Below are positions 1 through 64,000 of a stretch of DNA of 64,000 nt, piece after piece. The translations under genes and the position numbers were made by a program. The notes beneath the pieces are model-generated. The model did not search any database. It was not told the origin of the DNA and saw nothing but the letters and a program-made list of their open reading frames with translations. Source of the DNA: Polytrichum commune. Taxonomy: Eukaryota > Streptophyta > Polytrichopsida > Polytrichales > Polytrichaceae. Within the stretch, counting starts at the first letter, position 1. Every line of letters begins with the position of its first letter. Location: NCBI GenBank assembly GCA_950295325.1, contig OX485807.1, positions 34,624,440 through 34,688,439 on the forward strand. The letters run 5' to 3'.

Positions 1-92
1 AAACAAGAATGAGTTTTGATAACCCTTCCACTTGTGGATTAGCAACAAATTATGGATGGATGAGAGTGACCACATCAGTCCCACACACCTTA

Positions 93-369
93 GGACCCGT
101 TCACATGAGGCCCCAAGTCCCACTCATGTTAGCAAGTCCCAAACATGAAGACAAAGCCCCAAACTTTTGAGTGCTCAACTCGACTCTCACCACAAGTCCT
201 AAGCTTCACCCCCACAGAGTGTTGCCACGTAGGCATCCACGTCACACTTGGGACGTAAGACTCATGACCCCGTGTGATACGGTAAACGCCCCCAACTTCC
301 ATGCTCTCGACGGCTGAGATCGCACGGATCGACCACAAGTGACGTGGACCCGTGTGAAGCAGCCCTCCC
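93..369. mobile_element. Degenerate Tourist/Harbinger-like MITE
   Basis: The segment is flanked by direct TTA triplets (90-92 and 370-372). Its ends are weak inverted repeats: the left end reads GGACCCGTTCACATGAGG and the reverse complement of the right end contains GGGCTGCTTCACACGGG. It has no coding capacity. A 3-bp TTA target duplication is typical of PIF/Harbinger-type transposition, so an old non-autonomous copy is inferred. The TIR match is poor, so confidence is moderate. Confidence 0.45.
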
Positions 370-377
370 TTAACTTA

Positions 378-752
378 GGGCCGGTTTACACTACGGTGGA
401 GAAGGCCTCCGGTCGGTCAAGAATGCTTGGCCAAGACATGGTTATATGAGGCAAATGGTGGATGTGCCGGAGAAGAATTAAAGGCAATAAAATATTTTTT
501 ATTGAGTCGGGCTTCTCCGGCCTCTTGAGGCCGGACAAGAAACTCCTCCTCCAGAGAAGCCCAACTCCAAAAAGTGCCGCCATGTAGGCGGCCATGTCAT
601 TTTATCATCCATGAGAAAAGTTCACCATCATTGTTTTCTTCACCTAGTGTAAACACCCACCGGTCAAGAGTTGCATTTTTGACCAATCACAATTGAGAAA
701 CACCCTTTTTTTCATGACCGGTGGACTTCTCCACCGTAGTGTAAACCGGCCC
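378..752. mobile_element. PIF/Harbinger-type MITE, family A, copy 1
   Basis: This 375-bp element has ~27-bp perfect terminal inverted repeats beginning GGGCCGGTTTACACTACGG, flanked by a TTA target duplication (375-377 and 753-755). It has no transposase. A second copy at 63531-63904 is nearly identical throughout, with a few substitutions and a 1-bp length difference. The 3-bp TWA target duplication and G-rich TIR fit Tourist-like non-autonomous Harbinger elements. It lies only 8 bp from the older element at 93-369. Confidence 0.9.
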
Positions 753-1601
753 TTAATCCACCATGTGATGAGAAATGATCAAAGTCTCTCACCCTCCCTT
801 CCCCTCCCCTCCCATCCCTCAATAATGCAACTCCCCTCCTCGCTCCTCATCAGTGTGGGCTCCCAGCTGCCTGCGTTAAGTTACTTACTAGCTGAGGAGA
901 GGGAGAGGGAGAGAGGAAGGGAAGGGAAAGGAAGGGAAGGGAAAAGAAAAGAAAGGAAAGGTGTTGATAATTCCTTCTTCTCCGGATGAGGATGCCTACT
1001 TACGGATCACCTGGTTACATATAATAATACACATTATTGATATTTAGTCCTAGTTTGTGTCCCAGTTAACTTACTACTGCCCGGGGGGAGCAGCGGAGTG
1101 GACTTACTACTAGTAAGTTCCACATAGAGGCGCGAGAGAAGAGAGAGCGAGAGAGAGCGAGAGAGAAGCCCCCCTCCCCCTCCTTCTTCCTTGTTTGTGC
1201 ATCTCTTTGTGTGTGTTCTCTCTCTCTCTTTCTCTCTCTGTGGCCCTTTCTCTTTCTTTCTTGTGTGTTGAAGGGAGCTTCTCGCTTGTGCTGTCGAGCT
1301 TGACCCCGTTTGCTCTGCCTTTTTCTGCCCTGCCAGCGTCGCTCTGCTGGTGCTGACTGAACTGCCACTGCCTGCAAGTTTGAGGAGCCAGCGTGGTGGG
1401 GGAGGTTGGGGTTGGTGAGGCAGGGGCGGATCTGGTGGTGGGAGAGGATATGCGGGAGGAGGAGGAAGGGTGTGGGGTGGGCAGCAGGAGCAGGAGCAGG
1501 GGGCAGCAGCGGGGAATTGGGGGAAGGATGGGAAGAAAGGGGAGGGAGTGAGGGGGAAGGGAGGGAGGGAGGGGGAAGGGGAGGGGGAGAGGGCAGAGGA
1601 A
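753..1601 (+). promoter_or_regulatory. Upstream region and probable 5' UTR of the CID gene, low complexity
   Basis: Purine-rich GGGA/GAAAGG runs lie at about 895-962 and GA/CT-rich microsatellite tracts at about 1135-1260. Further G-rich tracts run to the start codon. Long open frames on both strands here are low-complexity artefacts. Pyrimidine/purine tracts near plant transcription starts are common, but no specific promoter element can be assigned. Confidence 0.4.
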
Positions 1602-4600
1602 ATGGCGGTGGCGGACAATGCTGGGATCGGGATGGCGATGAACATGGTGCCCATGAGTAGGAGCTATCCTCTGATTTCGTTGGAAGCCACCGAGAGCGCC
1701 ACCGATCAGCTGTACGAGCAGCAGCAGATGCATCAACAGCAGCAGCAGCAGGCTCAACACCAAGTTCAGCAACAGCAACTCCAGCAGCAGCAGAATCAGG
1801 GACTTCAAAATCAAAGTAATCCCTTGCAGAAACAGGTAGCATCAGGTCAGGGGCAGGAGCAGGAGCAGGAGCAGGTAGCGGGAGCTAATGGGAGCGGAAA
1901 TGGCCATGTAAAGGGTGAGAATGAAGGGGAGGGGGAGGAGGAGGGCACCACTGTGGATGCGCGGAGCATTGTGAGCAACGACAGTATGCGGGAGCTGGAG
2001 GACCTGTTGACGAAGTTGAATCCTTTGGCGAAGGAGTTTGTGCCTCCCTCGCTAGCGGATGCGAGCACCACTGCCTCATCCGCTGCCTCCTCAAAGGCGC
2101 AGCAACCCCGGAAGGTAGGGCTCCATTTCTGACATCTTATTTATTAGGGAATGCACCTCGGTTACTGTGGGTGCTGCGACCTTTGGTGCCCCGATCGTGA
2201 TCGCCCAGATTTGGTGCCCTCAGAAACAGGGCGGTGGGGGCAATTAAGGAACGCTTGCTTGTTCGTTTTTGGTGGCGGCAATGCGTAATCTTTAGGGATG
2301 TGTGCTGATCCATGGTGTCGGCCATGTGATAGCAGAAGAATGGATACAGCGGGACCAACAAGAGGCGAGTGAGCAGCCGAACAAGTCGTGCGCAGCGAGA
2401 GGATAGCATCCGCAGGACAGTGTACGTGTCGGACATAGACCAACAGGTACGAGATCTCCTCCGCAGCCTTAGGGCAGTGTGGTTGCCGATGAGCTGGGAA
2501 TTAGATCTAATTGGGTACGACTTGATCACTCACTGTGTCACCCAAGAAGGTTGAGACTGCAATGTAGGGGGAGCAAAATGTCCACTTGCTATTCTGGAAG
2601 TTACGAACTCGCAGTTGCAAACAGATCGCATTTTGGAACCCCTCAATACTGCTCTGGGATAAGAATAAGGTTGGTCATGTCAAGAAGAGCCAAGTTTGGC
2701 TGTGAATCTTAGACGCTGGATAGGGGAAGGAATGTAGCTCTTGCATGGAGAAAAGGATCTTTATAATGGACGTGGAGTTCCCTCGTTGTACCGAATTCGC
2801 TAATCTGATATTGCACAATCTGAGCGTTTGGTTTGAGGAGGACTGTTCCAGCTCTCTAGGTGAGGTGCTCTCATAGGCAGCGCCACCTTGTTGAGGAGTA
2901 GTATCATGAAATTAAATTTGTGGGCACCAAGATGATGGAAGTATATGAATGCTCTCGTCACTCCCAATGGACGAATTGTTTGAGATATGAAGTACATCTC
3001 TTGTTATTTGCTCATGAGGAGATGGCTGATCAGTCTTGGTATTTGGCAACTTGTGATAGGTCACAGAAGAACAGCTTGCTGCTCTTTTCATTACCTGTGG
3101 CCAAGTAAGCATCGAATTCTCAAACATTGATATGTGTATGGAAAGGATATAGGATTTTGAACTCAGGTTGTCATATTTGGTTGGGGGTATCCATCATGAT
3201 TATTTTGCTGTATTTGGAGGCCAGAATTTAGGTGTGCATTAGAGTGTAGGTAATTGCATGTAGTTTGAGAGTAATTTGGCAGTAGGGCGGTAGTCTGCGA
3301 AGAACTGGAATAGGTCTTGCTATTCCTTTGATCTGCTAGACAAGTTGAGGCAATGGAAGCTCATAAATGTGCAGTACTGAGAAGTTTCTTTTACACTCCT
3401 GAGTGCACAAAGTATGAAGTAGCAACTTTTTACTGTAGTGTGGAAGAAGGCCAAAAATCTGTCTGTTACACGTCGGTGTCTCCCTTGTCCGGTAAATATG
3501 CAATCTTGGGTCTCGGTAATTGCTTCTGAGTGGGTGTCATATTACTTTGTTGCAGGTGGTGGATTGCCGTGTCTGTGGAGATCCAAATTCTGTTCTCCGC
3601 TTTGCCTTTGTTGAATTTACTGATGAAGGTATGGATTTATAGATAACTGAATTCCTTGGCAGTACATTGTGATAATGGTTTCTGATTTAAACAGACCATG
3701 TAGTGAATTTTAGGAGTTTTTTCTGACAAATTCTGCTCTTGGCGATGAGCAGAGGGTGCAAGGGCAGCGTTGTGTCTTGCGGGCACCATGTTGGGATACT
3801 ATCCTGTCCGAGTTCTACCATCCAAGACAGCAATTGTTCCAGTGAATCCAACTTTTCTACCTCGGGTGAGCTGTTTAATAGTGGAAAGTTTTGGTTGAAA
3901 CAACTTACTTATAAGATATGAAGCCATAAATTCATCTTCTGTGCATCTGATGAAAATTTAGATAAGGATTTTTGTTGTTGTTAAGGTACCCTTACCCTAT
4001 CGTTAATGGTATGTTGATTGTGGCTGCATGCATCTATAACTGGGTTGTGATATCAATTTGATGTGATTCCTCTTATGTGCAGTCTGAGGATGAGCGAGAG
4101 ATGTGCGCGCGCACTATCTACTGTACAAATATTGATAAGAAGGTGAAGTGGAGTCGATTGTTTGTGGAATGTGTTGTACTGAGAAGTTTCTTTTACACTC
4201 CTTTTCTTGCCTGCAAGTCTTTCTAGAAAAATAGCATCATGATTTGGGGGCTGTAGAGGAGGTATGGGATCTGAGCGAGCTGTGACTTGACGCAGGTATC
4301 GCAGGCTGATGTGAAGCTCTTCTTTGAATCATTGTGTGGAGAGGTAAGATTTGTCACCAGCTTGTTCAGATCCGTTGATTGCATGAGCATGATTCCTATT
4401 TGGGTTTAGAAATTGTGTTTTGCATGTAGGGGCATGTAAGGACTTTATATGTAGGGAATTATCTGACACAAGGTATTTGGAATGTGCAGGTTGCTCGATT
4501 GAGATTATTGGGAGACTATCATCATTCTACACGCATTGCATTTGTGGAGTTTGTGATGGTGAGATTATTATTGGTAGATCTGGTTGCTGTGGTGTAATTC

Positions 4601-5351
4601 TTTCATTATATGTAGAATCATCAGGAGTGGCTCAAAATCTAGCACTCCAGGTGAATAAAGTGCTCCCACCTGGAGCCCTATATTTCTAGCATTGGAGAAA
4701 TGATTATTAAATAAATCTATATAGCACATGTAGTGTGAGTTGCAGAACCTTGACAAACAATAGAAGCAATATAGTTGTACATATGTACTGTTTAATTGGG
4801 GCAAGCTTCGAACTTAATGTTTGTATAATTGGAATCTTGACATCTTGTACCCATTGAACACGGTTTCAGGGTCTTGACTCGTTTCTCATAAGTTTCTTTC
4901 ACATTGTCCTGATAGGGTTGTGAATAATTACAAAGGGCCAGCCAGAATGATTGAATAGTGCAGAATTGAATCTGGTGCAGCAGGCTTGAAATAGCTAAAT
5001 TGAGAAGAAGGCTGACAGAGTCTCTTGTAATGGCAGGCTGAGAGTGCAATGGCTGCTCTGAATTGCAGTGGTGCTATTTTGGGTTCACTCCCAATAAGGT
5101 AAATATGGCAGGTTATGTCATTAATTCCCTCTTATATAGAGTGTTGCACATGTTGATTTGATGTGTCCATGAGGAAACCCACAAATTGGTCAATACCTGA
5201 AGTGTATATGTTTTTTTAATAGTACTTTCTTGCTGCAAATCCTAAGTGCAAGATATCAATTTCTGAGAAGTGGCTATTGTGTTTTAAATACAGAGTGAGC
5301 CCATCAAAGACGCCAGTGAGGCCACGGTCACCGCGGCCATCTGTCCACTAA
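1602..5351 (+). CDS. CID8-13-type protein: PAM2 motif plus two RRMs (ten exons)
   Basis: Exons: 1602-2114, 2333-2446 (or from 2336), 3060-3104, 3556-3628, 3753-3865, 4083-4142, 4296-4343, 4490-4558, 5037-5098 and 5294-5351. Together they give about 384 residues in one continuous frame. The N-terminus is Q-rich (residues ~45-90). A PAM2 motif with core LNPLAKEFVPPSLA lies at ~135-152; this motif binds the MLLE domain of poly(A)-binding protein. RRM1 starts at RTVYVSDI (~198) with RNP1-like LRFAFVEF. RRM2 starts at RTIYCTNI (~296) with RIAFVEFV. The tail is basic and proline-rich (SPSKTPVRPRSPR). This order matches plant CTC-interacting-domain proteins CID8-13, cytoplasmic or nuclear mRNA-binding proteins acting with PABP. 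The start is the first in-frame ATG. The 45-nt exon 3 is supported by phase and by the conserved VTEEQL segment. The gene looks intact. Confidence 0.93.
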
Positions 5352-7716
5352 TTGCAGATATATACACATATATTAGCAGGTGCTGAAATACAGATTGGCA
5401 TCAAGTTGCTTTTAGACTTTGCTGATAGCTCGCGACATGACTGGGATAGTCATCTTTTTGTTACATTTCCAGACTCTCAGTCTAAGCTGGAGGCAGGAAA
5501 CATTGTTTGGTTGCATCATCATCTTTCGACCCTATATCACGGATCCCGTGTCGCCCTGTCATTATTGATCTGTCATTACTCCAGGGGATCTGCTCCTCCA
5601 GCTTTCAGCTTTTCTTTCTGCCCCTGTGCTGCACACCGGTTGATACGTGTTACGGAACACCATGGCTTGTAGGTAAGTAGGTGTTGGAGAGAGGGATCTC
5701 TTTCGCTTGTATTCATACTGTGATACTATTGGAAAGAGGAGGCAGGATCACCTTGGATCCACCATTGTTCTGAAAAATAGCACACTTTTCTGTCCTTTGG
5801 AGAGACTGCTGGCACAGGCATCCACTGAAAATAAGGATTGTAATCCACCATGCCCAAGGCTTTATTTTTTCACACTAATTTATTCATCGCTGGTTTAATT
5901 CCTTCTCATTGCTCTTTAGTTCGTGCTTGTCACTCTGTTTGTACTTAGTCGTGTACCGAGGTACAAGTTACCTGTCACAAAGAAATCGTGTAACAAGATA
6001 AGAAGTATACAGGTTTGCAGTCATCTGAGCTATTGTTTGTTCTAGTGTACAGATTCTTAGGTAGTAGGATACATGTTACTAAGTCATGTACCACACTTGC
6101 CAATACTCGCACTTGCTTTCTCGATCTTTAATGCCCTACCTAATTTAAATATACTGCTGAAGTCACTGGCTGTAGAGCCTCTAAGGATAGAGGTTTCGGT
6201 GAAGGTGTATGAGCTTATTTGCAAACTGGACTGAGATGGGCATGGAATGTGATTCATGTGGAACAAAGTGTGAAGCCAAGGCACTTGCAGGTATTATCTC
6301 ATCAGTCTTATTGAATTGGATCCAGGAATTATAATGGAAGTTTAGTCTCTGTGTATCCAGTTTAAAGTCTACTAATGATCCACATTTTGGGCTTAGGAAT
6401 CATGGCAACCATGTGAGGTGGTCCTGCACGCCATACGTTTGTAGCTGTAGCATCCCAAGTTCATGTCACCAAACTAATTCACGACCTCTCATGGCTACCT
6501 AGTCTTGGGGTCAAATCAACTAACACAATTATTTTCCTAAACTAAGCTGGATATGTCTTAAATGGTCACTTTTTTCCGACTATTTCTCTTCTCCAAGGAT
6601 GTGAAGCATGCGATTAGTATGAGATAGTTAGCAAATCTAATCAAAGCCTTAGCTGCTTTCCTCATGATTTTTTTGGGGCTCGTATATAAGTGAAGTTTTA
6701 CTCAAATGTTTTACTCATTGTGAAATCGAAGACTCTCGTGCCCGTTAAATGGCCAGGTGGTTCCCCCTGATTATGTAGAGTTGTGAGCCTAAAATGCTGA
6801 TCATACTTTGAGCATGTAAGTTAGTCCAATCTCTTAAACACATGTCTTTTTAGCATATGTTCTTGGAACCACACCGCATACCACTCAAGTATAGGTCTCT
6901 GATTAGGATATGTGACTGAATTAGGCATGTTCTATTATAAGGGGCCGGGACTCCCCAAAGTTGACCCCCAAAGATGCCATGACTCTTGGCCCACAAATTG
7001 GATGTTTTCACAAGTGCTGATGGTTTCCAATGATGACCTCAATAACCATTGTCATGGGTGTGGTAGCTCTAACAATATACTAGACAAGAGAGGGAGTTTA
7101 TCTCAGGTGGAATGTGCCTCTCATTCATTTAACATAAAAGCACTGAAAATAGTATGCAGCCCAATATGTACTATTTGTAGTTAGACCCGAATTAATCTTG
7201 TCCAAGTTATTTGAGATGAATCAATCACTAGATATATAGGGATCATGTTTTTATGTTGGATGAAGGAGAGGTACACTTGCACGTGATAATTTCCTCTCTT
7301 CATTGGAGCACTGGAAATTATAATCTTGTAAGGTAGCTTAACCTAATATCACCTTTCATGAATGAGAGCCCCTTGAAGGATGCTATAGTAGCGGCGCCTA
7401 TTCCCGATGAGCCCCATCAAGCTAGAATTTTGATGAGGCTGGAACCAATATTGCCATGACCTAGGTTTGAGTTTAAAAGTTTGGAGGAATGAGTGGTTAT
7501 GACAAACTCTAGACATTGATAACGTGTTCGAACAAACTTTAAAGAATAAATTCCTGGAAAACTTGCAGTTCTCTTTATTTCTTCTATCTTCTTACACGGG
7601 GAAAAATTTGCACCACCTTGTACTTCTCCGATTCTGGCACAGAATGTCTTAGGTGATCGGTTATAGGCGCCTCTTCTCCAGATTTGTAATAAGGTCGATG
7701 TGGGCACCAACAAAAG
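5352..7716. other. Intergenic: CID 3' flank, no gene seen
   Basis: The first few hundred bases probably include the CID 3' UTR. Short open frames here (for example 5352-5672 and 6912-7184) have no recognisable domain. About 6840-6920 weakly resembles a repeat also seen near 14120-14200 and 62700. I see no other structure. Confidence 0.5.
7712..7715 (-). terminator. Pol III terminator after tRNA-Met
   Basis: On the minus strand a TTTT run lies 1 nt downstream of the tRNA-Met discriminator base. No T-run separates this gene from the upstream tRNA-Val, so it may end a two-tRNA transcript. Confidence 0.6.
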
Positions 7717-7801
7717 TGGGGTGAGAGAGGCTCGAACTCTCGACCTCAGGATTTCTCTTTAGCTATGAGACCTACGCGCTAGCCAACTGCGCCACCACCC
7801 C
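7717..7801 (-). tRNA. tRNA-Met (CAT), elongator, with a short intron
   Basis: The minus strand folds as a cloverleaf. The acceptor GGGGTGG pairs with TCACCCC, the D arm contains GGCGCAGTTGGCTAGCG, and the anticodon is CAT. A short intron of about 11 nt lies after the anticodon-adjacent base. The T arm is GAGAG-TTCGAGC-CTCTC and the B box is GAGTTCGAGCC. Introns in elongator tRNA-Met are a plant hallmark. No CCA is encoded. It lies 5 bp downstream of tRNA-Val on the same strand. Confidence 0.95.
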
Positions 7802-7806
7802 CCACA

Positions 7807-7879
7807 TAGTCCCTGCGGGTTTCGAACCCGCGACCTTTCGCGTGTAAAGCGAACGTGATAACCACTACACTAAGGAACC
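7807..7879 (-). tRNA. tRNA-Val (TAC)
   Basis: This is a 73-nt cloverleaf on the minus strand. The acceptor GGTTCCT pairs with AGGGACT (G1-U72 at the end). The anticodon stem TTCGC/GCGAA encloses loop TTTACAC with anticodon TAC. The T arm is GCGGG-TTCGAAA-CCCGC. There is no intron. The 5-bp spacer to tRNA-Met (TGTGG) contains no terminator. Confidence 0.94.
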
Positions 7880-8650
7880 GGATGATGCTCATTTTGGACA
7901 CAAATAGGTACATATTGAGAACTAGAGATAGAGTTCTGAACTTTTGTGCATCTTTTGGGTGGGAAACTATTCATAAGCAGGCCTAAGGAAATCACTTATT
8001 TGATATTTGAGCCGTGTGTGATTACATGTGGAGCTAAGAAAGGGCATAGAAAAGAGATTCGGCCACATGGTCAAACCTTGTTAGTTGTTCTAGGCTCAAT
8101 ATCCAACACAAATAGGGGTTCTTATATGACCATTTAAGAAGGGTATCTTCAGTTGGATATTTGTTTGAGTTTCAAACATTGGGAGGAAAATGGCTACGGT
8201 CTCCAATGTGGATTCGCTAATCATCTCATACTAATCGCATGTTATTGGGCTATTTGGATGATTTGTTAGGTTAAGAGCCTAAGGCATATCAACCCGTTTA
8301 AAGGACAAGTGACAAGCCATTTGTAGCCGGTGGTCATGTTGATGTTCTTGAACCCGGTGGTTTTTAGGGTTTTGCCTGAAGGTTTGCTGCAATAATGAAA
8401 GTGATGGGAAGGGTTTCCTTCAAGATTATAAAACTCATTATTTATTCTTCGTTCAAAAAAATTCACGGTTTTGAGAAATGAAACTACTTATAACCAAGGC
8501 TGGCACCACACGGTTTTTTACAATTGGGTTTTTCATAGTTTTTTTAAAAACCCAATCATCTGAGGTCTAACACAATCCGGTTTTATTTGGTTTTATTGCA
8601 AATAAGTTGAGATCATAGGGCAAAGGGCGTATACATATGGCGACAACTAG
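7880..8650. other. Intergenic, no gene seen
   Basis: The segment is AT-rich. About 8040-8170 resembles a dispersed repeat also found at 12320-12420, 47251-47412 and 47815-47971. There are no coding domains. Confidence 0.4.
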
Positions 8651-8857
8651 AATAAAACCATGGTTTTATTCACAAAAATCAGATTCTTTTTGGGTACTAA
8701 ACCAAAAACCCAATGCATCAGCTAAAAAAAGTTGAGATTTTCCACCCTTGCCAGCTGGAATAAAATCATGATTTTATTTGCGGAAATTGGGTTTTTTGCA
8801 TTTGAACCAAAAACCCAATGCATCGGCCGGAAAAAGTTGGGTTTCCCCCACCCTTGC
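8651..8857. repeat. Two-copy tandem repeat, ~108-bp unit
   Basis: Copy 1 (8651-8758) and copy 2 (8759-8857) share a near-palindromic AATAAAAYCATGRTTTTATT head, AACCAAAAACCCAATGCATC in the middle and CCACCCTTGC at the end. They are diverged, with no coding capacity. Confidence 0.75.
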
Positions 8858-9818
8858 TTACAACTGATGTAGCTGGTCTGGTTATGATGGAGCAAAGACA
8901 TACAGTAGAATAGTACCTATCTGACAAGATCATCTCAGATTGTTCTTTGGATGTGCGAGAGCGAGTGTTCATGTGATCCTTGCGTCAGAATATATATTTT
9001 GTGGTACTTCTGTGGTCGTTGGTACGAATAAGTAACCTACACCTTTAGGTGTGGCCCTATAATTACAGGAAATGTGAGGTGCCCTCAGCCACAGATGCCA
9101 TTGTTTCATGGCCATTATATACATAACATACTTAAACACGCACTTTGAAGTGTGCGAAAACGTACTCTACCACATATCAGACACCAATCTTCTTACATCC
9201 TCAGCTTTCAAGACTGATTTGAATAAGGCACTTCCTTGAAATGTGAGTGGCAACCCTGCACATCATGTTTGCACATCGTTAGTGTGTGCTTGTGAGCACA
9301 TTGAATCACAGTCTTTAGGTCAAAGACGAGAAGAACCAAATATTACTCACATATTGAAAGCAGAGATTGTGCCAGTTTTCTCTTACAAACGTCGTTGAAA
9401 ATGAGGCCTACTTTGTGTTGGAACCCCCCCTTTATGACTCCATTAGAGAGAGTCTTCTTTCCTATTTCAGAATGTATGTAGCATTAGGTAGCCTTAAGTC
9501 TCTCTACCAACTTGATCATCGCATTTTGCACTCTACTACTCAAGCGAATCAGTCTTCTTGACTCACCTTGATGTCTTTCTAGTCCCACAAAGCCTCTTGG
9601 CTTCCTGGGGCTTCAAAATCCATCTCAGTTCATTTGGTTGTGTACAATGAAGACCTTGTAAAGGAAGTGCAACCAAATGCAGTTCTAGAAATCTGTGCAG
9701 TCGAATACTATTGAGAAGACCTTGTATTTTGGCGACATTTAAAATATGTCTCATGGGTATGCAGGGTTGTAAAAGGTACACTATTTGCTTGCAAGCACAA
9801 GGTACTTAGGGGAGGATG
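8858..9818. other. Intergenic, no gene seen
   Basis: Nothing recognisable beyond short unsupported open frames. Confidence 0.35.
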
Positions 9819-10305
9819 TAATGGTCAGGCCAAGTGATTTTGTTGACTTGTCTATTCCTGATCGGAATATTATCTAGGAGGCACATTATCACTTGTAATT
9901 GATGACCTTATCATGACCTAAGCATTGCTTCCAATAATGGACACATGTTGCCCACCATCAGTTGTGGCATGCCTACCGAGCCATGTTAGTAATTCAAAAG
10001 GTTGGACATATACTGCAATCCATGTCAAGGCTCCTCAAATCCATTACCTAGTTCATAATGGTCATACCAAGTGATTTTGTGTGCTTGTCTATTCCTGATT
10101 GGATACAAAGAAACACATTATCACTTGTAATTAATGATCAGCTATGGCCTGACCACTACATCTAGTAATGTGTTGCCTTGCCATCAGTTGTAGTTAGCAC
10201 CCAATACTGTACCTAATGAGCTTGAGCCACAGTAGCGGCGACGTAGCTTAGGCACCTACTAGAACATGTTGCAGGACTCCTGGAATCTATTACCGAGTTC
10301 GTAAC
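9819..10305. repeat. Diverged tandem duplication, ~237-bp unit
   Basis: Copy 1 starts at 9819 and copy 2 at 10056. Shared blocks include CAAGTGATTTTGT, CTTGTCTATTCCTGAT, CACATTATCACTTGTAATT and CCATCAGTTGT. Copy 2 ends about 100 bp short of the GFA gene stop codon. Confidence 0.7.
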
Positions 10306-10404
10306 AAGGAATTGGAGACAGATTGCAAACACAAATTGCGGAAGAATTCAGTCAAAATCAATCATGACGTCAATATATATGCATACCAATTGTTGTGATG
10401 ACGA

Positions 10405-10845
10405 TCATGTGTCCGTTTCTGTAGCAGGGGTGATTGGTGGCTTCGACATGGCTGCGATTCCCGAGCTGTCATAATTGGCTTCCCAATTTATCCCATCAAA
10501 TGTCTTAACTTCCACATCGGTGATTGTGCCTGGATCTATGCAGTTGACAGTCACCGCGAACCCGTCTTGGTTCGAGCGCGGGAGGTAGAACGAGGTAATG
10601 CCGCAAACCTTGCAAAACAAATGCTTTGCGGTGTGGGTGTTGAACGTGTACTCAGTGAGGAACTCCTTGGACGATTCTTCAAGCTCGAAGTCCGCTTTCG
10701 GGACGATGAAGTGCACGTTCCTCCTCATGAGACAATTGGAGCAGTTGCAGTCCCACACCACCAGACTCTCTGGGGCTTTCACTTTGAAGCGCACGCGTTG
10801 GCAGTGACATCCCCCTGTGTGTAGAACCACCTTGGTTGTTGCCAT
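10405..10845 (-). CDS. GFA / CENP-V-fold zinc protein
   Basis: A single coding exon of 146 residues. The cysteine pattern of the GFA (glutathione-dependent formaldehyde-activating enzyme, CENP-V) fold is present: CxC at C13/C15 in GGCHCQRVRF, CxCxxC at C33/C35/C38 in WDCNCSNC, and CxxC at C78/C81 in FCKVCG. In characterised relatives these residues hold structural and catalytic zinc. Bacterial Gfa is proposed to bind glutathione and form S-hydroxymethylglutathione from formaldehyde. Plant family members are largely uncharacterised, so the substrate is not inferred. A TTTCAG acceptor-like site ends 1 nt upstream of the ATG, suggesting a 5' UTR intron. Length and domain are complete for the family. 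Copies of a dispersed repeat lie just upstream (10887-11372). Confidence 0.88.
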   Translation of the reverse strand: MATTKVVLHTGGCHCQRVRFKVKAPESLVVWDCNCSNCLMRRNVHFIVPKADFELEESSKEFLTEYTFNTHTAKHLFCKVCGITSFYLPRSNQDGFAVTVNCIDPGTITDVEVKTFDGINWEANYDSSGIAAMSKPPITPATETDT

Positions 10846-10886
10846 TCTGAAATGAGTTTTTTAGCATGCAGGTTAAGAAATGCTGC

Positions 10887-11372
10887 TACTAAAATTAGCT
10901 CTTGAACAGAAGTTGTTGGTCTTGTCGTATGGGAACTGTTGTTCAGACTTCAGCTGTTCGACCCTGAGCAACATCAGAAAGAGGAGATTTGAATGCAATT
11001 TCCGCTGGGGTTGCAGCTATCTGTAGCACTCGCAGGGGTCAGCGTCTTCAGAACATGATTTAAAGCAGCTAAAACATTTTTAAGAAGCATTACTTTGGAG
11101 CTGCCTTCTTGTTATACTCATTTTTAGGAGTATAAACTCTAAAGCATCAGAAAGGCATGCCTAAATTAGGTCATCAGCAGAAGTATTCGGTCTTGTCGCA
11201 TAGGAATTGTTCTTCAGAGCTGTTCAACCCTGAGCAACATCAGAAAGAGGAAATTTAGGTGCAATCCCGCCGGGGTTGCAATTACCTGAAGCGCTCGCAG
11301 GGATCAGCGTCTTTGAAACCTGGTTTGAAGCTGCCAAAAAATCTTTAATACGCATTGTTTTGGAGCTGATGC
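10887..11372. repeat. Dispersed repeat R1, two tandem copies upstream of the GFA gene
   Basis: The copies at about 10887-11105 and 11156-11372 share CCTGAGCAACATCAGAAAGA, GGGGTTGCA, CGCAGGG, TCAGCGTCTT and TTTGGAGCTG. Related copies occur at about 30002-30110 and 31375-31480 in the P450 gene, in the same orientation. All four lie just 5' of minus-strand coding exons. Confidence 0.7.
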
Positions 11373-14254
11373 TTTCGTACTATACGCATTTACAAACACT
11401 TCACCTCAGGGAGTCTGGATGGTGACCTCCTGCTTGCTTTATTGTAATTGCTTCTTAGTGTTGTTTTAAGAACGACATCTGACAATGTAAATCTTTCCTC
11501 ATTCACACACAAATGGTATCAATCGAGTCCTCTCAACGCCCTACTCTTTCGAAGCATGTTACACCTCTATGTGAAATAACAAATCATCAATTCATTAGAA
11601 TCATTAGAAGCTTCAAGAAATTAGCCATGAACTGCTCTTGCACTTCTTTGTGTCGGTAACAGATGATCACCTCGAGTGCAGGTGATTTACAGAAAAAACA
11701 CATACAAAGGATTTCTTAGGCCCCGAATATGTTGAAAGACTGCCGACAATTTGAGGACTGGTCAAGCTTGGTCCCTAATTGATCTCTCCAAAGGGCTGCC
11801 TGACGAAATTATTCGTACAAAAGAGTTGAGTGACGAAGCTACAACATGCGTCAAGAAGAAATTAAGAGGAAAGATCATAGGAGTGCAGTATCAAAACTCA
11901 CCAAATGTTGGGTCGACCACTCACCGAGACTCGAGGGAGCTTGTGTATAAGTAATTGAGGCAGATCTCATCAGCCCTAACGCAGTCCAACACCATCCGAA
12001 GCGTAACAATCTCCAAGCTTGAGTCTCTTGTATGGTATATGAGCTTCTCAACGTAAATACTAATTAAAAATCTGGATAAAGATGATCTCTTGAAATACAC
12101 GGCAAATTCTAATCGCCAATCGAAATGTATTCGTACGAGTCAAGATTCTCTCTAACAGACTCAAATATCTCCTCACCAACCTTCATTAAGCTTAACTTCA
12201 CTAATGTAAACATGCCTAATTCAGTTACTTAGCTTCATCGGAGACCTGTATTTGAGTGGTGTGTGGCTAGGTGTGGATCACAGAACAGACAATCAAAGGA
12301 CACATTTTTAAAAGAGACTGGAATGGGTGCTTATAATTTGGTAACCTTTTTGGGCTCGATAGTCAACATAATTAGGGGCCCTACTTGGTTGTTTTATGGC
12401 TCCGGTCCTTTTGATTTCGAAACATCATAGCAACAACATGGGAGATCAAAAAGTTCCATATATTGTTGTCAAAATCTTCTATCACATTCACGGATTCAAG
12501 AAAACTCTTAATTTTGATATCCAAGATGAGAATCATGGCAAACAACTGAAACTAACCATTTAAGACACATTTCCCTTAAGATAAGTGGGCCTAAAGCAAA
12601 TACTTTCAGATGGACGGGTGCAAGCACGGTAAAGTGGACAACTCCTGATCCTTGCCTAGTGTTCAGTGAAAGTGATTCAAAACTATACACTAACTTTGAA
12701 TTTTGTGAAGAAAAAAATCATAGACATTTTAAAAACATATTGATCTACAAAGCCAAGCAAATTATGATGACAAAAAAATTCCAAGAAAAGTCTACATATT
12801 CTAGAAGATGGTACAAGTGGTGTGCAAGTAGGTGATATTGAACAAGTGACTATCTAAAATTTGTTTCAAGTATGATAAAATTACATTAAATTGATGGTTT
12901 TCCACAAAGTTTTTTGATGATGCCCTCAAGTAGATAATGCATTCAAGGAATATGAAAGAAATATCCAACTTCAAAATAGTTAAAGTCATGAAATCTACAT
13001 CCAAAACCATACTCAACCATATGCTTTTGAGCATCACTTTTAATGATAAGTATTGAAGATCTCAACTTGATTTTCTACATTTAAGTATTCAAAACAACAA
13101 CAAAGGTCATCATGAAAAGAAATCCAATTCAAACAACGCTTTGTTATTACTTCGAGGCCTTTGACCAAAAAAACTATGGTTTTAGTGTACCGGAGCACTT
13201 TTTTGGTCCACTTTACCACGCTTGCACCCGGACCCAATTCGCTGGCAGGGGAGGGGGGGGGGGGGGTGACTCATCAAGGGCGTTTGTATGCCCCGTGCAA
13301 CTGAGGGGTACATTTCTGGTGAGTATTTTGATATGGAGGTGATATTAAATAGAAAATTGCATTGCCTAATTTTCTAATTAGTGAGGTTTTAAATACCATA
13401 CCATTACTTAGAATTGAGGGAGGATAGTAATACTTTATACCATTCCTTTGCTATAATAAAAAAAACTTTGCCTAAGGGATAAATTGAAGAACACTAGTTA
13501 CACCAATCATTACAAGTATAACCCTACCCAAACAATCAATCATCACAAGTGACAGAGGTAACCATACCCAAACGGCAAAGAAACATCATGGAGCATTGGA
13601 TGCACAACCTATATTCACATAGTATCAATTTTTCATCCATCCATACAAGGTATACTCAAGTTACATAGTACATTCTTTATTATGAAGCATAAATTAGATT
13701 AAAAACAATAGAATTGATCATATTATGCATAGCTCTTCATTTATTAAAATTTGCAATTCCCTATATTTAGGCAATAATTTACCTCCAAGAAATTTCAAGA
13801 AATTTGGCCCAATGAATAAAGCACACATTACCTTTGGTTGCACACTGTTTGATAATTTTTGATAAGCCATCCCCCAAGACCCATTTCTCCTAGGATATTT
13901 AAGACATGATACAAGACAATTAGCAAATCCAAATTGTGGCCATAGCGGCCTTTTTTTTTAACAACATTTGGAGCTCACATGAGTGTCTTATTCATTATCA
14001 GAGTGACGACTATTTCTTTTTGAAGGATCATATAGGTCCCCCCAATTTGTTGATTCTAGAACCTACATTACTTAGCACATTTTCAACACATAGTTCAATA
14101 TTTTTTAAACATGTGTCTTTTTGATGTTTGTTCTTAGATCCACACTTGGCCACAACCGAATCAAATATGGGTGTCTGATTAAAGTAAGTAACCTAATTAG
14201 ACTTGTTGACCTTACTACCTCTTCCACGTCAACAAAATTTAGCAAATAGGAAAA
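11373..14254. other. Intergenic, no gene seen
   Basis: AT-rich DNA without supported genes. A 14-base G run lies at 13253-13266. About 12320-12420 belongs to the same dispersed repeat as 8040-8170 and 47251-47412. Confidence 0.4.
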
Positions 14255-14580
14255 AAAATCAAAAGAATCCACATCACGACAATAGTAAAGCACTCCCTAG
14301 CAATATGGTTATTGAAGTGCAAACTTGAAAGGGCAAGTCCTCTTGAAGAAGGTTGTTGATTTCTTATATGTGTGCACACAACCGCCTTCCATTTCTCATG
14401 TATTGCAATGACTAACCTACTTAGAAAGTCTCATTTTTTTCACTTGCTGTGGACAACTTTCCACATGTCAGTTCAAGTTCACTTGCAAGTAATGAGCCCA
14501 AGACCAATATGAGATTTTTTGTGCTTCTAGTGGCCCCATTCAGAAATTCCCATCTCACATTGACACCTATGTCAGAGATG
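14255..14580 (+). repeat. Dispersed repeat R2, copy 1
   Basis: Direct copy of a segment at about 19010-19350. Shared blocks include ATCCACATCA-GACAA, TTCTTATATGTGTGCACA, CCACATGTC-GTTCAAGTTC and CCCCATT-CA-AA. The copies are diverged with indels. Confidence 0.65.
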
Positions 14581-15895
14581 AGAACAAAATCATTGCTTTT
14601 AGGAAAAGAGTCTCAGAGATGGAACACTTGTGGATCTGTTGCAACAAGGTACTGTGCCTTTGTTCTCAAGAGGTTCTCTTTTAGTTTTATGTTCTTTCCC
14701 ATTAGAACACCTTGGTAATAAGACGCATATTATGTGCAGTGGAGGCCATGTTAAGGATGTGTACTATTGATGATACAATTGAGTGGTATCAATGGAACAC
14801 TTTTGACATACCCATCCCACTGCAGGATATAAAAAGGCCTGAGGTAGGACTTGAGTCTAACCCTATCTAAAAACTTCCGCAGTGAAGAGTTTGTGGTTCA
14901 CACTTTTCGAAATGAATGCATCAAGTTGACAGCAGGATAATCTTAGTCATTGATATCTTTCATATACATCATTCCAAGTATTAAGCTCACACAAGTTTCT
15001 GATGTCATTAACCCTTTGCACACCACTAGATTTCATCACTTGACTCTTTTTGGCACCATCCAATTCCAAACGTATAGCCAAAAATTCATCCCAGTTCATT
15101 TGCAGATATGCTAATCTCCAAGTCACATGCCTAGCTTGGTGTAGGCTTCTTACCGAGGGTCTTCACACAAACTCAGCTACCCAGTGAGGGTATTTCAGAG
15201 AATAGATAACCAGTAAAAACTCATGTTGCACTACATGGTATCATACCCTCTCAAGATCACTTGTACTGGATGACCACTTCACATTTGCAGATTCAAATCT
15301 CCTCATCTGCACCAATATAGAGAACAATTGCAGTAAGTTTCAATGTTTTTATTGGGGATTAATTTTACAACAGCTCGGTGACAGACTAAAGAAAGTAATC
15401 CATGTGACGCACCTTATTTGTTGAACACAAGGTTATTGGACTCCATATGATTCCAACTTAAATAAGTCATAGTGCCCAGCACAGAGTACATAGTTCAGTT
15501 CAGACGATTCTTGACAGTAACAAACAATGCCAAACATACTTGACTATTGGAATCTTAATGGAACCAAAGGCCTTTCACCTGTAAAGTTACGAAACACATT
15601 ACACACCTCAAAATGCAAGTGGCCAGCGTTTGATGTTGAGTTAGTGTCATTAAATACCCTTCTGTGTTTAGTATATTTATAGTGCATACTCAACATTTAA
15701 ATAAGGATTATTGAACACTTATTCAACTCACATTTCATCCTTTTAGATCTTGCAGCTATATAATGAAAATAAAAATTGCAAGCCCATGTTTGATGGGCAT
15801 TAATTCAATGTTGTATCTCAATGTGTTGATGTGAAAACAATCTTATTGTATGGGTCTAGAGGTTTGTGATTTACCTTTCCAAAATTTACAATGTT
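14581..15895. other. Intergenic, 3' flank of glyoxalase II gene
   Basis: No gene or repeat recognised. The part next to 15896 is presumably the 3' UTR of the minus-strand glyoxalase II gene. Confidence 0.35.
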
Positions 15896-18800
15896 TCAGC
15901 GGCTCTTGAAGTTGTCTTTCATGCGCCTTACTTCTGCCATAACTTCAATAGGAGAGGTTTGGCCTGTTGCAAGCTGTGATGTACAAAAAAAGGAGAAAAA
16001 TGTGAGTCATTAACTATATTCAAATAGCAGCTAACACATGCTTTAGCAGTCATACCTACAATTCCATATTCCTGAAATCAGAGGAGCACTGCATAGCCTG
16101 TCCACATGTCCAAACAATGACACACAACTTGGAGGTAAAAGGCTCCCTTAATTGCTGCACATTTTCTATGCAAAATGGAAGGTTGATTAAGAATATTCTG
16201 CAATTATCCATATTCAACACAAGAAGAAAATGACCAAGTAACTTCATTAAAGGCTCACAAAGCAATCAACCAGCACTAATAAATACATAAAATATGTCCC
16301 CAGACTGCCCACAAGCATTCATACCTTCATCACCTTAGTTGCAGACATGATGCCTGTAGCAATGAAGATTCACACTCAAACAAAAAATATTCAGACAGGC
16401 TTCTTAGACCTGTTGTTTATGTGATGCGCTAAAAAGTCTGGACTAATTGAACCGAATTTCTCGATTAGAAGGATCACAGACGTGATGGTGTTAGGGGTAA
16501 TTTAGTGTAGCTTTGAAGGAAGGTGTACAAGACCTGAAGGGCCTCTTTATCAACCCGCATAAAAGGGTTAAACTCGAGCTCATCTCCAATGGTGGATGGA
16601 ACAGTAGCTTTTTTCTCTTTCCGTTGGTGTTGCACCCACTCCATTTTCTTGAGTAGAGCCTCATTCTTTGGTTCAACCGTCAAGGCAAATGCCAGATTCG
16701 ATTGTGTATACTGCAAAAGACCCACTGCACACACATGACATTTCTTTTTGAAGAAAGGATTTATGTTAGCGTGGGTCCAAGACCCCGGGTCGTCCCCCAA
16801 GTCTTCATGAAGACTTCTGACCAACACATTGAATATTAGTTGTAGGACAAAAGTAGCACAAAATAAAATACCCATCCATATTAATTTTCTAGAAAAATAA
16901 TCACTGTGGCCCTCGCAAATTTTCTACATTTGCATGGGTTGAAAATTACTGTGGCCCACATTAGTTCTCATTGTGAAAATTAGAGTGGGCCCTAGAAAAT
17001 TACTGCGGCCCACAGTAATAGGACTATATGGTGTACTGACAGTGGCATGGATGCTTTATACCTAGCCACTTATGATGCTATGTCCTAAAGTTGCATTCTA
17101 TTTTTTCAAGATAAATAAAGGCTTGCTAAAACCTCATTGAACACAGAATGTCCACGGACCCACAATAGAGCAATTCCTTTATGGATATGAAAATTCAAGC
17201 AATTTCTTAACACGGAATTGGTACTGAGCCAAGTATAAGGGATTCTTTCGCACAAACCTCATGGCCACAGTAAACTTGTGTTTCATGAGGAAGTGAAGCC
17301 AGTCTTTTGCAAAGTGACTCGTACATTTGATCAGGCGTCCCCTCGAAAAACTTACCACATCCCCCTATGAACTGCACAAGCCAAAAGATTTCCATAAGCT
17401 GACATCAAAGCATTCTTGACAGTAAAACCACAAGGAGTAATAAAGATGGATAAAATGAAGTGGTGAGAGAACTTACCAGCGTGTCTCCAGTAAAGACTGC
17501 AGGTTTGTCATCTGGATATGTGCTTGTGATGTAGTAGCTTATGTGCCCTTTCGTGTGGCTATCCACATTCCCAGAAACCCACGTTCAGGCTTTAAGATAC
17601 GTCATACCAAGATATCAAAGGTCTAGAGAAATTTCAAATTCATTCTACTCTACAACTACAAGGTTCAAAGTACTCTCTTCAAATTCAAAGAGTACCTACT
17701 TTCAGGTGAAAGGAGATAGAGGATAACAAAAAACAGGGACCTCCCACATCTTTTTCTTTTTGGAATCAAGATGGTTATTTTTGTATTTCTTGAACTTGAA
17801 CTCATAGTGGCCTACTATGGTTTTCCTTAATATATATGTACATTTCAAACTTGGATTTGTACCTATATGTTAGAATATAAGTGAAGGTGTAGTGTGAAGA
17901 AACAAGGATGGACAAGCGCACCATGGTGTCTCAATACACTTCACACGCACACTGGGACTGATAGAAAATTCATCTCCATGTTGCACAGGATGTGTGCAGC
18001 CCTCCACTTTGTCCTTCACGCCACCGTAAACTTTGACATCTTTCAGAAGCTTCTTCATGCCATTGTTCCCACCAGCGTGGTCCCTAATCAATCAAAGGAT
18101 AACCAATTAGGTATCCCAAGTCGTTGGTTTGAGGAGCCACACAAAAACTTTGAAATTAAATAGCAGCAACCAATGCCAGCAAGGGACAATGAGTGGTATG
18201 GGAGCTAGGAAAGGCTAGAAGAATTGGGGTACGGACTGTAAATATAGAATTTCTCGTGTTATTTCTTTTGGTTATTTCATCACTTATCGCATGCCTCTGC
18301 TTTTGCCTTTAACACATAGTCAAAATCTTGGGACTTACTAGAGATGACTTTAGCAGAATGAACGTGAGGGCAAGGGAAGACCCAAGGTATGCATAAGGTA
18401 GGACGAAAGGGGGAGAGGGGAGAAGAGAATGAGGAAGAAAGGAAGGAAGGGAGGGAGGGAAGGTAGAGCTTACTCATTTTTGTTAGACTACATGAAGTCC
18501 TTTTTCCAATGATTTGGCACCTCTATAGGGTTTTCTTTCTCCAAATATATATGGAAGATTGTTAAGGGGGGTCCACTATTGGAAACCAAGTGCACAAGAA
18601 GAACAAAAGCTATCAAAGCTGTGATCTCAGCAGCAGAACAATCCCAACAAAATTCCAGACTTAACACAATTGTCTTCCATGGGTTTGTACATATTCATAA
18701 TTGTCGGAATGAGCAACTCCAACAGCAAAACCCTAGGGCTTCACAGAACCTCCCACAAACCCCAAGATTAGAGAGAGGGGTACCAGTGATGGTGGGTTGT

Positions 18801-20204
18801 AAGAACCATGTTGACCGTGGCGCCATTCAATTGAGCAGCCTGCAAAACCTCCTCTGGCCATACTGGATCGACCGCCGCACAGTCTCCAGTTTCTTCGTCG
18901 ATCACTCTGCACACAAGGTGCGATCAATAAATGAAGTTCGTTTAGGTTGCTTATCGAGACGTGAGTCATCAGCACTAGTACCTTTCTTCCATGCCATAAA
19001 GATTTAGAAGACGGAAAAAGCAAGAGATCCACATCATGACAAAAGTGAAGTATTTCCAGACTTGTGATTGCACATGGGCAAAGGAGAAGTCCTTTTGAAG
19101 AACGTTGCTCTCTTATATGTGTGCACAGCACCTCATTCCATTTCACAACCATCCGCGTATCGCTAAGTGTTGCAAGTGCCAATTTCCCTACTTGCTCTGG
19201 GCAGCTATCTAACTATCCACATGTCGGTTCAAGTTCAAGCTTGCTTCCCTCCTGTGGTTCACATCGTAGAATAAACAGACGAAAAGTAGAAGATTGTTTT
19301 TACCTCCACTTCTAGTTCCCCCATTTTCAAACTCCACATCTCGCATTGGAACCCTATGGACTATAAAAGCGGTCGCTCATCCAAGTGAAGAGCACTTCCA
19401 ACAACTCACTTGTGCTCTTTTATCCACGCAGAAAACATATACCATATCATTCATAACCTCCGATTTATGCCCAAGAGCAGACCGGTTATGTCCCATAAAC
19501 AGCTTGAGTAGATGGATGTATCGCTGCTATCTCAATCTCAACTACATAATGGACTACATAACTGGCGACGATAGCAACAAGACATCCATCTACTCAAGCG
19601 GTTTATGGGACATATCCTTTGATTATAAATGAAATGTTCTCTGCATGGATAAAAACACAAAAGAGCGTTGTTGTTGGAAGTGCTCCCTACTTGGATGAGT
19701 GACCAGTTATGTTCCACTGCAAGAAAACAATCCTGATTGGTCAAGTGGATGAGATTGCCTTGGAAGTGATCCCGTTCTCTACGGGCCTGAAACTATTGTG
19801 TGATTGAGGATGTGACCCACATCTCCAAAGGAACCTAAATTCAATCCCTCATCTGTTTGTGATCTCTGCACACTCAATTAAACCCAAAGTCTCCGCACTA
19901 TATACTTACTTGCAAGCAGAATCATCCCCTTTAAACTTCAAGAAATCCTCCCCAATGAACCCAATTAACCCTCTCTTTCACGAAATATGGCATTCAGATA
20001 CATCCCGCTGGCAAAGATAGACGACTCACTTTTACTCACCATCATGCAAGGACATAGTTGGAACTAAAAAAAATTGTCTCTCAATGCCATCCTGCGCCGA
20101 GGAGTGGGATGGATGCAGGTATGTCCAGGAAATGGTATGAGGTGAAGGAAGACTCACAAGTAGGCATAGTTGTCTTCCAAGCAGGCCACCGGAACCACCT
20201 TCAT
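15896..20204 (-). CDS. GLX2: Glyoxalase II (hydroxyacylglutathione hydrolase), cytosolic type, seven exons
   Basis: Exons in transcript order: 20158-20204, 18784-18906, 17922-18083, 17477-17558, 17258-17371, 16534-16710 and 15896-15973. They give 260 residues in one frame. The enzyme hydrolyses S-D-lactoylglutathione to D-lactate and glutathione, the second step of methylglyoxal detoxification. It has the metallo-beta-lactamase signature THHHWDH at 53-59 (metal ligands H54, H56, D58, H59), [30 protein letters not shown] and VYCGHEYT, followed by the C-terminal helical glutathione-binding region with NPFMRVD and an EVR..KD end. The short N-terminus ([16 protein letters not shown]) has no organelle presequence, which fits the cytosolic isoform. 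Length matches the family (~258). The first intron is long (~1.25 kb) and contains repeat R2 copy 2 and a large inverted repeat. The gene looks intact. Confidence 0.95.
19010..19350 (+). repeat. Dispersed repeat R2, copy 2 (in GLX2 intron 1)
   Basis: Diverged direct copy of 14255-14580, lying in the first GLX2 intron just before the long inverted repeat. Confidence 0.65.
19371..19704. repeat. Long imperfect inverted repeat (foldback) in GLX2 intron 1
   Basis: The left arm (19371-19531) is the reverse complement of the right arm (19570-19704), with indels and a loop of about 38 nt. The best block is 28 nt with one mismatch: 19492-19519 against 19582-19609. Outer blocks such as GAGCACTTCCAACAAC and CTCATCCAAGT also pair. 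A transcript of either strand would fold into a long hairpin. Confidence 0.85.
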
Positions 20205-22323
20205 GATGCTCCGAGCTCAATCTATCCCTCCAACCAACAAAATAATGATAGATTTACAAAATTCGACAGCCCTATAAGAAAATTCTTCGATTGAAGATGC
20301 TGCGGAGAAATGAGGGAGGAGGGCGGTCTCGGAGAAGAGCCTAAAAGCGCGAGGGATTGGAATTTGGGCGCGTCAGCAGCGGAAGACGAGAGAGATGAAC
20401 AAGTGGAATATTAGGAGTAGGAGGAGAGGGCGGATAGATGGATGGATGGATGCGTTCATCTCTCAGCATCATTTCTACCTCATCGCCAAATTTCCATCCC
20501 TCGAAACATTCAGATAGATAAGAAACATCCAAATGGGGGTCTTACCCCCTAGCCTAAAGGGTTTCCATAACACTGCTCCTTGGCTGCGTTTCATGGAATT
20601 ACCTATAACATGAGCATAATATTCCTTTAATTTTGAGATTCCCCATTTATGGGCATTTATGGGGGAGCACTCATGCTCTATACAATGAACTTCTCGACAA
20701 ACAATTGTAAATTATTAGATATTTTAATCGCAACCTTTTTCTTTGGAAAGAACCATCATGTAGTTGTGTAATAATGTTATGCTGCACGTAATTTATAAGA
20801 GTTATTGTAGAGTGTTTTTTTATTGGGTCAAAAATAATCTTGTGCTTTTACAAAGTTGTTGGAGGAGTTTTTAAGACTCTATCGATATCTTTCTACTATG
20901 CAAACTCCTTCAAGAACTGCAAACTATTATTTTGCAAACATATATCTATGACAGTTCATAATCTGAACACATGTTATGATAATCAATTGAATAAATTTAA
21001 GTCATGTATGAACCCATATCTTTTCATGTTATAAAAATGTTTAAAGCAAGTGTGGTCACATGTTAGAAATTATATATATATAGTAGGGCATTCAACAAAG
21101 GCCAATGTGTGATGTTCTTATGGTTTTTATTTTTTTGTGATCACACACTTGACCATATCAAGTTTGCCAATCAGGTGCTGGCTATGTTTCAAACCGCTTT
21201 GTCTCGACTGCCACAAATGAAATCTCCTCTCAGTGGATAGAAAAGTGCAAGAGAGTTGTTAAAAGTTATTGTAAGCCGAGCCTATTGGGGACCTCCAAAA
21301 ACACACCGATACCCGTCCTCATAACAAACCAATACTACACATAATCGGTGACATGGCTATATCAAACCAATGACTGCTTGCCACGTCCTTCCTACCTATC
21401 CGACACGCCATTGAGCAGTGATTATTGTCATATAATGGGCCTCCTTTGAGCCACTGAGAGAGCGCCACGTAGGCGAGATACAGTCCCAAACCGGTTATGA
21501 GAGCCTCAACAGTTTCATGTTTGAGACGTCCGCGCTCACTTACGTGCTTGAAGCTCGCGGGAGACTTCATGGTTACGTGGTCGGCGTGTATTGAGAAGAT
21601 CATCGTGACGTGAACGATGAGAGGAAACGATCTCCCCGGTTTCTGTTACGCGCTGCTCGCAACTTCTGATCCTCACAACTGATGAATAGAGCACAGTAAC
21701 ATCCATCTTGGGCCTCCTCAACGGCGTCGCACATCGTCAGGATATCCTATCGTGCTGCTGCATGCAGACCCGACTCCGGCCCGATCACAGACGGGGGATC
21801 ATGCAGTGGATGTTGCTCATTGCACAGCTGCACAGACATAAATGAGCTCAGGAACCAGGAGTTAGTGTAAATGTACCGGGAAGAATGTGACACGACGCCT
21901 GAAAGCGGTACACTTAATCATGACTTTCCTTGCGACTTCGAACTTAGGAAGCATTCCAGGACCCCAGGATGCAGCGCCTTTCGAAATGTTGCAGGCAAGG
22001 GATCGTGGAGGTTATTGTATGCGGCCTCAGCGGTTGAGTCTTTCCGAAAGTTGGTAGTAGGTAGTGCAGGTTAAGTGAGACTTTCAGCGGACCTTGATGG
22101 AGTTGTGACCTGATTTCAAGCTTGGACGTGCGTGGTGTAGGCAGGCCCAGCTGAGGCCGGCGGAGAGGTCGTTCCCTGGGCAGGTACTGATCATGAGCTC
22201 CGACAACGCATGACGCATTATACTTACCTCGGCAATATTGCATAGCGACATCGGCAGAAACGGTTGGGAACTAGGCGAGCGGGTACTAAATCCGTAGATG
22301 AATCGTACGAAAATTGCAGCGAG
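20205..22323. other. Intergenic between divergent GLX2 and GT47 genes
   Basis: It contains the upstream regions of both genes. AT-rich at 20600-21170 and more GC-rich from 21300. No supported coding region. An in-frame open stretch before the GT47 ATG begins with TTG at 22264 and is not taken as coding. Confidence 0.4.
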
Positions 22324-25300
22324 ATGGGACAACGCCGTGCCTTCAGCTTAAGCCTACCAGGGTGGCTTGCAATTGGCACTGCGGCCATGATGGTGGCCAT
22401 GGTGGTCATCATTCTCTTCCAGTCCACGGATCTGTTGCGAACAGGGATCATATCGATCAGCCAAGTTGAAGCAACAGATAGGGATGCAACATTAACCCTG
22501 CCGGTGGTCTCAAACGAAAGCAATGATGCAACACTACTCCAGCCGATGATCTCGGAGGATGCCATTGGATGCCAAGGCAGGTGGATTTACATTTACAACA
22601 TTTCGGAGGTTTATAATAGCGCATTTGTGCACAACTGTTCTGTGTTCAAGAAGGGCAGGGACTTGTGCATGTATATGAAGAATGGGGGGTTAGGCGACGA
22701 GTTCGAATTTGGAGCGGTGGCACCGGGGGCCTGGTACAACACCTGGCAATTCTCCCTGGAGCTTTACTTCCACAACAGGCTGTTGCAACATCCATGTGCC
22801 ACGACGGACGCTGGTCTCGCAAACGCATTCTACGTGCCTTTCTACGCTGGTATGGACCTATCGCACACCAACACGCATCGGGTGCCCGGGGAGAAGCTCA
22901 GTTCCGAGCTCGCCGCCTGGTTGACGAGGCAACCCAGCTGGACGCGTCGTGGTGGCCGTGACCATTTCATCACGCTCGGCCGAATTGCGAGAGACTTTCG
23001 GAAACAGAGAGGTGCAAAGTCGTGGGGCAATGAGGTAAAGTGATCATCAAGTCGGCCCAATTTTCGGCTCTGATATCTCAGTACTTCTGCATTGGATCTG
23101 CCGAACATTTTGTGAGGCATGAGGTTTTTAGAGATTGCAAATTTCTTTGCTCTTAAAAATGGGTTGAGCCCCGGTACACTGGAGATGAAACATGCGGAAA
23201 CGAATGTTGGGTTTAGGGTTTAGTGATTGGGCAACTCCTAAATGATGGGAAACAGAGAGGTACACAGTCGTGGGGCAATGAGGCAAAGTCGTCATTTGGG
23301 CCCAATTTTTTTCCCTCTGATATCTTAATACTTCTGCATCGGCTCTGCCGAATATCTTTGGGGCTATAAAAGGTTTCAGGAATTACAATCTTCTTCACTC
23401 TTTAGAAATGTCATGATCCCCGGTGGACTAGAGAAGAATTGTCTCTGTATGAATGTTGGGTTTAGGGTTTAGGGTTTGGTCACTCATGTGCAGCTCCTGA
23501 TGGCAGTGCATCTTGATAGAGACAGAGAAAATTGATAGCATCTTCACTTTCTTACAACAGCACCTGGGCAGAATAGATTCGCAACGGCCTCTGCTTTAAA
23601 AAATATCATGAGCATTGTAGATAGGAGAGGAAACGCAAAAGTATAATTGTTGAGTTAGGACTGGCAGCTCTTAAATGATGGGACAGAGAAAATTGACAGC
23701 ATCTTCACTTCATTCAAATGATTCGTGGGCACAATAGATTCGCAACAGCCGCATAGATTTTTAGCACATCAACATGTGAATTCAAACTGCAAACATTAAT
23801 GTTCTAGTTGTGCTTTGCTCATGTTCTGCATGGGTGTTGCATCAACTTAGTGGCCACCGCATTTTGTCAGGTTTTTATGGTTCTAAATAAGGGCCTCTTC
23901 ATTGTATCCACCCTGAAACCCTGGTGACGCGTTTCTACACTGTGAGCTCAAGGATACTAATATGGTTATTGGTGTGCAATGGGATGTGTAAAATTTGCAG
24001 ATGTTACAAACGAAACCCTTTATGCGCATGGTGAAGCTGACAATTGAGCGCGACACATCTGCAAAGAGTAATAAAGAGGTGTTAGATAATGAAATTGCCA
24101 TCCCGTATCCAACATACTTTCATCCTTCCTCGGATGCAGAAATACAGAGCCTCGTGCAATGGGCAAGCGAAAGCTCGCAGCGCGTCGTGCTTGTGAGCAT
24201 GGCTGTTGGCAAGCGAAGGAGCCCCAAAAGCCCAAGGCAGAGGCTCATGAAACAATGTGGCAATGATCCACGCTGTACCTTGCTTCTTTGTGAAGGCCAC
24301 GAGGCGTCACCTGGACTTGCAGAGGAGGTAAATTGCAAGATTCTTCCAAACCCTTCTTTTTCTATGATCTGCACTTTTGATTTTGTATTGCTTGATCACT
24401 CACCCAGTATTTTTTATTTGATATTCCTTTTACAGAAGGTTCTGAGGACTCAAGTTATCCTTCAGCTCAATGGGACTTTTCATCGGGGGTTGGTCCCCCA
24501 TGACATTTTCATTGGCTGTATTGCGTGCAATATCAATAATATCTTTCCACTTGTGGTGCTTGCTCAGAGGGAGTGTTTAAAATTGAAGCCCAACCTATTT
24601 TCGTACATACAGGGTCAAACTCATTGGAGAACCTCTTTGGCTTGCCAAAATGAGTTTGACCCTCTATGAACAGATATAGACTGTTCTTTGTTCCAATTTC
24701 CACACTACATCCAAGCATGCACCGCAAAATTTCAAACATTGAGTTAGAGGAGAACGCTAGTTTTTGGCAGAGATTACAGAAATTGATATTGACAGGTGCC
24801 ACCTCACATGTGATATGAGGAGCTAGCACTTGGTTTAATATTCTCAGACCTGCAGGATTTGAGTTTTCACAAAAGTGTCACTATTTTGCAGGTAGCCAAT
24901 GGGTCATTAGCAACTACAAACTTGGCGGGGAAAACAATCAGCGTGTCTTGCAATAACCCTGTATCTCTTTTGAAAGCAATGCACCAGTCTGAATTCTGCC
25001 TGCAGCCACCAGGAGACAGTCCCACACGACGGTCATTCTTTGATGCAATGCTAGCAGGTTGTATTCCAGTAATTTTCTCAAAAGAGGCAGCCTGGTCACA
25101 GTATGTGAATCACCTGCCTGAAAAGGGAGAGAGCTACTCCATCTTCATTCCGGTATGCAAACATAGCCCTATTTCCCTTGTATCAGTTTTGGCACAAAAT
25201 TATTATTTTTAAAGTGAAAAAAATGCCACATGTCTTGCAGTGATTGGTTGTAACGTGTTCAAAAGTTGATGTGGCATGACGTTATATTCAATTTCGGCAA

Positions 25301-25744
25301 GCAGAGTGCCCAACTTGATTAAGCACTGATCCGTTTCTGATTGGTTTTAAATTCTTATGGAATGAAAAAATTAGTTACCAAATGCTGAGGAGGGCATTCA
25401 TGATTCTAAACAAGGCTTGTGGGAATCTTACACTGTTCACGTGGTGTTCCTCAAGCTTGTCACAATAACCTTGTGGTCTCATGATGCAGATGTTCAATGT
25501 GAACCATCCCGGTAACGTAATGCACATTTTGAGCAATATAAAGGAGTTGCAGATCTGGACAATGAGAAGAAATATCGCGCAGCTCCTCCCCCACATATTT
25601 TACTCACATACCAATCGCAAGTATCATCCACCTGCAAATGCAAAGGCCTCTAAAACCAAGTTCCTAGCAACTCCTGATGCATTTGACATAGCCATTGACG
25701 CAGTGTTCACAAAATTGTACACAAGATTTCCAGCTCCCAAGTGA
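22324..25744 (+). CDS. GT47 exostosin-family glycosyltransferase, xyloglucan galactosyltransferase (MUR3)-like, four exons
   Basis: Exons: 22324-23034, 24001-24327, 24892-25152 and 25490-25744. They give 517 residues in one frame. It is a type II Golgi membrane protein by prediction: short basic cytosolic tail, a single membrane segment at ~14-32 (WLAIGTAAMMVAMVVIILF), then a lumenal stem and catalytic domain. Family motifs are WIYIYNISEVYN, TWQFSLELYFHNRLL, AFYVPFYAG, AIPYPTYFHP, and the conserved FCLQPPGDSPTRRSFFDAML followed by AGCIPV. MUR3-clade enzymes transfer galactose (or other sugars) from UDP-sugar to xyloglucan side chains. Substrate cannot be read from the sequence. The first in-frame ATG is at 22324. 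The first intron contains a duplication of the exon 1 end. The gene looks intact. Confidence 0.9.
23000..23500 (+). repeat. Tandem duplication spanning the GT47 exon 1 end and donor site
   Basis: A ~248-bp unit starting at 23000 (GGAAACAGAGAGGTGCAAAG) recurs at 23248. In copy 1 the unit includes the exon 1 donor GAG|GTAAAG. In copy 2 the equivalent site (about 23282) reads GAG|GCAAAG. Plant telomere-type TTTAGGG units occur near both copy ends, three in a row at 23461-23477. A further duplicated block of ~163-bp period follows (about 23519 and 23682). Confidence 0.8.
24611..24663. repeat. Perfect short hairpin in GT47 intron 2
   Basis: AGGGTCAAACTCATT at 24611-24625 and its exact reverse complement at 24649-24663 give a 15-bp stem with a 23-nt loop. 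Confidence 0.7.
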
Positions 25745-26606
25745 AAATATGCCAGCGTTGCAAAAATTAGCTTCTGAAAGTGCCCAGAAAAGGTTGTCAA
25801 TAGTGCAACATTTGCACAAGTTTGGCACATGATCGTCAACACCATGCAAGCTAGAGATTAATTTCAACTCAAGGTATATTCCCTTTCTCCTCAAGCCTTG
25901 ACTTTCTTCATAGGTGGTGGAGGATCCCTGATTTTGAGCGGTAGAATTCATGCTGGGTTCTTCAAATATGTTTCCATTATCGGGATCCATGCTGAGCATC
26001 ATGTTTTCAAATATAGCATGATTTCTGAGGCATTTTGCAACCCATGTGACAATCTCCATGGAGCAGTCTTTTCGTCAATGGATACTTCTTGCATAGGGAG
26101 ACGAGTGCATTTTGAAGATGTGATTAAAGCGGAGTGAGTAAATTATTATAGGTCTACTTGGGATGTTCCAAAACATTAAAAGTGAATAGCTCGCAGTGGG
26201 GAGCATAATGTGTTGCAATCATGCTTTTGCGAATTCAGTTGGTTACATATGAGTGGCAACTACATGCGGATACTACTGATGCTAAGAGCAATCATGAATC
26301 CGTGTGATAGTCCTGGCAGGCAATTCTGAAGTGCTTCTGGGATTGTGCGCTTCACCAGATCAGCCATTTGACAAAAATTTATACAGCAGACCAGGAAGCT
26401 CCTTCTGAAGATTTGGATAGTGATTCACATGGACTTACTTTTTTTATTTGTTTCAGATTATGCATTACCAGTTCTAATAATGCTGCTGATCTGCGATAAC
26501 ACATAATACCTCCAGCGTGTCTTACAATGCTTTGAGAAGTTGGTTCACCTAGTACACATGCAGCTTGAGAGAGGTACACAATTGTTTGTCCAACACATTC
26601 ATCTTA
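25745..26606. other. Intergenic, GT47 3' flank
   Basis: No gene recognised. The first few hundred bases are probably the GT47 3' UTR. Confidence 0.35.
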
Positions 26607-27100
26607 GGGCTGCTTCACACTATGGCCGAAGGTCGAGAGGCCGTCAATTTCCACCAATCAGATTGCAAGAAACCAAGAATTCGGCCTCTCGACCCTTCAC
26701 ACTAGAGGCCAAAGTCCAAAGGCCGTTGCTCTCCAAAATGCCTACATAGCAGTATGTTTTGACCAAGGCGACGGACTCTTGAAGGAAGTTTGGGTCGGAC
26801 AGGACTGGAAACCCAAACTATGGTCATGAGGTTGTCGATTTTTTTTCATGAAAAAATAAAAAACTGACAAGATCTTGGTTGTTAGATTGGAGGGGCTATT
26901 TTGAGCAAGGAATAATGCGGGATGCTCCTTCTTTTGGACTTTGGGCTTGGCCTTTGGAGGCTTCACACTATGCCCAACTGAAGGCTCCAATTCCTATATT
27001 TTATTGGCTATGTTCAACCCATTTCTTTGGACTCTCAACAAAGTTTGGCCATTCAATACCACAGCCTCTCGACTTGGACGGCCATCATGTGAAGCAACCC
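26607..27100. mobile_element. PIF/Harbinger-type MITE, family B
   Basis: A 494-bp element with a TTA target duplication at 26604-26606 and 27101-27103. The ~39-bp imperfect TIRs are GGGCTGCTTCACACTATGGC at the left and GGGTTGCTTCACATGATGGC at the right (reverse complement), each continuing into TCGAGAGGC. It has no transposase. Confidence 0.85.
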
Positions 27101-27103
27101 TTA

Positions 27104-27817
27104 TATTAGAAACCCACCCCACAAAGGAGACGTGGTCTTGGGGGCGGTATTGTCTTTTAAGGTATTCCTTAAAATAGAAAAATTTCCTCGCACTTGGTAT
27201 CATGGGAAAATAAAGAACACATGGAGATGATGCATCATAATTTCATGCAATTTTTAATAACATCTTGGACCAATTCGGTCTTTTTAAGACTTATGTAGAC
27301 CACCCCAGGCCACTCCCACTGGATCGTGTTCATTGTGGCATTTGGGATATAACTTCTGACTAACATTATGCTGTTCACTTACACACTAATTATATAGTCT
27401 TCTTTTGTCATCAATTTTTTTTTCCAACTATGCTTCATGCTCAATGCCTTCCACTTTCACCTATAGTTTGGATGTCATACCCTACTAGGTAGACCTAAAC
27501 ATAGTTAAAATTGTTCACTACAAAGTGACAAAATTGTGACAACAACTGGCTGCTTGGGGTGACATTGCACATTCATCGTCGTGTGATGCCACCCACCTCT
27601 AGATTGCATAACATTATCAAGCCTTGTGAGCTTGCTCCCTGTCTATTTTGTCTATAGGAACAAATGTCCAAGAACGGGTACAATCCAGACAGATTGTTAA
27701 CCCCCAAACCCTACCTGCAGAACCCAATAGAACTATTTACAGTGTCTGAGGTTTAAGGTACTAGAGTGTATTTCGTTATGTATAAAATCACAACACTTTC
27801 TAACATGTTACAACTTC
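27104..27817. other. Intergenic, 3' flank of the P450 gene
   Basis: AT-rich. The part near 27817 is probably the 3' UTR. Nothing else recognised. Confidence 0.35.
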
Positions 27818-30800
27818 TTAGTACAAGTTTGCTGGTAACCGAGGGTTAACAATGACTGAAAGTGGGTTTGCTCTGGGTGCGGTGATGCCTGATCTCTCGG
27901 AGATGTCCAATTTTGTCGGATCCGCGCTGGTGGGCAACGTGAAATGAAATCCTTGCACGAGCCTCGCAACCCCGAACTGAACCAGAAGAATACCCAACGA
28001 CATTCCCGGGCACTGCCGTCTGCCTGCTCCAAATGGGATGAATTGGATATGGTTGCCCTTCAGGTCGATTTCCGGGTTTTCGATGAACCGCTCCGGGTTG
28101 AAGTCCAAGGGGTTGGGCCAGTACTTGGGGTCCCTTTGAATAGCATAGATGTTTAGAAAGAGTTGGGTGTTGGCAGGCAGGTCGTAGCCCAAGACTGTGG
28201 TGGGTTCCCGAGACAGGTGGGGTAGGCCCAGTGGCGCAGGAGGGTGGAGCCTGAAGCTCTCCTTCACCACTGCCTGGAGGTAAGGTAAGTTGGGAAGGTC
28301 GGTCTCGGAGATAGCCCTGTCTTTGCCGACGACTGTATCTAGCTCGCCTTGGAGCTTCTCCATGCAGTGGGGATGGCGGATCAACTCGGTAATGGTCCAC
28401 TCGACCGCAGTGGCCGTTGAGTCGGTGCCGGCAAGATACATATCCTGTAACATAAAGAAATTGACTCTTTGCAAGTAATACTATATTTTTACATGAACAA
28501 ATGAATCCCCAAATCTCTAAACAACAGAGAGGAGGTGTTCGTTGAACTTCAAATTTTGGAAAGCTTAGCAACAGTTAATGACATGTTAAAAGATTTGCAG
28601 TAGTCCTAGTTGTCTATAGGTTGTGTTTCAATTACAGATAGTGCAGTCAAGCTGCCGCTGGCAGTCTACTCTGATATTTTAGTGACTTTTTCTAATAAAT
28701 GAGAACGTAAATAGGGAAATATCACTGCATTGCGTGATATATTGGAATTTCAAGTTCGCCAAATGCTAAGAGGCTAATAGGCAGCGAAAAGGCCCAAGTA
28801 CTCTGCCAAAGAGATCCAACATTGATGACTTAGAACATGGTTCAAGATAAGCATACCCAAAACCAACCTTATGTATGAGTGTCAAACATTTGAAGCCTAT
28901 AACGTTGGCTTTGGGTACACATACCTCACTGAAAAACATCCATTCAACACAGTTTGTTTACCAGAATCTATCTACATTCTACAGGTATAGACTTCTAGGT
29001 TACTGTATTCATGTATTCATGTATTCATGTACATTTTACAGGTCTGTGTAGAGAATGTATGTAAATTGGCAGGTAATGTCTGTGAAGGCCACATGCAGAG
29101 ATGTATCTCAATCCAACAATCAGCAAAAAGAATCATGTAAGTGCTCCTCAATCATTTAGCTCAATTTATGAGGGCTTTCCCTGACAGTTATTAAACGATT
29201 CCTCGTTTTGTGAGAAGGTGAAGGTGTATTTTATCATTATGTTCTTCAGCTTGGTGATATTATCTACATTGCATCCAGGATGTTCTGAACATACTTGACA
29301 TCCTGGATATACATAGTTAACTCGTGAAAACAGCAATTGACAAAGCCATAAACAAATCCAAACAGAGTACTCTCAAGCGTGGCATTATCATGTAACACAT
29401 GAATTGTGTCGAATCTGGTGATGTATGTGAGAGTGCATGGCATTAACTACCTGGATAACGACCTGGATACAATCGTCTTCGAGGTGGCCACTTCCGTTCT
29501 CGGAAGGTTGCTCCAGCAACACATCCACAAAGTCTGCATTAGAAAGCTTGTTGTTTCTCATGTTGGTGTTGAATTTCTTCATGTCAAGGATGGTCTGAAA
29601 GAACGCGTCCCAATATCCTTTCAGCTTCTTGGTTTGGGCTTTATACCCCGAGGCATATGCAACCCACTTCAGTGACGGAAACAGATCCATTACTGTCGGG
29701 GTGGATCCCATTTTGATAGTGGCAGAGATTAATTGCTTGAATTTGCTGGCCTCCATTTGCCCCTCTTTGTCGATACCAAAGGACCTGCGAGATTATACAT
29801 TAAATCATTATCACATAGTCAGGTGAATTCAAGTGCTCTTGATTATTGTTGTGCACAAGATTAGTGAAACCTAGGATTGGAGTGATTTCTGAAACACACA
29901 GTGCGAGACAATCTGCAATAAACCTCAAACTTTTTAGTAATTAACCTCTACTTTCAAGGATGAAGTGCATTCTGAACTTCACTTACCTCCACACAAACAT
30001 GGGTTGCAAGTATGTCTAGCACCTGCAGGGTTCAACGTCCTTAGAACATGGTTTGGAGCTTCTAGAATATTTTAAAAGAAACATCAATTCAAGCAATTTT
30101 GAGACCATAGAATTTGATTTTTTTTTAAATAATTCTTAGAAGTGAAAACGAATTTACACCTAGGAGATCTGAATGGTAACCCCTGCCCCCGACACAAGAA
30201 GCTTCGATGAGTGCTTAATTAAAAAAAGTCCTTCGAAGGGGCACCAAACTCCTTCAATGCCCAGGAGCACATCCTGCTTTTAAACACTACACTCATGTGG
30301 TAGGTTTTGGAACGTGTCAATCAATAAAATCGGGAAAGGGTTAAGGTAGTATAACTACAGTAAATAGTCCTATCAGTATGGGCCACAGTAACTTCATAAA
30401 GCCCACATTAATCTCAACACACACTAAATCTCTGAATTAAAACTAACTGTGAACCGCATTAATTGATTTCTAGGAAATTGATGGAAGTGAATATATTTTA
30501 GTTAATCCTCCATTACTTCTGATGTAAGATGATTAATACATTTTATTTAACGTTTTAAAGGAGTGTTGATTGGAAATCTCAAGGAAGACCTGGAGTCGCA
30601 GACTCACCGACTCGATAATTAGAGTGGCCCACGCGATTTATTTCCACGATAATTTTCCACCCAAACTGATAGATTTCATTCTCACCTTTTGTTGAGCAAC
30701 ATGCGCGTGATGTTGTTGGCAGAGAGATGGACGATCCACTCACTCAAAGTGACCACCGTCTCCTTCCTTGCATCCTCATACATCGTCCTCACCATCTGGT

Positions 30801-31356
30801 CGGTCTCCTCCGTCCGCCGGGGCCGGAACGATTCCAGCCGCTTCTGCGTGAAAAGCTGCAAGCTGCAGATCCGCCTCATGTGACGCCAATGCGATCCATA
30901 GGGCGCTCGCGTGATGTTCCGGAGATTGTTGGTGAGCAGCCGCACGAACATATTACTAGGTCGATCCGCCCATTCTTTGTCTTTACCCCTCAGGAACGCA
31001 TCGGCGGCTTCGGCCGACGAGGCCACAACCCATGGGCTACCACCCATGCGAAGAAACATGATGGGGCCATACTCTGTAGCCAAATGGCTCAATGTCTGGT
31101 GCAGAGGCATCCTCTCCCCTCGCAGTTGGTGCATGTTGCCTACAATCGGCAGTGGCTTTGGACCGGGGGGGAGGTTCAAGGAATCCCTACTCCTTGTGCC
31201 TGCTGCAAGCTTCCTCATCAACATGAAGCTGCTGAATGTGAGGACTGCCAGGATGTAGAAAACACTCCTCGCAGACCATTGCATTTCGGTCGTGAGCGTA
31301 ATCGGAACCATTGCGACCCAGCTTGCCGAAGTGTCACGATAGCTAGAGTTTTCCAT
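27818..31356 (-). CDS. Cytochrome P450, A-type (CYP71 clan), three exons
   Basis: Exons: 30686-31356, 29451-29784 and 27818-28444. They give 543 residues from the first in-frame ATG. Starts at 31311 or 31284 would give 528 or 519 residues, closer to the usual ~510. An N-terminal anchor (VFYILAVLTFSSFML) is followed by the proline hinge LPPGPKPLPIVGN. The oxygen-binding I-helix motif AGTDST is at ~340, the ExxR motif KESFR at ~397, PERF at ~452, and the haem-binding loop FGAGRRQCPG has the thiolate cysteine at ~480. These are the canonical microsomal P450 residues for an ER monooxygenase using NADPH-P450 reductase. The substrate cannot be inferred. Repeat R1 copies abut exon 1 and lie in intron 1. 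No damage seen. Confidence 0.93.
30002..30110. repeat. Dispersed repeat R1, copy 3 (P450 intron 1)
   Basis: Shares GGTTGCAAGTATGTCTAGCA, CCTGCAGGGTTCAACGTC and TTAGAACATGGTTTGGAGCT with the copies near 11000 and 31400. Confidence 0.65.
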
Positions 31357-31374
31357 TAGCTCCCTGCGAGTGAT

Positions 31375-31480
31375 GGCAACAGCTATCTGTAGCACCTGCA
31401 CCGTTTACCATCTTTAGAACCTGGTTTTGAGCTTCTGAAACATTCTTCAAACATTCGTAAGAAAGAAATGTTCTAGAGTT
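31375..31480. repeat. Dispersed repeat R1, copy 4 (just 5' of the P450 start)
   Basis: Shares GCAACAGCTATCTGTAGCAC and TTAGAACCTGGTTTTGAGCT with the other copies. It begins 18 bp upstream of the first P450 ATG, so it overlaps the probable 5' UTR or promoter. Confidence 0.65.
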
Positions 31481-32540
31481 GCTTTCGTAGGAGGCTACAA
31501 ATTGTGAGGAATTTTGTGCCCAGGGCGCTGTGGATGGTGAAGAATATTGTCTCTGATTAGTTCTAAGACCGTCGACATTTGAGAGTGTAAACGTAGACAG
31601 AAATGGTGTCAATGGGTTCCTGTCAATGGCCCTCTCTCCTGGCAAGTATGGTGCCACTCTTTGTGGGATTGCAAGTCATCGATTATTGTAAATTAGAAAC
31701 AGCTGTCCGGGTGAGGAGTGCTGCCGCACCTCGAGATGCGCTATCCTATTTGAATGTTGCACATGTCAGAGCATTTGTCATGGAGCAAATTAGAAGCACA
31801 ACCGGCAAGCCCTATTCCGTACTCTGCAGATTGTGATGTCACATGGTTTCCGTGGTGAATGTTCCTGATGTGAATGTAACATAAACTGCAGTGGACGGTG
31901 ATAGTAATTCGAAGCAAACCCCTCACCTAATTACCCAAGCTCATGCAGAAAGTCTAGTTCTCTGCGAGTGTCGCCCAACTTAAGTACCTCCCAGCAAGCT
32001 AATTCTCACACTCTAATTAACATAACAACAAAAAAAACTGCATTCTGTGATCCACTAGTACATGAAGGTGCAATACTCGTCAAGTGAAACGTGAACCTCA
32101 TGCATCATGAGTCATGATCCGCCTTTCCAAGCGACTGACTTGGTTTATGTGAATCTCTCGGAAGTAACCGTGCAGTGAGGGCAATTGAAGAGGTGGAGCT
32201 TTTAACGAGCTAGTCTAATTGACACGAGAATCCATTCGGGTAGAAAGAGAAGAGGACTCACATGGTGTCCTTGTCCACCCACTGCCTGAAACTGGATAAA
32301 GCTCACTGTCCCCGTACTGCAAGAGGTGCCCTCTGGCGTGCCTGGCGAGCACCTACTTACACTAGCATTCCTGATGGCATCGATCGATCGAGAGAGAGAG
32401 AGAGACACAAAGCTTGGAGAATGCACCGATCCCAACCGCAGCTTCTTATACAACCTTAGAGGTTGTAGGGAGCATTGAGGGAGCTCCTTGCATGTGGAAT
32501 GCCCTTCATAGTCAAGACATTTTGCATTATAAGGTACTCA
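31481..32540. other. Upstream flank of the P450 gene, no gene seen
   Basis: No supported coding region. A short (GA)n run lies near 32390-32404. Confidence 0.35.
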
Positions 32541-33296
32541 GGGCCGGTTTACATTACGGTGAAGAAGTGCATCAGTCGGTCAAGGACACGGGGAGGTCAC
32601 TCCATTGTAAAGTTGAAGAACCACATGCAAACACTTTACATGTAAAGAATCTTATTTTTTTACATAAAGCATCACCGAAATGGGTCAAACTTTTATCAAT
32701 TTTTTTTCGTGAGTCGGTAGATATACACGGTACTTATTACATAGTAAAAATGGGTAACTAAATTTGATGATTTGTTTTATATATATAAAACATACCGTTT
32801 CTAACTAGAATGACGCAGAATTGAACTTAAAACATTACTACAAAAAATGGAGCTGACTACAAATTTCAAAAAAATTATACATGAGATGCCATCAATGGTT
32901 ATGTATATGTAGGAAATATATCGTAAATTTTAAAAATCATGTATAGCATGTAATATAGGGGTAGCAGACTTTGTTCACACGTGGTGTTCAACTTGACAAT
33001 GGAGTGACCACCCCGTGGTCAAGGATTTCAGCCCCAGACGAGGTTATTTGAGGCAATGGTTCGTATGGCAGACAAGACGATTATTTCTGTTAAAAAATTT
33101 ATTAAAAATTTATTTATAATAATAAATAATAATTAAAAAAAAAAAAACTCAAGTTGGAGGTCTCTGGAGGCCAAGTTTCTTGTCCGAGGGTTTGAGGTTG
33201 CCTAAGAAACTTGACCTTTGCCATGTTGGCAGCTTGAAGTGCTCCACTGGAGAAGTCTTGACCGGTGCACTTCTTCACCTTTGTCTAAACCGGCCC
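32541..33296. mobile_element. Larger relative of MITE family A
   Basis: Ends begin GGGCCGGTTTACATTACGGT (left) and GGGCCGGTTTAGACAAAGGT (right, reverse complement), continuing into GAAGAAGTGCA on both sides. Internal blocks such as CAGTCGGTCAAG and TTATTTGAGGCAATGGT resemble the 378-752 element. The flanking triplets (TCA and ATA) do not match, so either the duplication has decayed or the right end is rearranged. The right end is partly duplicated at 33390-33427. Confidence 0.7.
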
Positions 33297-33790
33297 ATAA
33301 CCCCAGAATTCAACCTTGGACCCAAATCCAACACTATGTACCACAATCGTCCATTTGGGGGTTTCAAATGTATGATAACAATACACAGTGACCAGTGCGC
33401 TTCTTCACTGTAGCCTAAACCAGCCCTTGACCCGGAAATCAACCTTGAACCTAAATCCAACACTATGTACCAGGGTCATACATTTGGGGGTTTCAAATGT
33501 CTGACCTTCAATACATAGTGTTAGTTTTAGGTTCACTATTGGTTTTGGGTATAAGGTAAGGTATGTGTACCCAAAACCAATACTTTGTACCATAGTCACA
33601 TCACATTTTGGGGCTTCAATTGTAAGACAATAGCACACATTGTTGGTTTTGGATATAAGGTATGTGTGCCCAAAACCAATGCTATGTACCAATGTCATAT
33701 AATTAACGGCCTTCAAATGTATCATAGTCGTACATATTGGTTGGCTTTAGGTTATGTGTTGGTTTTGGGTATGGCCTACTGTAACATGGG
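33297..33790. repeat. Degenerate tandem repeat, about four units of ~110-130 bp
   Basis: The motifs AAATCCAACACTATGTACCA / AAAACCAATGCTATGTACCA followed by a GTCATA-like block and a TTTGGGG(G/C)TTTCAA(A/T)TGT block recur from 33297. The first unit junction carries a copy of the neighbouring MITE right end. Confidence 0.65.
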
Positions 33791-34162
33791 TCATTATTGG
33801 TACATGTTGACTAGAACTAAGATAATGGTAGTCTAGAATGAGTTTAAAGTAAAAGCACATAGTTCATTATATTTGCTAATAATGAACATGCTTTTACTTT
33901 ACATCAACTTAAGACAACCGGGCATGGTGGAGAGGTATATAAAGGATTCTTGCACAAGAGTAAAGGTCTCTTTATCTTATATCATGGCTAGGTGGTTGGG
34001 TGGTTCATGCCAAAGAAATTTCCAATAAAGAATTAAATTTTTGTTACACCTACCATACCACAAAAAGGTATTATCACTTTGAGGTTCTAGAAGGTGATGT
34101 GTTTGTGGAGGAGATCACTTTCCCAACCACATGCCATTCGATGCATTTCGATGTTTTTTCTA
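33791..34162. other. Intergenic, no gene seen
   Basis: AT-rich with a TATATAAAGG-like motif near 33937. No gene follows it that I can support. Confidence 0.3.
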
Positions 34163-34170
34163 TTAGATGG

Positions 34171-34666
34171 CCCAGGGAGTGCACTGTTCAAGTATTGTAT
34201 TTATACACGTGGGTGCACAAAAGGGGTATCATTTAAAACAAGCATGTACAAAATGTACGTACAAGAGACATATTGCTATTAAGCAAGAAGTAGATATACA
34301 TGAGGCTATAGAAAAATATATGTAAAGTACGCATTTACGCGTTTACGCGTTCAAGTCAGACCTGGACCAAGAATCATGTGTTTTTTCATCCACTAAGTAA
34401 CGACTTTATAACTAAAAATCCATGATTTGACATTATACATATAATAGGGCCATATTTTTGCATTTCCAAACATTTGTACACATGTTATATACAATTTCTG
34501 TATTTGTTTTTGGACCCTTGTGTACGTATGGAAATGTATTTTGAAGCAATGAGATTTGTAAGTATATTGCTTGATTTTAGCAAAAATAAAATGTATACAG
34601 GGGTATTTTAATAAGGGGCATGCATGCACGTGATGCTTGGTTTTAATGAATAGTGCACTCCCTGAG
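34171..34666. mobile_element. MITE with 8-bp target duplication (hAT-like)
   Basis: A 496-bp element flanked by exact TTAGATGG copies (34163-34170 and 34667-34674). The TIRs are CCCAGGGAGTGCACTGTTCA at the left and CTCAGGGAGTGCACTATTCA at the right (reverse complement). An 8-bp duplication is characteristic of hAT elements. The CAGGG near the ends is hAT-like, though two bases precede it. It has no transposase. Confidence 0.8.
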
Positions 34667-34880
34667 TTAGATGGAAAATAATGTGCATTTCATAGACTTA
34701 CAACAAAGTGAGATCTAATTCACAAATGTCCTACCTGGGTGGATTCTATTTATTTGAAAAAATCATTTCATTTAATATAATAAATCTGAAAATCTGAAAA
34801 TTGCCATTTCCTCTTTAAATCCCTTCTTAAATTTTACTTATTGAGAATGATAGGTTTTTATGTAGAAAATTTATATTACA

Positions 34881-34967
34881 ATATAGATATATATATCTAT
34901 AGATATCTATATCTATATCTATCTATCTATATCTATCTACATCTATATATAGATGTAGAGAGATTCA
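34881..34967. repeat. (TATC/GATA)n microsatellite
   Basis: Degenerate ATATCTATAGATATCT units, partly self-complementary. Confidence 0.85.
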
Positions 34968-36134
34968 TGCAAAAACAATGCCCTCAAGCATTATGTTTCG
35001 CTCTAATTTGATATATGATGGTGTATACTATGGGGCACACTATAAATATGCCCACAACATTTACCATAAATAGTGTAGCTACCATATAAGCTCCCTCACA
35101 TAATCAAGTGGTGAGAGGGAATTATTGCATACAAGTGTACCTCTTATCCGTCCAACAATAATTTTATGCTTTGATGTAGTGGTACCTATGTAGTTTGGAG
35201 GCTACTTAAATTTGAGGCATATTTCTATAAATTCCTCTAAAATGATCAATAATTCTCCTCAAGTCTTGAACTCAATCTTTTCAAACTCAATTGGTGTGTC
35301 TATAACTAGCAGTCGGTTCTCCCTGGTCATTGATCCTAACGGCATGGCTTATCACAAGGTGACCGATTGATCAAGTACGGAACCACCTAAGGTAGGAGCA
35401 CCTTAAACCAAGAAGTCAAGATATTTGACATACATGTGATAGCCATATTAACCAATTTCTTCTATTCCTAGGTAGGAAAAAGAAAACCAGGTGTACTACA
35501 AGTTTTTGGTGTCTCATCGCCCCCCCCCCCCCCTATATATTGAAATAAATACAAATTTCTGAAGTGAAAATGATGTTGACACCCTAAACCATTAAGGGGG
35601 ACCTGATGTTACACATCATAAACATTCTCAAAATGAACATGTACTTACTATGCAAGATTTTGAGGGCGTTGATTTTGGAGGCTCCTACCTTAAACCGGGC
35701 GTGACCTAACAAATATTCCCAAAATTGCTTGTATTCCATGTCACTTTATCCAATCCATTTCATTACCTACTTAGGAGGAAACTCAAACTTAGTGGGCCTT
35801 CCTTGACGGTTCATGTCGAATATCACTTGTGGTGTCTGTTTGTACTGCAGCACCTTCTCAGTTTCAGCACAAAATTGATGATCTTGATGGTATGTGCCAC
35901 TTGTCACACGTTGGTTGGTAGAAACCTGGCAAACAGTTGACGTGGCATGAACATATACACTCACATGTGACAAAGCAAAGTGCCTGAACTGAACAGTAAA
36001 GTCCTCGATCCCCATAGCAATCAAACTACTGCAGAGCCCCTCATACATTGTGAAGCCAGGAGCTCAACCTTGTGACAGAACTATAAAGAACCTAACTTAA
36101 CTTCTGAGCTTTTCTGAGCACGGGCCTCGATATC
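34968..36134. other. Intergenic, no gene seen; diverged repeat at 35215-35345
   Basis: About 35215-35345 is a diverged copy of 36890-37030 (shared CCTCTAAAATGATC, AACTCAA-TGGT and CTGTAACTA-like blocks). A 14-base C run lies at 35520-35533. About 35850-36000 resembles 25190-25330 in the GT47 gene. Confidence 0.45.
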
Positions 36135-36137
36135 TTA

Positions 36138-36667
36138 GCGCCGCTTTACACCTAGAGGCCGGGCCAATTCGTGGTGTAAGAGGCTTGAAATCCTCACTTG
36201 TGATTGGCCAAAAGGCTCAAATCGGCCCCAACCCCTTTACACCTAGAGGCTGGGCCGATTTGGTGGTACGGAATTTTTGTAATCAACACAATGCATGGTC
36301 TGACATGAACCGAGCTCGTTGAATTGGGTGCACCCAAAATGGAAGGCCAATTCTTGGCCTTGGGATCAATGTCAGATTTCAATTATATATATAACATGAT
36401 TTTTTTTAGCAAACCATATCCATTGAATTATGTGGAAATATGAGCAGTTCTATGCTAGATTATGCTAGATCCGTTAGATTATGCTAGATTTATTGAATCA
36501 GCCTAGGTTCTTGGCCCTAAGGCCTTTACATATGGGAAAATTGGCCCCCACTATAATCTTATTAGAATGTGTAGTTGAGGCCGGCCTCCAACCCAAAGGG
36601 GCTGAAATTTCATGCAATCGGCCTCAAGGGGAATTGGCCCAGCCACTAGGTGTAAATTAAGCGGCCC
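36138..36667. mobile_element. PIF/Harbinger-type MITE, family C
   Basis: A 530-bp element with a TTA target duplication at 36135-36137 and 36668-36670. The TIRs are GCGCCGCTTTACACCTAGAG (left) and GGGCCGCTTAATTTACACCT (right, reverse complement), both continuing to GGCYGGGCCAATTC. Subterminal copies of the left TIR occur near 36236. It has no transposase. Confidence 0.82.
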
Positions 36668-37007
36668 TTACACTGCTCGAATGTTTTGTCAGTCATTCTG
36701 CAGTAAGTAGTGGGTAGATCCTAAACCCATCAGTTTGAGCGATGAGCATAGATACTGATAATGGATTATAAAAGTCTTGATTGATCGTGTTAGCCACTGC
36801 CCGGGAAGTTTTTGGGCATAGTCAGTCAAGATTCTAGTGATTCTAAATCCAAGTGGTTACATGTTGACATCTTCCGGTTTTGCTTTCATTCATTTGAGGT
36901 ATATTCTTCTATAGATTCCTCTAAAATGATCGGTAATTCACCTGAAGTTTCGAACATCAACCGGTTATTCCTTAAACTCAACTGGTTCATCTGTAACTAA
37001 CCGCCGG

Positions 37008-37987
37008 TTCTTCCCAAGCAGTGGCGTTAGCGGTCTACAGGATCGGAGCTTCCAAGGCACCAATGTATGTCTCTCATGAATTCCATACGCTCAAGTTATA
37101 AGGGTTCAAGGTTTTATTGGTAGATGACCCAGATCCAACACGGAAGTCCAATGTTAAGGTGGTGGACATTCTCATAAGCCGTATTATACAAACTATGTAA
37201 GATTATAGGGTGTCAATTTAGCATCGTCTACCTGAACTCATATTCATATGAGTGTTGCATATCAAAGCCTTAGGCAACTATCAAATACTATACAATATTC
37301 TTCCCAAGCAGTGGCGTTAACAGTCGACAGGGGCTTCCAAGGAACCAAAGTATGTCTTTCATGAATTCCATATGCCCAAGTTATAAGGGTTCAAAATTTT
37401 ATTGGTAGATGGCCCAGATCCAACACGGAAGTCATGTGTTAAGGTGGTGGACATTCTCATAAGCAGTATTATACAAACTATGTAAGATTATAGGGTGTCA
37501 ATTTAACATCGTCTATCTGAACTCATATTCATATGAGTGTTGCATATCAAAGCCTTAGGCAACTATCAAATACTATACAATATTCTTCCCAAGCAGTGGC
37601 GTTAACAGTCGACAGGGGCTTCCAAGGCACCAAAGTATGTCTTTTATGAATTCCATATGCCCAAGTTATAAGGGTTCAAAATTTTATTGGTAGATGGCCC
37701 AGATCCAACACCGAAGTCCAGTGTTAAGGTGGTGGACATTCTCATAAGCAGTATTATACAAACTATGTAAGATTATAGGGTGTCAATTTAGCATCGTCTA
37801 CCTGAACTCATATTCATATGAGTGTTGCATATCAAAGCCTCAGGCAACTATTAAATACTATACAATATTCTTCCCAAGCAGTGGCGTTAACAGTCGACAG
37901 GGGCTTCCAAGGCACCAAAGTATGTCTTTTATGAATTCCATATGCCCAAGTTATAAGGGTTCAAAATTTTATTGGTAAATGGCCCAT
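37008..37987. repeat. Satellite-like tandem array, ~285-bp unit, 3.4 copies
   Basis: Units begin with TTCTTCCCAAGCAGTGGCGT at 37008, 37298, 37583 and 37868 (periods 290, 285 and 285). Units 2-4 are almost identical and unit 1 is more diverged. The last unit stops abruptly at about 37987 within ATTGGTAAATGGCCC. Confidence 0.92.
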
Positions 37988-38644
37988 GTTACGGTATGCG
38001 GCGTCAGCGGCCGTACCTTATCCGTTGGGCTTCATCCATTTAGAGTTAGATGGATGAACCTTAGTTTTGGAAAGTGAGGCTCCTAAGTGAGGAGCCTCCT
38101 CCTTGGCTTGGCATTCTTGCCAAGTCAAGTCTTGTAAGTTAGTGTGTGGAGAGAGCTTGTGTGAGGTGTAGATTGCATGATTTTGCAATAAATCTTGAGT
38201 TCTTCTTCCCCTACTTACACTCTTGGATTCTCCCTTGGGGTAGTGAGAGATAGCTTGACTAATTGTGTGCATTTGAAGAGAAATTAGAGTTCTTATGAGT
38301 GTTTGACTCTCTTCCTTCTCACTTGCCAATAATGCCTTCATTTTTCTTCTTTGTTTCTTCATTCTTGAGATATTATGCGCAAGGAAGGGCGTGAGGACAA
38401 GGAATGATGAAGTTCTGAAGTGTTGGAGCGAAGAACACTGCAGATTTGTGAAGCAACAAGAAACATGCCTACTTATGAATGTCACATTCAAAATGAATTG
38501 TGGTAAGAAATCTTTGAATTTTCCACGGAATTTTGTACCATTTGGTCGCTTGCAAGCTAAAATTCACGCCATTGTTTGTTTGGAAACACATTCTTCACGC
38601 TGAGTGAAGAAGAAATTGATTCAAAAAAAAAAAAAAAAAAAAAA
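37988..38644 (+). other. Poly(A)-ended insertion of unknown type
   Basis: It begins where the tandem array is interrupted (TGTTACGGTATGCGGCGTCA) and ends in 22 A residues (38623-38644). An AATAAA lies near 38188. The start resembles a plant LTR end, but no partner LTR is seen. It could be an LTR fragment or a retroposed sequence. No flanking duplication was found. Confidence 0.4.
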
Positions 38645-38952
38645 TAGAAGGGAGGAGAGGCTCCGGCTCCAAAGCGGAGCTCCTATCTGCCCTCCCCCTT
38701 CTGGTCGCGGCAGTCGGGGTCGGGGTCGGCGGCAGGCTTGGCAACAGGTTGGACGCCTGCTGCAGGGCGCAGCAGGCGACTGCAGTAGCAGCAGCAAGCA
38801 GCTACTGCTGCCTGTTTTTGTTTTTGTTTTTGTTTTTAATGCATTAATTCATTAAAAACGGGATTTTTTTTTTAAATAAATTTTATGTTTTCTTTCAACG
38901 TCTAATTTTTCTTTTTTTTTAGGGATTGTGTTGCACGAAATTTCCGAGGGGG
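38645..38952. other. Sequence before the candidate LTR, possible 3' end of another element
   Basis: A GC-rich stretch (38650-38810), a (GTTTTT)n run at 38814-38837 and a purine run GAGGGGG immediately before TGTCA at 38953. A polypurine tract normally precedes a 3' LTR, so this may be the tail of an upstream element. Confidence 0.35.
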
Positions 38953-39903
38953 TGTCATTGGGAATTGTTGGCATGTGGAATTTTCGTTTGGCCTAAAATA
39001 AATTATTATTAGGGTCGAATTGTGTTTATCAACACATGTTCCTGGCATTGTTGTGAGGAGAGATTCTTAGGTAGTGGTGGGAAGATGAGTGTGAGCCCAA
39101 AATGGTGCCCACATGTGTTATTAACCCTTTGAAACCATTAGGAGTTACATTTTGATGTTTTATGATTATTCTCAAAAATATAAAAAGAGTGAGGTTTAGT
39201 GTGAAGTTATGTTTAGGCCTTAGGCTTATGTGGTGTAGTTAATTAGAAACTTAGCGGCATGAAGGAAGTTCTTTGGTTAGGTGAGTGTAGCATGTGGTGG
39301 ACCAAGGGAAGCTCCTTGAGTTTAAATATTTGAATTGGAATCCATCTTGTTGGTTTAGGAGTTGAAGGCTTAGCGGATAGGATAAGAGCCTACGAAGTAG
39401 GAGAGGATCGAGGGGCTTATCTTGAGCTTTGAGGGGTGCTCACCCCTTCCCTTTCCCTATATATTTCTTTCTCTCACCTTCTTCACTCACTTGTGTTCCT
39501 ATTCACTATCTCTTCCTTCACGTTCTTCCATCTTGCACGTGTGGGTGCACACGTGTGTGTGGGCACATGAGCATGTTGTATTGAGAGGGGAGTGTGGGTA
39601 AAGGAGAGAGGTTCATACAAGGCCCCCTTACCCTCTCCCTTCCCCTCTCCTTCTCTCTCTTTCTCTTGTTGTTCCTCTTATGGAATTGAATTTTAGAATT
39701 AGAATTGTGTGGGAATTAGTAGAATTCATAGAGACTTGTAGGGGACTTAGTAAGGTTAAGTGTAGTAGTTGGTCAACCCTTGAGAAGGCCAATGCTCTAC
39801 CTATTCAAGAGACTAGCATTAATAAAACATCATGATTTCAAGTGAGTTGGGAGCTTGTTGAGATGGAAGTACATTCCATGTTACCACGAGCTTTGGTATG
39901 ACA
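38953..39903 (+). other. Candidate 5' LTR of the Ty3/Gypsy element
   Basis: Begins TGTCATTGGGAATTG and could end in TGACA at 39899-39903, giving matched TGTCA...TGACA ends. A CTATATATTTC box lies near 39460. No second copy is present in the window because the element is 3' truncated, and no standard tRNA primer-binding site was recognised, so the borders are uncertain. Confidence 0.4.
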
Positions 39904-40433
39904 CATGTGATTCTTAAAACCATCACCCGGACTAGGACGCTTAAGGGTGGTGGGTTTGGACTCACAATGAGAGATGTGCATTTTCTTTTCATGGCAACAG
40001 GCAACCCTCATTTTTGACCACCAACCGCAGGCGGGTGCCGGTTGGCTGCGGTCAATTTCCATTTCTATTTAAGTATTATTTGGGGAAGAGGATCCAGTGC
40101 TGAAAATTGCATTGTTTTCTGTCTTTTGTTTTGATACCTTCCCCCGTGGCAGGCTGTATTGCTGGCAGTTGTCGGCATTGCCCCATTTTGTGTTGTCCTA
40201 GATTGTGTTAGGGTATTGTGGGGGTGAGGTTGGAGTAATGACCGACGGGACCCTTATGTGTGCACCAAGTGGGCGGTGCTTGTATTCCCTTATGGTGAGG
40301 CTGGATTGATGACCAGCAGACCATAAATTTGGTGGTGTTTGCAGGTGCAGGTTGTCTTTCACATTTTAACCCTTTACCTTGAAACCACATTAGTTTAGGT
40401 TGTTGGCTCCAGTGACCGAACCCATTGCGGGTT

Positions 40434-43400
40434 ATGATTACAACTCGGAGCCAACATTATCGTTCTCCGTCTCCAACATCATCACAAGGTCGATCCTCGG
40501 ACCTTTTGGACATTGAACCAGTGGTAGCACCCGACGAGCTTAGAATTAAAATTAAAATTTTTAATGATTGGTATGCGTTTGAGCTTCTGCCCCAGCATTT
40601 GGAGCATGAGGCTCTTCAAACTTATGAGCAGTGGACGGAGGCTCATTGGATGGAGTTGTGCCAGGTTGAGCGGTACTAGGAGACTCGGGTTGAGTTGGTA
40701 TCCGCATTGAAGGAAGGCGCAACTTCCAGTTTGATGGCCGTTCCTAAGGTCAAGACGGAGGTACCAGAGGGAGTTTATGTGGTAGATTTGAAGGGAGCTT
40801 CTCCTGATGAGCCCCGGGCTAAGGGTTATGCTCCCGCTTCGACGAGTACGTCGAGCCCAGTGCTTCCACTATCTCGTTATGCCCAGGCTACCCATGCGGC
40901 TTTAGCCTCTTTAGGGGCTCCGCCAGATTTTGAACCATTACAGGCATTTGAGCTGCATCTACAGGAGGAGTACGGAGGTTTCCGTCGGGATCAAATGCAA
41001 CGCGTACAAGACTTCAGACGGAAGAAAGACAATACACCTCGTACCATGTATACGAGGTTAGCGAGGTTTGCCAGGGAATCTGGAGGTGTGTTTGCGGAAA
41101 GTCAGTTGGTGAAGGTGTTCTTGTCAAAGATTGACAAACGCCTCCTTGACTTGGCGCTGCCCAGGATCATCATGGAGTTTGGTAGTCGGGTGACACTCGC
41201 AGAGGCATTCGCCGTGGTAGAGCAGTGTGATCGTGTATTATGTCAGCACGATGCCACTGATTTGGTGTCCTTGCTAGTGGATTCTAGCAAGCCCCAAAAG
41301 GCTCCAGTTACAACTACAGGATTGGCGGAGGCAAAGGCAGACAACACTTATCATTGTTGGTGTTGTGGGAAAGCGGGTCACGCTACGAAGGATTGTCCTT
41401 CGAAACAAAGGCAAACCCAGGTTGTAGGTACTCCGAAGCGGAAACCATTTGTTTCCGCTCAGGGTTCTGCGAAGAGGGCGGGTAATCAGTTACCCAAACA
41501 GTTGAAGTGTTCCCATTGTGGGCGGAACAATCACACGGTAGAGAACTGCTTTGCTCTCTATCCAAAGAAACGTCCTACTTCCGAACGGGAAAAAACCATG
41601 GAGGCAAAGATTGGCGCCTTGGAGGAGAGGTTCAAGAGTTTGGCGTCATCCGGCCAAATTTTGGACTCACCATCTACCTCCGGAACTAAAGCCAGTTCTT
41701 CCACTCCAGATTATTATATGTTCGGAGCTTCAGGGCAGGTGGTGAATTCCGCAGCCGTGACACGTGCTCAAACCGTGTCACGAGCCACGCCTGCGACCAC
41801 AGGAGAGTCTGTGAACAGCTTACGAGCTCGGGACAATGTTCCCGCGGATCAGATTGGCCAGGCACGTCTTCCATTGTCTTTTGGATTGGCTGATGCTGCC
41901 CAATCTATCAGTGGTCATACTTCGAACTTGGAGTCTTTGAATCCGGCGCCCGACGTGGTGCATACTTTGGCATCCAAAGTGTTGTACACCCCTTTGTTCA
42001 CGGCAATGGAGTGGTCGTCATCCGACATCCAACCAGGTAAGGTTTTTCACCTAGCATGTAGGATTTTGGAAGGGAAGGTAACACCGTCTTCCCTGACTGT
42101 GGCTCAGGCAACCACTGACCTTCCTACCACGGAGGATCCTGAGGAAGCCGCCAAACGGCAGGCGAGGCTTGCGGCAGAGGCCATTGCGTCTTTTGACGCA
42201 CACGCCTCGGATGGTCAGGAGCCAACCTCATCTTATGATTCACCAGCCTCCGCAGGCGCAGCTTATCTTTCAGATGTAGCTACTCGACCTGCTCGCGAGC
42301 GTCGAGGCATTCGACATGGCATTGTACGGATGGTGAATGATTGCAACATTTTGATGGTCAGTCGGGCTGGGGGCAACCCTATTCGAGTTGCTTCCCAGTG
42401 TGTGATGATGGATTCAGGAGCACAACCTATTATGATCGGCAAGAAACTTGCGCAGGAATTGTGGTTGACGGCCGATGACTTGGCTCATTGCCCATTTACC
42501 ATCATCACATCTATTGGCCACGTGGAGCGCGCTACTGGTTATACTCGGGAGCCTTTACAGCTTAGCTTCCGAGTGAAGCATGGAGATCCACCCGCACCTC
42601 TTCCTCTTAGGTGTGTAGTAACGGATGCGACCAATTATGATATTTTAGTTGGTCAGCAAGCATTTTACCCTCTCGGTTTTGGTTTGGACAACTGGACTGA
42701 GGAAGCATGGATCCAACCAGGTTGGTCAGCTGGAGACGGCCATAGGGAACTTATTCATGTGGCCTTTGCAGCGGCCGCCACCATCGAACCATTATCCATG
42801 ATTTTCGGATGCAGTGCTATTGTGGATACATTGCCTTACGGATCCGCATTATTGGAGGAATCATTGGCATTCATGGGGGATGTTGAAGACCCACGAGATA
42901 TGGCACTTAAGAGAGCCTTAGTATGCCATCCCAAGGGCCCTCTACCTCCGTGGCGTGATTCCGTTGGCTTGTTCCAAATGTGTGATGACATTGTCCTCTC
43001 TCTCAGTTCTACCACACCAGTCATATCGGATAGTCTATCCACGTTGGCATGCCCCATTTTGTGGCGTCCTCCAGACAATGGAATTACTTTGGTGGAACTG
43101 TTTGGGGGCATTGGCACAGGTTTGGCAGCCGTATTGGAGGCTGGCCTTATGGTCAACCGATATGTCTATGTGAACAACTCTCCAGTGTCCACCCGTGCGG
43201 CTCGTCATCATCTTCACCAGTTGATGGTGTTGTACCCACAGCAGTTACACCCGACTGCCATTCGTGGGTGTTTTTCACGTCTCCCTCGTGATGTCACACT
43301 CATCAGTGAGGCCGATTTACGACACTTAGGTCTGGTGGATATGGTGATTGTGGGATGGCCATGCGAGGGCCATTCACGTGCTAGAGCAGGCGGAGGACTA

Positions 43401-44096
43401 GAGGATCCCAAGTCTACTCTATTTTGGGACCTCATCCGCCTCATGCAGTGGTGGTTTTCCCACCAACCTTTCCCTCCAGGGTATATTTTCGAGAATGTAC
43501 CTTCGTTGGGGGACTCTCGGGACAAGGTGTTGGAAGGCGATTATTATGTTCGTCAACACCTTGGAGATCCCATTTTTGTGGATGCCGCGAGCATTGGTTC
43601 TTATGTCCACCAGCCTCGGTGGATTTGGACCAACCTTGCACTGTCATCTACTTTAGCTGCAGCATTTTTTGCCGTGCCTCCACCTTTGGATCAGAAGGTG
43701 GATGACATCTTGGATCCAAACTGGACCTCTTTGCCGGTTGTTCGAGATGATTTACCCCCATTGGCATTGGTCAACAAAGTGGGGGCACCACGGAGGGCCT
43801 TTCCCACCTTTATGACGTTTCCACAGTCATTCGCCTTCCGCGATTGGGGGTCGGGTATGGTGTGGGATGTTAACACCCAAATCCACATTGAACCCTTGGC
43901 TAATGAACGAGAGCGTGCCATGGGCTTCCGCACTGGTAACACCGTAGCTCCTGGCCTTTCTGAGGGCCAACGACGCTTCGTATTGGATCAAGCCATGGAT
44001 CTTCATACCATGGTGTGGACTGTTAGTTTATGCCTTGCATTGCAACGGCATCATGGTGACCAGTTATTGTCTCTTGGGGCAGAGAATTCTGGTTAG
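40434..44096 (+). pseudogene. Ty3/Gypsy Gag-protease-C5-cytosine methyltransferase frame
   Basis: One reading frame runs from ATG 40434 to TAG 44094, broken once by TAG 40677. Counting residues from 40695, the order is: Gag core; two CCHC zinc knuckles (C221 CWCCGKAGHATKDC and C272 CSHCGRNNHTVENC); aspartic protease with DSGA (D573); then a DNA methyltransferase domain at ~795-1115. The domain has motif I LVELFGGIGTG (799), motif IV VGWPCEGHS with catalytic Cys890 (codon 43362), motif VI FENV (E933), a DNMT3-like HQPRWIWTN (973) and a C-terminal ERERAMGF / GLSEGQRR motif IX-X region. Motif order and spacing are closest to DNMT3-type enzymes; PCE replaces PCN/PCQ. The 1133-codon stretch itself has no stop. 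The methyltransferase presumably marks cytosines, but activity is inferred only. Such fusions are known in a few other eukaryotic retrotransposons. Confidence 0.9.
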
Positions 44097-46148
44097 GGGG
44101 CACAACGGTCCACATCTATGAAGGAGGGAATTGATGTCAGGGTTGGAGAAGCCGAACGAATCTTTCGATTTGAGCAGCATGTAATGAAGGAGCTCCGAGC
44201 TCAACGAGTTTATACTGATTTGGTTTCTTCACCTCCGGTGGTGGCTTCATCATCACATATTGGTGGTGATGAAGAGGGGATGGACTCTATTGCTAGCACG
44301 GAGGTTGGGGGCATGGTTAATGCCCCCTCCTCTCATTAGCAGTTAGAGTCCGTGCCAGCACTAGGTGGCTCTCTTCTAGTGGAAAGGGAAACCACAAAGT
44401 TTGATGATTGGCCATTGGAATTGGGCCCTCATCTCACTGGTGCTGAGGCACGGAAAGTACGAGCATTTATTCGCTCGTACCGTAGGTGTTTTGTTTTTAC
44501 CCTTTAGGATCTTGAAGGTTATAAATGAAAACCCATCCACATTCAGTTGGAGGACGACCATCTCATTTTTCGGAGACCTTATAGACTCAGTGTTTCCAAA
44601 CAGATTGGCGTTCAGGCCCGTTGTCGAGAGCTCTTGGCAACAAGACTAATCGAACTTTCCAACGGGGAGTATGTTTGTGCTACGGTGATGCCATCGAAGA
44701 AGGATATCTTTGGCAATTGGACGGAGAAGAGGATGTGCGGGGATTACCGTCCAGTTAATCGGAAGACCAAGTCGGATCGGTATCCCATGCCAATCCCCGA
44801 GGAGTTGTCCGATGTCATCGGATTTTCTCGAGTCTTTAGCACCCTAGACTTGAGATCCGGCTATCACCAGCTCTCATTACTTGCGGGAGATCGAGTGAAA
44901 ACCGCATTCTGGGGAGTTGATCAAGATGGGAAAAATCAACTTTATCATTGGAAGTTTCTTCCATTTGGCCTGAAGAATGCACCCGCTGAGTTTCAGCGGG
45001 TGATGGATCAGGTTCTCTCTGGCTTGCCCTTTGCTCGGTGTTACATAGACGATGTGATCATCTTCAACACAACACCACAGGAGTATGTGAGGCATCTGCA
45101 AGCCGTTTTTGAACGGTTGCAGCGGTGGGGATTGCGCTTGCACCACGGCAAGTGCAAGATTTTCCATGACCGGCTGGCATATCTGGGGCATATGATTGTT
45201 CCAGGAGGTCTTGGGGTACAACAAGCTAAGATGGACGCCTTACAGAAGATTCCGGCACCGGTTGATGTGCCGAGACTTTGTGCTTTCTTGGGCTTGGCGA
45301 ATTACTATCGGCGATTCGTCAAGAACTTTAGCTTGATCGCCAAGCCTCTCACCATTCTCACGAGCAAGGACCAACCGTGGATTTGGGGTCGTGAGCAACA
45401 ACATGCGTTTGAGACATTGAAGCAGAAACTGGGTACGGCTTCAGTGCTTCGACGTCCAGATGTCTCCAAATCTTTCCAGTTGCATACGGATTGGAGTTCA
45501 TTGGGTTTGGGAGCAGTTCTCACGCAGAAAGATGATTTTGGCTGGGAATATGTTGTTGCTTACGCTTCGCGAAGCAATAACACGGCGGAGGCTAATTATT
45601 CATCCTACGAGGGAGAAGCATTGGCGGCGGTATGGGCTATTGCCCATTTTCGGCCGTATCTTTATGGTCAGCACTTTACTTTAGTGATTGACCATCAGCT
45701 GTTACGGTGGCTCATGGAGTCGGATAAGCTTGCTGGCAAGCTTCCCAGATGGGCTTTGTTGCTCCAGGAGTATGATTTTGAGGTGGTACACCATGCTGGG
45801 ATTACCAACCTCGATGCAGATGGACTCTCACGCAATCCAAGTCCTTCGGATGAGGACTTGACCGGGGCCAGGTGGCATGGAGATTGTGATCGAGAGGCGG
45901 TTCCAGGTTGGCACGCGGCTGCTTACCTCACTTTATTTTCTTGTGCATCTATTGAGATTCCGATACAGGGCTCGAATGATGAGACTGATCGGCCTCAAGC
46001 TATTACGGATATATGGGAGGATCTTTCCGTATTGCATAAGCTTCAACAGGGTACCTTTCCTTTGTCTATTTCGGCAATGAAAAGGTATAGGATTGGACAT
46101 CGAATAACAAGGTTCCGTTGGGAGAGCAATTTGTTATTTCGATTGTGA
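44097..46148 (+). pseudogene. Ty3/Gypsy reverse transcriptase-RNase H region
   Basis: Same frame as the Gag-methyltransferase part. In-frame stops lie at 44094 (TAG), 44337 (TAG), 44505 (TAG) and 44526 (TGA), then the frame is open from 44529 to TGA 46146. It encodes RT with RMCGDYRPVN, LDLRSGYHQL, FGLKNAPAEFQRVM and the catalytic YIDD (45042-45053), then RNase H with catalytic-type D (codon 45489), E in YEGEAL and a final HHAGITNLDADGLSR block. Domain order PR-RT-RH-INT is that of Ty3/Gypsy (Metaviridae). No ATG opens the long part, so it would need readthrough or is simply decayed. Confidence 0.88.
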
Positions 46149-46623
46149 CCGGATGGGACAAGGAGTATTGTTCCTAGGCCGGATCAGAGGGCCTCCTTGG
46201 TGCGACAAGTGCACGAGGAACTTGGCCATTTTGGCATACGCAAGACACATTCGATGTTGCGTGGCCAATATTGGTGGACTGGCATGTATCAGCAGGTGGC
46301 TGCTTATGTCGAGAGGTGTGAAATTTGTGACCGGATCAGGTCTAGCTTTAACACCTTGTCACCTCAGTTACAGCCTTTATCTATCATGGGATTGGCTACC
46401 GTTGGTCACTGGACTTTGTAGGGCCGTTGGTTGTTACATCACGTGGCGCAAAGTACGTGTTGGTGATGGTGGAGCATTTTAGCAAGTGGATTGAGTTTGT
46501 TGCTCTACCCCAAAACTCTGCAAAGTTGGCTGCAGCCGCCTTTTTGGATCGTGTGTTGGCACGTTTTGGAGCACCGGCTGAGGTGTTGACGGACCAACCA
46601 AAATGTGTCGTAAATATATAGAC
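46149..46623 (+). pseudogene. Truncated and frameshifted Ty3/Gypsy integrase
   Basis: After the stop at 46146 the same frame resumes with an integrase zinc-binding HHCC region (H..H then CEIC, 46197-46350). A frameshift near 46385-46400 moves the following core to another frame (46427-46620). Two acidic positions expected of the DDE core lie in the region, but homology stops right after the second (VLTDQ, about 46600). The last catalytic residue, the C-terminal domain and the 3' LTR are missing, so this copy cannot integrate by itself. Confidence 0.85.
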
Positions 46624-48582
46624 CATTGTAGTTTAACAATAGTTTGTACGATTGGGACGAGCCCATACTCTTCCGCCCGGCGGCCTTTTCTTTGGTGAAG
46701 AAATGTACCTTTCACTTGGTGCATGCTTTCTACATGTTTGTGACATGGCCAATATCATACTTTACGCCATTCCTTACTAATATTTTATCTTGGCTCGTGC
46801 CTCGCATGTTTGCACCTATAGATGGATGGGTAGGTTTTATGTAGGTAGGTAGATAGGTGAATGAATGGGATGATTAGGTTAGTACATAGATTGCCACTTG
46901 TTGCTTGCTTGTTTGCCACATGTCACTCGTGCTTACATTTATGTTGATGGGTTTTAAAGTCCTAAACAAAGGTTTGTAAATATGTATTTTTAGTAGTTAA
47001 TTTACCTTAAAAGAAAATATGAATGTGAAAGAACATTAAATTTATGAATATATAAAGGTAGATGAAAATATGAAAATACAATAATGTAATAATGTGAAAG
47101 TCGGATGCATGGCATGTAGGGACTGGAAAACACAAGGCATGAACCCCACCATCCATGTATGGCATGTGGTCATTATTCTAGATCATGCACCTATTTTTGA
47201 GTGGTCTACTTAATGGCGCAACTTCTAGTTAAGAATGAACACCAAAATGACGCATGTTACGATAAGATCAGACCATGCACTTCAACTATGAACATTATTC
47301 CAGGTTCACTAGTTAATACAATTAGGAGGGCCTATATGACCATGTCAAGAGAAAGAGAATCTTCTCTTTGACTCTAATAACCTCTACATCTCAACTTCAA
47401 ATTCATAACTCGATGACAATCTTCATGATTTACAATTGTTGTCCACATGAAACAATTCCCAAGTTGATCCCACAGCCAAAAATGTTGGTGGAGTTGGAAG
47501 TGCCCCCAATAAGGCCGTATACCTTTTAGTTGATGATAATGTGCATAAGCTTTTAGGGCCCTCTGGCCCACGAACTCCTCATAGCACAAGGCTACTTGAT
47601 GTGAGAACCTGAAGATAATGTTGGCCATGGGCCATTCAAGTGAGACAATCAAACATAATACCACCTCCAAAAAGAATTTTGTGAGGCCATGTTCAAACTG
47701 AGCTTGTGATGACGTTGCATAAGGTTACATCAGCCTTATGTCATAAGTCTCCTTTACAGAACACCTATACGGTGGCCTATGGCAAGGCTTTGGAGTTCAA
47801 TGCGGGCTGTACAAAAACATGTTACAATGAGATTTGACTTTGTGCTCAAATTATATTACTTATTCAAGGTTCAATAGTTAGTGTAATTGGGACTTGGGTC
47901 TATCTGATACTTTAAATAGAATGAGGATCTTTCTATAACTTTTACACCTCAACTTTGATTCTAAAACTTGTCACCTAGAACCCCAATCTAGAACCAACAT
48001 CATTTCTAAGCAATACAGAATTGAGGTTGTAACGGACAGATGCCAGGCTACCAACATGAGAAACCAAACCAACCTTCAAATGATAATAACAGAGTCATAA
48101 CCCATGCAAACATTTCCCTTCACCTGAAATGACACAATTAATGCAGAGAGTGAATTTCAAGTTGAAAGAACAGAAAACATTCTCACTGATGTGTATTTGA
48201 AGTGTCCCTTTACACAAGAATGTGACCCCAGTCAAAATTACAGGTACAAATGGGGTGACTATGGCTGGTTTCAAAGCTCAGATACAATTCGTCTCTATTA
48301 GACAGGAAAGGAACATGAGAGCGCTGGCTGATCTTTGCAATTCAGCTTGAAAATGAGCACCTAAGGCACCAGTGATAGGCTGAAGGACCCCCAGTCCACG
48401 CAATCCAAGAAATATGAACCGCATGATGACTGTAAAGCAAGACTCCTCCTGGTCCTGGTTGCTGTGTCTCATCTTGTGCAGTTTGTTTTTGATGTCAATA
48501 ACAAGCCTGGAAGTATTTTCTTCATCACACATGGCAAACCATTTGACATACCACCCACGGCGACTGAACAAGCCTCTCTACT
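46624..48582. other. Intergenic and EMC1 3' flank
   Basis: No gene. Diverged copies of one dispersed repeat lie at 47251-47412 and 47815-47971 (shared ATGTTACRATRAGAT, AGGTTCA-TAGTTA and CCTCAACTT blocks). The last ~350 bp before 48583 is probably the EMC1 3' UTR. Confidence 0.45.
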
Positions 48583-51500
48583 TCACTTCCATTTTTCAGC
48601 TAACTCTTTCCTCTCTGATAGCACATATGTGACCGCAATGGCCACGACCAATACAACAATAGTAATAAGAAGTAAAGCATAGCTGAATTCTTCTGTCAAA
48701 GAGTCGTATGTTTTTGAAGGTGCAGTAGGAGTGTAGAATAGGTCAAGGCCATAAACAAAGACCAGGGAGGTGGACTCCAGCCGTGCAGGAATGGACAACA
48801 TTCCCCGTAACCCTTCCACTTGATGCACATGCGTCAAATACCCCTGCATTCAAACAAACCTCATGTAAATTGCAGAGAGAACCACAACAAAGCCCACCAT
48901 GGCATGGACTTCCAGTGGGGACCAATTATCGTAAAGTGCTCCCTTTTACTTTTTTTAAATCATGATTTTCATATTCTGCCAAATGGCACTCTTATCTTGG
49001 TTAAAGACCCACTCAATTCCATGAGGACTTTAGAGTTGGGAGTCCATAATGATGAACCAGGAAGCACCTTACAATATGCTAAACAATAGGTGACTGCACT
49101 GCAAGTAGCTTCTGACAACAATCACACAACCTGGATTCTGAATACAATTACAGAAAACCCCAAAACACAGCACAGGGCTGTACGCCAAATTTACAAATGA
49201 GGTGACGTGTAAATACCTGAGGGTTGATGGGAATAGAGTCTGTCAGAGGAAGAATGCCTTCTTCTTGCTCAGCAGGAGTGGGAGTTGGTGTCCTGCGAGG
49301 GTCGAAAAGTCTCTTGTCCAATGCAAGCACCTGTGACATTGCAAATTCCAACTCTATATCAATGACAAAGGATTGGTTGTCATAAGATACAAGGTGACAT
49401 CACTTCAAATCTCAAGCTCTTGATCATGAATCGAAGTACCAGACTACCACCTCCACCATAAAATGATTAACATTATCAAATTTATCACGAACATGTCCCA
49501 AAAGTCTTCAAAAAGTTGTATCTCTGGAAATGGGGGGAGATTTTGTTCCCGTTGTTGGGGAGAAGTTGTCAGATTCAAGCCAATCTTTAACTCAAGGATA
49601 ATGCAACAAATTTCAAACCTGATCAGTAATTGTGCCAATCAATAACTGTTTCGCTGTAATTCCCTTTGCAGTAGCTGTAACGATCATACTCTTCACTGTA
49701 GAAGTGAAGAAATAACTTTGCCCTTTCACCTCCAGAGTTGAGGGTGCATATGATGAAACCGGGACGCTGCCATTGTGCTGGCCCAGCATTAACTGCACCA
49801 CACCCTTATCGGGCTGGAGCTCGCCCCAACCATGTGTATGTTAGCTAAAAAATCAATAGAATAATAAATCAAAACATGCAGTGCCATAATTAAACGGAAG
49901 CCCTACAAGACCTCCATAAGACGTGTGTCAACACAGAAATGTTCCTCATATCTAGATTAAGAATATTGGCATTTCCATGGTCTAGGGTGGGAAGAGTACC
50001 AATCGAGACTGATCATACAGCTCCAACACAGACATTTCATAGCGATGTTGACGCAGGTTGAAATAGTGATAAACAACCCAATTTTCACTCACAACCTGCA
50101 AGAAGGAGTGCACTGTTAGAAACTCACCAAACCACTAAGACCCAAGTTCTTGATCTGTAGATAATGGACAAAAAATACAAGATGACAATAATCTTTGAAA
50201 CCTTTCTGGATATGAAATCCAGCAAACACATCATCTAGAGGGGTCCTCAAGGTGTCATGGTGTGAAAAAGTGCAGATGTGTGTGTTACTTACAGCATGCA
50301 CAGGCCCTTGCATATTGGGATGAGAAACGCGGTGTAAAATCCTTCCAGTGACAGTGTCAATCAGATAAGCAACAAGTGTTGAATCTTCTGGAATTGCAGC
50401 ACCCACCAATCCTGACGCCCTGGGACTAACTGTTGCTACAAATACTAGATTCTTGTTCAAGTATTTGAAGAGAACATCTCGATTCGATAATATCTTTGTC
50501 TGTGTATGTGTGACCTGCAGATATGCCACACATGCCAGACCATCAATGGGATGTAAAGCTTTTTGAACCCATACTTCGTTGATCTTTCTATAAACAAATA
50601 GAGAAACTCCTGAAGAATCTTGATATTGTACATTTATCTAGTTCAGAATGAAAACTGAGCATCAGAAACCAAGTAGGGAACAGCTATTCAGCAACTTTCA
50701 AATTTTTTGGGTGAACAACCAGCTCCCGCGCAGCCACCATTTAACACAAAACATGCCAAACTTGCATTAATTCCTTGTCACAGGCTCCTCAAACTTTTCT
50801 GGAGTATCATCGGAACAATTATAGTCTGAGTTATTATTGCCGATCACCTTCCACTCATTTGACGATACAGCACACTTCATGTCACACACTTATGGAGGTT
50901 CCATGTCACTCACTTCATCTGACCTCCTTGTCACAACTGCAGCAATACTTTCTGTCTCTGCTGGGAACACAATTGACCACAGTTTCTGGGTCCCAAAGAC
51001 ATAGCCTTCCTTGGAGAGGTCACTGACTGGCTCCACCAGGTCCTTTACACCAAAACCGTGAATCTTTTGATCCGCATTATCAACCTCGTAGAAGAACGCA
51101 TTTGCCTTGTGCTTGGAAAAGAGACCTAAGCTTTCCTCTGTCATAGGGAAGAGATGGGCCCTTTGTTGATTGTCGATTAAGAGGTGAAGTCTCTGTTCCA
51201 ATGAATCGGTGAGAGGCAGAGGAAACACCTGTGTGACAGGATAGCTCAGTGTCACTGCTCTCAATTCTGTACCTTTGTGCGCATCTACCCATGAAAGAAC
51301 AGACTTGACATCATATCCTGGATCTGCATACATTAAATCAAACATCCTTCAGCTAATTTTTGTCAAAGTGGGAGGCACTCTGTAGAAAAGTACCAATTTC
51401 ACCATACTAACCTCAAATAGGATCATATAAGACATCTCTTGTTCAAAATATTTTTTATACAAAAATGCTCACAAAGTGGATAAAGAAAGTGTGGTAGGAG

Positions 51501-53925
51501 GATCTGAATAAATGCAAGAAGAAATCAGAAAATACAAGACTCGATAAGGAAACTATGGAGCAAGAGAAAGTAGCACAACCTGCTTGAGATATGATGAGAA
51601 CTACAGGATTCTCATCCAATGCATGTTGGTGTGGGATTTGCCATGGCAGCAATTTCACTGGGACAAAGCTTGGGCTACCACGGCTGGCACGAAGTGAAGG
51701 AACTAAAAGGGACCAGACTATGTGACCATCCCCTGTGTGTAAGGCAAGCACTTTCCCAGCCTTTGTAACAACAATCAGAAGCTTCCGGAAGCCATTATGA
51801 TCACGTGTTAGTTTGGTTTTGTCCGCTTGATTTAATCTCACTTGTTTAACAGCAGCTGCCTCATCAGGATTAGCAAGAAGCAGTGTCGCCTTCACCTTCA
51901 AAATATGGCCCTGTAAATTCATGTGAATGCGTAAGAACATCTTAAGAACACTGGTTGTATATATATGAGCTTGACTTACTAAGCTCTAAGCTCACTGCTC
52001 ACTCACAACATGCTATCTTGATGCTTTCTCCCTGCATACGCTAAGAGTTTTAATCACATACAAACTTCTGGGCTGAATGTGAAAAGAACTCAAAGCAAAT
52101 TGTCAGATGCTCCCAAAACCAAAGGATTCATATTTGTAGATGCCTCCACCTATTTCAAAATGATGAGATGGAGTTGACCATTTGTATTATCTCACAAATT
52201 AAAGCATTTTACTTTCTCAATGAAGACCAAATCAAATACAACGATTACAGGGATAAGAAAAGCACCTTAAGCCATTCTGACAAATCATGCTCCACCTCGG
52301 CCACAGATACTCCATCTCTCTCAAGTGGCAGTTCAGCAGTAGTGGCTTCCACAATAGATGCCAGCCCATCTTCCCTGGTCCATACTACTTCCCCCTGCTG
52401 TAGGAGTGACAAAGAATCATCCTCGCCAACAACTAGTGCTCGGAAACCAAATGATCGATCAGTCCGTAGGTAAGAGTTCAGGAAAACTTTTTGGACAAAA
52501 CCTCTATGACCAGGTAGCTTCACAGTTTCCTTCTGGATCTCCTCCAATAAATCATTGCCATACACCCTCAGGTTGAAGGTATTCTGAGTAATTCCACCTT
52601 CCAGAAGCTCTACAATGGCAGTTGCATACTTGTCATCTGAAACACTCAAGCTGTCACTAACAGCAACATCTCCTTTCAGTTGCTCAACGACATGAAATTT
52701 CCCACTTGTCTCATCAACTCTGAGAATAACAGTCTCATCATCAGAAGTTAAGCCAATGGCACCTTCCAATCTAGTGCTAGACAGCTTAACAGTGGGTCCA
52801 GGCTTTGTGAGAAGACTGGCGACTGGAGTCTCTACTATGGTCAACTCATTGGAGGGATTTATGACAGCCACTACTAATGTTTCACTGTCTGAAGTAAGAA
52901 CAACAGCAACATTCTTCGTTGTGACAAGTTCCTCTGTAGACAATAACCCAGTTGTCTCAGCTGTCTTCACATCACTAATTACACCTGCCTTGAGGTCTAT
53001 TTCCACTACAGCAACTCCAGAAATACCATAGAATCCAAATCCAAAAGCTTTCAACCCATCAGTTGATACGACCAATTTCTCAATGAATATTCCCTTGCTG
53101 CACACAGAAAGTGCCATGGTCAGAAAAATAAATGCCGACTGGCAAATTGATAGAGATGCACATGATATATGTTGGCATCTCTAAAACTTATTCAGTATTG
53201 CAAAACACATGTTTTGGAAACAACATACACCACAATACTGCATTTCTATTACTTTCAATATGGCCCAAACTAGGAGGTATTGAATATTTCAGCTTGCACA
53301 TGAGATACTGCACTAATGTCAACCCTGAACACTAAACTCCAAAATGTAGTGCTGACCTGGCAGCAGCATCAAGTCTCCAAAGTCGTGCACCATCCAGTCC
53401 AGAAATTGCAGTCAAGACACTACCACTGTACACAAGCAGGTCACTAATCTTGTCGTTGTCTACATCACCCTGCAAGAAGCCATGACACAGAGTGAGGAGA
53501 AAAATGAAACCTGGAATACACCTTGATTTGATTCACCAAAGAGTATTCATGTGACCCTGAGACTGAGAGGGAGCCTGAGAAATGGCTACAACATCCAAGG
53601 AAGGCAGCAGGCGCACAAACTACCCAATTCCGACACAGGGAGGTAGTGACAATAAATAACAATACTGGGCTTTTACAAGTCTGGTAATTGGAATGAGTAC
53701 AATCTAAATCCCTTAACAAGGATCCATGGAGGGCAAGCCTGGTGCCAGCAGTCGCGGTAATTCTAGCTCCAATGGCATATACTTTAAGTTGTTGCAGTTA
53801 AAAAGCTTGAAGACAATCAGATACCGTCCTGGTATCAACTTTAAACAATGCTGACTAAGGATTTGCAGGTATTAAATTGATGACTCCGCAAGAACCTTAT
53901 GAGAAACAAAGTTTCTGGATTCTGA

Positions 53926-53965
<40 letters not shown>

Positions 53966-56655
53966 AGAAGGGCGCCACCAGGAGTGGAGCCTGCAGTCAT
54001 ACCAAGGCTACTACACCAGATCCCATCAGAAATCTGAAGTTAAGAGCCTTTGGGCCAGAATAGTACTGGGATGGGTGACCTCCCGGGAAGTCCTGGTGCT
54101 GCATCCATTTTACTTCTTTCCACAAGTGGTTTAAATTGAATTAATACCTAGGTCTAAGGCTCAAAATGAATTGATACCAAGGTGCACCTAGGCTCCAAAT
54201 GAATTAACTAGTATATAGGTGTTGAAATTTTAAGTTTTGTCTCAGACCTAGGTGTAATGTCCAAAATTATAGGAATCAATACCTAAGGTGTAAGGTTCAA
54301 ATTGAATTGATACCTAGGTGTTCGGTTTTATTATACTTAAGACCTACGTGGTAGGTGTTATCAAATAAAAGTTTTATATGATTTGGTTCTCAAATAAAAA
54401 TCAAACTGAACGCAGGATCACATTGATTCACTTTGGTAAATTCACCTTGAAGAGACTGCAGTTCTATGAGCCACTTCAGAAAGATGTATATTAGGCAAAA
54501 TCATTACAGGATTACAAACATCCCATGGATGATTCATGCAAATACCAGAGAGTCAACAATTCTATCAACAGTGTCATTTTGGAATGAGCTACATGGACAC
54601 AAATAGAAGACAAAGATTGGTTTGTTGATAATCATTACTCACAGGCAATTTAATCAAGCCCAAGTTGAATCCTGGAGTGGCCTGTATAGAGGTTTCCCAA
54701 AGAAGAGCCCCATCGGTTATGAGCCAGGATCTCACAATGCTCCCTTTTGATAGGGTGATTACAACTGTTGCCAACCAAATACAAGGTTAATTCATAAAAC
54801 TGAGAAGTAGTTCAAATGAAATGTGAAGTATTAACACCACAGTTGATATGGCCAGTCAATAATGTGTAAATGAAGTTGGCCAAAGCTTGGTAAATGAATT
54901 GCTCTTTGCCCAGAGGCCCAAAAACTGTAACAAAGATGCAGTAAGCAACTAGCTCATAACAATCTGATCTTTTTTCTCACAAATAACTCAATCTTTAGAC
55001 ATCCCCATGAAAATATATGTCCTTTCAATCCTTGCATCATATGATTCAACTTCACTGAAATTGATACATGTCTACAGCTGCTAGCTGCTACAGAGGGAAT
55101 AACTGAATCAAGAGAAGGACGTCCAGAATCAGATTCCTTTGCATCAAATTGCCACTAAGCTACACATGTAGAAAGCACACATTGCAGTCTAATTCAGATT
55201 ATAAGTCTTGACATACTTACATTTTCCCATTGAGATTTCAAGCCCATCAATAGTGTCCCCTTCACCCAGCACATGCCTCCAGTCTGTGCAAACCCCATAA
55301 GAATCAACAACGTCAAGATACCTACAATCTCAACACTCATATGGCAGGAGAGTTCAGACACCTGCCTCGTACAATTGACCAGTGTTCTGCAATTTGAAAA
55401 CTAGTCTCCACAATTTAAAATCTCACAAAAGCAGTCAAAGTGTAATGATATATCATTCCCATGACTTCATGATGCAGCTGATACTCTACATTAAGGAGAA
55501 CAAGCAGGAAAGATCTCCAAGGTTCAACTGCCTTGTGTCCTCTTCTGGCTAATTACCCTTTTGATTTTAAATCTCTAACAACAACAACAACAGATTAGAA
55601 ATTGAAACTTTAAAAAAACTACTCATTCACTCTAACCCGAGTAAGGAAGCCCAAACTGGCTGATTGTTCTTACAAATGCTCTGACATGAAGTTAGTAAAT
55701 CATTCTTATCACTTCATAACGGACCTGATACTCTATTTTGAAGGGAACCAGCAGGACATGTTTTACGAGGTTCAACTGCCTTGTGTTCTCTACTGGCTGA
55801 TTACTCTTAGAATTTAAAACTTATATTAAAAAGTCCCTCTCTCTATCTCGAGTAAGGAGGCCCAAACTCACAATGGAATTTCCATCCTGCTGCTACAAAG
55901 ATTCATAAATCTAGTCTAAAGATGAAAGGGTCTAGGGAAGAAGGAGATAGGAGCTCAACGTACAAATGTCACCAGTGCGAAGATTCAGGGAAGCTATGGC
56001 GTTCTCCTCAGTGGCAACAACCACACGCTTGCGACCTGCGCCTTGTGTCTGGAATACAGCATGCTTCACCCGCCCTATATACTGCTGATGCCTGAATTGT
56101 GTCATCCACCCAACGCACACGAAAAAATAAGTCTTTTACACGTCCCCGCATCCAGAGTAAGGTGTCAATCGATGATCACTTAGCCTCCGGCCGGAAGAAA
56201 AAAAAAACAACACATGACTAATCCTTCACCTCTCAAACCCTAAGTCCACAAAAACCACCAATGCCGAGCCAAAGGCAGCTGGGTCTCCATAATTCCGGGA
56301 ATCTGCGTACTAATTGCTTATGATCCTTTGTGGAGCTCTCGAATAACTTAGGATTTCGAAACACATCAACACGATACTCGGATACCAAAATTTGAATTGC
56401 CTACTCTGATCCCGCAGCTGACTCGAATTGCACAAGGAAACCGTTCGATGAAAAATAAATTATGCAGAGGGGTCCTGGTAACATCCGTGTTTGATGAAGA
56501 AGAAGAAGCAGGGGTTGAGAGCGTTGAGATAAATAAAATACTCACCAATCACGCACACCAACTTGATCTTCGTAGAGCGCATGGCATGAAGAGATGAGTG
56601 CGATGGCCGCTACCAAGAGATGGAGGAGCAGCGACAGGGGCCGCCGTGGAGCCAT
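48583..56655 (-). CDS. EMC1: ER membrane protein complex subunit 1 (EMC1), thirteen exons
   Basis: Exons: 56546-56655, 55964-56091, 55221-55283, 54643-54764, 53357-53469, 52266-53097, 51580-51910, 50914-51323, 50293-50514, 50000-50095, 49619-49819 (or 49813), 49217-49330 and 48583-48843. They give about 1000 residues in one frame, the usual EMC1 length. EMC inserts tail-anchored and multipass proteins into the ER membrane; EMC1 supplies the large lumenal beta-propeller and one membrane anchor. Seen here: a signal peptide ([20 protein letters not shown]) and mature start ALYEDQVG, then [40 protein letters not shown] and [15 protein letters not shown] (the DUF1620 region), a C-terminal membrane segment ([21 protein letters not shown]) and the tail KELAEKWK. 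An upstream in-frame ATG exists at 56724; 56655 is chosen because the signal peptide follows directly. Intron 4 carries an rRNA chimera. Confidence 0.95.
53561..53994 (+). pseudogene. 18S rRNA pseudogene with internal deletion (EMC1 intron 4)
   Basis: Two 18S blocks are joined. Block 1 (53561-53807) covers GAGAGGGAGCCTGAGAAA-GG through the 530-loop (GTGCCAGCAG-CGCGGTAATT) to GTTAAAAAGCT. Block 2 (53808 to about 53994) covers GAAGAC-ATCAGATACCGTC through GAGTATGGTCGCAAGGCTGA to AGGAGTGGAGCCTGC. About 350 nt between them are missing relative to a full 18S, and many substitutions are present. Both blocks run antisense to EMC1. It is fused directly to a 5S copy. Confidence 0.92.
53993..54106 (+). 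pseudogene. 5S rRNA pseudogene fused to the 18S fragment
   Basis: Near full-length 5S sequence: GATCCCATCAGAA, AAGTTAAG, GTACTGGGATGGGTGACC, GGGAAGTCC and the GCATCC end are recognisable. The first few 5S bases are replaced by the 18S junction (GCCTGC|AGTCATACC). The internal C box is well conserved and the A box less so. No T-run follows at once. Confidence 0.9.
54130..54360. repeat. Short degenerate tandem repeat in EMC1 intron 4
   Basis: A GAATTGATACCTAGGTGTAA-like unit recurs about six times with a 30-45 bp period, directly downstream of the 5S pseudogene. Confidence 0.6.
55480..55872. repeat. Tandem duplication in EMC1 intron 2, ~240-bp unit
   Basis: The copies share TGATACTCTA, AGGTTCAACTGCCTTGTGT, TACTGGCTGATTA-like and CGAGTAAGGA-GCCCAAACT blocks, at about 55480-55655 and 55725-55872. 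Confidence 0.7.
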
Positions 56656-57244
56656 GGCGAGCCGAACGCTCGCGGTTGTTCGGACGGAGGGTTTTGCAAA
56701 GGCCATAGTGCCTGTGTCCGCCATAGCCAAGGAGCAGAGTTAGAGAGATGACGAGGTTAGGGTTTCGTCCAGTGACTGAACCCTTCGTTCGTCCACATTC
56801 TATGAATATTGCAAATTACATAAGGAAAATGTTGCTCAAACTTAAAGGCACAAGGTATGAGTGTTATTCGGTTCGATTTCCATGTTCACCAACTTCTACC
56901 AATTGGATTCATGCAATGAAACTTCTATTCCATTGGCAAATCTACAATGAAGCATGAGCAAAAGTCGGATTAAAATTCGGACCTCCCCTTACTTAGTTAT
57001 GGTTATTGGAACTGCATGTTTGTTGATTCGTTAATTGAATACATATATAGGTCCTCCCCATTTACGTTCATTGTTGAATGTGGAATACTCGATCAATTTT
57101 GAAGACATGGTATGATCTCTTTTTAAACCAAGAGAAGAGTAGGTCTCCATTGAAGATACGAAATCAAATAACACATGCATTCCTTAAGCTAACATCCCTC
57201 ATGAGTGTGGAGACTGACAATTTTTCATTCCTTAGTTACCTACC
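56656..57244. other. EMC1 upstream region
   Basis: Presumed promoter and 5' UTR. No specific element assigned. Confidence 0.35.
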
Positions 57245-57247
57245 CTA

Positions 57248-57547
57248 GGGCAGCGTTCACATCAAGGTCTCGGTGCAAGAACCTCGGGCCTTACTTTCCA
57301 ACTCAAGATTTGGACCCAAGCTTGAAGATTGATTACCCAAACCAAGAGGAGTTTTTACTTGAGCAGAGACCGACAAGATTTGAAAGGAATGTGATGCCAC
57401 ATTGGTGCCACCTCATTTTCATTTATTTTTCATAGCTTGGATTTGAACCCTAGTGTAAACACCTTGGGTCTTTAAAATAATAAAAATAATAAAAATAAAG
57501 AATCGCTTGGAGTTTCGTTGATCTCGGACCCTGGTGTAAACCCACCC
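57248..57547. mobile_element. MITE-like element, family D copy 1
   Basis: A 300-bp segment with imperfect inverted ends: GGGCAGCGTTCACATCAAGG (left) and GGGTGGGTTTACACCAGGGT (right, reverse complement). It is homologous along its length to 60944-61217. Flanking triplets CTA/TCA do not match. Confidence 0.6.
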
Positions 57548-58072
57548 TCAGATACACATAACATTACTTTAAAGCCTTCACAATTTGTTTTGTGGGCCCA
57601 AGAACATGGGATTGGTGCTTGGATAACTCTCTTCATATCCTCTCCAGTTTGGATTGGGCATTGAAGATGGGAAGAACATAGTGAATGGAACACCGCCATC
57701 TTTCATGCACTCTCCATTAGAAGTTGGGTTAGCCATTCGGTTGGCACATTAACCCAGGTTGTCATCACACTGAGATACAAACACGACACATTGGGAAAAG
57801 GAAAAAATAAATAAAATGTATGTGTGTGTGTGCGCGCGCATATTGGTAAATTGTATCACTATTGTAGGGACTTTAATGTTGGAACCATGCTTTGTTTAGT
57901 GTCGACGGTCATTCATGACGGGTAAAGGGAGGCGCCATGCAAGCAACCAAGTATAGGAGCAAAGTGGTGGGGCTCACACATGGAGGGGCCCACAATAAGT
58001 TTTACTTAATGAATTGAAGCCATAACTCATGCCTCTCCAATTTGGGAAAGAGAACATAGTGAGGCCATTGAA
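57548..58072. other. Intergenic, no gene seen
   Basis: Contains a (TG)n(CG)n run near 57821-57840. Nothing else recognised. Confidence 0.35.
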
Positions 58073-58074
58073 TA

Positions 58075-58509
58075 GTGGTGTAATGAAGTACACTAAATAT
58101 GATATTTAGTGTCACCAAGTCTAATTGTCTCGCTCAATACTAATTGTAAACCGCGGTGTAGTGTCACCAACACTAATTATTAACCTAACAATATTTATCA
58201 CTCCTTGTAAAAACATTAGTTGGGCATTATGGATTTACAGTGGTGCAAGTATATGCCACTTACTCAATGAATTTTTTCAATCCAAATTTCAATCATCCAT
58301 GACAACATTTCATCACATATTTGTTAGGATGCAAATTACACCAAATTTGTTTCAATAATCAACATTTGGATGAACTGAAAGTAAGTTGGGGATGACGGTA
58401 TTTGTAAACTTATTCATGGGAAGTGTCGCTAAAAAAGTTATTATGGTGACATAACTTGCCACTAAATATGACACTAAATATCATAATTAGTGTAGTGTTC
58501 GCACCACCA
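58075..58509. mobile_element. MITE-like element with TA flanks
   Basis: A 435-bp segment with ~40-bp imperfect inverted ends. The left end holds GTGGTGTAATG then ACACTAAATATGATATTTAG; the right end (reverse complement) holds TGGTGGTGCG then ACACTAATTATGATATTTAG. TA dinucleotides flank both sides (58073-58074 and 58510-58511). Confidence 0.6.
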
Positions 58510-58511
58510 TA

Positions 58512-60943
58512 CGATCTTTCAACATGGAGGACATGTTGTGAGCTAGTATATTTTGTGAATGTGGAAGCAACTTCCTTATATTTTCTACTAGGCCCTAACA
58601 TCAATATGGTTTATTTGTAGTACCCAATGTAAAGTATTGGTAAATTATCTTACATGCAATGATTTTCAACGCAATGAACCTTGCTTCTTGACTTTGGTAA
58701 GGGGTTCTCCTCATATTCAACATGGCCCACTCTTCAAAGAGTGACTTATTGTAGAAAATCTTACTCAAATCTTAGAGAGCGGGTCTCTTTCAAAGACCCT
58801 CCCATTGCTCGTGTGATTTTTGTGGGTGTGTGTGTGAAAAAGAAAAAGAACTTCCGTTCGAGAGAGAGGTAGAAGAGCTAATTTGTGTGCATGTAAAATG
58901 TTATGTGTTCTTGCACATAATTACTCAAATCAACATCATGTATATATTTATTGTTTGTGTGTGTAGAGAGACTTTTTAGGTATGCATTTTGTGTAGGTAA
59001 TGTGTGTTTGTGTCAAAAATCGTTTGTACACATTGTGTATATGTAGTGTGTATGTGTATATGTGTTGTTTGTGTGTAAAATATTGATTACTTGTGAATAA
59101 AAATCAGGGGTTGTTAACTTGACCGCGTAGTTTGTTAAAACGACCACATCGACGCGTTGCGCGATTACATGACATGTCAAAATTTGATATTTCATCGCAC
59201 ACGTGAAGAGACATGTAGTCATCCAACTTGGGAGTGTTTTTAGAGAATTTGAGGAAGCGAATTTTATTCAAATGTCTTGAATTCTTAGCATGTTGTGGTT
59301 TTTAATTTTTTTGACTTGGAGTGTGTACCAAAAAACAAATTAGGGGATTTGGACGAAATCCTAGCCTATGGAATATTCCAAGTTTCATGGGTTGGGATCT
59401 TTAGTGTATTTTTGTCCCTCTAACCGGTTGGTTTAGGATGTTCGAGGTCTTTATTTTTTGGGGCCTCTATTTCCCTTTGATGTTGAAATTCATATACCCA
59501 AATTTTTGCCAATTTTTATGTACTCTATATCCCACATTTACCGTTGGGATTTGGTTTCTGAGATTCACAAGTACCTCTATCAAAAGATCATGATTTCATC
59601 TGACAACTTCCATATCAAGGACCCTTCAAATTTGAAAAGATTGTATTTATTGCATGTGGTTGGTATGTATAGTACCTTTCTAATGGTGCAAAACAAAACT
59701 CAATACCCAAGAAAAAATTGTGGATTTTCAATAGTTATCAAAGTGAAACAAATACATAAATTATTTTGACACCCCATCACGTAACATTGAAACATCCTAT
59801 GTGGAGATAATTGGACAACTAAAAGACTTTGGAATATGTTTTAGCTTGATATTCTTAACATTCATATGGTTGGATTGTGTATAACGTTATCATACATGAA
59901 TATAACAATTGTCAAAGTTTTGAATTTTACTAAGGGGCTTCCAAAATCATTTTAGAGCGGCCAACAAGTAGGCAATTAGGGTTTTATTGAGATTCTAGTG
60001 TCTTCGACTACGGCTACATTTGACAAATCAACAAATTATATAAATTGACATGAAATGGCCACTTCTTTTCACATTCGTATAGTCACTCTTCATAAAACGG
60101 CGCCGATTCCTTGAAAATAAAACATGAATATATGACACCTCGACTATATGATGCATTTCCCATTGACCAAACTTTCTATTGCTAATTTACCTCCACACTA
60201 TGATTATGAAGCTTTGTAGTACAACATTTTTTAATGCCCAGTTTGTTACGTAACATAAATAATCAATGTGCATAAGTGATGGGGTCCACATGTGTTTCAA
60301 GGTTTGTATGTGATTAGTACTTTGGAACATGCAAGGGAATGCTATGAGAATTGAGAAACCTTGAGAAACCTTGGGGAACGCTGTGAGAAGATTTCTTCAA
60401 TACAAATGTTCTTCCATACTTATGTATCTTCATTAAGTATACAAATGACATTTTATATTAAAATAGGTTGTTTTATTGAAAGACCACGATAATACAACGC
60501 TTGAGGCAAAAATGTCATATTACTGCGAATACAACATATAGGTAATACGACACTATATGGCGTGACTAAATGTGTCTTATTAAAGAGGGAGAACAATATA
60601 TGGGCCAACTAGTGTCAACGTAGTGGCATATTCAAAACATTCGTGCATGCCTTAGGTTTTAAAGCTTTATCAACTTGATTGTGGTGTCTTATACTATTTG
60701 TTCATTCTACAACACCGATCTCTATCTAATAAACAACGTCGTGTTGGTGGTGTCGCCGTCCCCATGCCGTTCCACACTGTTCCCAACATTTCGGAAAGGT
60801 GGGGGAGTGATATGTCATATGTAAAAGTGCGAAGAATGTGAATCGCATGGGTCCATACTATTTTTTGGACAAAGATAAACCCACCAATATATAGAAAGTG
60901 ATGAAGGTGGGTCTACATCAGGATATGCGTCCCCAACGCTCAA
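58512..60943. other. Intergenic, no gene seen
   Basis: AT-rich with TG-rich simple sequence near 58930-59090. Short open frames such as 59458-59769 have no recognisable domain. Confidence 0.4.
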
Positions 60944-61217
60944 GGGTTTGAAAACACCACTTAGTGAACTTTATGTTCGGACTCAAAATTGGATTCAAGA
61001 TCAAATTTTGGTTTCTCAAACTAGAAGGAGTATTTTCTTGAGTGGAGACTGCCAAAATGTTATGGGAAAGTGACACCACATTAGTACCACTTTGTTTTTC
61101 TCATACCTTGGAATTAAACCCTAGCGTAAACTCATTGAGTCCAATTTTTTCTCTTGTACAATAGAATCGCTTGTTCTTAGATTTTCTTTGGTCTTGGACC
61201 CTAGTGTAAACCCATTC
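60944..61217. mobile_element. MITE-like element, family D copy 2
   Basis: Diverged copy of 57248-57547, sharing CTTGAG-GGAGACTG, GCCACATTRGT-like and CCCTAGTGTAAACCCA blocks. Ends are eroded. Confidence 0.5.
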
Positions 61218-63527
61218 TTAGTCAATGAAGCATGCGGGAACGACAACCGTACATTTGAATTAACATCGACACAACCATTGGCAAAAAAACAAGCAATGGT
61301 GTTCGTACCTAACACACGTAGGCTAAATGTCGTCAAAGGCACACACAAATCATCCTAGTCTTCAAGAAGAATAAAGAGCTTGCGCCCCCCTATGTGTAAT
61401 TGTGTGGCTCTCTCTCCCTCTTTCTCTCTCTCGTAAGTTACCCTTTGCTCACTGGTTTGTTCAAACTTCATGAATGTGGTCAAAGCGATGGGGAAACATT
61501 TCTATGTTGTTCAACCAATTCACCATGTTTGAGAGTCGTATCTATGAAGTCATCTTTGCGGTAAGAAAATACAATCCACCTTAAGAAGCCTACGTGTCTA
61601 CATAGAAGCCAAAAAGTGGTTGCAAGCATTTTCCAAAGATAATTCTCCCACATGCAAATCTATTTTCCTTTAAAGTACATCTCCTTGCACTTGGAGCTGA
61701 TAAGGTTTACACCATTTTCTTACGAATCCGGTTGAAAGCATCTACTGTAGCTCTCTAGCAAGTTGGGCACCTTTCTGCCTAATAATTAGTTTAAAGTGTG
61801 AAAGTAAGTTAGGCAACCCAAAAAATAATGTACTAAAATTGGGCAAATTCAAAAAGTGATTTAAAATAATTTAGACATTCATCCAAGTCATTTCTATATT
61901 TCATGGATGGTTGTCCCAATTTCATCTATGGGGCTATGATTAACCTAAATACTTCCCTTAACCAACATTCTTTACCCTCGAGTTTGTCTTTTACTTGTAT
62001 GTCAAGGTTTAGCTTGGCAACATATTTTGCTAACACTGTTGAAATTATTTGATGTTACTTTGTTGGATTCCAATGAATGTCACTTGCATTGTTATGATTT
62101 TAAACACTCTTTGATTATGATTATGATTATGATTATTATTATTTTGGATACTCAACGAAATTAATTTCCCATAAATTTAGGCACCTTTAAGATTAATTAA
62201 TTTCTGCCCAAGCTGCTAGAGAACTACGGTATTAAAAAAACCGTTGTGTGGATATTGAAGTGATTAGAGCCATTAATTTCACCTCTATAACAAAATTTAG
62301 TGTTGAGGAAAGTAACAAGGTTAGTGTCATTGTTACTTTAGGGTTCTCCTACCAAGTTGTATAAGTCATATTTGTGCATGTTTGATTTATGCCAATTTTT
62401 TAACACATACGTTGAGTCGAGCAAATCAAAGACCAAGTCATTTTGATTCATCATGAAGTTTTGATTATTTTTATGAAGGGAAATGCCTTCATAATGATTT
62501 GGTGGAGATCAAGGACAATGATCCTTGTTTCCAACTGTTGGAACGTGGTTTTAAAATCCCTTGTTGCAACTAGTTTCGTGTACGTCAACTTCAAAGAATG
62601 TCTCTAGATTTGTGTATTATAATACATGTTCGATTTGGGGTTGGAACTCCCAAATATTCGGGGTTTAATGTAAGTGCCTCTAGTTCATCTACTTACCTTA
62701 AATGAACACCTATTTTTGAGTGATGCATAATTAGGGGTGGATCTAAGAAGGACCACCATCAATACATGTTTCCAAATGAGATTGGACTATGTGCTTAAAG
62801 TTTGTTGGCGTTGTTTGTTGGACAGATTCTATGCATCAACTTCTTTGTTTCAAGAGCAAATTTCCTAACCATTTTGCATTCACACTTGGTTCAACTAATT
62901 CAACTATTAGTTGACTAGTTGCCTTTCGTAATTATAGTTGTTTGCAATTTGACCTGCCAACAAATGTAGTTAACTTTAGTTGTTCTGAAATCTACTTAAT
63001 TATATATATAGTTGATTATAGTTGTTCCTTAAAATGTATTGAAAATAATTTAATTAACTATAGTTGGTTATAGGTATAGTAAATAATCATGAATTGGCAT
63101 GAGCAAAGTACACAACTACAATTGTAGTCTTTCATAAGAAAGTTTCATAAGAAAGGACAAAGCCTCACAATTCTACCGTTTTCTTGTTGATCATTCTAGA
63201 GTCAAATGCAGTCAACAATAACAAGAGGGGGGGGGGGGGGGAGCTATGACTTCTTGGCCATCATGTTTGGAAAATCATATCCATTCAAGGTAGGCTACAA
63301 ATTTCTCTACGATTGAGAATGACTCGTCCGTCCACATTCAAAGATCAAAACTTAGATGTAAATCAAACACGTATTCCATGACAAGCATGAAAAAATAACC
63401 ATTCGAAACCCATCTACCTTAGCCACGAAGAGTATGCTTTTATTACATGAGACGAGAATGTCTTTCAACCGCCACATGTAAAGTCTATTAGAAATATAAT
63501 CAGATCTCCAATATTTATAACCACGAC
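61218..63527. other. Intergenic, no gene seen
   Basis: AT-rich. A (GATTAT)n run lies at 62108-62143 and a 15-base G run at 63227-63241. About 62757-62810 resembles the dispersed repeat at 47251-47412. Confidence 0.4.
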
Positions 63528-63530
63528 TAA

Positions 63531-63904
63531 GGGCCGGTTTACACTACGGTGGAGAAGGCCTCCGGTCGGTCAAGAATGCTTGGCCAAGACATGGTTATAT
63601 GAGGCAAATGGTGGATGTGCCGGAGAAGAATTAAAGGCAATAAAATATTTTTATTGAGTTGGGCTTCTCCGGCCTCTTGAGGCCGGACAAGAAACTCCTC
63701 CTCCGGAGAAGCCCAACTCCAAAAAGTGCCGCCATGTAGGCGGCCATGTCATTTTATCATCCATAAGAAAAGTTCACCACCATTGTTTTCTTCACCTAGT
63801 GTAAACACCCACCGGTCAAGAGTTGCATTTTCGACCAATCACAATTGAGAAACGCCCTTTTTTTCATGACCGGTGGACTTCTCCACCGTAGTGTAAACCG
63901 GCCC
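63531..63904. mobile_element. PIF/Harbinger-type MITE, family A, copy 2
   Basis: A 374-bp element in the same orientation as 378-752 and nearly identical to it, with the same ~27-bp TIRs. A TAA target duplication lies at 63528-63530 and 63905-63907. It has no coding capacity. Confidence 0.92.
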
Positions 63905-64000
63905 TAAGACACTAACGATTCTAGAACCAACACCCTTGAATCTTGCCCAATAAACACATATCAACAATGAGAAGAATGTCCACTAATTCAACACCATGCT

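What the first reader, a model, noticed from the sequence alone, without database searches (positions are those of the whole stretch)
43083..44040. A plant Ty3/Gypsy retroelement that carries its own DNMT3-like cytosine methyltransferase
Inside the same open frame as two Gag zinc knuckles and a DSGA protease, and upstream of RT, the sequence encodes ELFGGIGTG, a catalytic-type PCE (Cys codon 43362), FENV, a DNMT3-like PRWIWTN block and a C-terminal MGF / GLSEGQRR region. This is a whole catalytic domain, not a scrap. Retrotransposon-encoded cytosine methyltransferases have been described in dinoflagellates and a charophyte alga, as I recall; in a land-plant Gypsy element this would be a new or little-known case. 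An element that methylates DNA could hide itself from, or bend, host silencing.
Basis: partly seen in the sequence, partly recalled or inferred. Interest (0 to 1): 0.95.

Follow-up and report, generated by a model that had tools for sequence, protein, structure and literature searches.

The report
Moss retrotransposon carrying DNA methyltransferase
A large family of jumping genes in a moss carries its own DNMT3-like enzyme for putting methyl marks on DNA, so a genome parasite of a land plant may carry a tool of the system that normally silences it.

Summary
ORF 40695-44096 encodes Gag, two zinc knuckles, a DSGA protease and a full-length DNMT3-type C5-cytosine methyltransferase (MTase; Pfam E=2.8e-8; AlphaFold pLDDT 90; the 50 Foldseek PDB rows shown are all DNMT3 entries). 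The host is a moss, judged by one gene. The window copy is dead: extra stops, broken integrase, changes at conserved MTase sites (PCQ to PCE). But the same genome holds at least 231 MTase loci in two subfamilies. Of the 81 best reverse-transcriptase loci, 80 have MTase sequence upstream. Ten fetched copies keep the checked MTase motifs and have 4-bp target duplications; MTase dN/dS is 0.25. Gag-PR-MTase is separated from Pol by an in-frame UAG in tobamovirus-type leaky context (UAG-CAR-YYA), so the MTase is probably made at Gag level. Split A-coding-B-A-B repeats match the published KnitGypsy-Dnmt3 of the charophyte Klebsormidium. Relatives in metagenomes and Closterium carry the MTase before or after RT, and MTase and RT trees agree. 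So this is a land-plant branch of a known kind. Self-methylation of cDNA is the likeliest function but is untested: no methylation, expression or enzyme data were available.

The parts
38081..38320 (+). Remnant of terminal repeat A (its left start was not mapped), with the self-priming segment GCATTCTTGCCAAGT at 38111-38125
   Evidence: 38098-38259 aligns to L001 7224-7390; same segment as in host copies
38321..38335 (+). Primer-binding-site-like ACTTGCCAATAATGC, two mismatches from the complement of 38111-38125
40432..40679 (+). Damaged start of Gag, with in-frame stop TAG at 40677-40679 where relatives have Trp
   Evidence: sequence read against alignment A1
40680..44093 (+). ORF1: Gag, protease, MTase (first listed start codon 40695)
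41355..41549 (+). Two CCHC zinc knuckles (about 41355-41396 and 41508-41549)
   Evidence: conserved C/H columns in A1; coordinates computed from residue numbers
42387..42749 (+). Aspartic protease region; DSGA at 42411-42422
   Evidence: no Pfam protease hit in the window protein; relative P0001 matches PF13650 below the curated cutoff, P0085 above it
43080..44030 (+). DNMT3-like C5-cytosine MTase domain, motifs I, IV, VI, VIII, X; catalytic Cys codon 43362
44094..44096 (+). Secondary premature stop TAG; relatives have Gln here
44337..44345 (+). Family stop with leaky context TAG CAG TTA (UAG-CAR-YYA), in frame with Pol, 210 nt before the RT query start
44547..46145 (+). Reverse transcriptase and RNase H (Pol)
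   Evidence: PF00078, PF17919, PF17917; preceded by stops at 44505 and 44526
46149..46596 (+). Integrase remnant: stop at 46146, then a frame change; homology to L001 ends at 46596; PHD finger and right-hand repeats missing
   Evidence: no second terminal repeat found

Best explanation
Shown: the window holds a dead, truncated copy of a high-copy moss Ty3/Gypsy family that stably carries a DNMT3-type C5-cytosine methyltransferase between protease and RT, in the order A repeat - Gag - PR - MTase - UAG - RT - RH - IN - PHD - B - A - B. Inferred: ribosomes stop at the leaky UAG most of the time, so Gag-PR-MTase is the major product and the MTase is packed into particles at Gag-like amounts, while readthrough makes a minority with Pol. 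Reverse transcription is primed by the element's own RNA, whose A segment pairs with the PBS. The MTase methylates the new cDNA de novo in the particle or preintegration complex. The cDNA, with A-start/B-end termini (probably by way of a circle or dimer), is inserted by the DDE integrase with a 4-bp target duplication and arrives already methylated, which most likely protects it from host surveillance or fits it to the host's methylated-repeat state.
For: MTase identity. Moss host: one gene. At least 231 MTase loci (116, 117, two shared). 80 of 81 listed RT loci have MTase sequence upstream. Ten copies: checked motifs kept in 10 of 10; 4-bp target duplications in 10 of 10, read by eye; A repeats 98.5-100% identical in the seven copies that have two. 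Purifying selection: MTase dN/dS 0.25 over 45 pairs, Gag 0.23, RT-RH 0.06 over 15 pairs. Leaky UAG in 9 of 10 subfamily-1 copies, 10 of 10 subfamily-2 copies, the window and L001, fitting the UAG-CAR-YYA consensus (PMC3542737, one passage). Self-priming complementarity kept with different sequences in two subfamilies and L001. RT and MTase distances agree, Mantel r 0.83 against at most 0.19 in 999 permutations. Published precedent for activity: DNMT domains of SymbioDIRS-Dnmt3 methylated CG de novo in yeast (PMC5890265).
Against: No methylation, expression or enzyme data for any of these elements. KnitGypsy-Dnmt3's domain showed no activity in the yeast test, though human DNMT3B did not either. 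CpG observed/expected in element coding sequence is 0.74-0.79 in the ten copies, above the 0.50 of the rest of the window, so there is no sign of excess CpG loss from self-methylation; base composition differs, so the test is weak. Readthrough was not measured. The circle/dimer step rests on repeat layout alone. Four of the ten copies, chosen for a long ORF1, have an interrupted Pol. The tail from the PHD finger on shows dN/dS about 1.2 on few changes, the tail after the MTase 0.87.
Confidence: 0.6

Rival explanations
1. The MTase acts in trans on the host: it perturbs or dilutes host methylation, or silences competing or sister copies, limiting damage so that the element persists.
For: High copy number and a MTase likely made at Gag level. 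In Physcomitrium, CHH methylation is deposited mainly by DNMT3 (passage of PMC10952607). de Mendoza et al. discuss host effects and a beneficial slowing of transposition.
Against: No methylome here. K. nitens, which carries such elements, has global methylation patterns like those of land plants (PMC5890265).
Confidence: 0.2
2. The domain no longer serves DNA methylation: it works as a nucleic-acid-binding or RNA-methylating part of Gag.
For: It sits on the Gag side. Some relatives have ECQ in place of PCQ in motif IV (P0064, P0072, P0081, P0083, P0085, P0089).
Against: All 12 close relatives and all 10 fetched host copies keep PCQ, and the 10 copies keep ENV, motif VIII and the motif X region; dN/dS 0.25.
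Confidence: 0.15
3. A one-off insertion of a host DNMT3 gene into one element, or a misassembly.
For: The window copy is broken and mutated.
Against: At least 231 loci on seven large contigs, 80 of 81 RT loci with the MTase, relatives in metagenomes and Closterium, matching RT and MTase distances.
Confidence: 0.01

Closest known systems
KnitGypsy-Dnmt3 of the charophyte Klebsormidium nitens (PMC5890265; parts 1-4 of 7 of the main text and passages read, figures not held)
   Same: Ty3/Gypsy domain composition, an unpermuted DNMT3-related MTase in the coding region, purifying selection on it, and DIRS-like A-coding-B-A-B repeats
   Different: Host is a moss, not an alga. Here the MTase lies after the protease and before a leaky UAG, outside the RT-bearing ORF; the paper's text puts it in the Pol polyprotein ORF. 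I had no K. nitens sequence, so direct kinship is untested.
SymbioDIRS-Dnmt3 and SymbioLINE-Dnmt of Symbiodinium (PMC5890265)
   Same: Retrotransposons carrying a cytosine MTase; SymbioDIRS-Dnmt3 is of DNMT3 type with split repeats
   Different: Tyrosine recombinase (DIRS) or LINE elements; here an rve integrase, 4-bp target duplications and TG...CA ends
Other reported MTase-bearing retroelements (passages only)
   Same: PMC6338049 says DAM- and DCM-encoding Ty3/Gypsy and DIRS elements occur in green algae and charophytes among others; PMC12344493 says some DNMT3 members sit in LTR Copia and DIRS retrotransposons of streptophytes and dinoflagellates
   Different: PMC6338049 says they are not present in land plants; neither passage describes a moss element
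Tcn1-type chromoviruses of mosses (PMC6317226, passages read)
   Same: Gypsy elements of mosses, predicted self-priming
   Different: Chromodomain elements; the words methyltransferase and methylase do not occur in that survey's main text. Here a PHD finger and a MTase; no Tcn1 sequence was compared
Tat-lineage plant Gypsy elements with an added RNase H (aRH) domain (PMC6317226, passages read)
   Same: An added domain found at different places in the polyprotein (PR-RT, RH-INT, after INT) in related lineages, like the MTase here (before or after RT)
   Different: RNase H, not a MTase
Animal DNMT3A/DNMT3B
   Same: Fold, motif order, closest solved sequence and structure
   Different: Motif IV PCQGHSRAG in place of PCNDLS; no ADD/PWWP domain was seen (their presence in animal DNMT3 is from PMC12344493); 18-21% identity in the structure alignments shown

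Membership tests
Ty3/Gypsy (Metaviridae) LTR retrotransposon | RT and RNase H of Gypsy type, with integrase after RNase H | tested here: met
   RVT_1, RT_RNaseH, Integrase_H2C2, rve in that order in L001; best PDB hit of L001's RT is Ty3 RT, 1.6e-77; window itself: RT and RNase H
Ty3/Gypsy (Metaviridae) LTR retrotransposon | Identical complete LTRs at both ends | tested here: not met
   Host copies have split repeats A-coding-B-A-B (7 of 10) or A-coding-B (3 of 10); filed by RT and Pol order, as de Mendoza et al. did for KnitGypsy
Ty3/Gypsy (Metaviridae) LTR retrotransposon | TG...CA termini with short target-site duplication | tested here: met
   10 of 10 copies, 4 bp; one subfamily-2 copy likewise
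DNMT3 family MTase | C5-MTase motifs in unpermuted order | tested here: met
   Motifs I, IV, VI, VIII, X in order, unlike permuted DRM
DNMT3 family MTase | Nearer to DNMT3 than to other C5-MTases | tested here: met
   Profile search of the PDB: DNMT3A 6.8e-11, HaeIII 7.7e-6, HhaI 3.7e-5, DRM 1.9e-4; no DNMT1, CMT or DNMT2 among the 60 rows shown of 69; the 50 Foldseek rows shown are all DNMT3 entries. Solved structures only
DNMT3 family MTase | Clusters inside a tree of host DNMT3 genes, including moss DNMT3 | not tested
   The PF00145 search of the host genome did not complete
DNMT3 family MTase | De novo DNA methylation activity | not testable with these tools
   needs an enzyme assay
KnitGypsy-Dnmt3 | Gypsy Pol, DNMT3-related MTase and DIRS-like split repeats | tested here: met
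   against the text of PMC5890265
KnitGypsy-Dnmt3 | MTase within the Pol ORF | tested here: not met
   MTase is upstream of the UAG, in the Gag-PR ORF
KnitGypsy-Dnmt3 | Sequence kinship with K. nitens copies | not tested
   no K. nitens sequence identified among the hits
DIRS / tyrosine-recombinase retrotransposon | Tyrosine recombinase, no target-site duplication | tested here: not met
   rve integrase in L001 and 4-bp duplications in host copies

The most novel reading that the evidence does not exclude
An old green-lineage retroelement lineage, running from algae to land plants, has inherited a DNMT3-like MTase together with its RT, delivers it at Gag stoichiometry through a leaky UAG, pre-methylates its own self-primed cDNA, and uses a DDE integrase to insert a circularly permuted, split-repeat cDNA: a retrotransposon whose new copies are born methylated.
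Probability: 0.3. Interest if true: 0.92.

Novelty: new variant of a known kind. Interest (0 to 1): 0.82.

Why it matters
[quoted passage not shown] Here a moss genome carries at least 231 MTase loci, 28 of them in frames of 1340 aa or more without a stop in the matched stretch (counted by eye), under purifying selection. Mosses can be grown and transformed in the laboratory (recalled) and Physcomitrium methylation depends on DNMT3 (passage of PMC10952607), so the question of why a parasite would carry the enzyme used to silence it becomes testable. The elements also pair split repeats with a DDE integrase, which bears on how such cDNA is integrated.

Tried and rejected
One-off insertion or misassembly: rejected. 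A typical two-LTR layout: first taken for granted; the paired repeats turned out to be A-coding-B-A-B or A-coding-B. tRNA-iMet PBS (recalled motif): with up to 3 mismatches none in L001 and two weak, misplaced matches in the window; replaced by the self-priming reading. Is UAG-CAR-YYA chance? The motif alone is at chance level in the window (6 against 4.4 expected) and 2 against 0.36 in L001; its weight comes from falling on the ORF1 stop at the same place in separate lineages. dN/dS of window against L001: dS saturated, so redone within the host. CpG depletion as a trace of self-methylation: not seen. Viral contigs gave no relative for A1 or for RT and 36 loci for the MTase profile, which I take as phage or bacterial C5-MTases without examining each; so the RT tree has Ty3 as its only outgroup and cannot tell one capture of the MTase from several. 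DNMT3A is a long, half-filled branch in both MTase trees that hold it; the element clade against DNMT3A is therefore weak evidence. Papers: ten searches, seven on MTase-bearing retroelements or plant DNMT3 and three on readthrough or repeats; no listed title or abstract start reported a methyltransferase-bearing retrotransposon in a land plant, nor did the passages read in PMC9033089, PMC9477723, PMC6317226, PMC10952607, PMC10538959, PMC12344493 and PMC12730594. Subscription papers and preprints are not held.
Full report
What is in the window. A single frame, 40695-44096 (1133 aa), encodes the larger part of Gag, two CCHC knuckles, a DSGA protease and a C5-cytosine methyltransferase. Pfam DNA_methylase scores 34 bits against a cutoff of 22. 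The best solved sequence is DNMT3A, 5.5e-8. With a profile of 13 family proteins the order is DNMT3A 6.8e-11, HaeIII 7.7e-6, HhaI 3.7e-5, DRM 1.9e-4, and DNMT1, CMT and DNMT2 are not among the 60 rows shown of 69. The AlphaFold model of the domain has mean pLDDT 90.4 and pTM 0.90, and the 50 Foldseek PDB rows shown are all DNMT3A, 3B or 3C entries, best E 1.9e-17. RT and RNase H follow at 44547-46148.

The window copy is dead. It has in-frame stops at 40677, 44094, 44505, 44526 and 46146, a frame change in the integrase, and homology to an intact relative ends at 46596. At sites where the relatives agree (at least 9 of 12 with a residue, all the same) it deviates at 20 of 148 in the MTase, 13 of 108 in Gag and 10 of 64 in the protease; three relatives tested the same way, each against the other 11, deviate at 4-10 of 152-158 MTase sites. 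Q896E beside the catalytic Cys, G902R and R978Q in motif VIII are among them. So the domain is full length but probably not active in this copy.

Host. The GFA-domain gene at 10408-10860 (-) has its best named hits in Ceratodon purpureus (76%) and Physcomitrium patens (72%), with an unnamed 94% hit above them (120 best of 1089 listed). P450, GT47 and GFA domains elsewhere in the window are confirmed by Pfam. The assembly has 407.8 Mb in 64 contigs, nearly all of it in C1-C7 (contig lengths). I take the host to be a moss, on this one gene; the species is not known to me.

The family in this genome. A search with the window MTase gives 116 scored places out of 598 first-look candidates. A search with a second subfamily's MTase gives 117 of 590. 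Two places are shared, so there are at least 231. Open frames of at least 1340 aa without a stop in the matched stretch are shown by 12 of 116 and 17 of 117 rows, one shared (28 distinct, counted by eye). Of the 81 scored RT places (of 2448 first-look candidates), 60 have a listed MTase place within 6 kb upstream on the same strand, 40 of them at exactly 1494 bases. Of the other 21, the upstream 1.2 kb was fetched for 20: 19 have MTase sequence, several only in part, and one (L085) none. The last one has a full domain (L104). That makes 80 of 81. RT places beyond the best 81 were not examined, so MTase-less relatives may exist.

Ten copies chosen for long open ORF1 frames were read with flanks. 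This choice favours young copies. ORF1 is 1347-1372 aa in 10 of 10, with motifs I, IV (PCQ), VI, VIII and X in 10 of 10. It ends in TAGCAATTA in 9 of 10; L048 ends earlier in TGA. Pol follows in the same frame, 1045-1048 aa in five copies and 973 aa in a sixth; in the other four it is interrupted. L001's Pol ORF, of the same layout, has RVT_1, RNase H, Integrase_H2C2, rve and a PHD finger by Pfam; in host copies the PHD motif was seen by pattern in six of ten. The subfamily-2 stop is TAGCAATCA in 10 of 10 at the same distance from RT, L001 has TAGCAATCA and the window TAGCAGTTA. All fit UAG-CAR-YYA, the tobacco mosaic virus type readthrough context (PMC3542737, one passage read). The motif by itself is no more common than chance in the window.

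Ends. Seven of ten copies have repeats A (about 334 bp) and B (107 bp) as A-coding-B-A-B; three (L046, L054, L058) have A-coding-B. B was measured as a repeat in L062; in the other six the right end aligns to the end of L062's second B. The A copies are 98.5-100% identical, 100% in two of seven. Elements begin with TGTC and end with ACGACA, and all 10 have a perfect 4-bp target duplication (read by eye). Where B meets A, a palindrome GACAGCTGTC is found in the seven B-A-B copies, in the subfamily-2 copy and in L001, and not in the three others. One subfamily-2 copy shows the same layout with A 438 bp and B 106 bp. De Mendoza et al. give the same layout for KnitGypsy-Dnmt3 and call it that of a DIRS element (PMC5890265). 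My reading that the inserted form is a circularly permuted cDNA opened at the B/A junction is inference.

Priming. Just after the left A lies ACTTGGCAAGAATGC or a close variant, whose complement lies about 210 nt upstream inside A, 12-15 nt perfect in eight of ten copies (L048 has none; in L046 the motif was not found). Subfamily 2 (one copy read) has ACTTGACAACAAT with its own 13-nt complement, and L001 ACTTGACAAAGAT with its own. Different sequences with kept pairing point to self-priming. In a control, 23 of 3000 flank positions had a 12-nt or longer complement 60-450 nt upstream.

Selection. Within the host (10 copies, 45 pairs) dN/dS is 0.25 for the MTase, 0.23 for Gag, 0.44 for the protease, and (6 copies, 15 pairs) 0.06 for RT-RH and 0.21 for IN; the tail after the MTase is at 0.87 and the tail from the PHD finger on at 1.2 on few changes. 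The pairs are not independent, and the divergence varies by region (dS 0.24 in Gag, 0.14 in the MTase, 0.06 in the protease and RT-RH), which hints at exchange between subfamilies.

Relatives. The first protein search (15 hits among the 8000 candidates scored) found 12 close relatives (56-66%), all proteins without RT: Gag-PR-MTase in 11, and P0006, which starts in the protease; two Gypsy polyproteins at 35-36%; and a gene model of Closterium sp. NIES-54 with a 55-residue MTase match upstream of RT. A second search from P0013 gave 82 proteins. Of 67 relatives with both RT and MTase found by profile, 64 have the MTase after RT (layout B) and three before it (layout A: P0015, P0085, P0089). In P0017, whose domains were listed, the MTase lies between RNase H and integrase, with a PHD finger at the end. 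In the MTase tree (93 rows) A and B separate with support 94, in a smaller careful tree with 95/70. In the RT tree (62 rows) 5 A and 56 B separate with 100, and Closterium, on a long branch, lies inside A. RT and MTase distances correlate, Mantel r 0.83 over 59 rows and 0.84 within the 55 B rows, against at most 0.20 in 999 permutations. So the MTase has travelled with its RT for a long time. Whether it was captured once cannot be told, since MTase-less Gypsy elements other than Ty3 were not available. The hosts of most relatives are unnamed; L001 lies in a contig labelled cyanobacterial, which I take to be eukaryotic contamination.

Comparison and novelty. Retrotransposon MTases are known in Symbiodinium and in K. 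nitens (PMC5890265), and reported for green algae among others (PMC6338049, passage). [quoted passage not shown] A survey of plant LTR elements does not contain the words methyltransferase or methylase in its main text. My seven paper searches on the subject listed no land-plant case. The moss family is thus a new variant of the KnitGypsy kind: new host group, high copy number, MTase on the Gag side of a leaky UAG.

Function. The likeliest role is de novo methylation of the element's own cDNA. What is shown is the enzyme's conservation, selection, placement and precedent; activity, target and benefit are inferred. No CpG depletion was found in the elements (0.74-0.79 against 0.50 in the rest of the window), which does not favour heavy long-term CG methylation beyond the surroundings but may reflect youth and composition.

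Noticed in passing
37008-37986: Tandem repeat of 285-bp units (three full copies and a partial fourth, about 89-95% alike) ending just left of the element remnant.
   Followed up: no
53442-54107: A eukaryotic SSU rRNA fragment (53442-53924, gapped against the model) followed within 65 bp by a nearly complete 5S rRNA (53989-54107), next to the start of what looks (by recall of the protein; no Pfam hit) like an EMC1 gene.
   Followed up: no
7717-7879: Two tRNA-like genes 5 bp apart on the minus strand, one tRNA-Val(TAC), perhaps organelle-derived.
   Followed up: no
L001:1-9285: A MAG contig filed as a Synechococcales cyanobacterium (CADCWO010000201.1) holds an MTase-bearing Gypsy element whose two ends overlap by 127 bp, so the assembly is circular.
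   Followed up: partly
P0064, P0072, P0081, P0083, P0085, P0089: Motif IV reads ECQ in place of PCQ in these element MTases, a change at a normally conserved proline.
   Followed up: no
L046-L065 (leader between the PBS and ORF1): About 0.8-0.9 kb of the leader of L062 does not align to eight of the nine other host copies while the flanking parts do (L056 aligns throughout): a fast-changing leader.
   Followed up: no
L046-L065 (Gag, protease): Synonymous divergence differs about fourfold between Gag and protease in the same copies (dS 0.24 and 0.06), as if copies had recombined.
   Followed up: no
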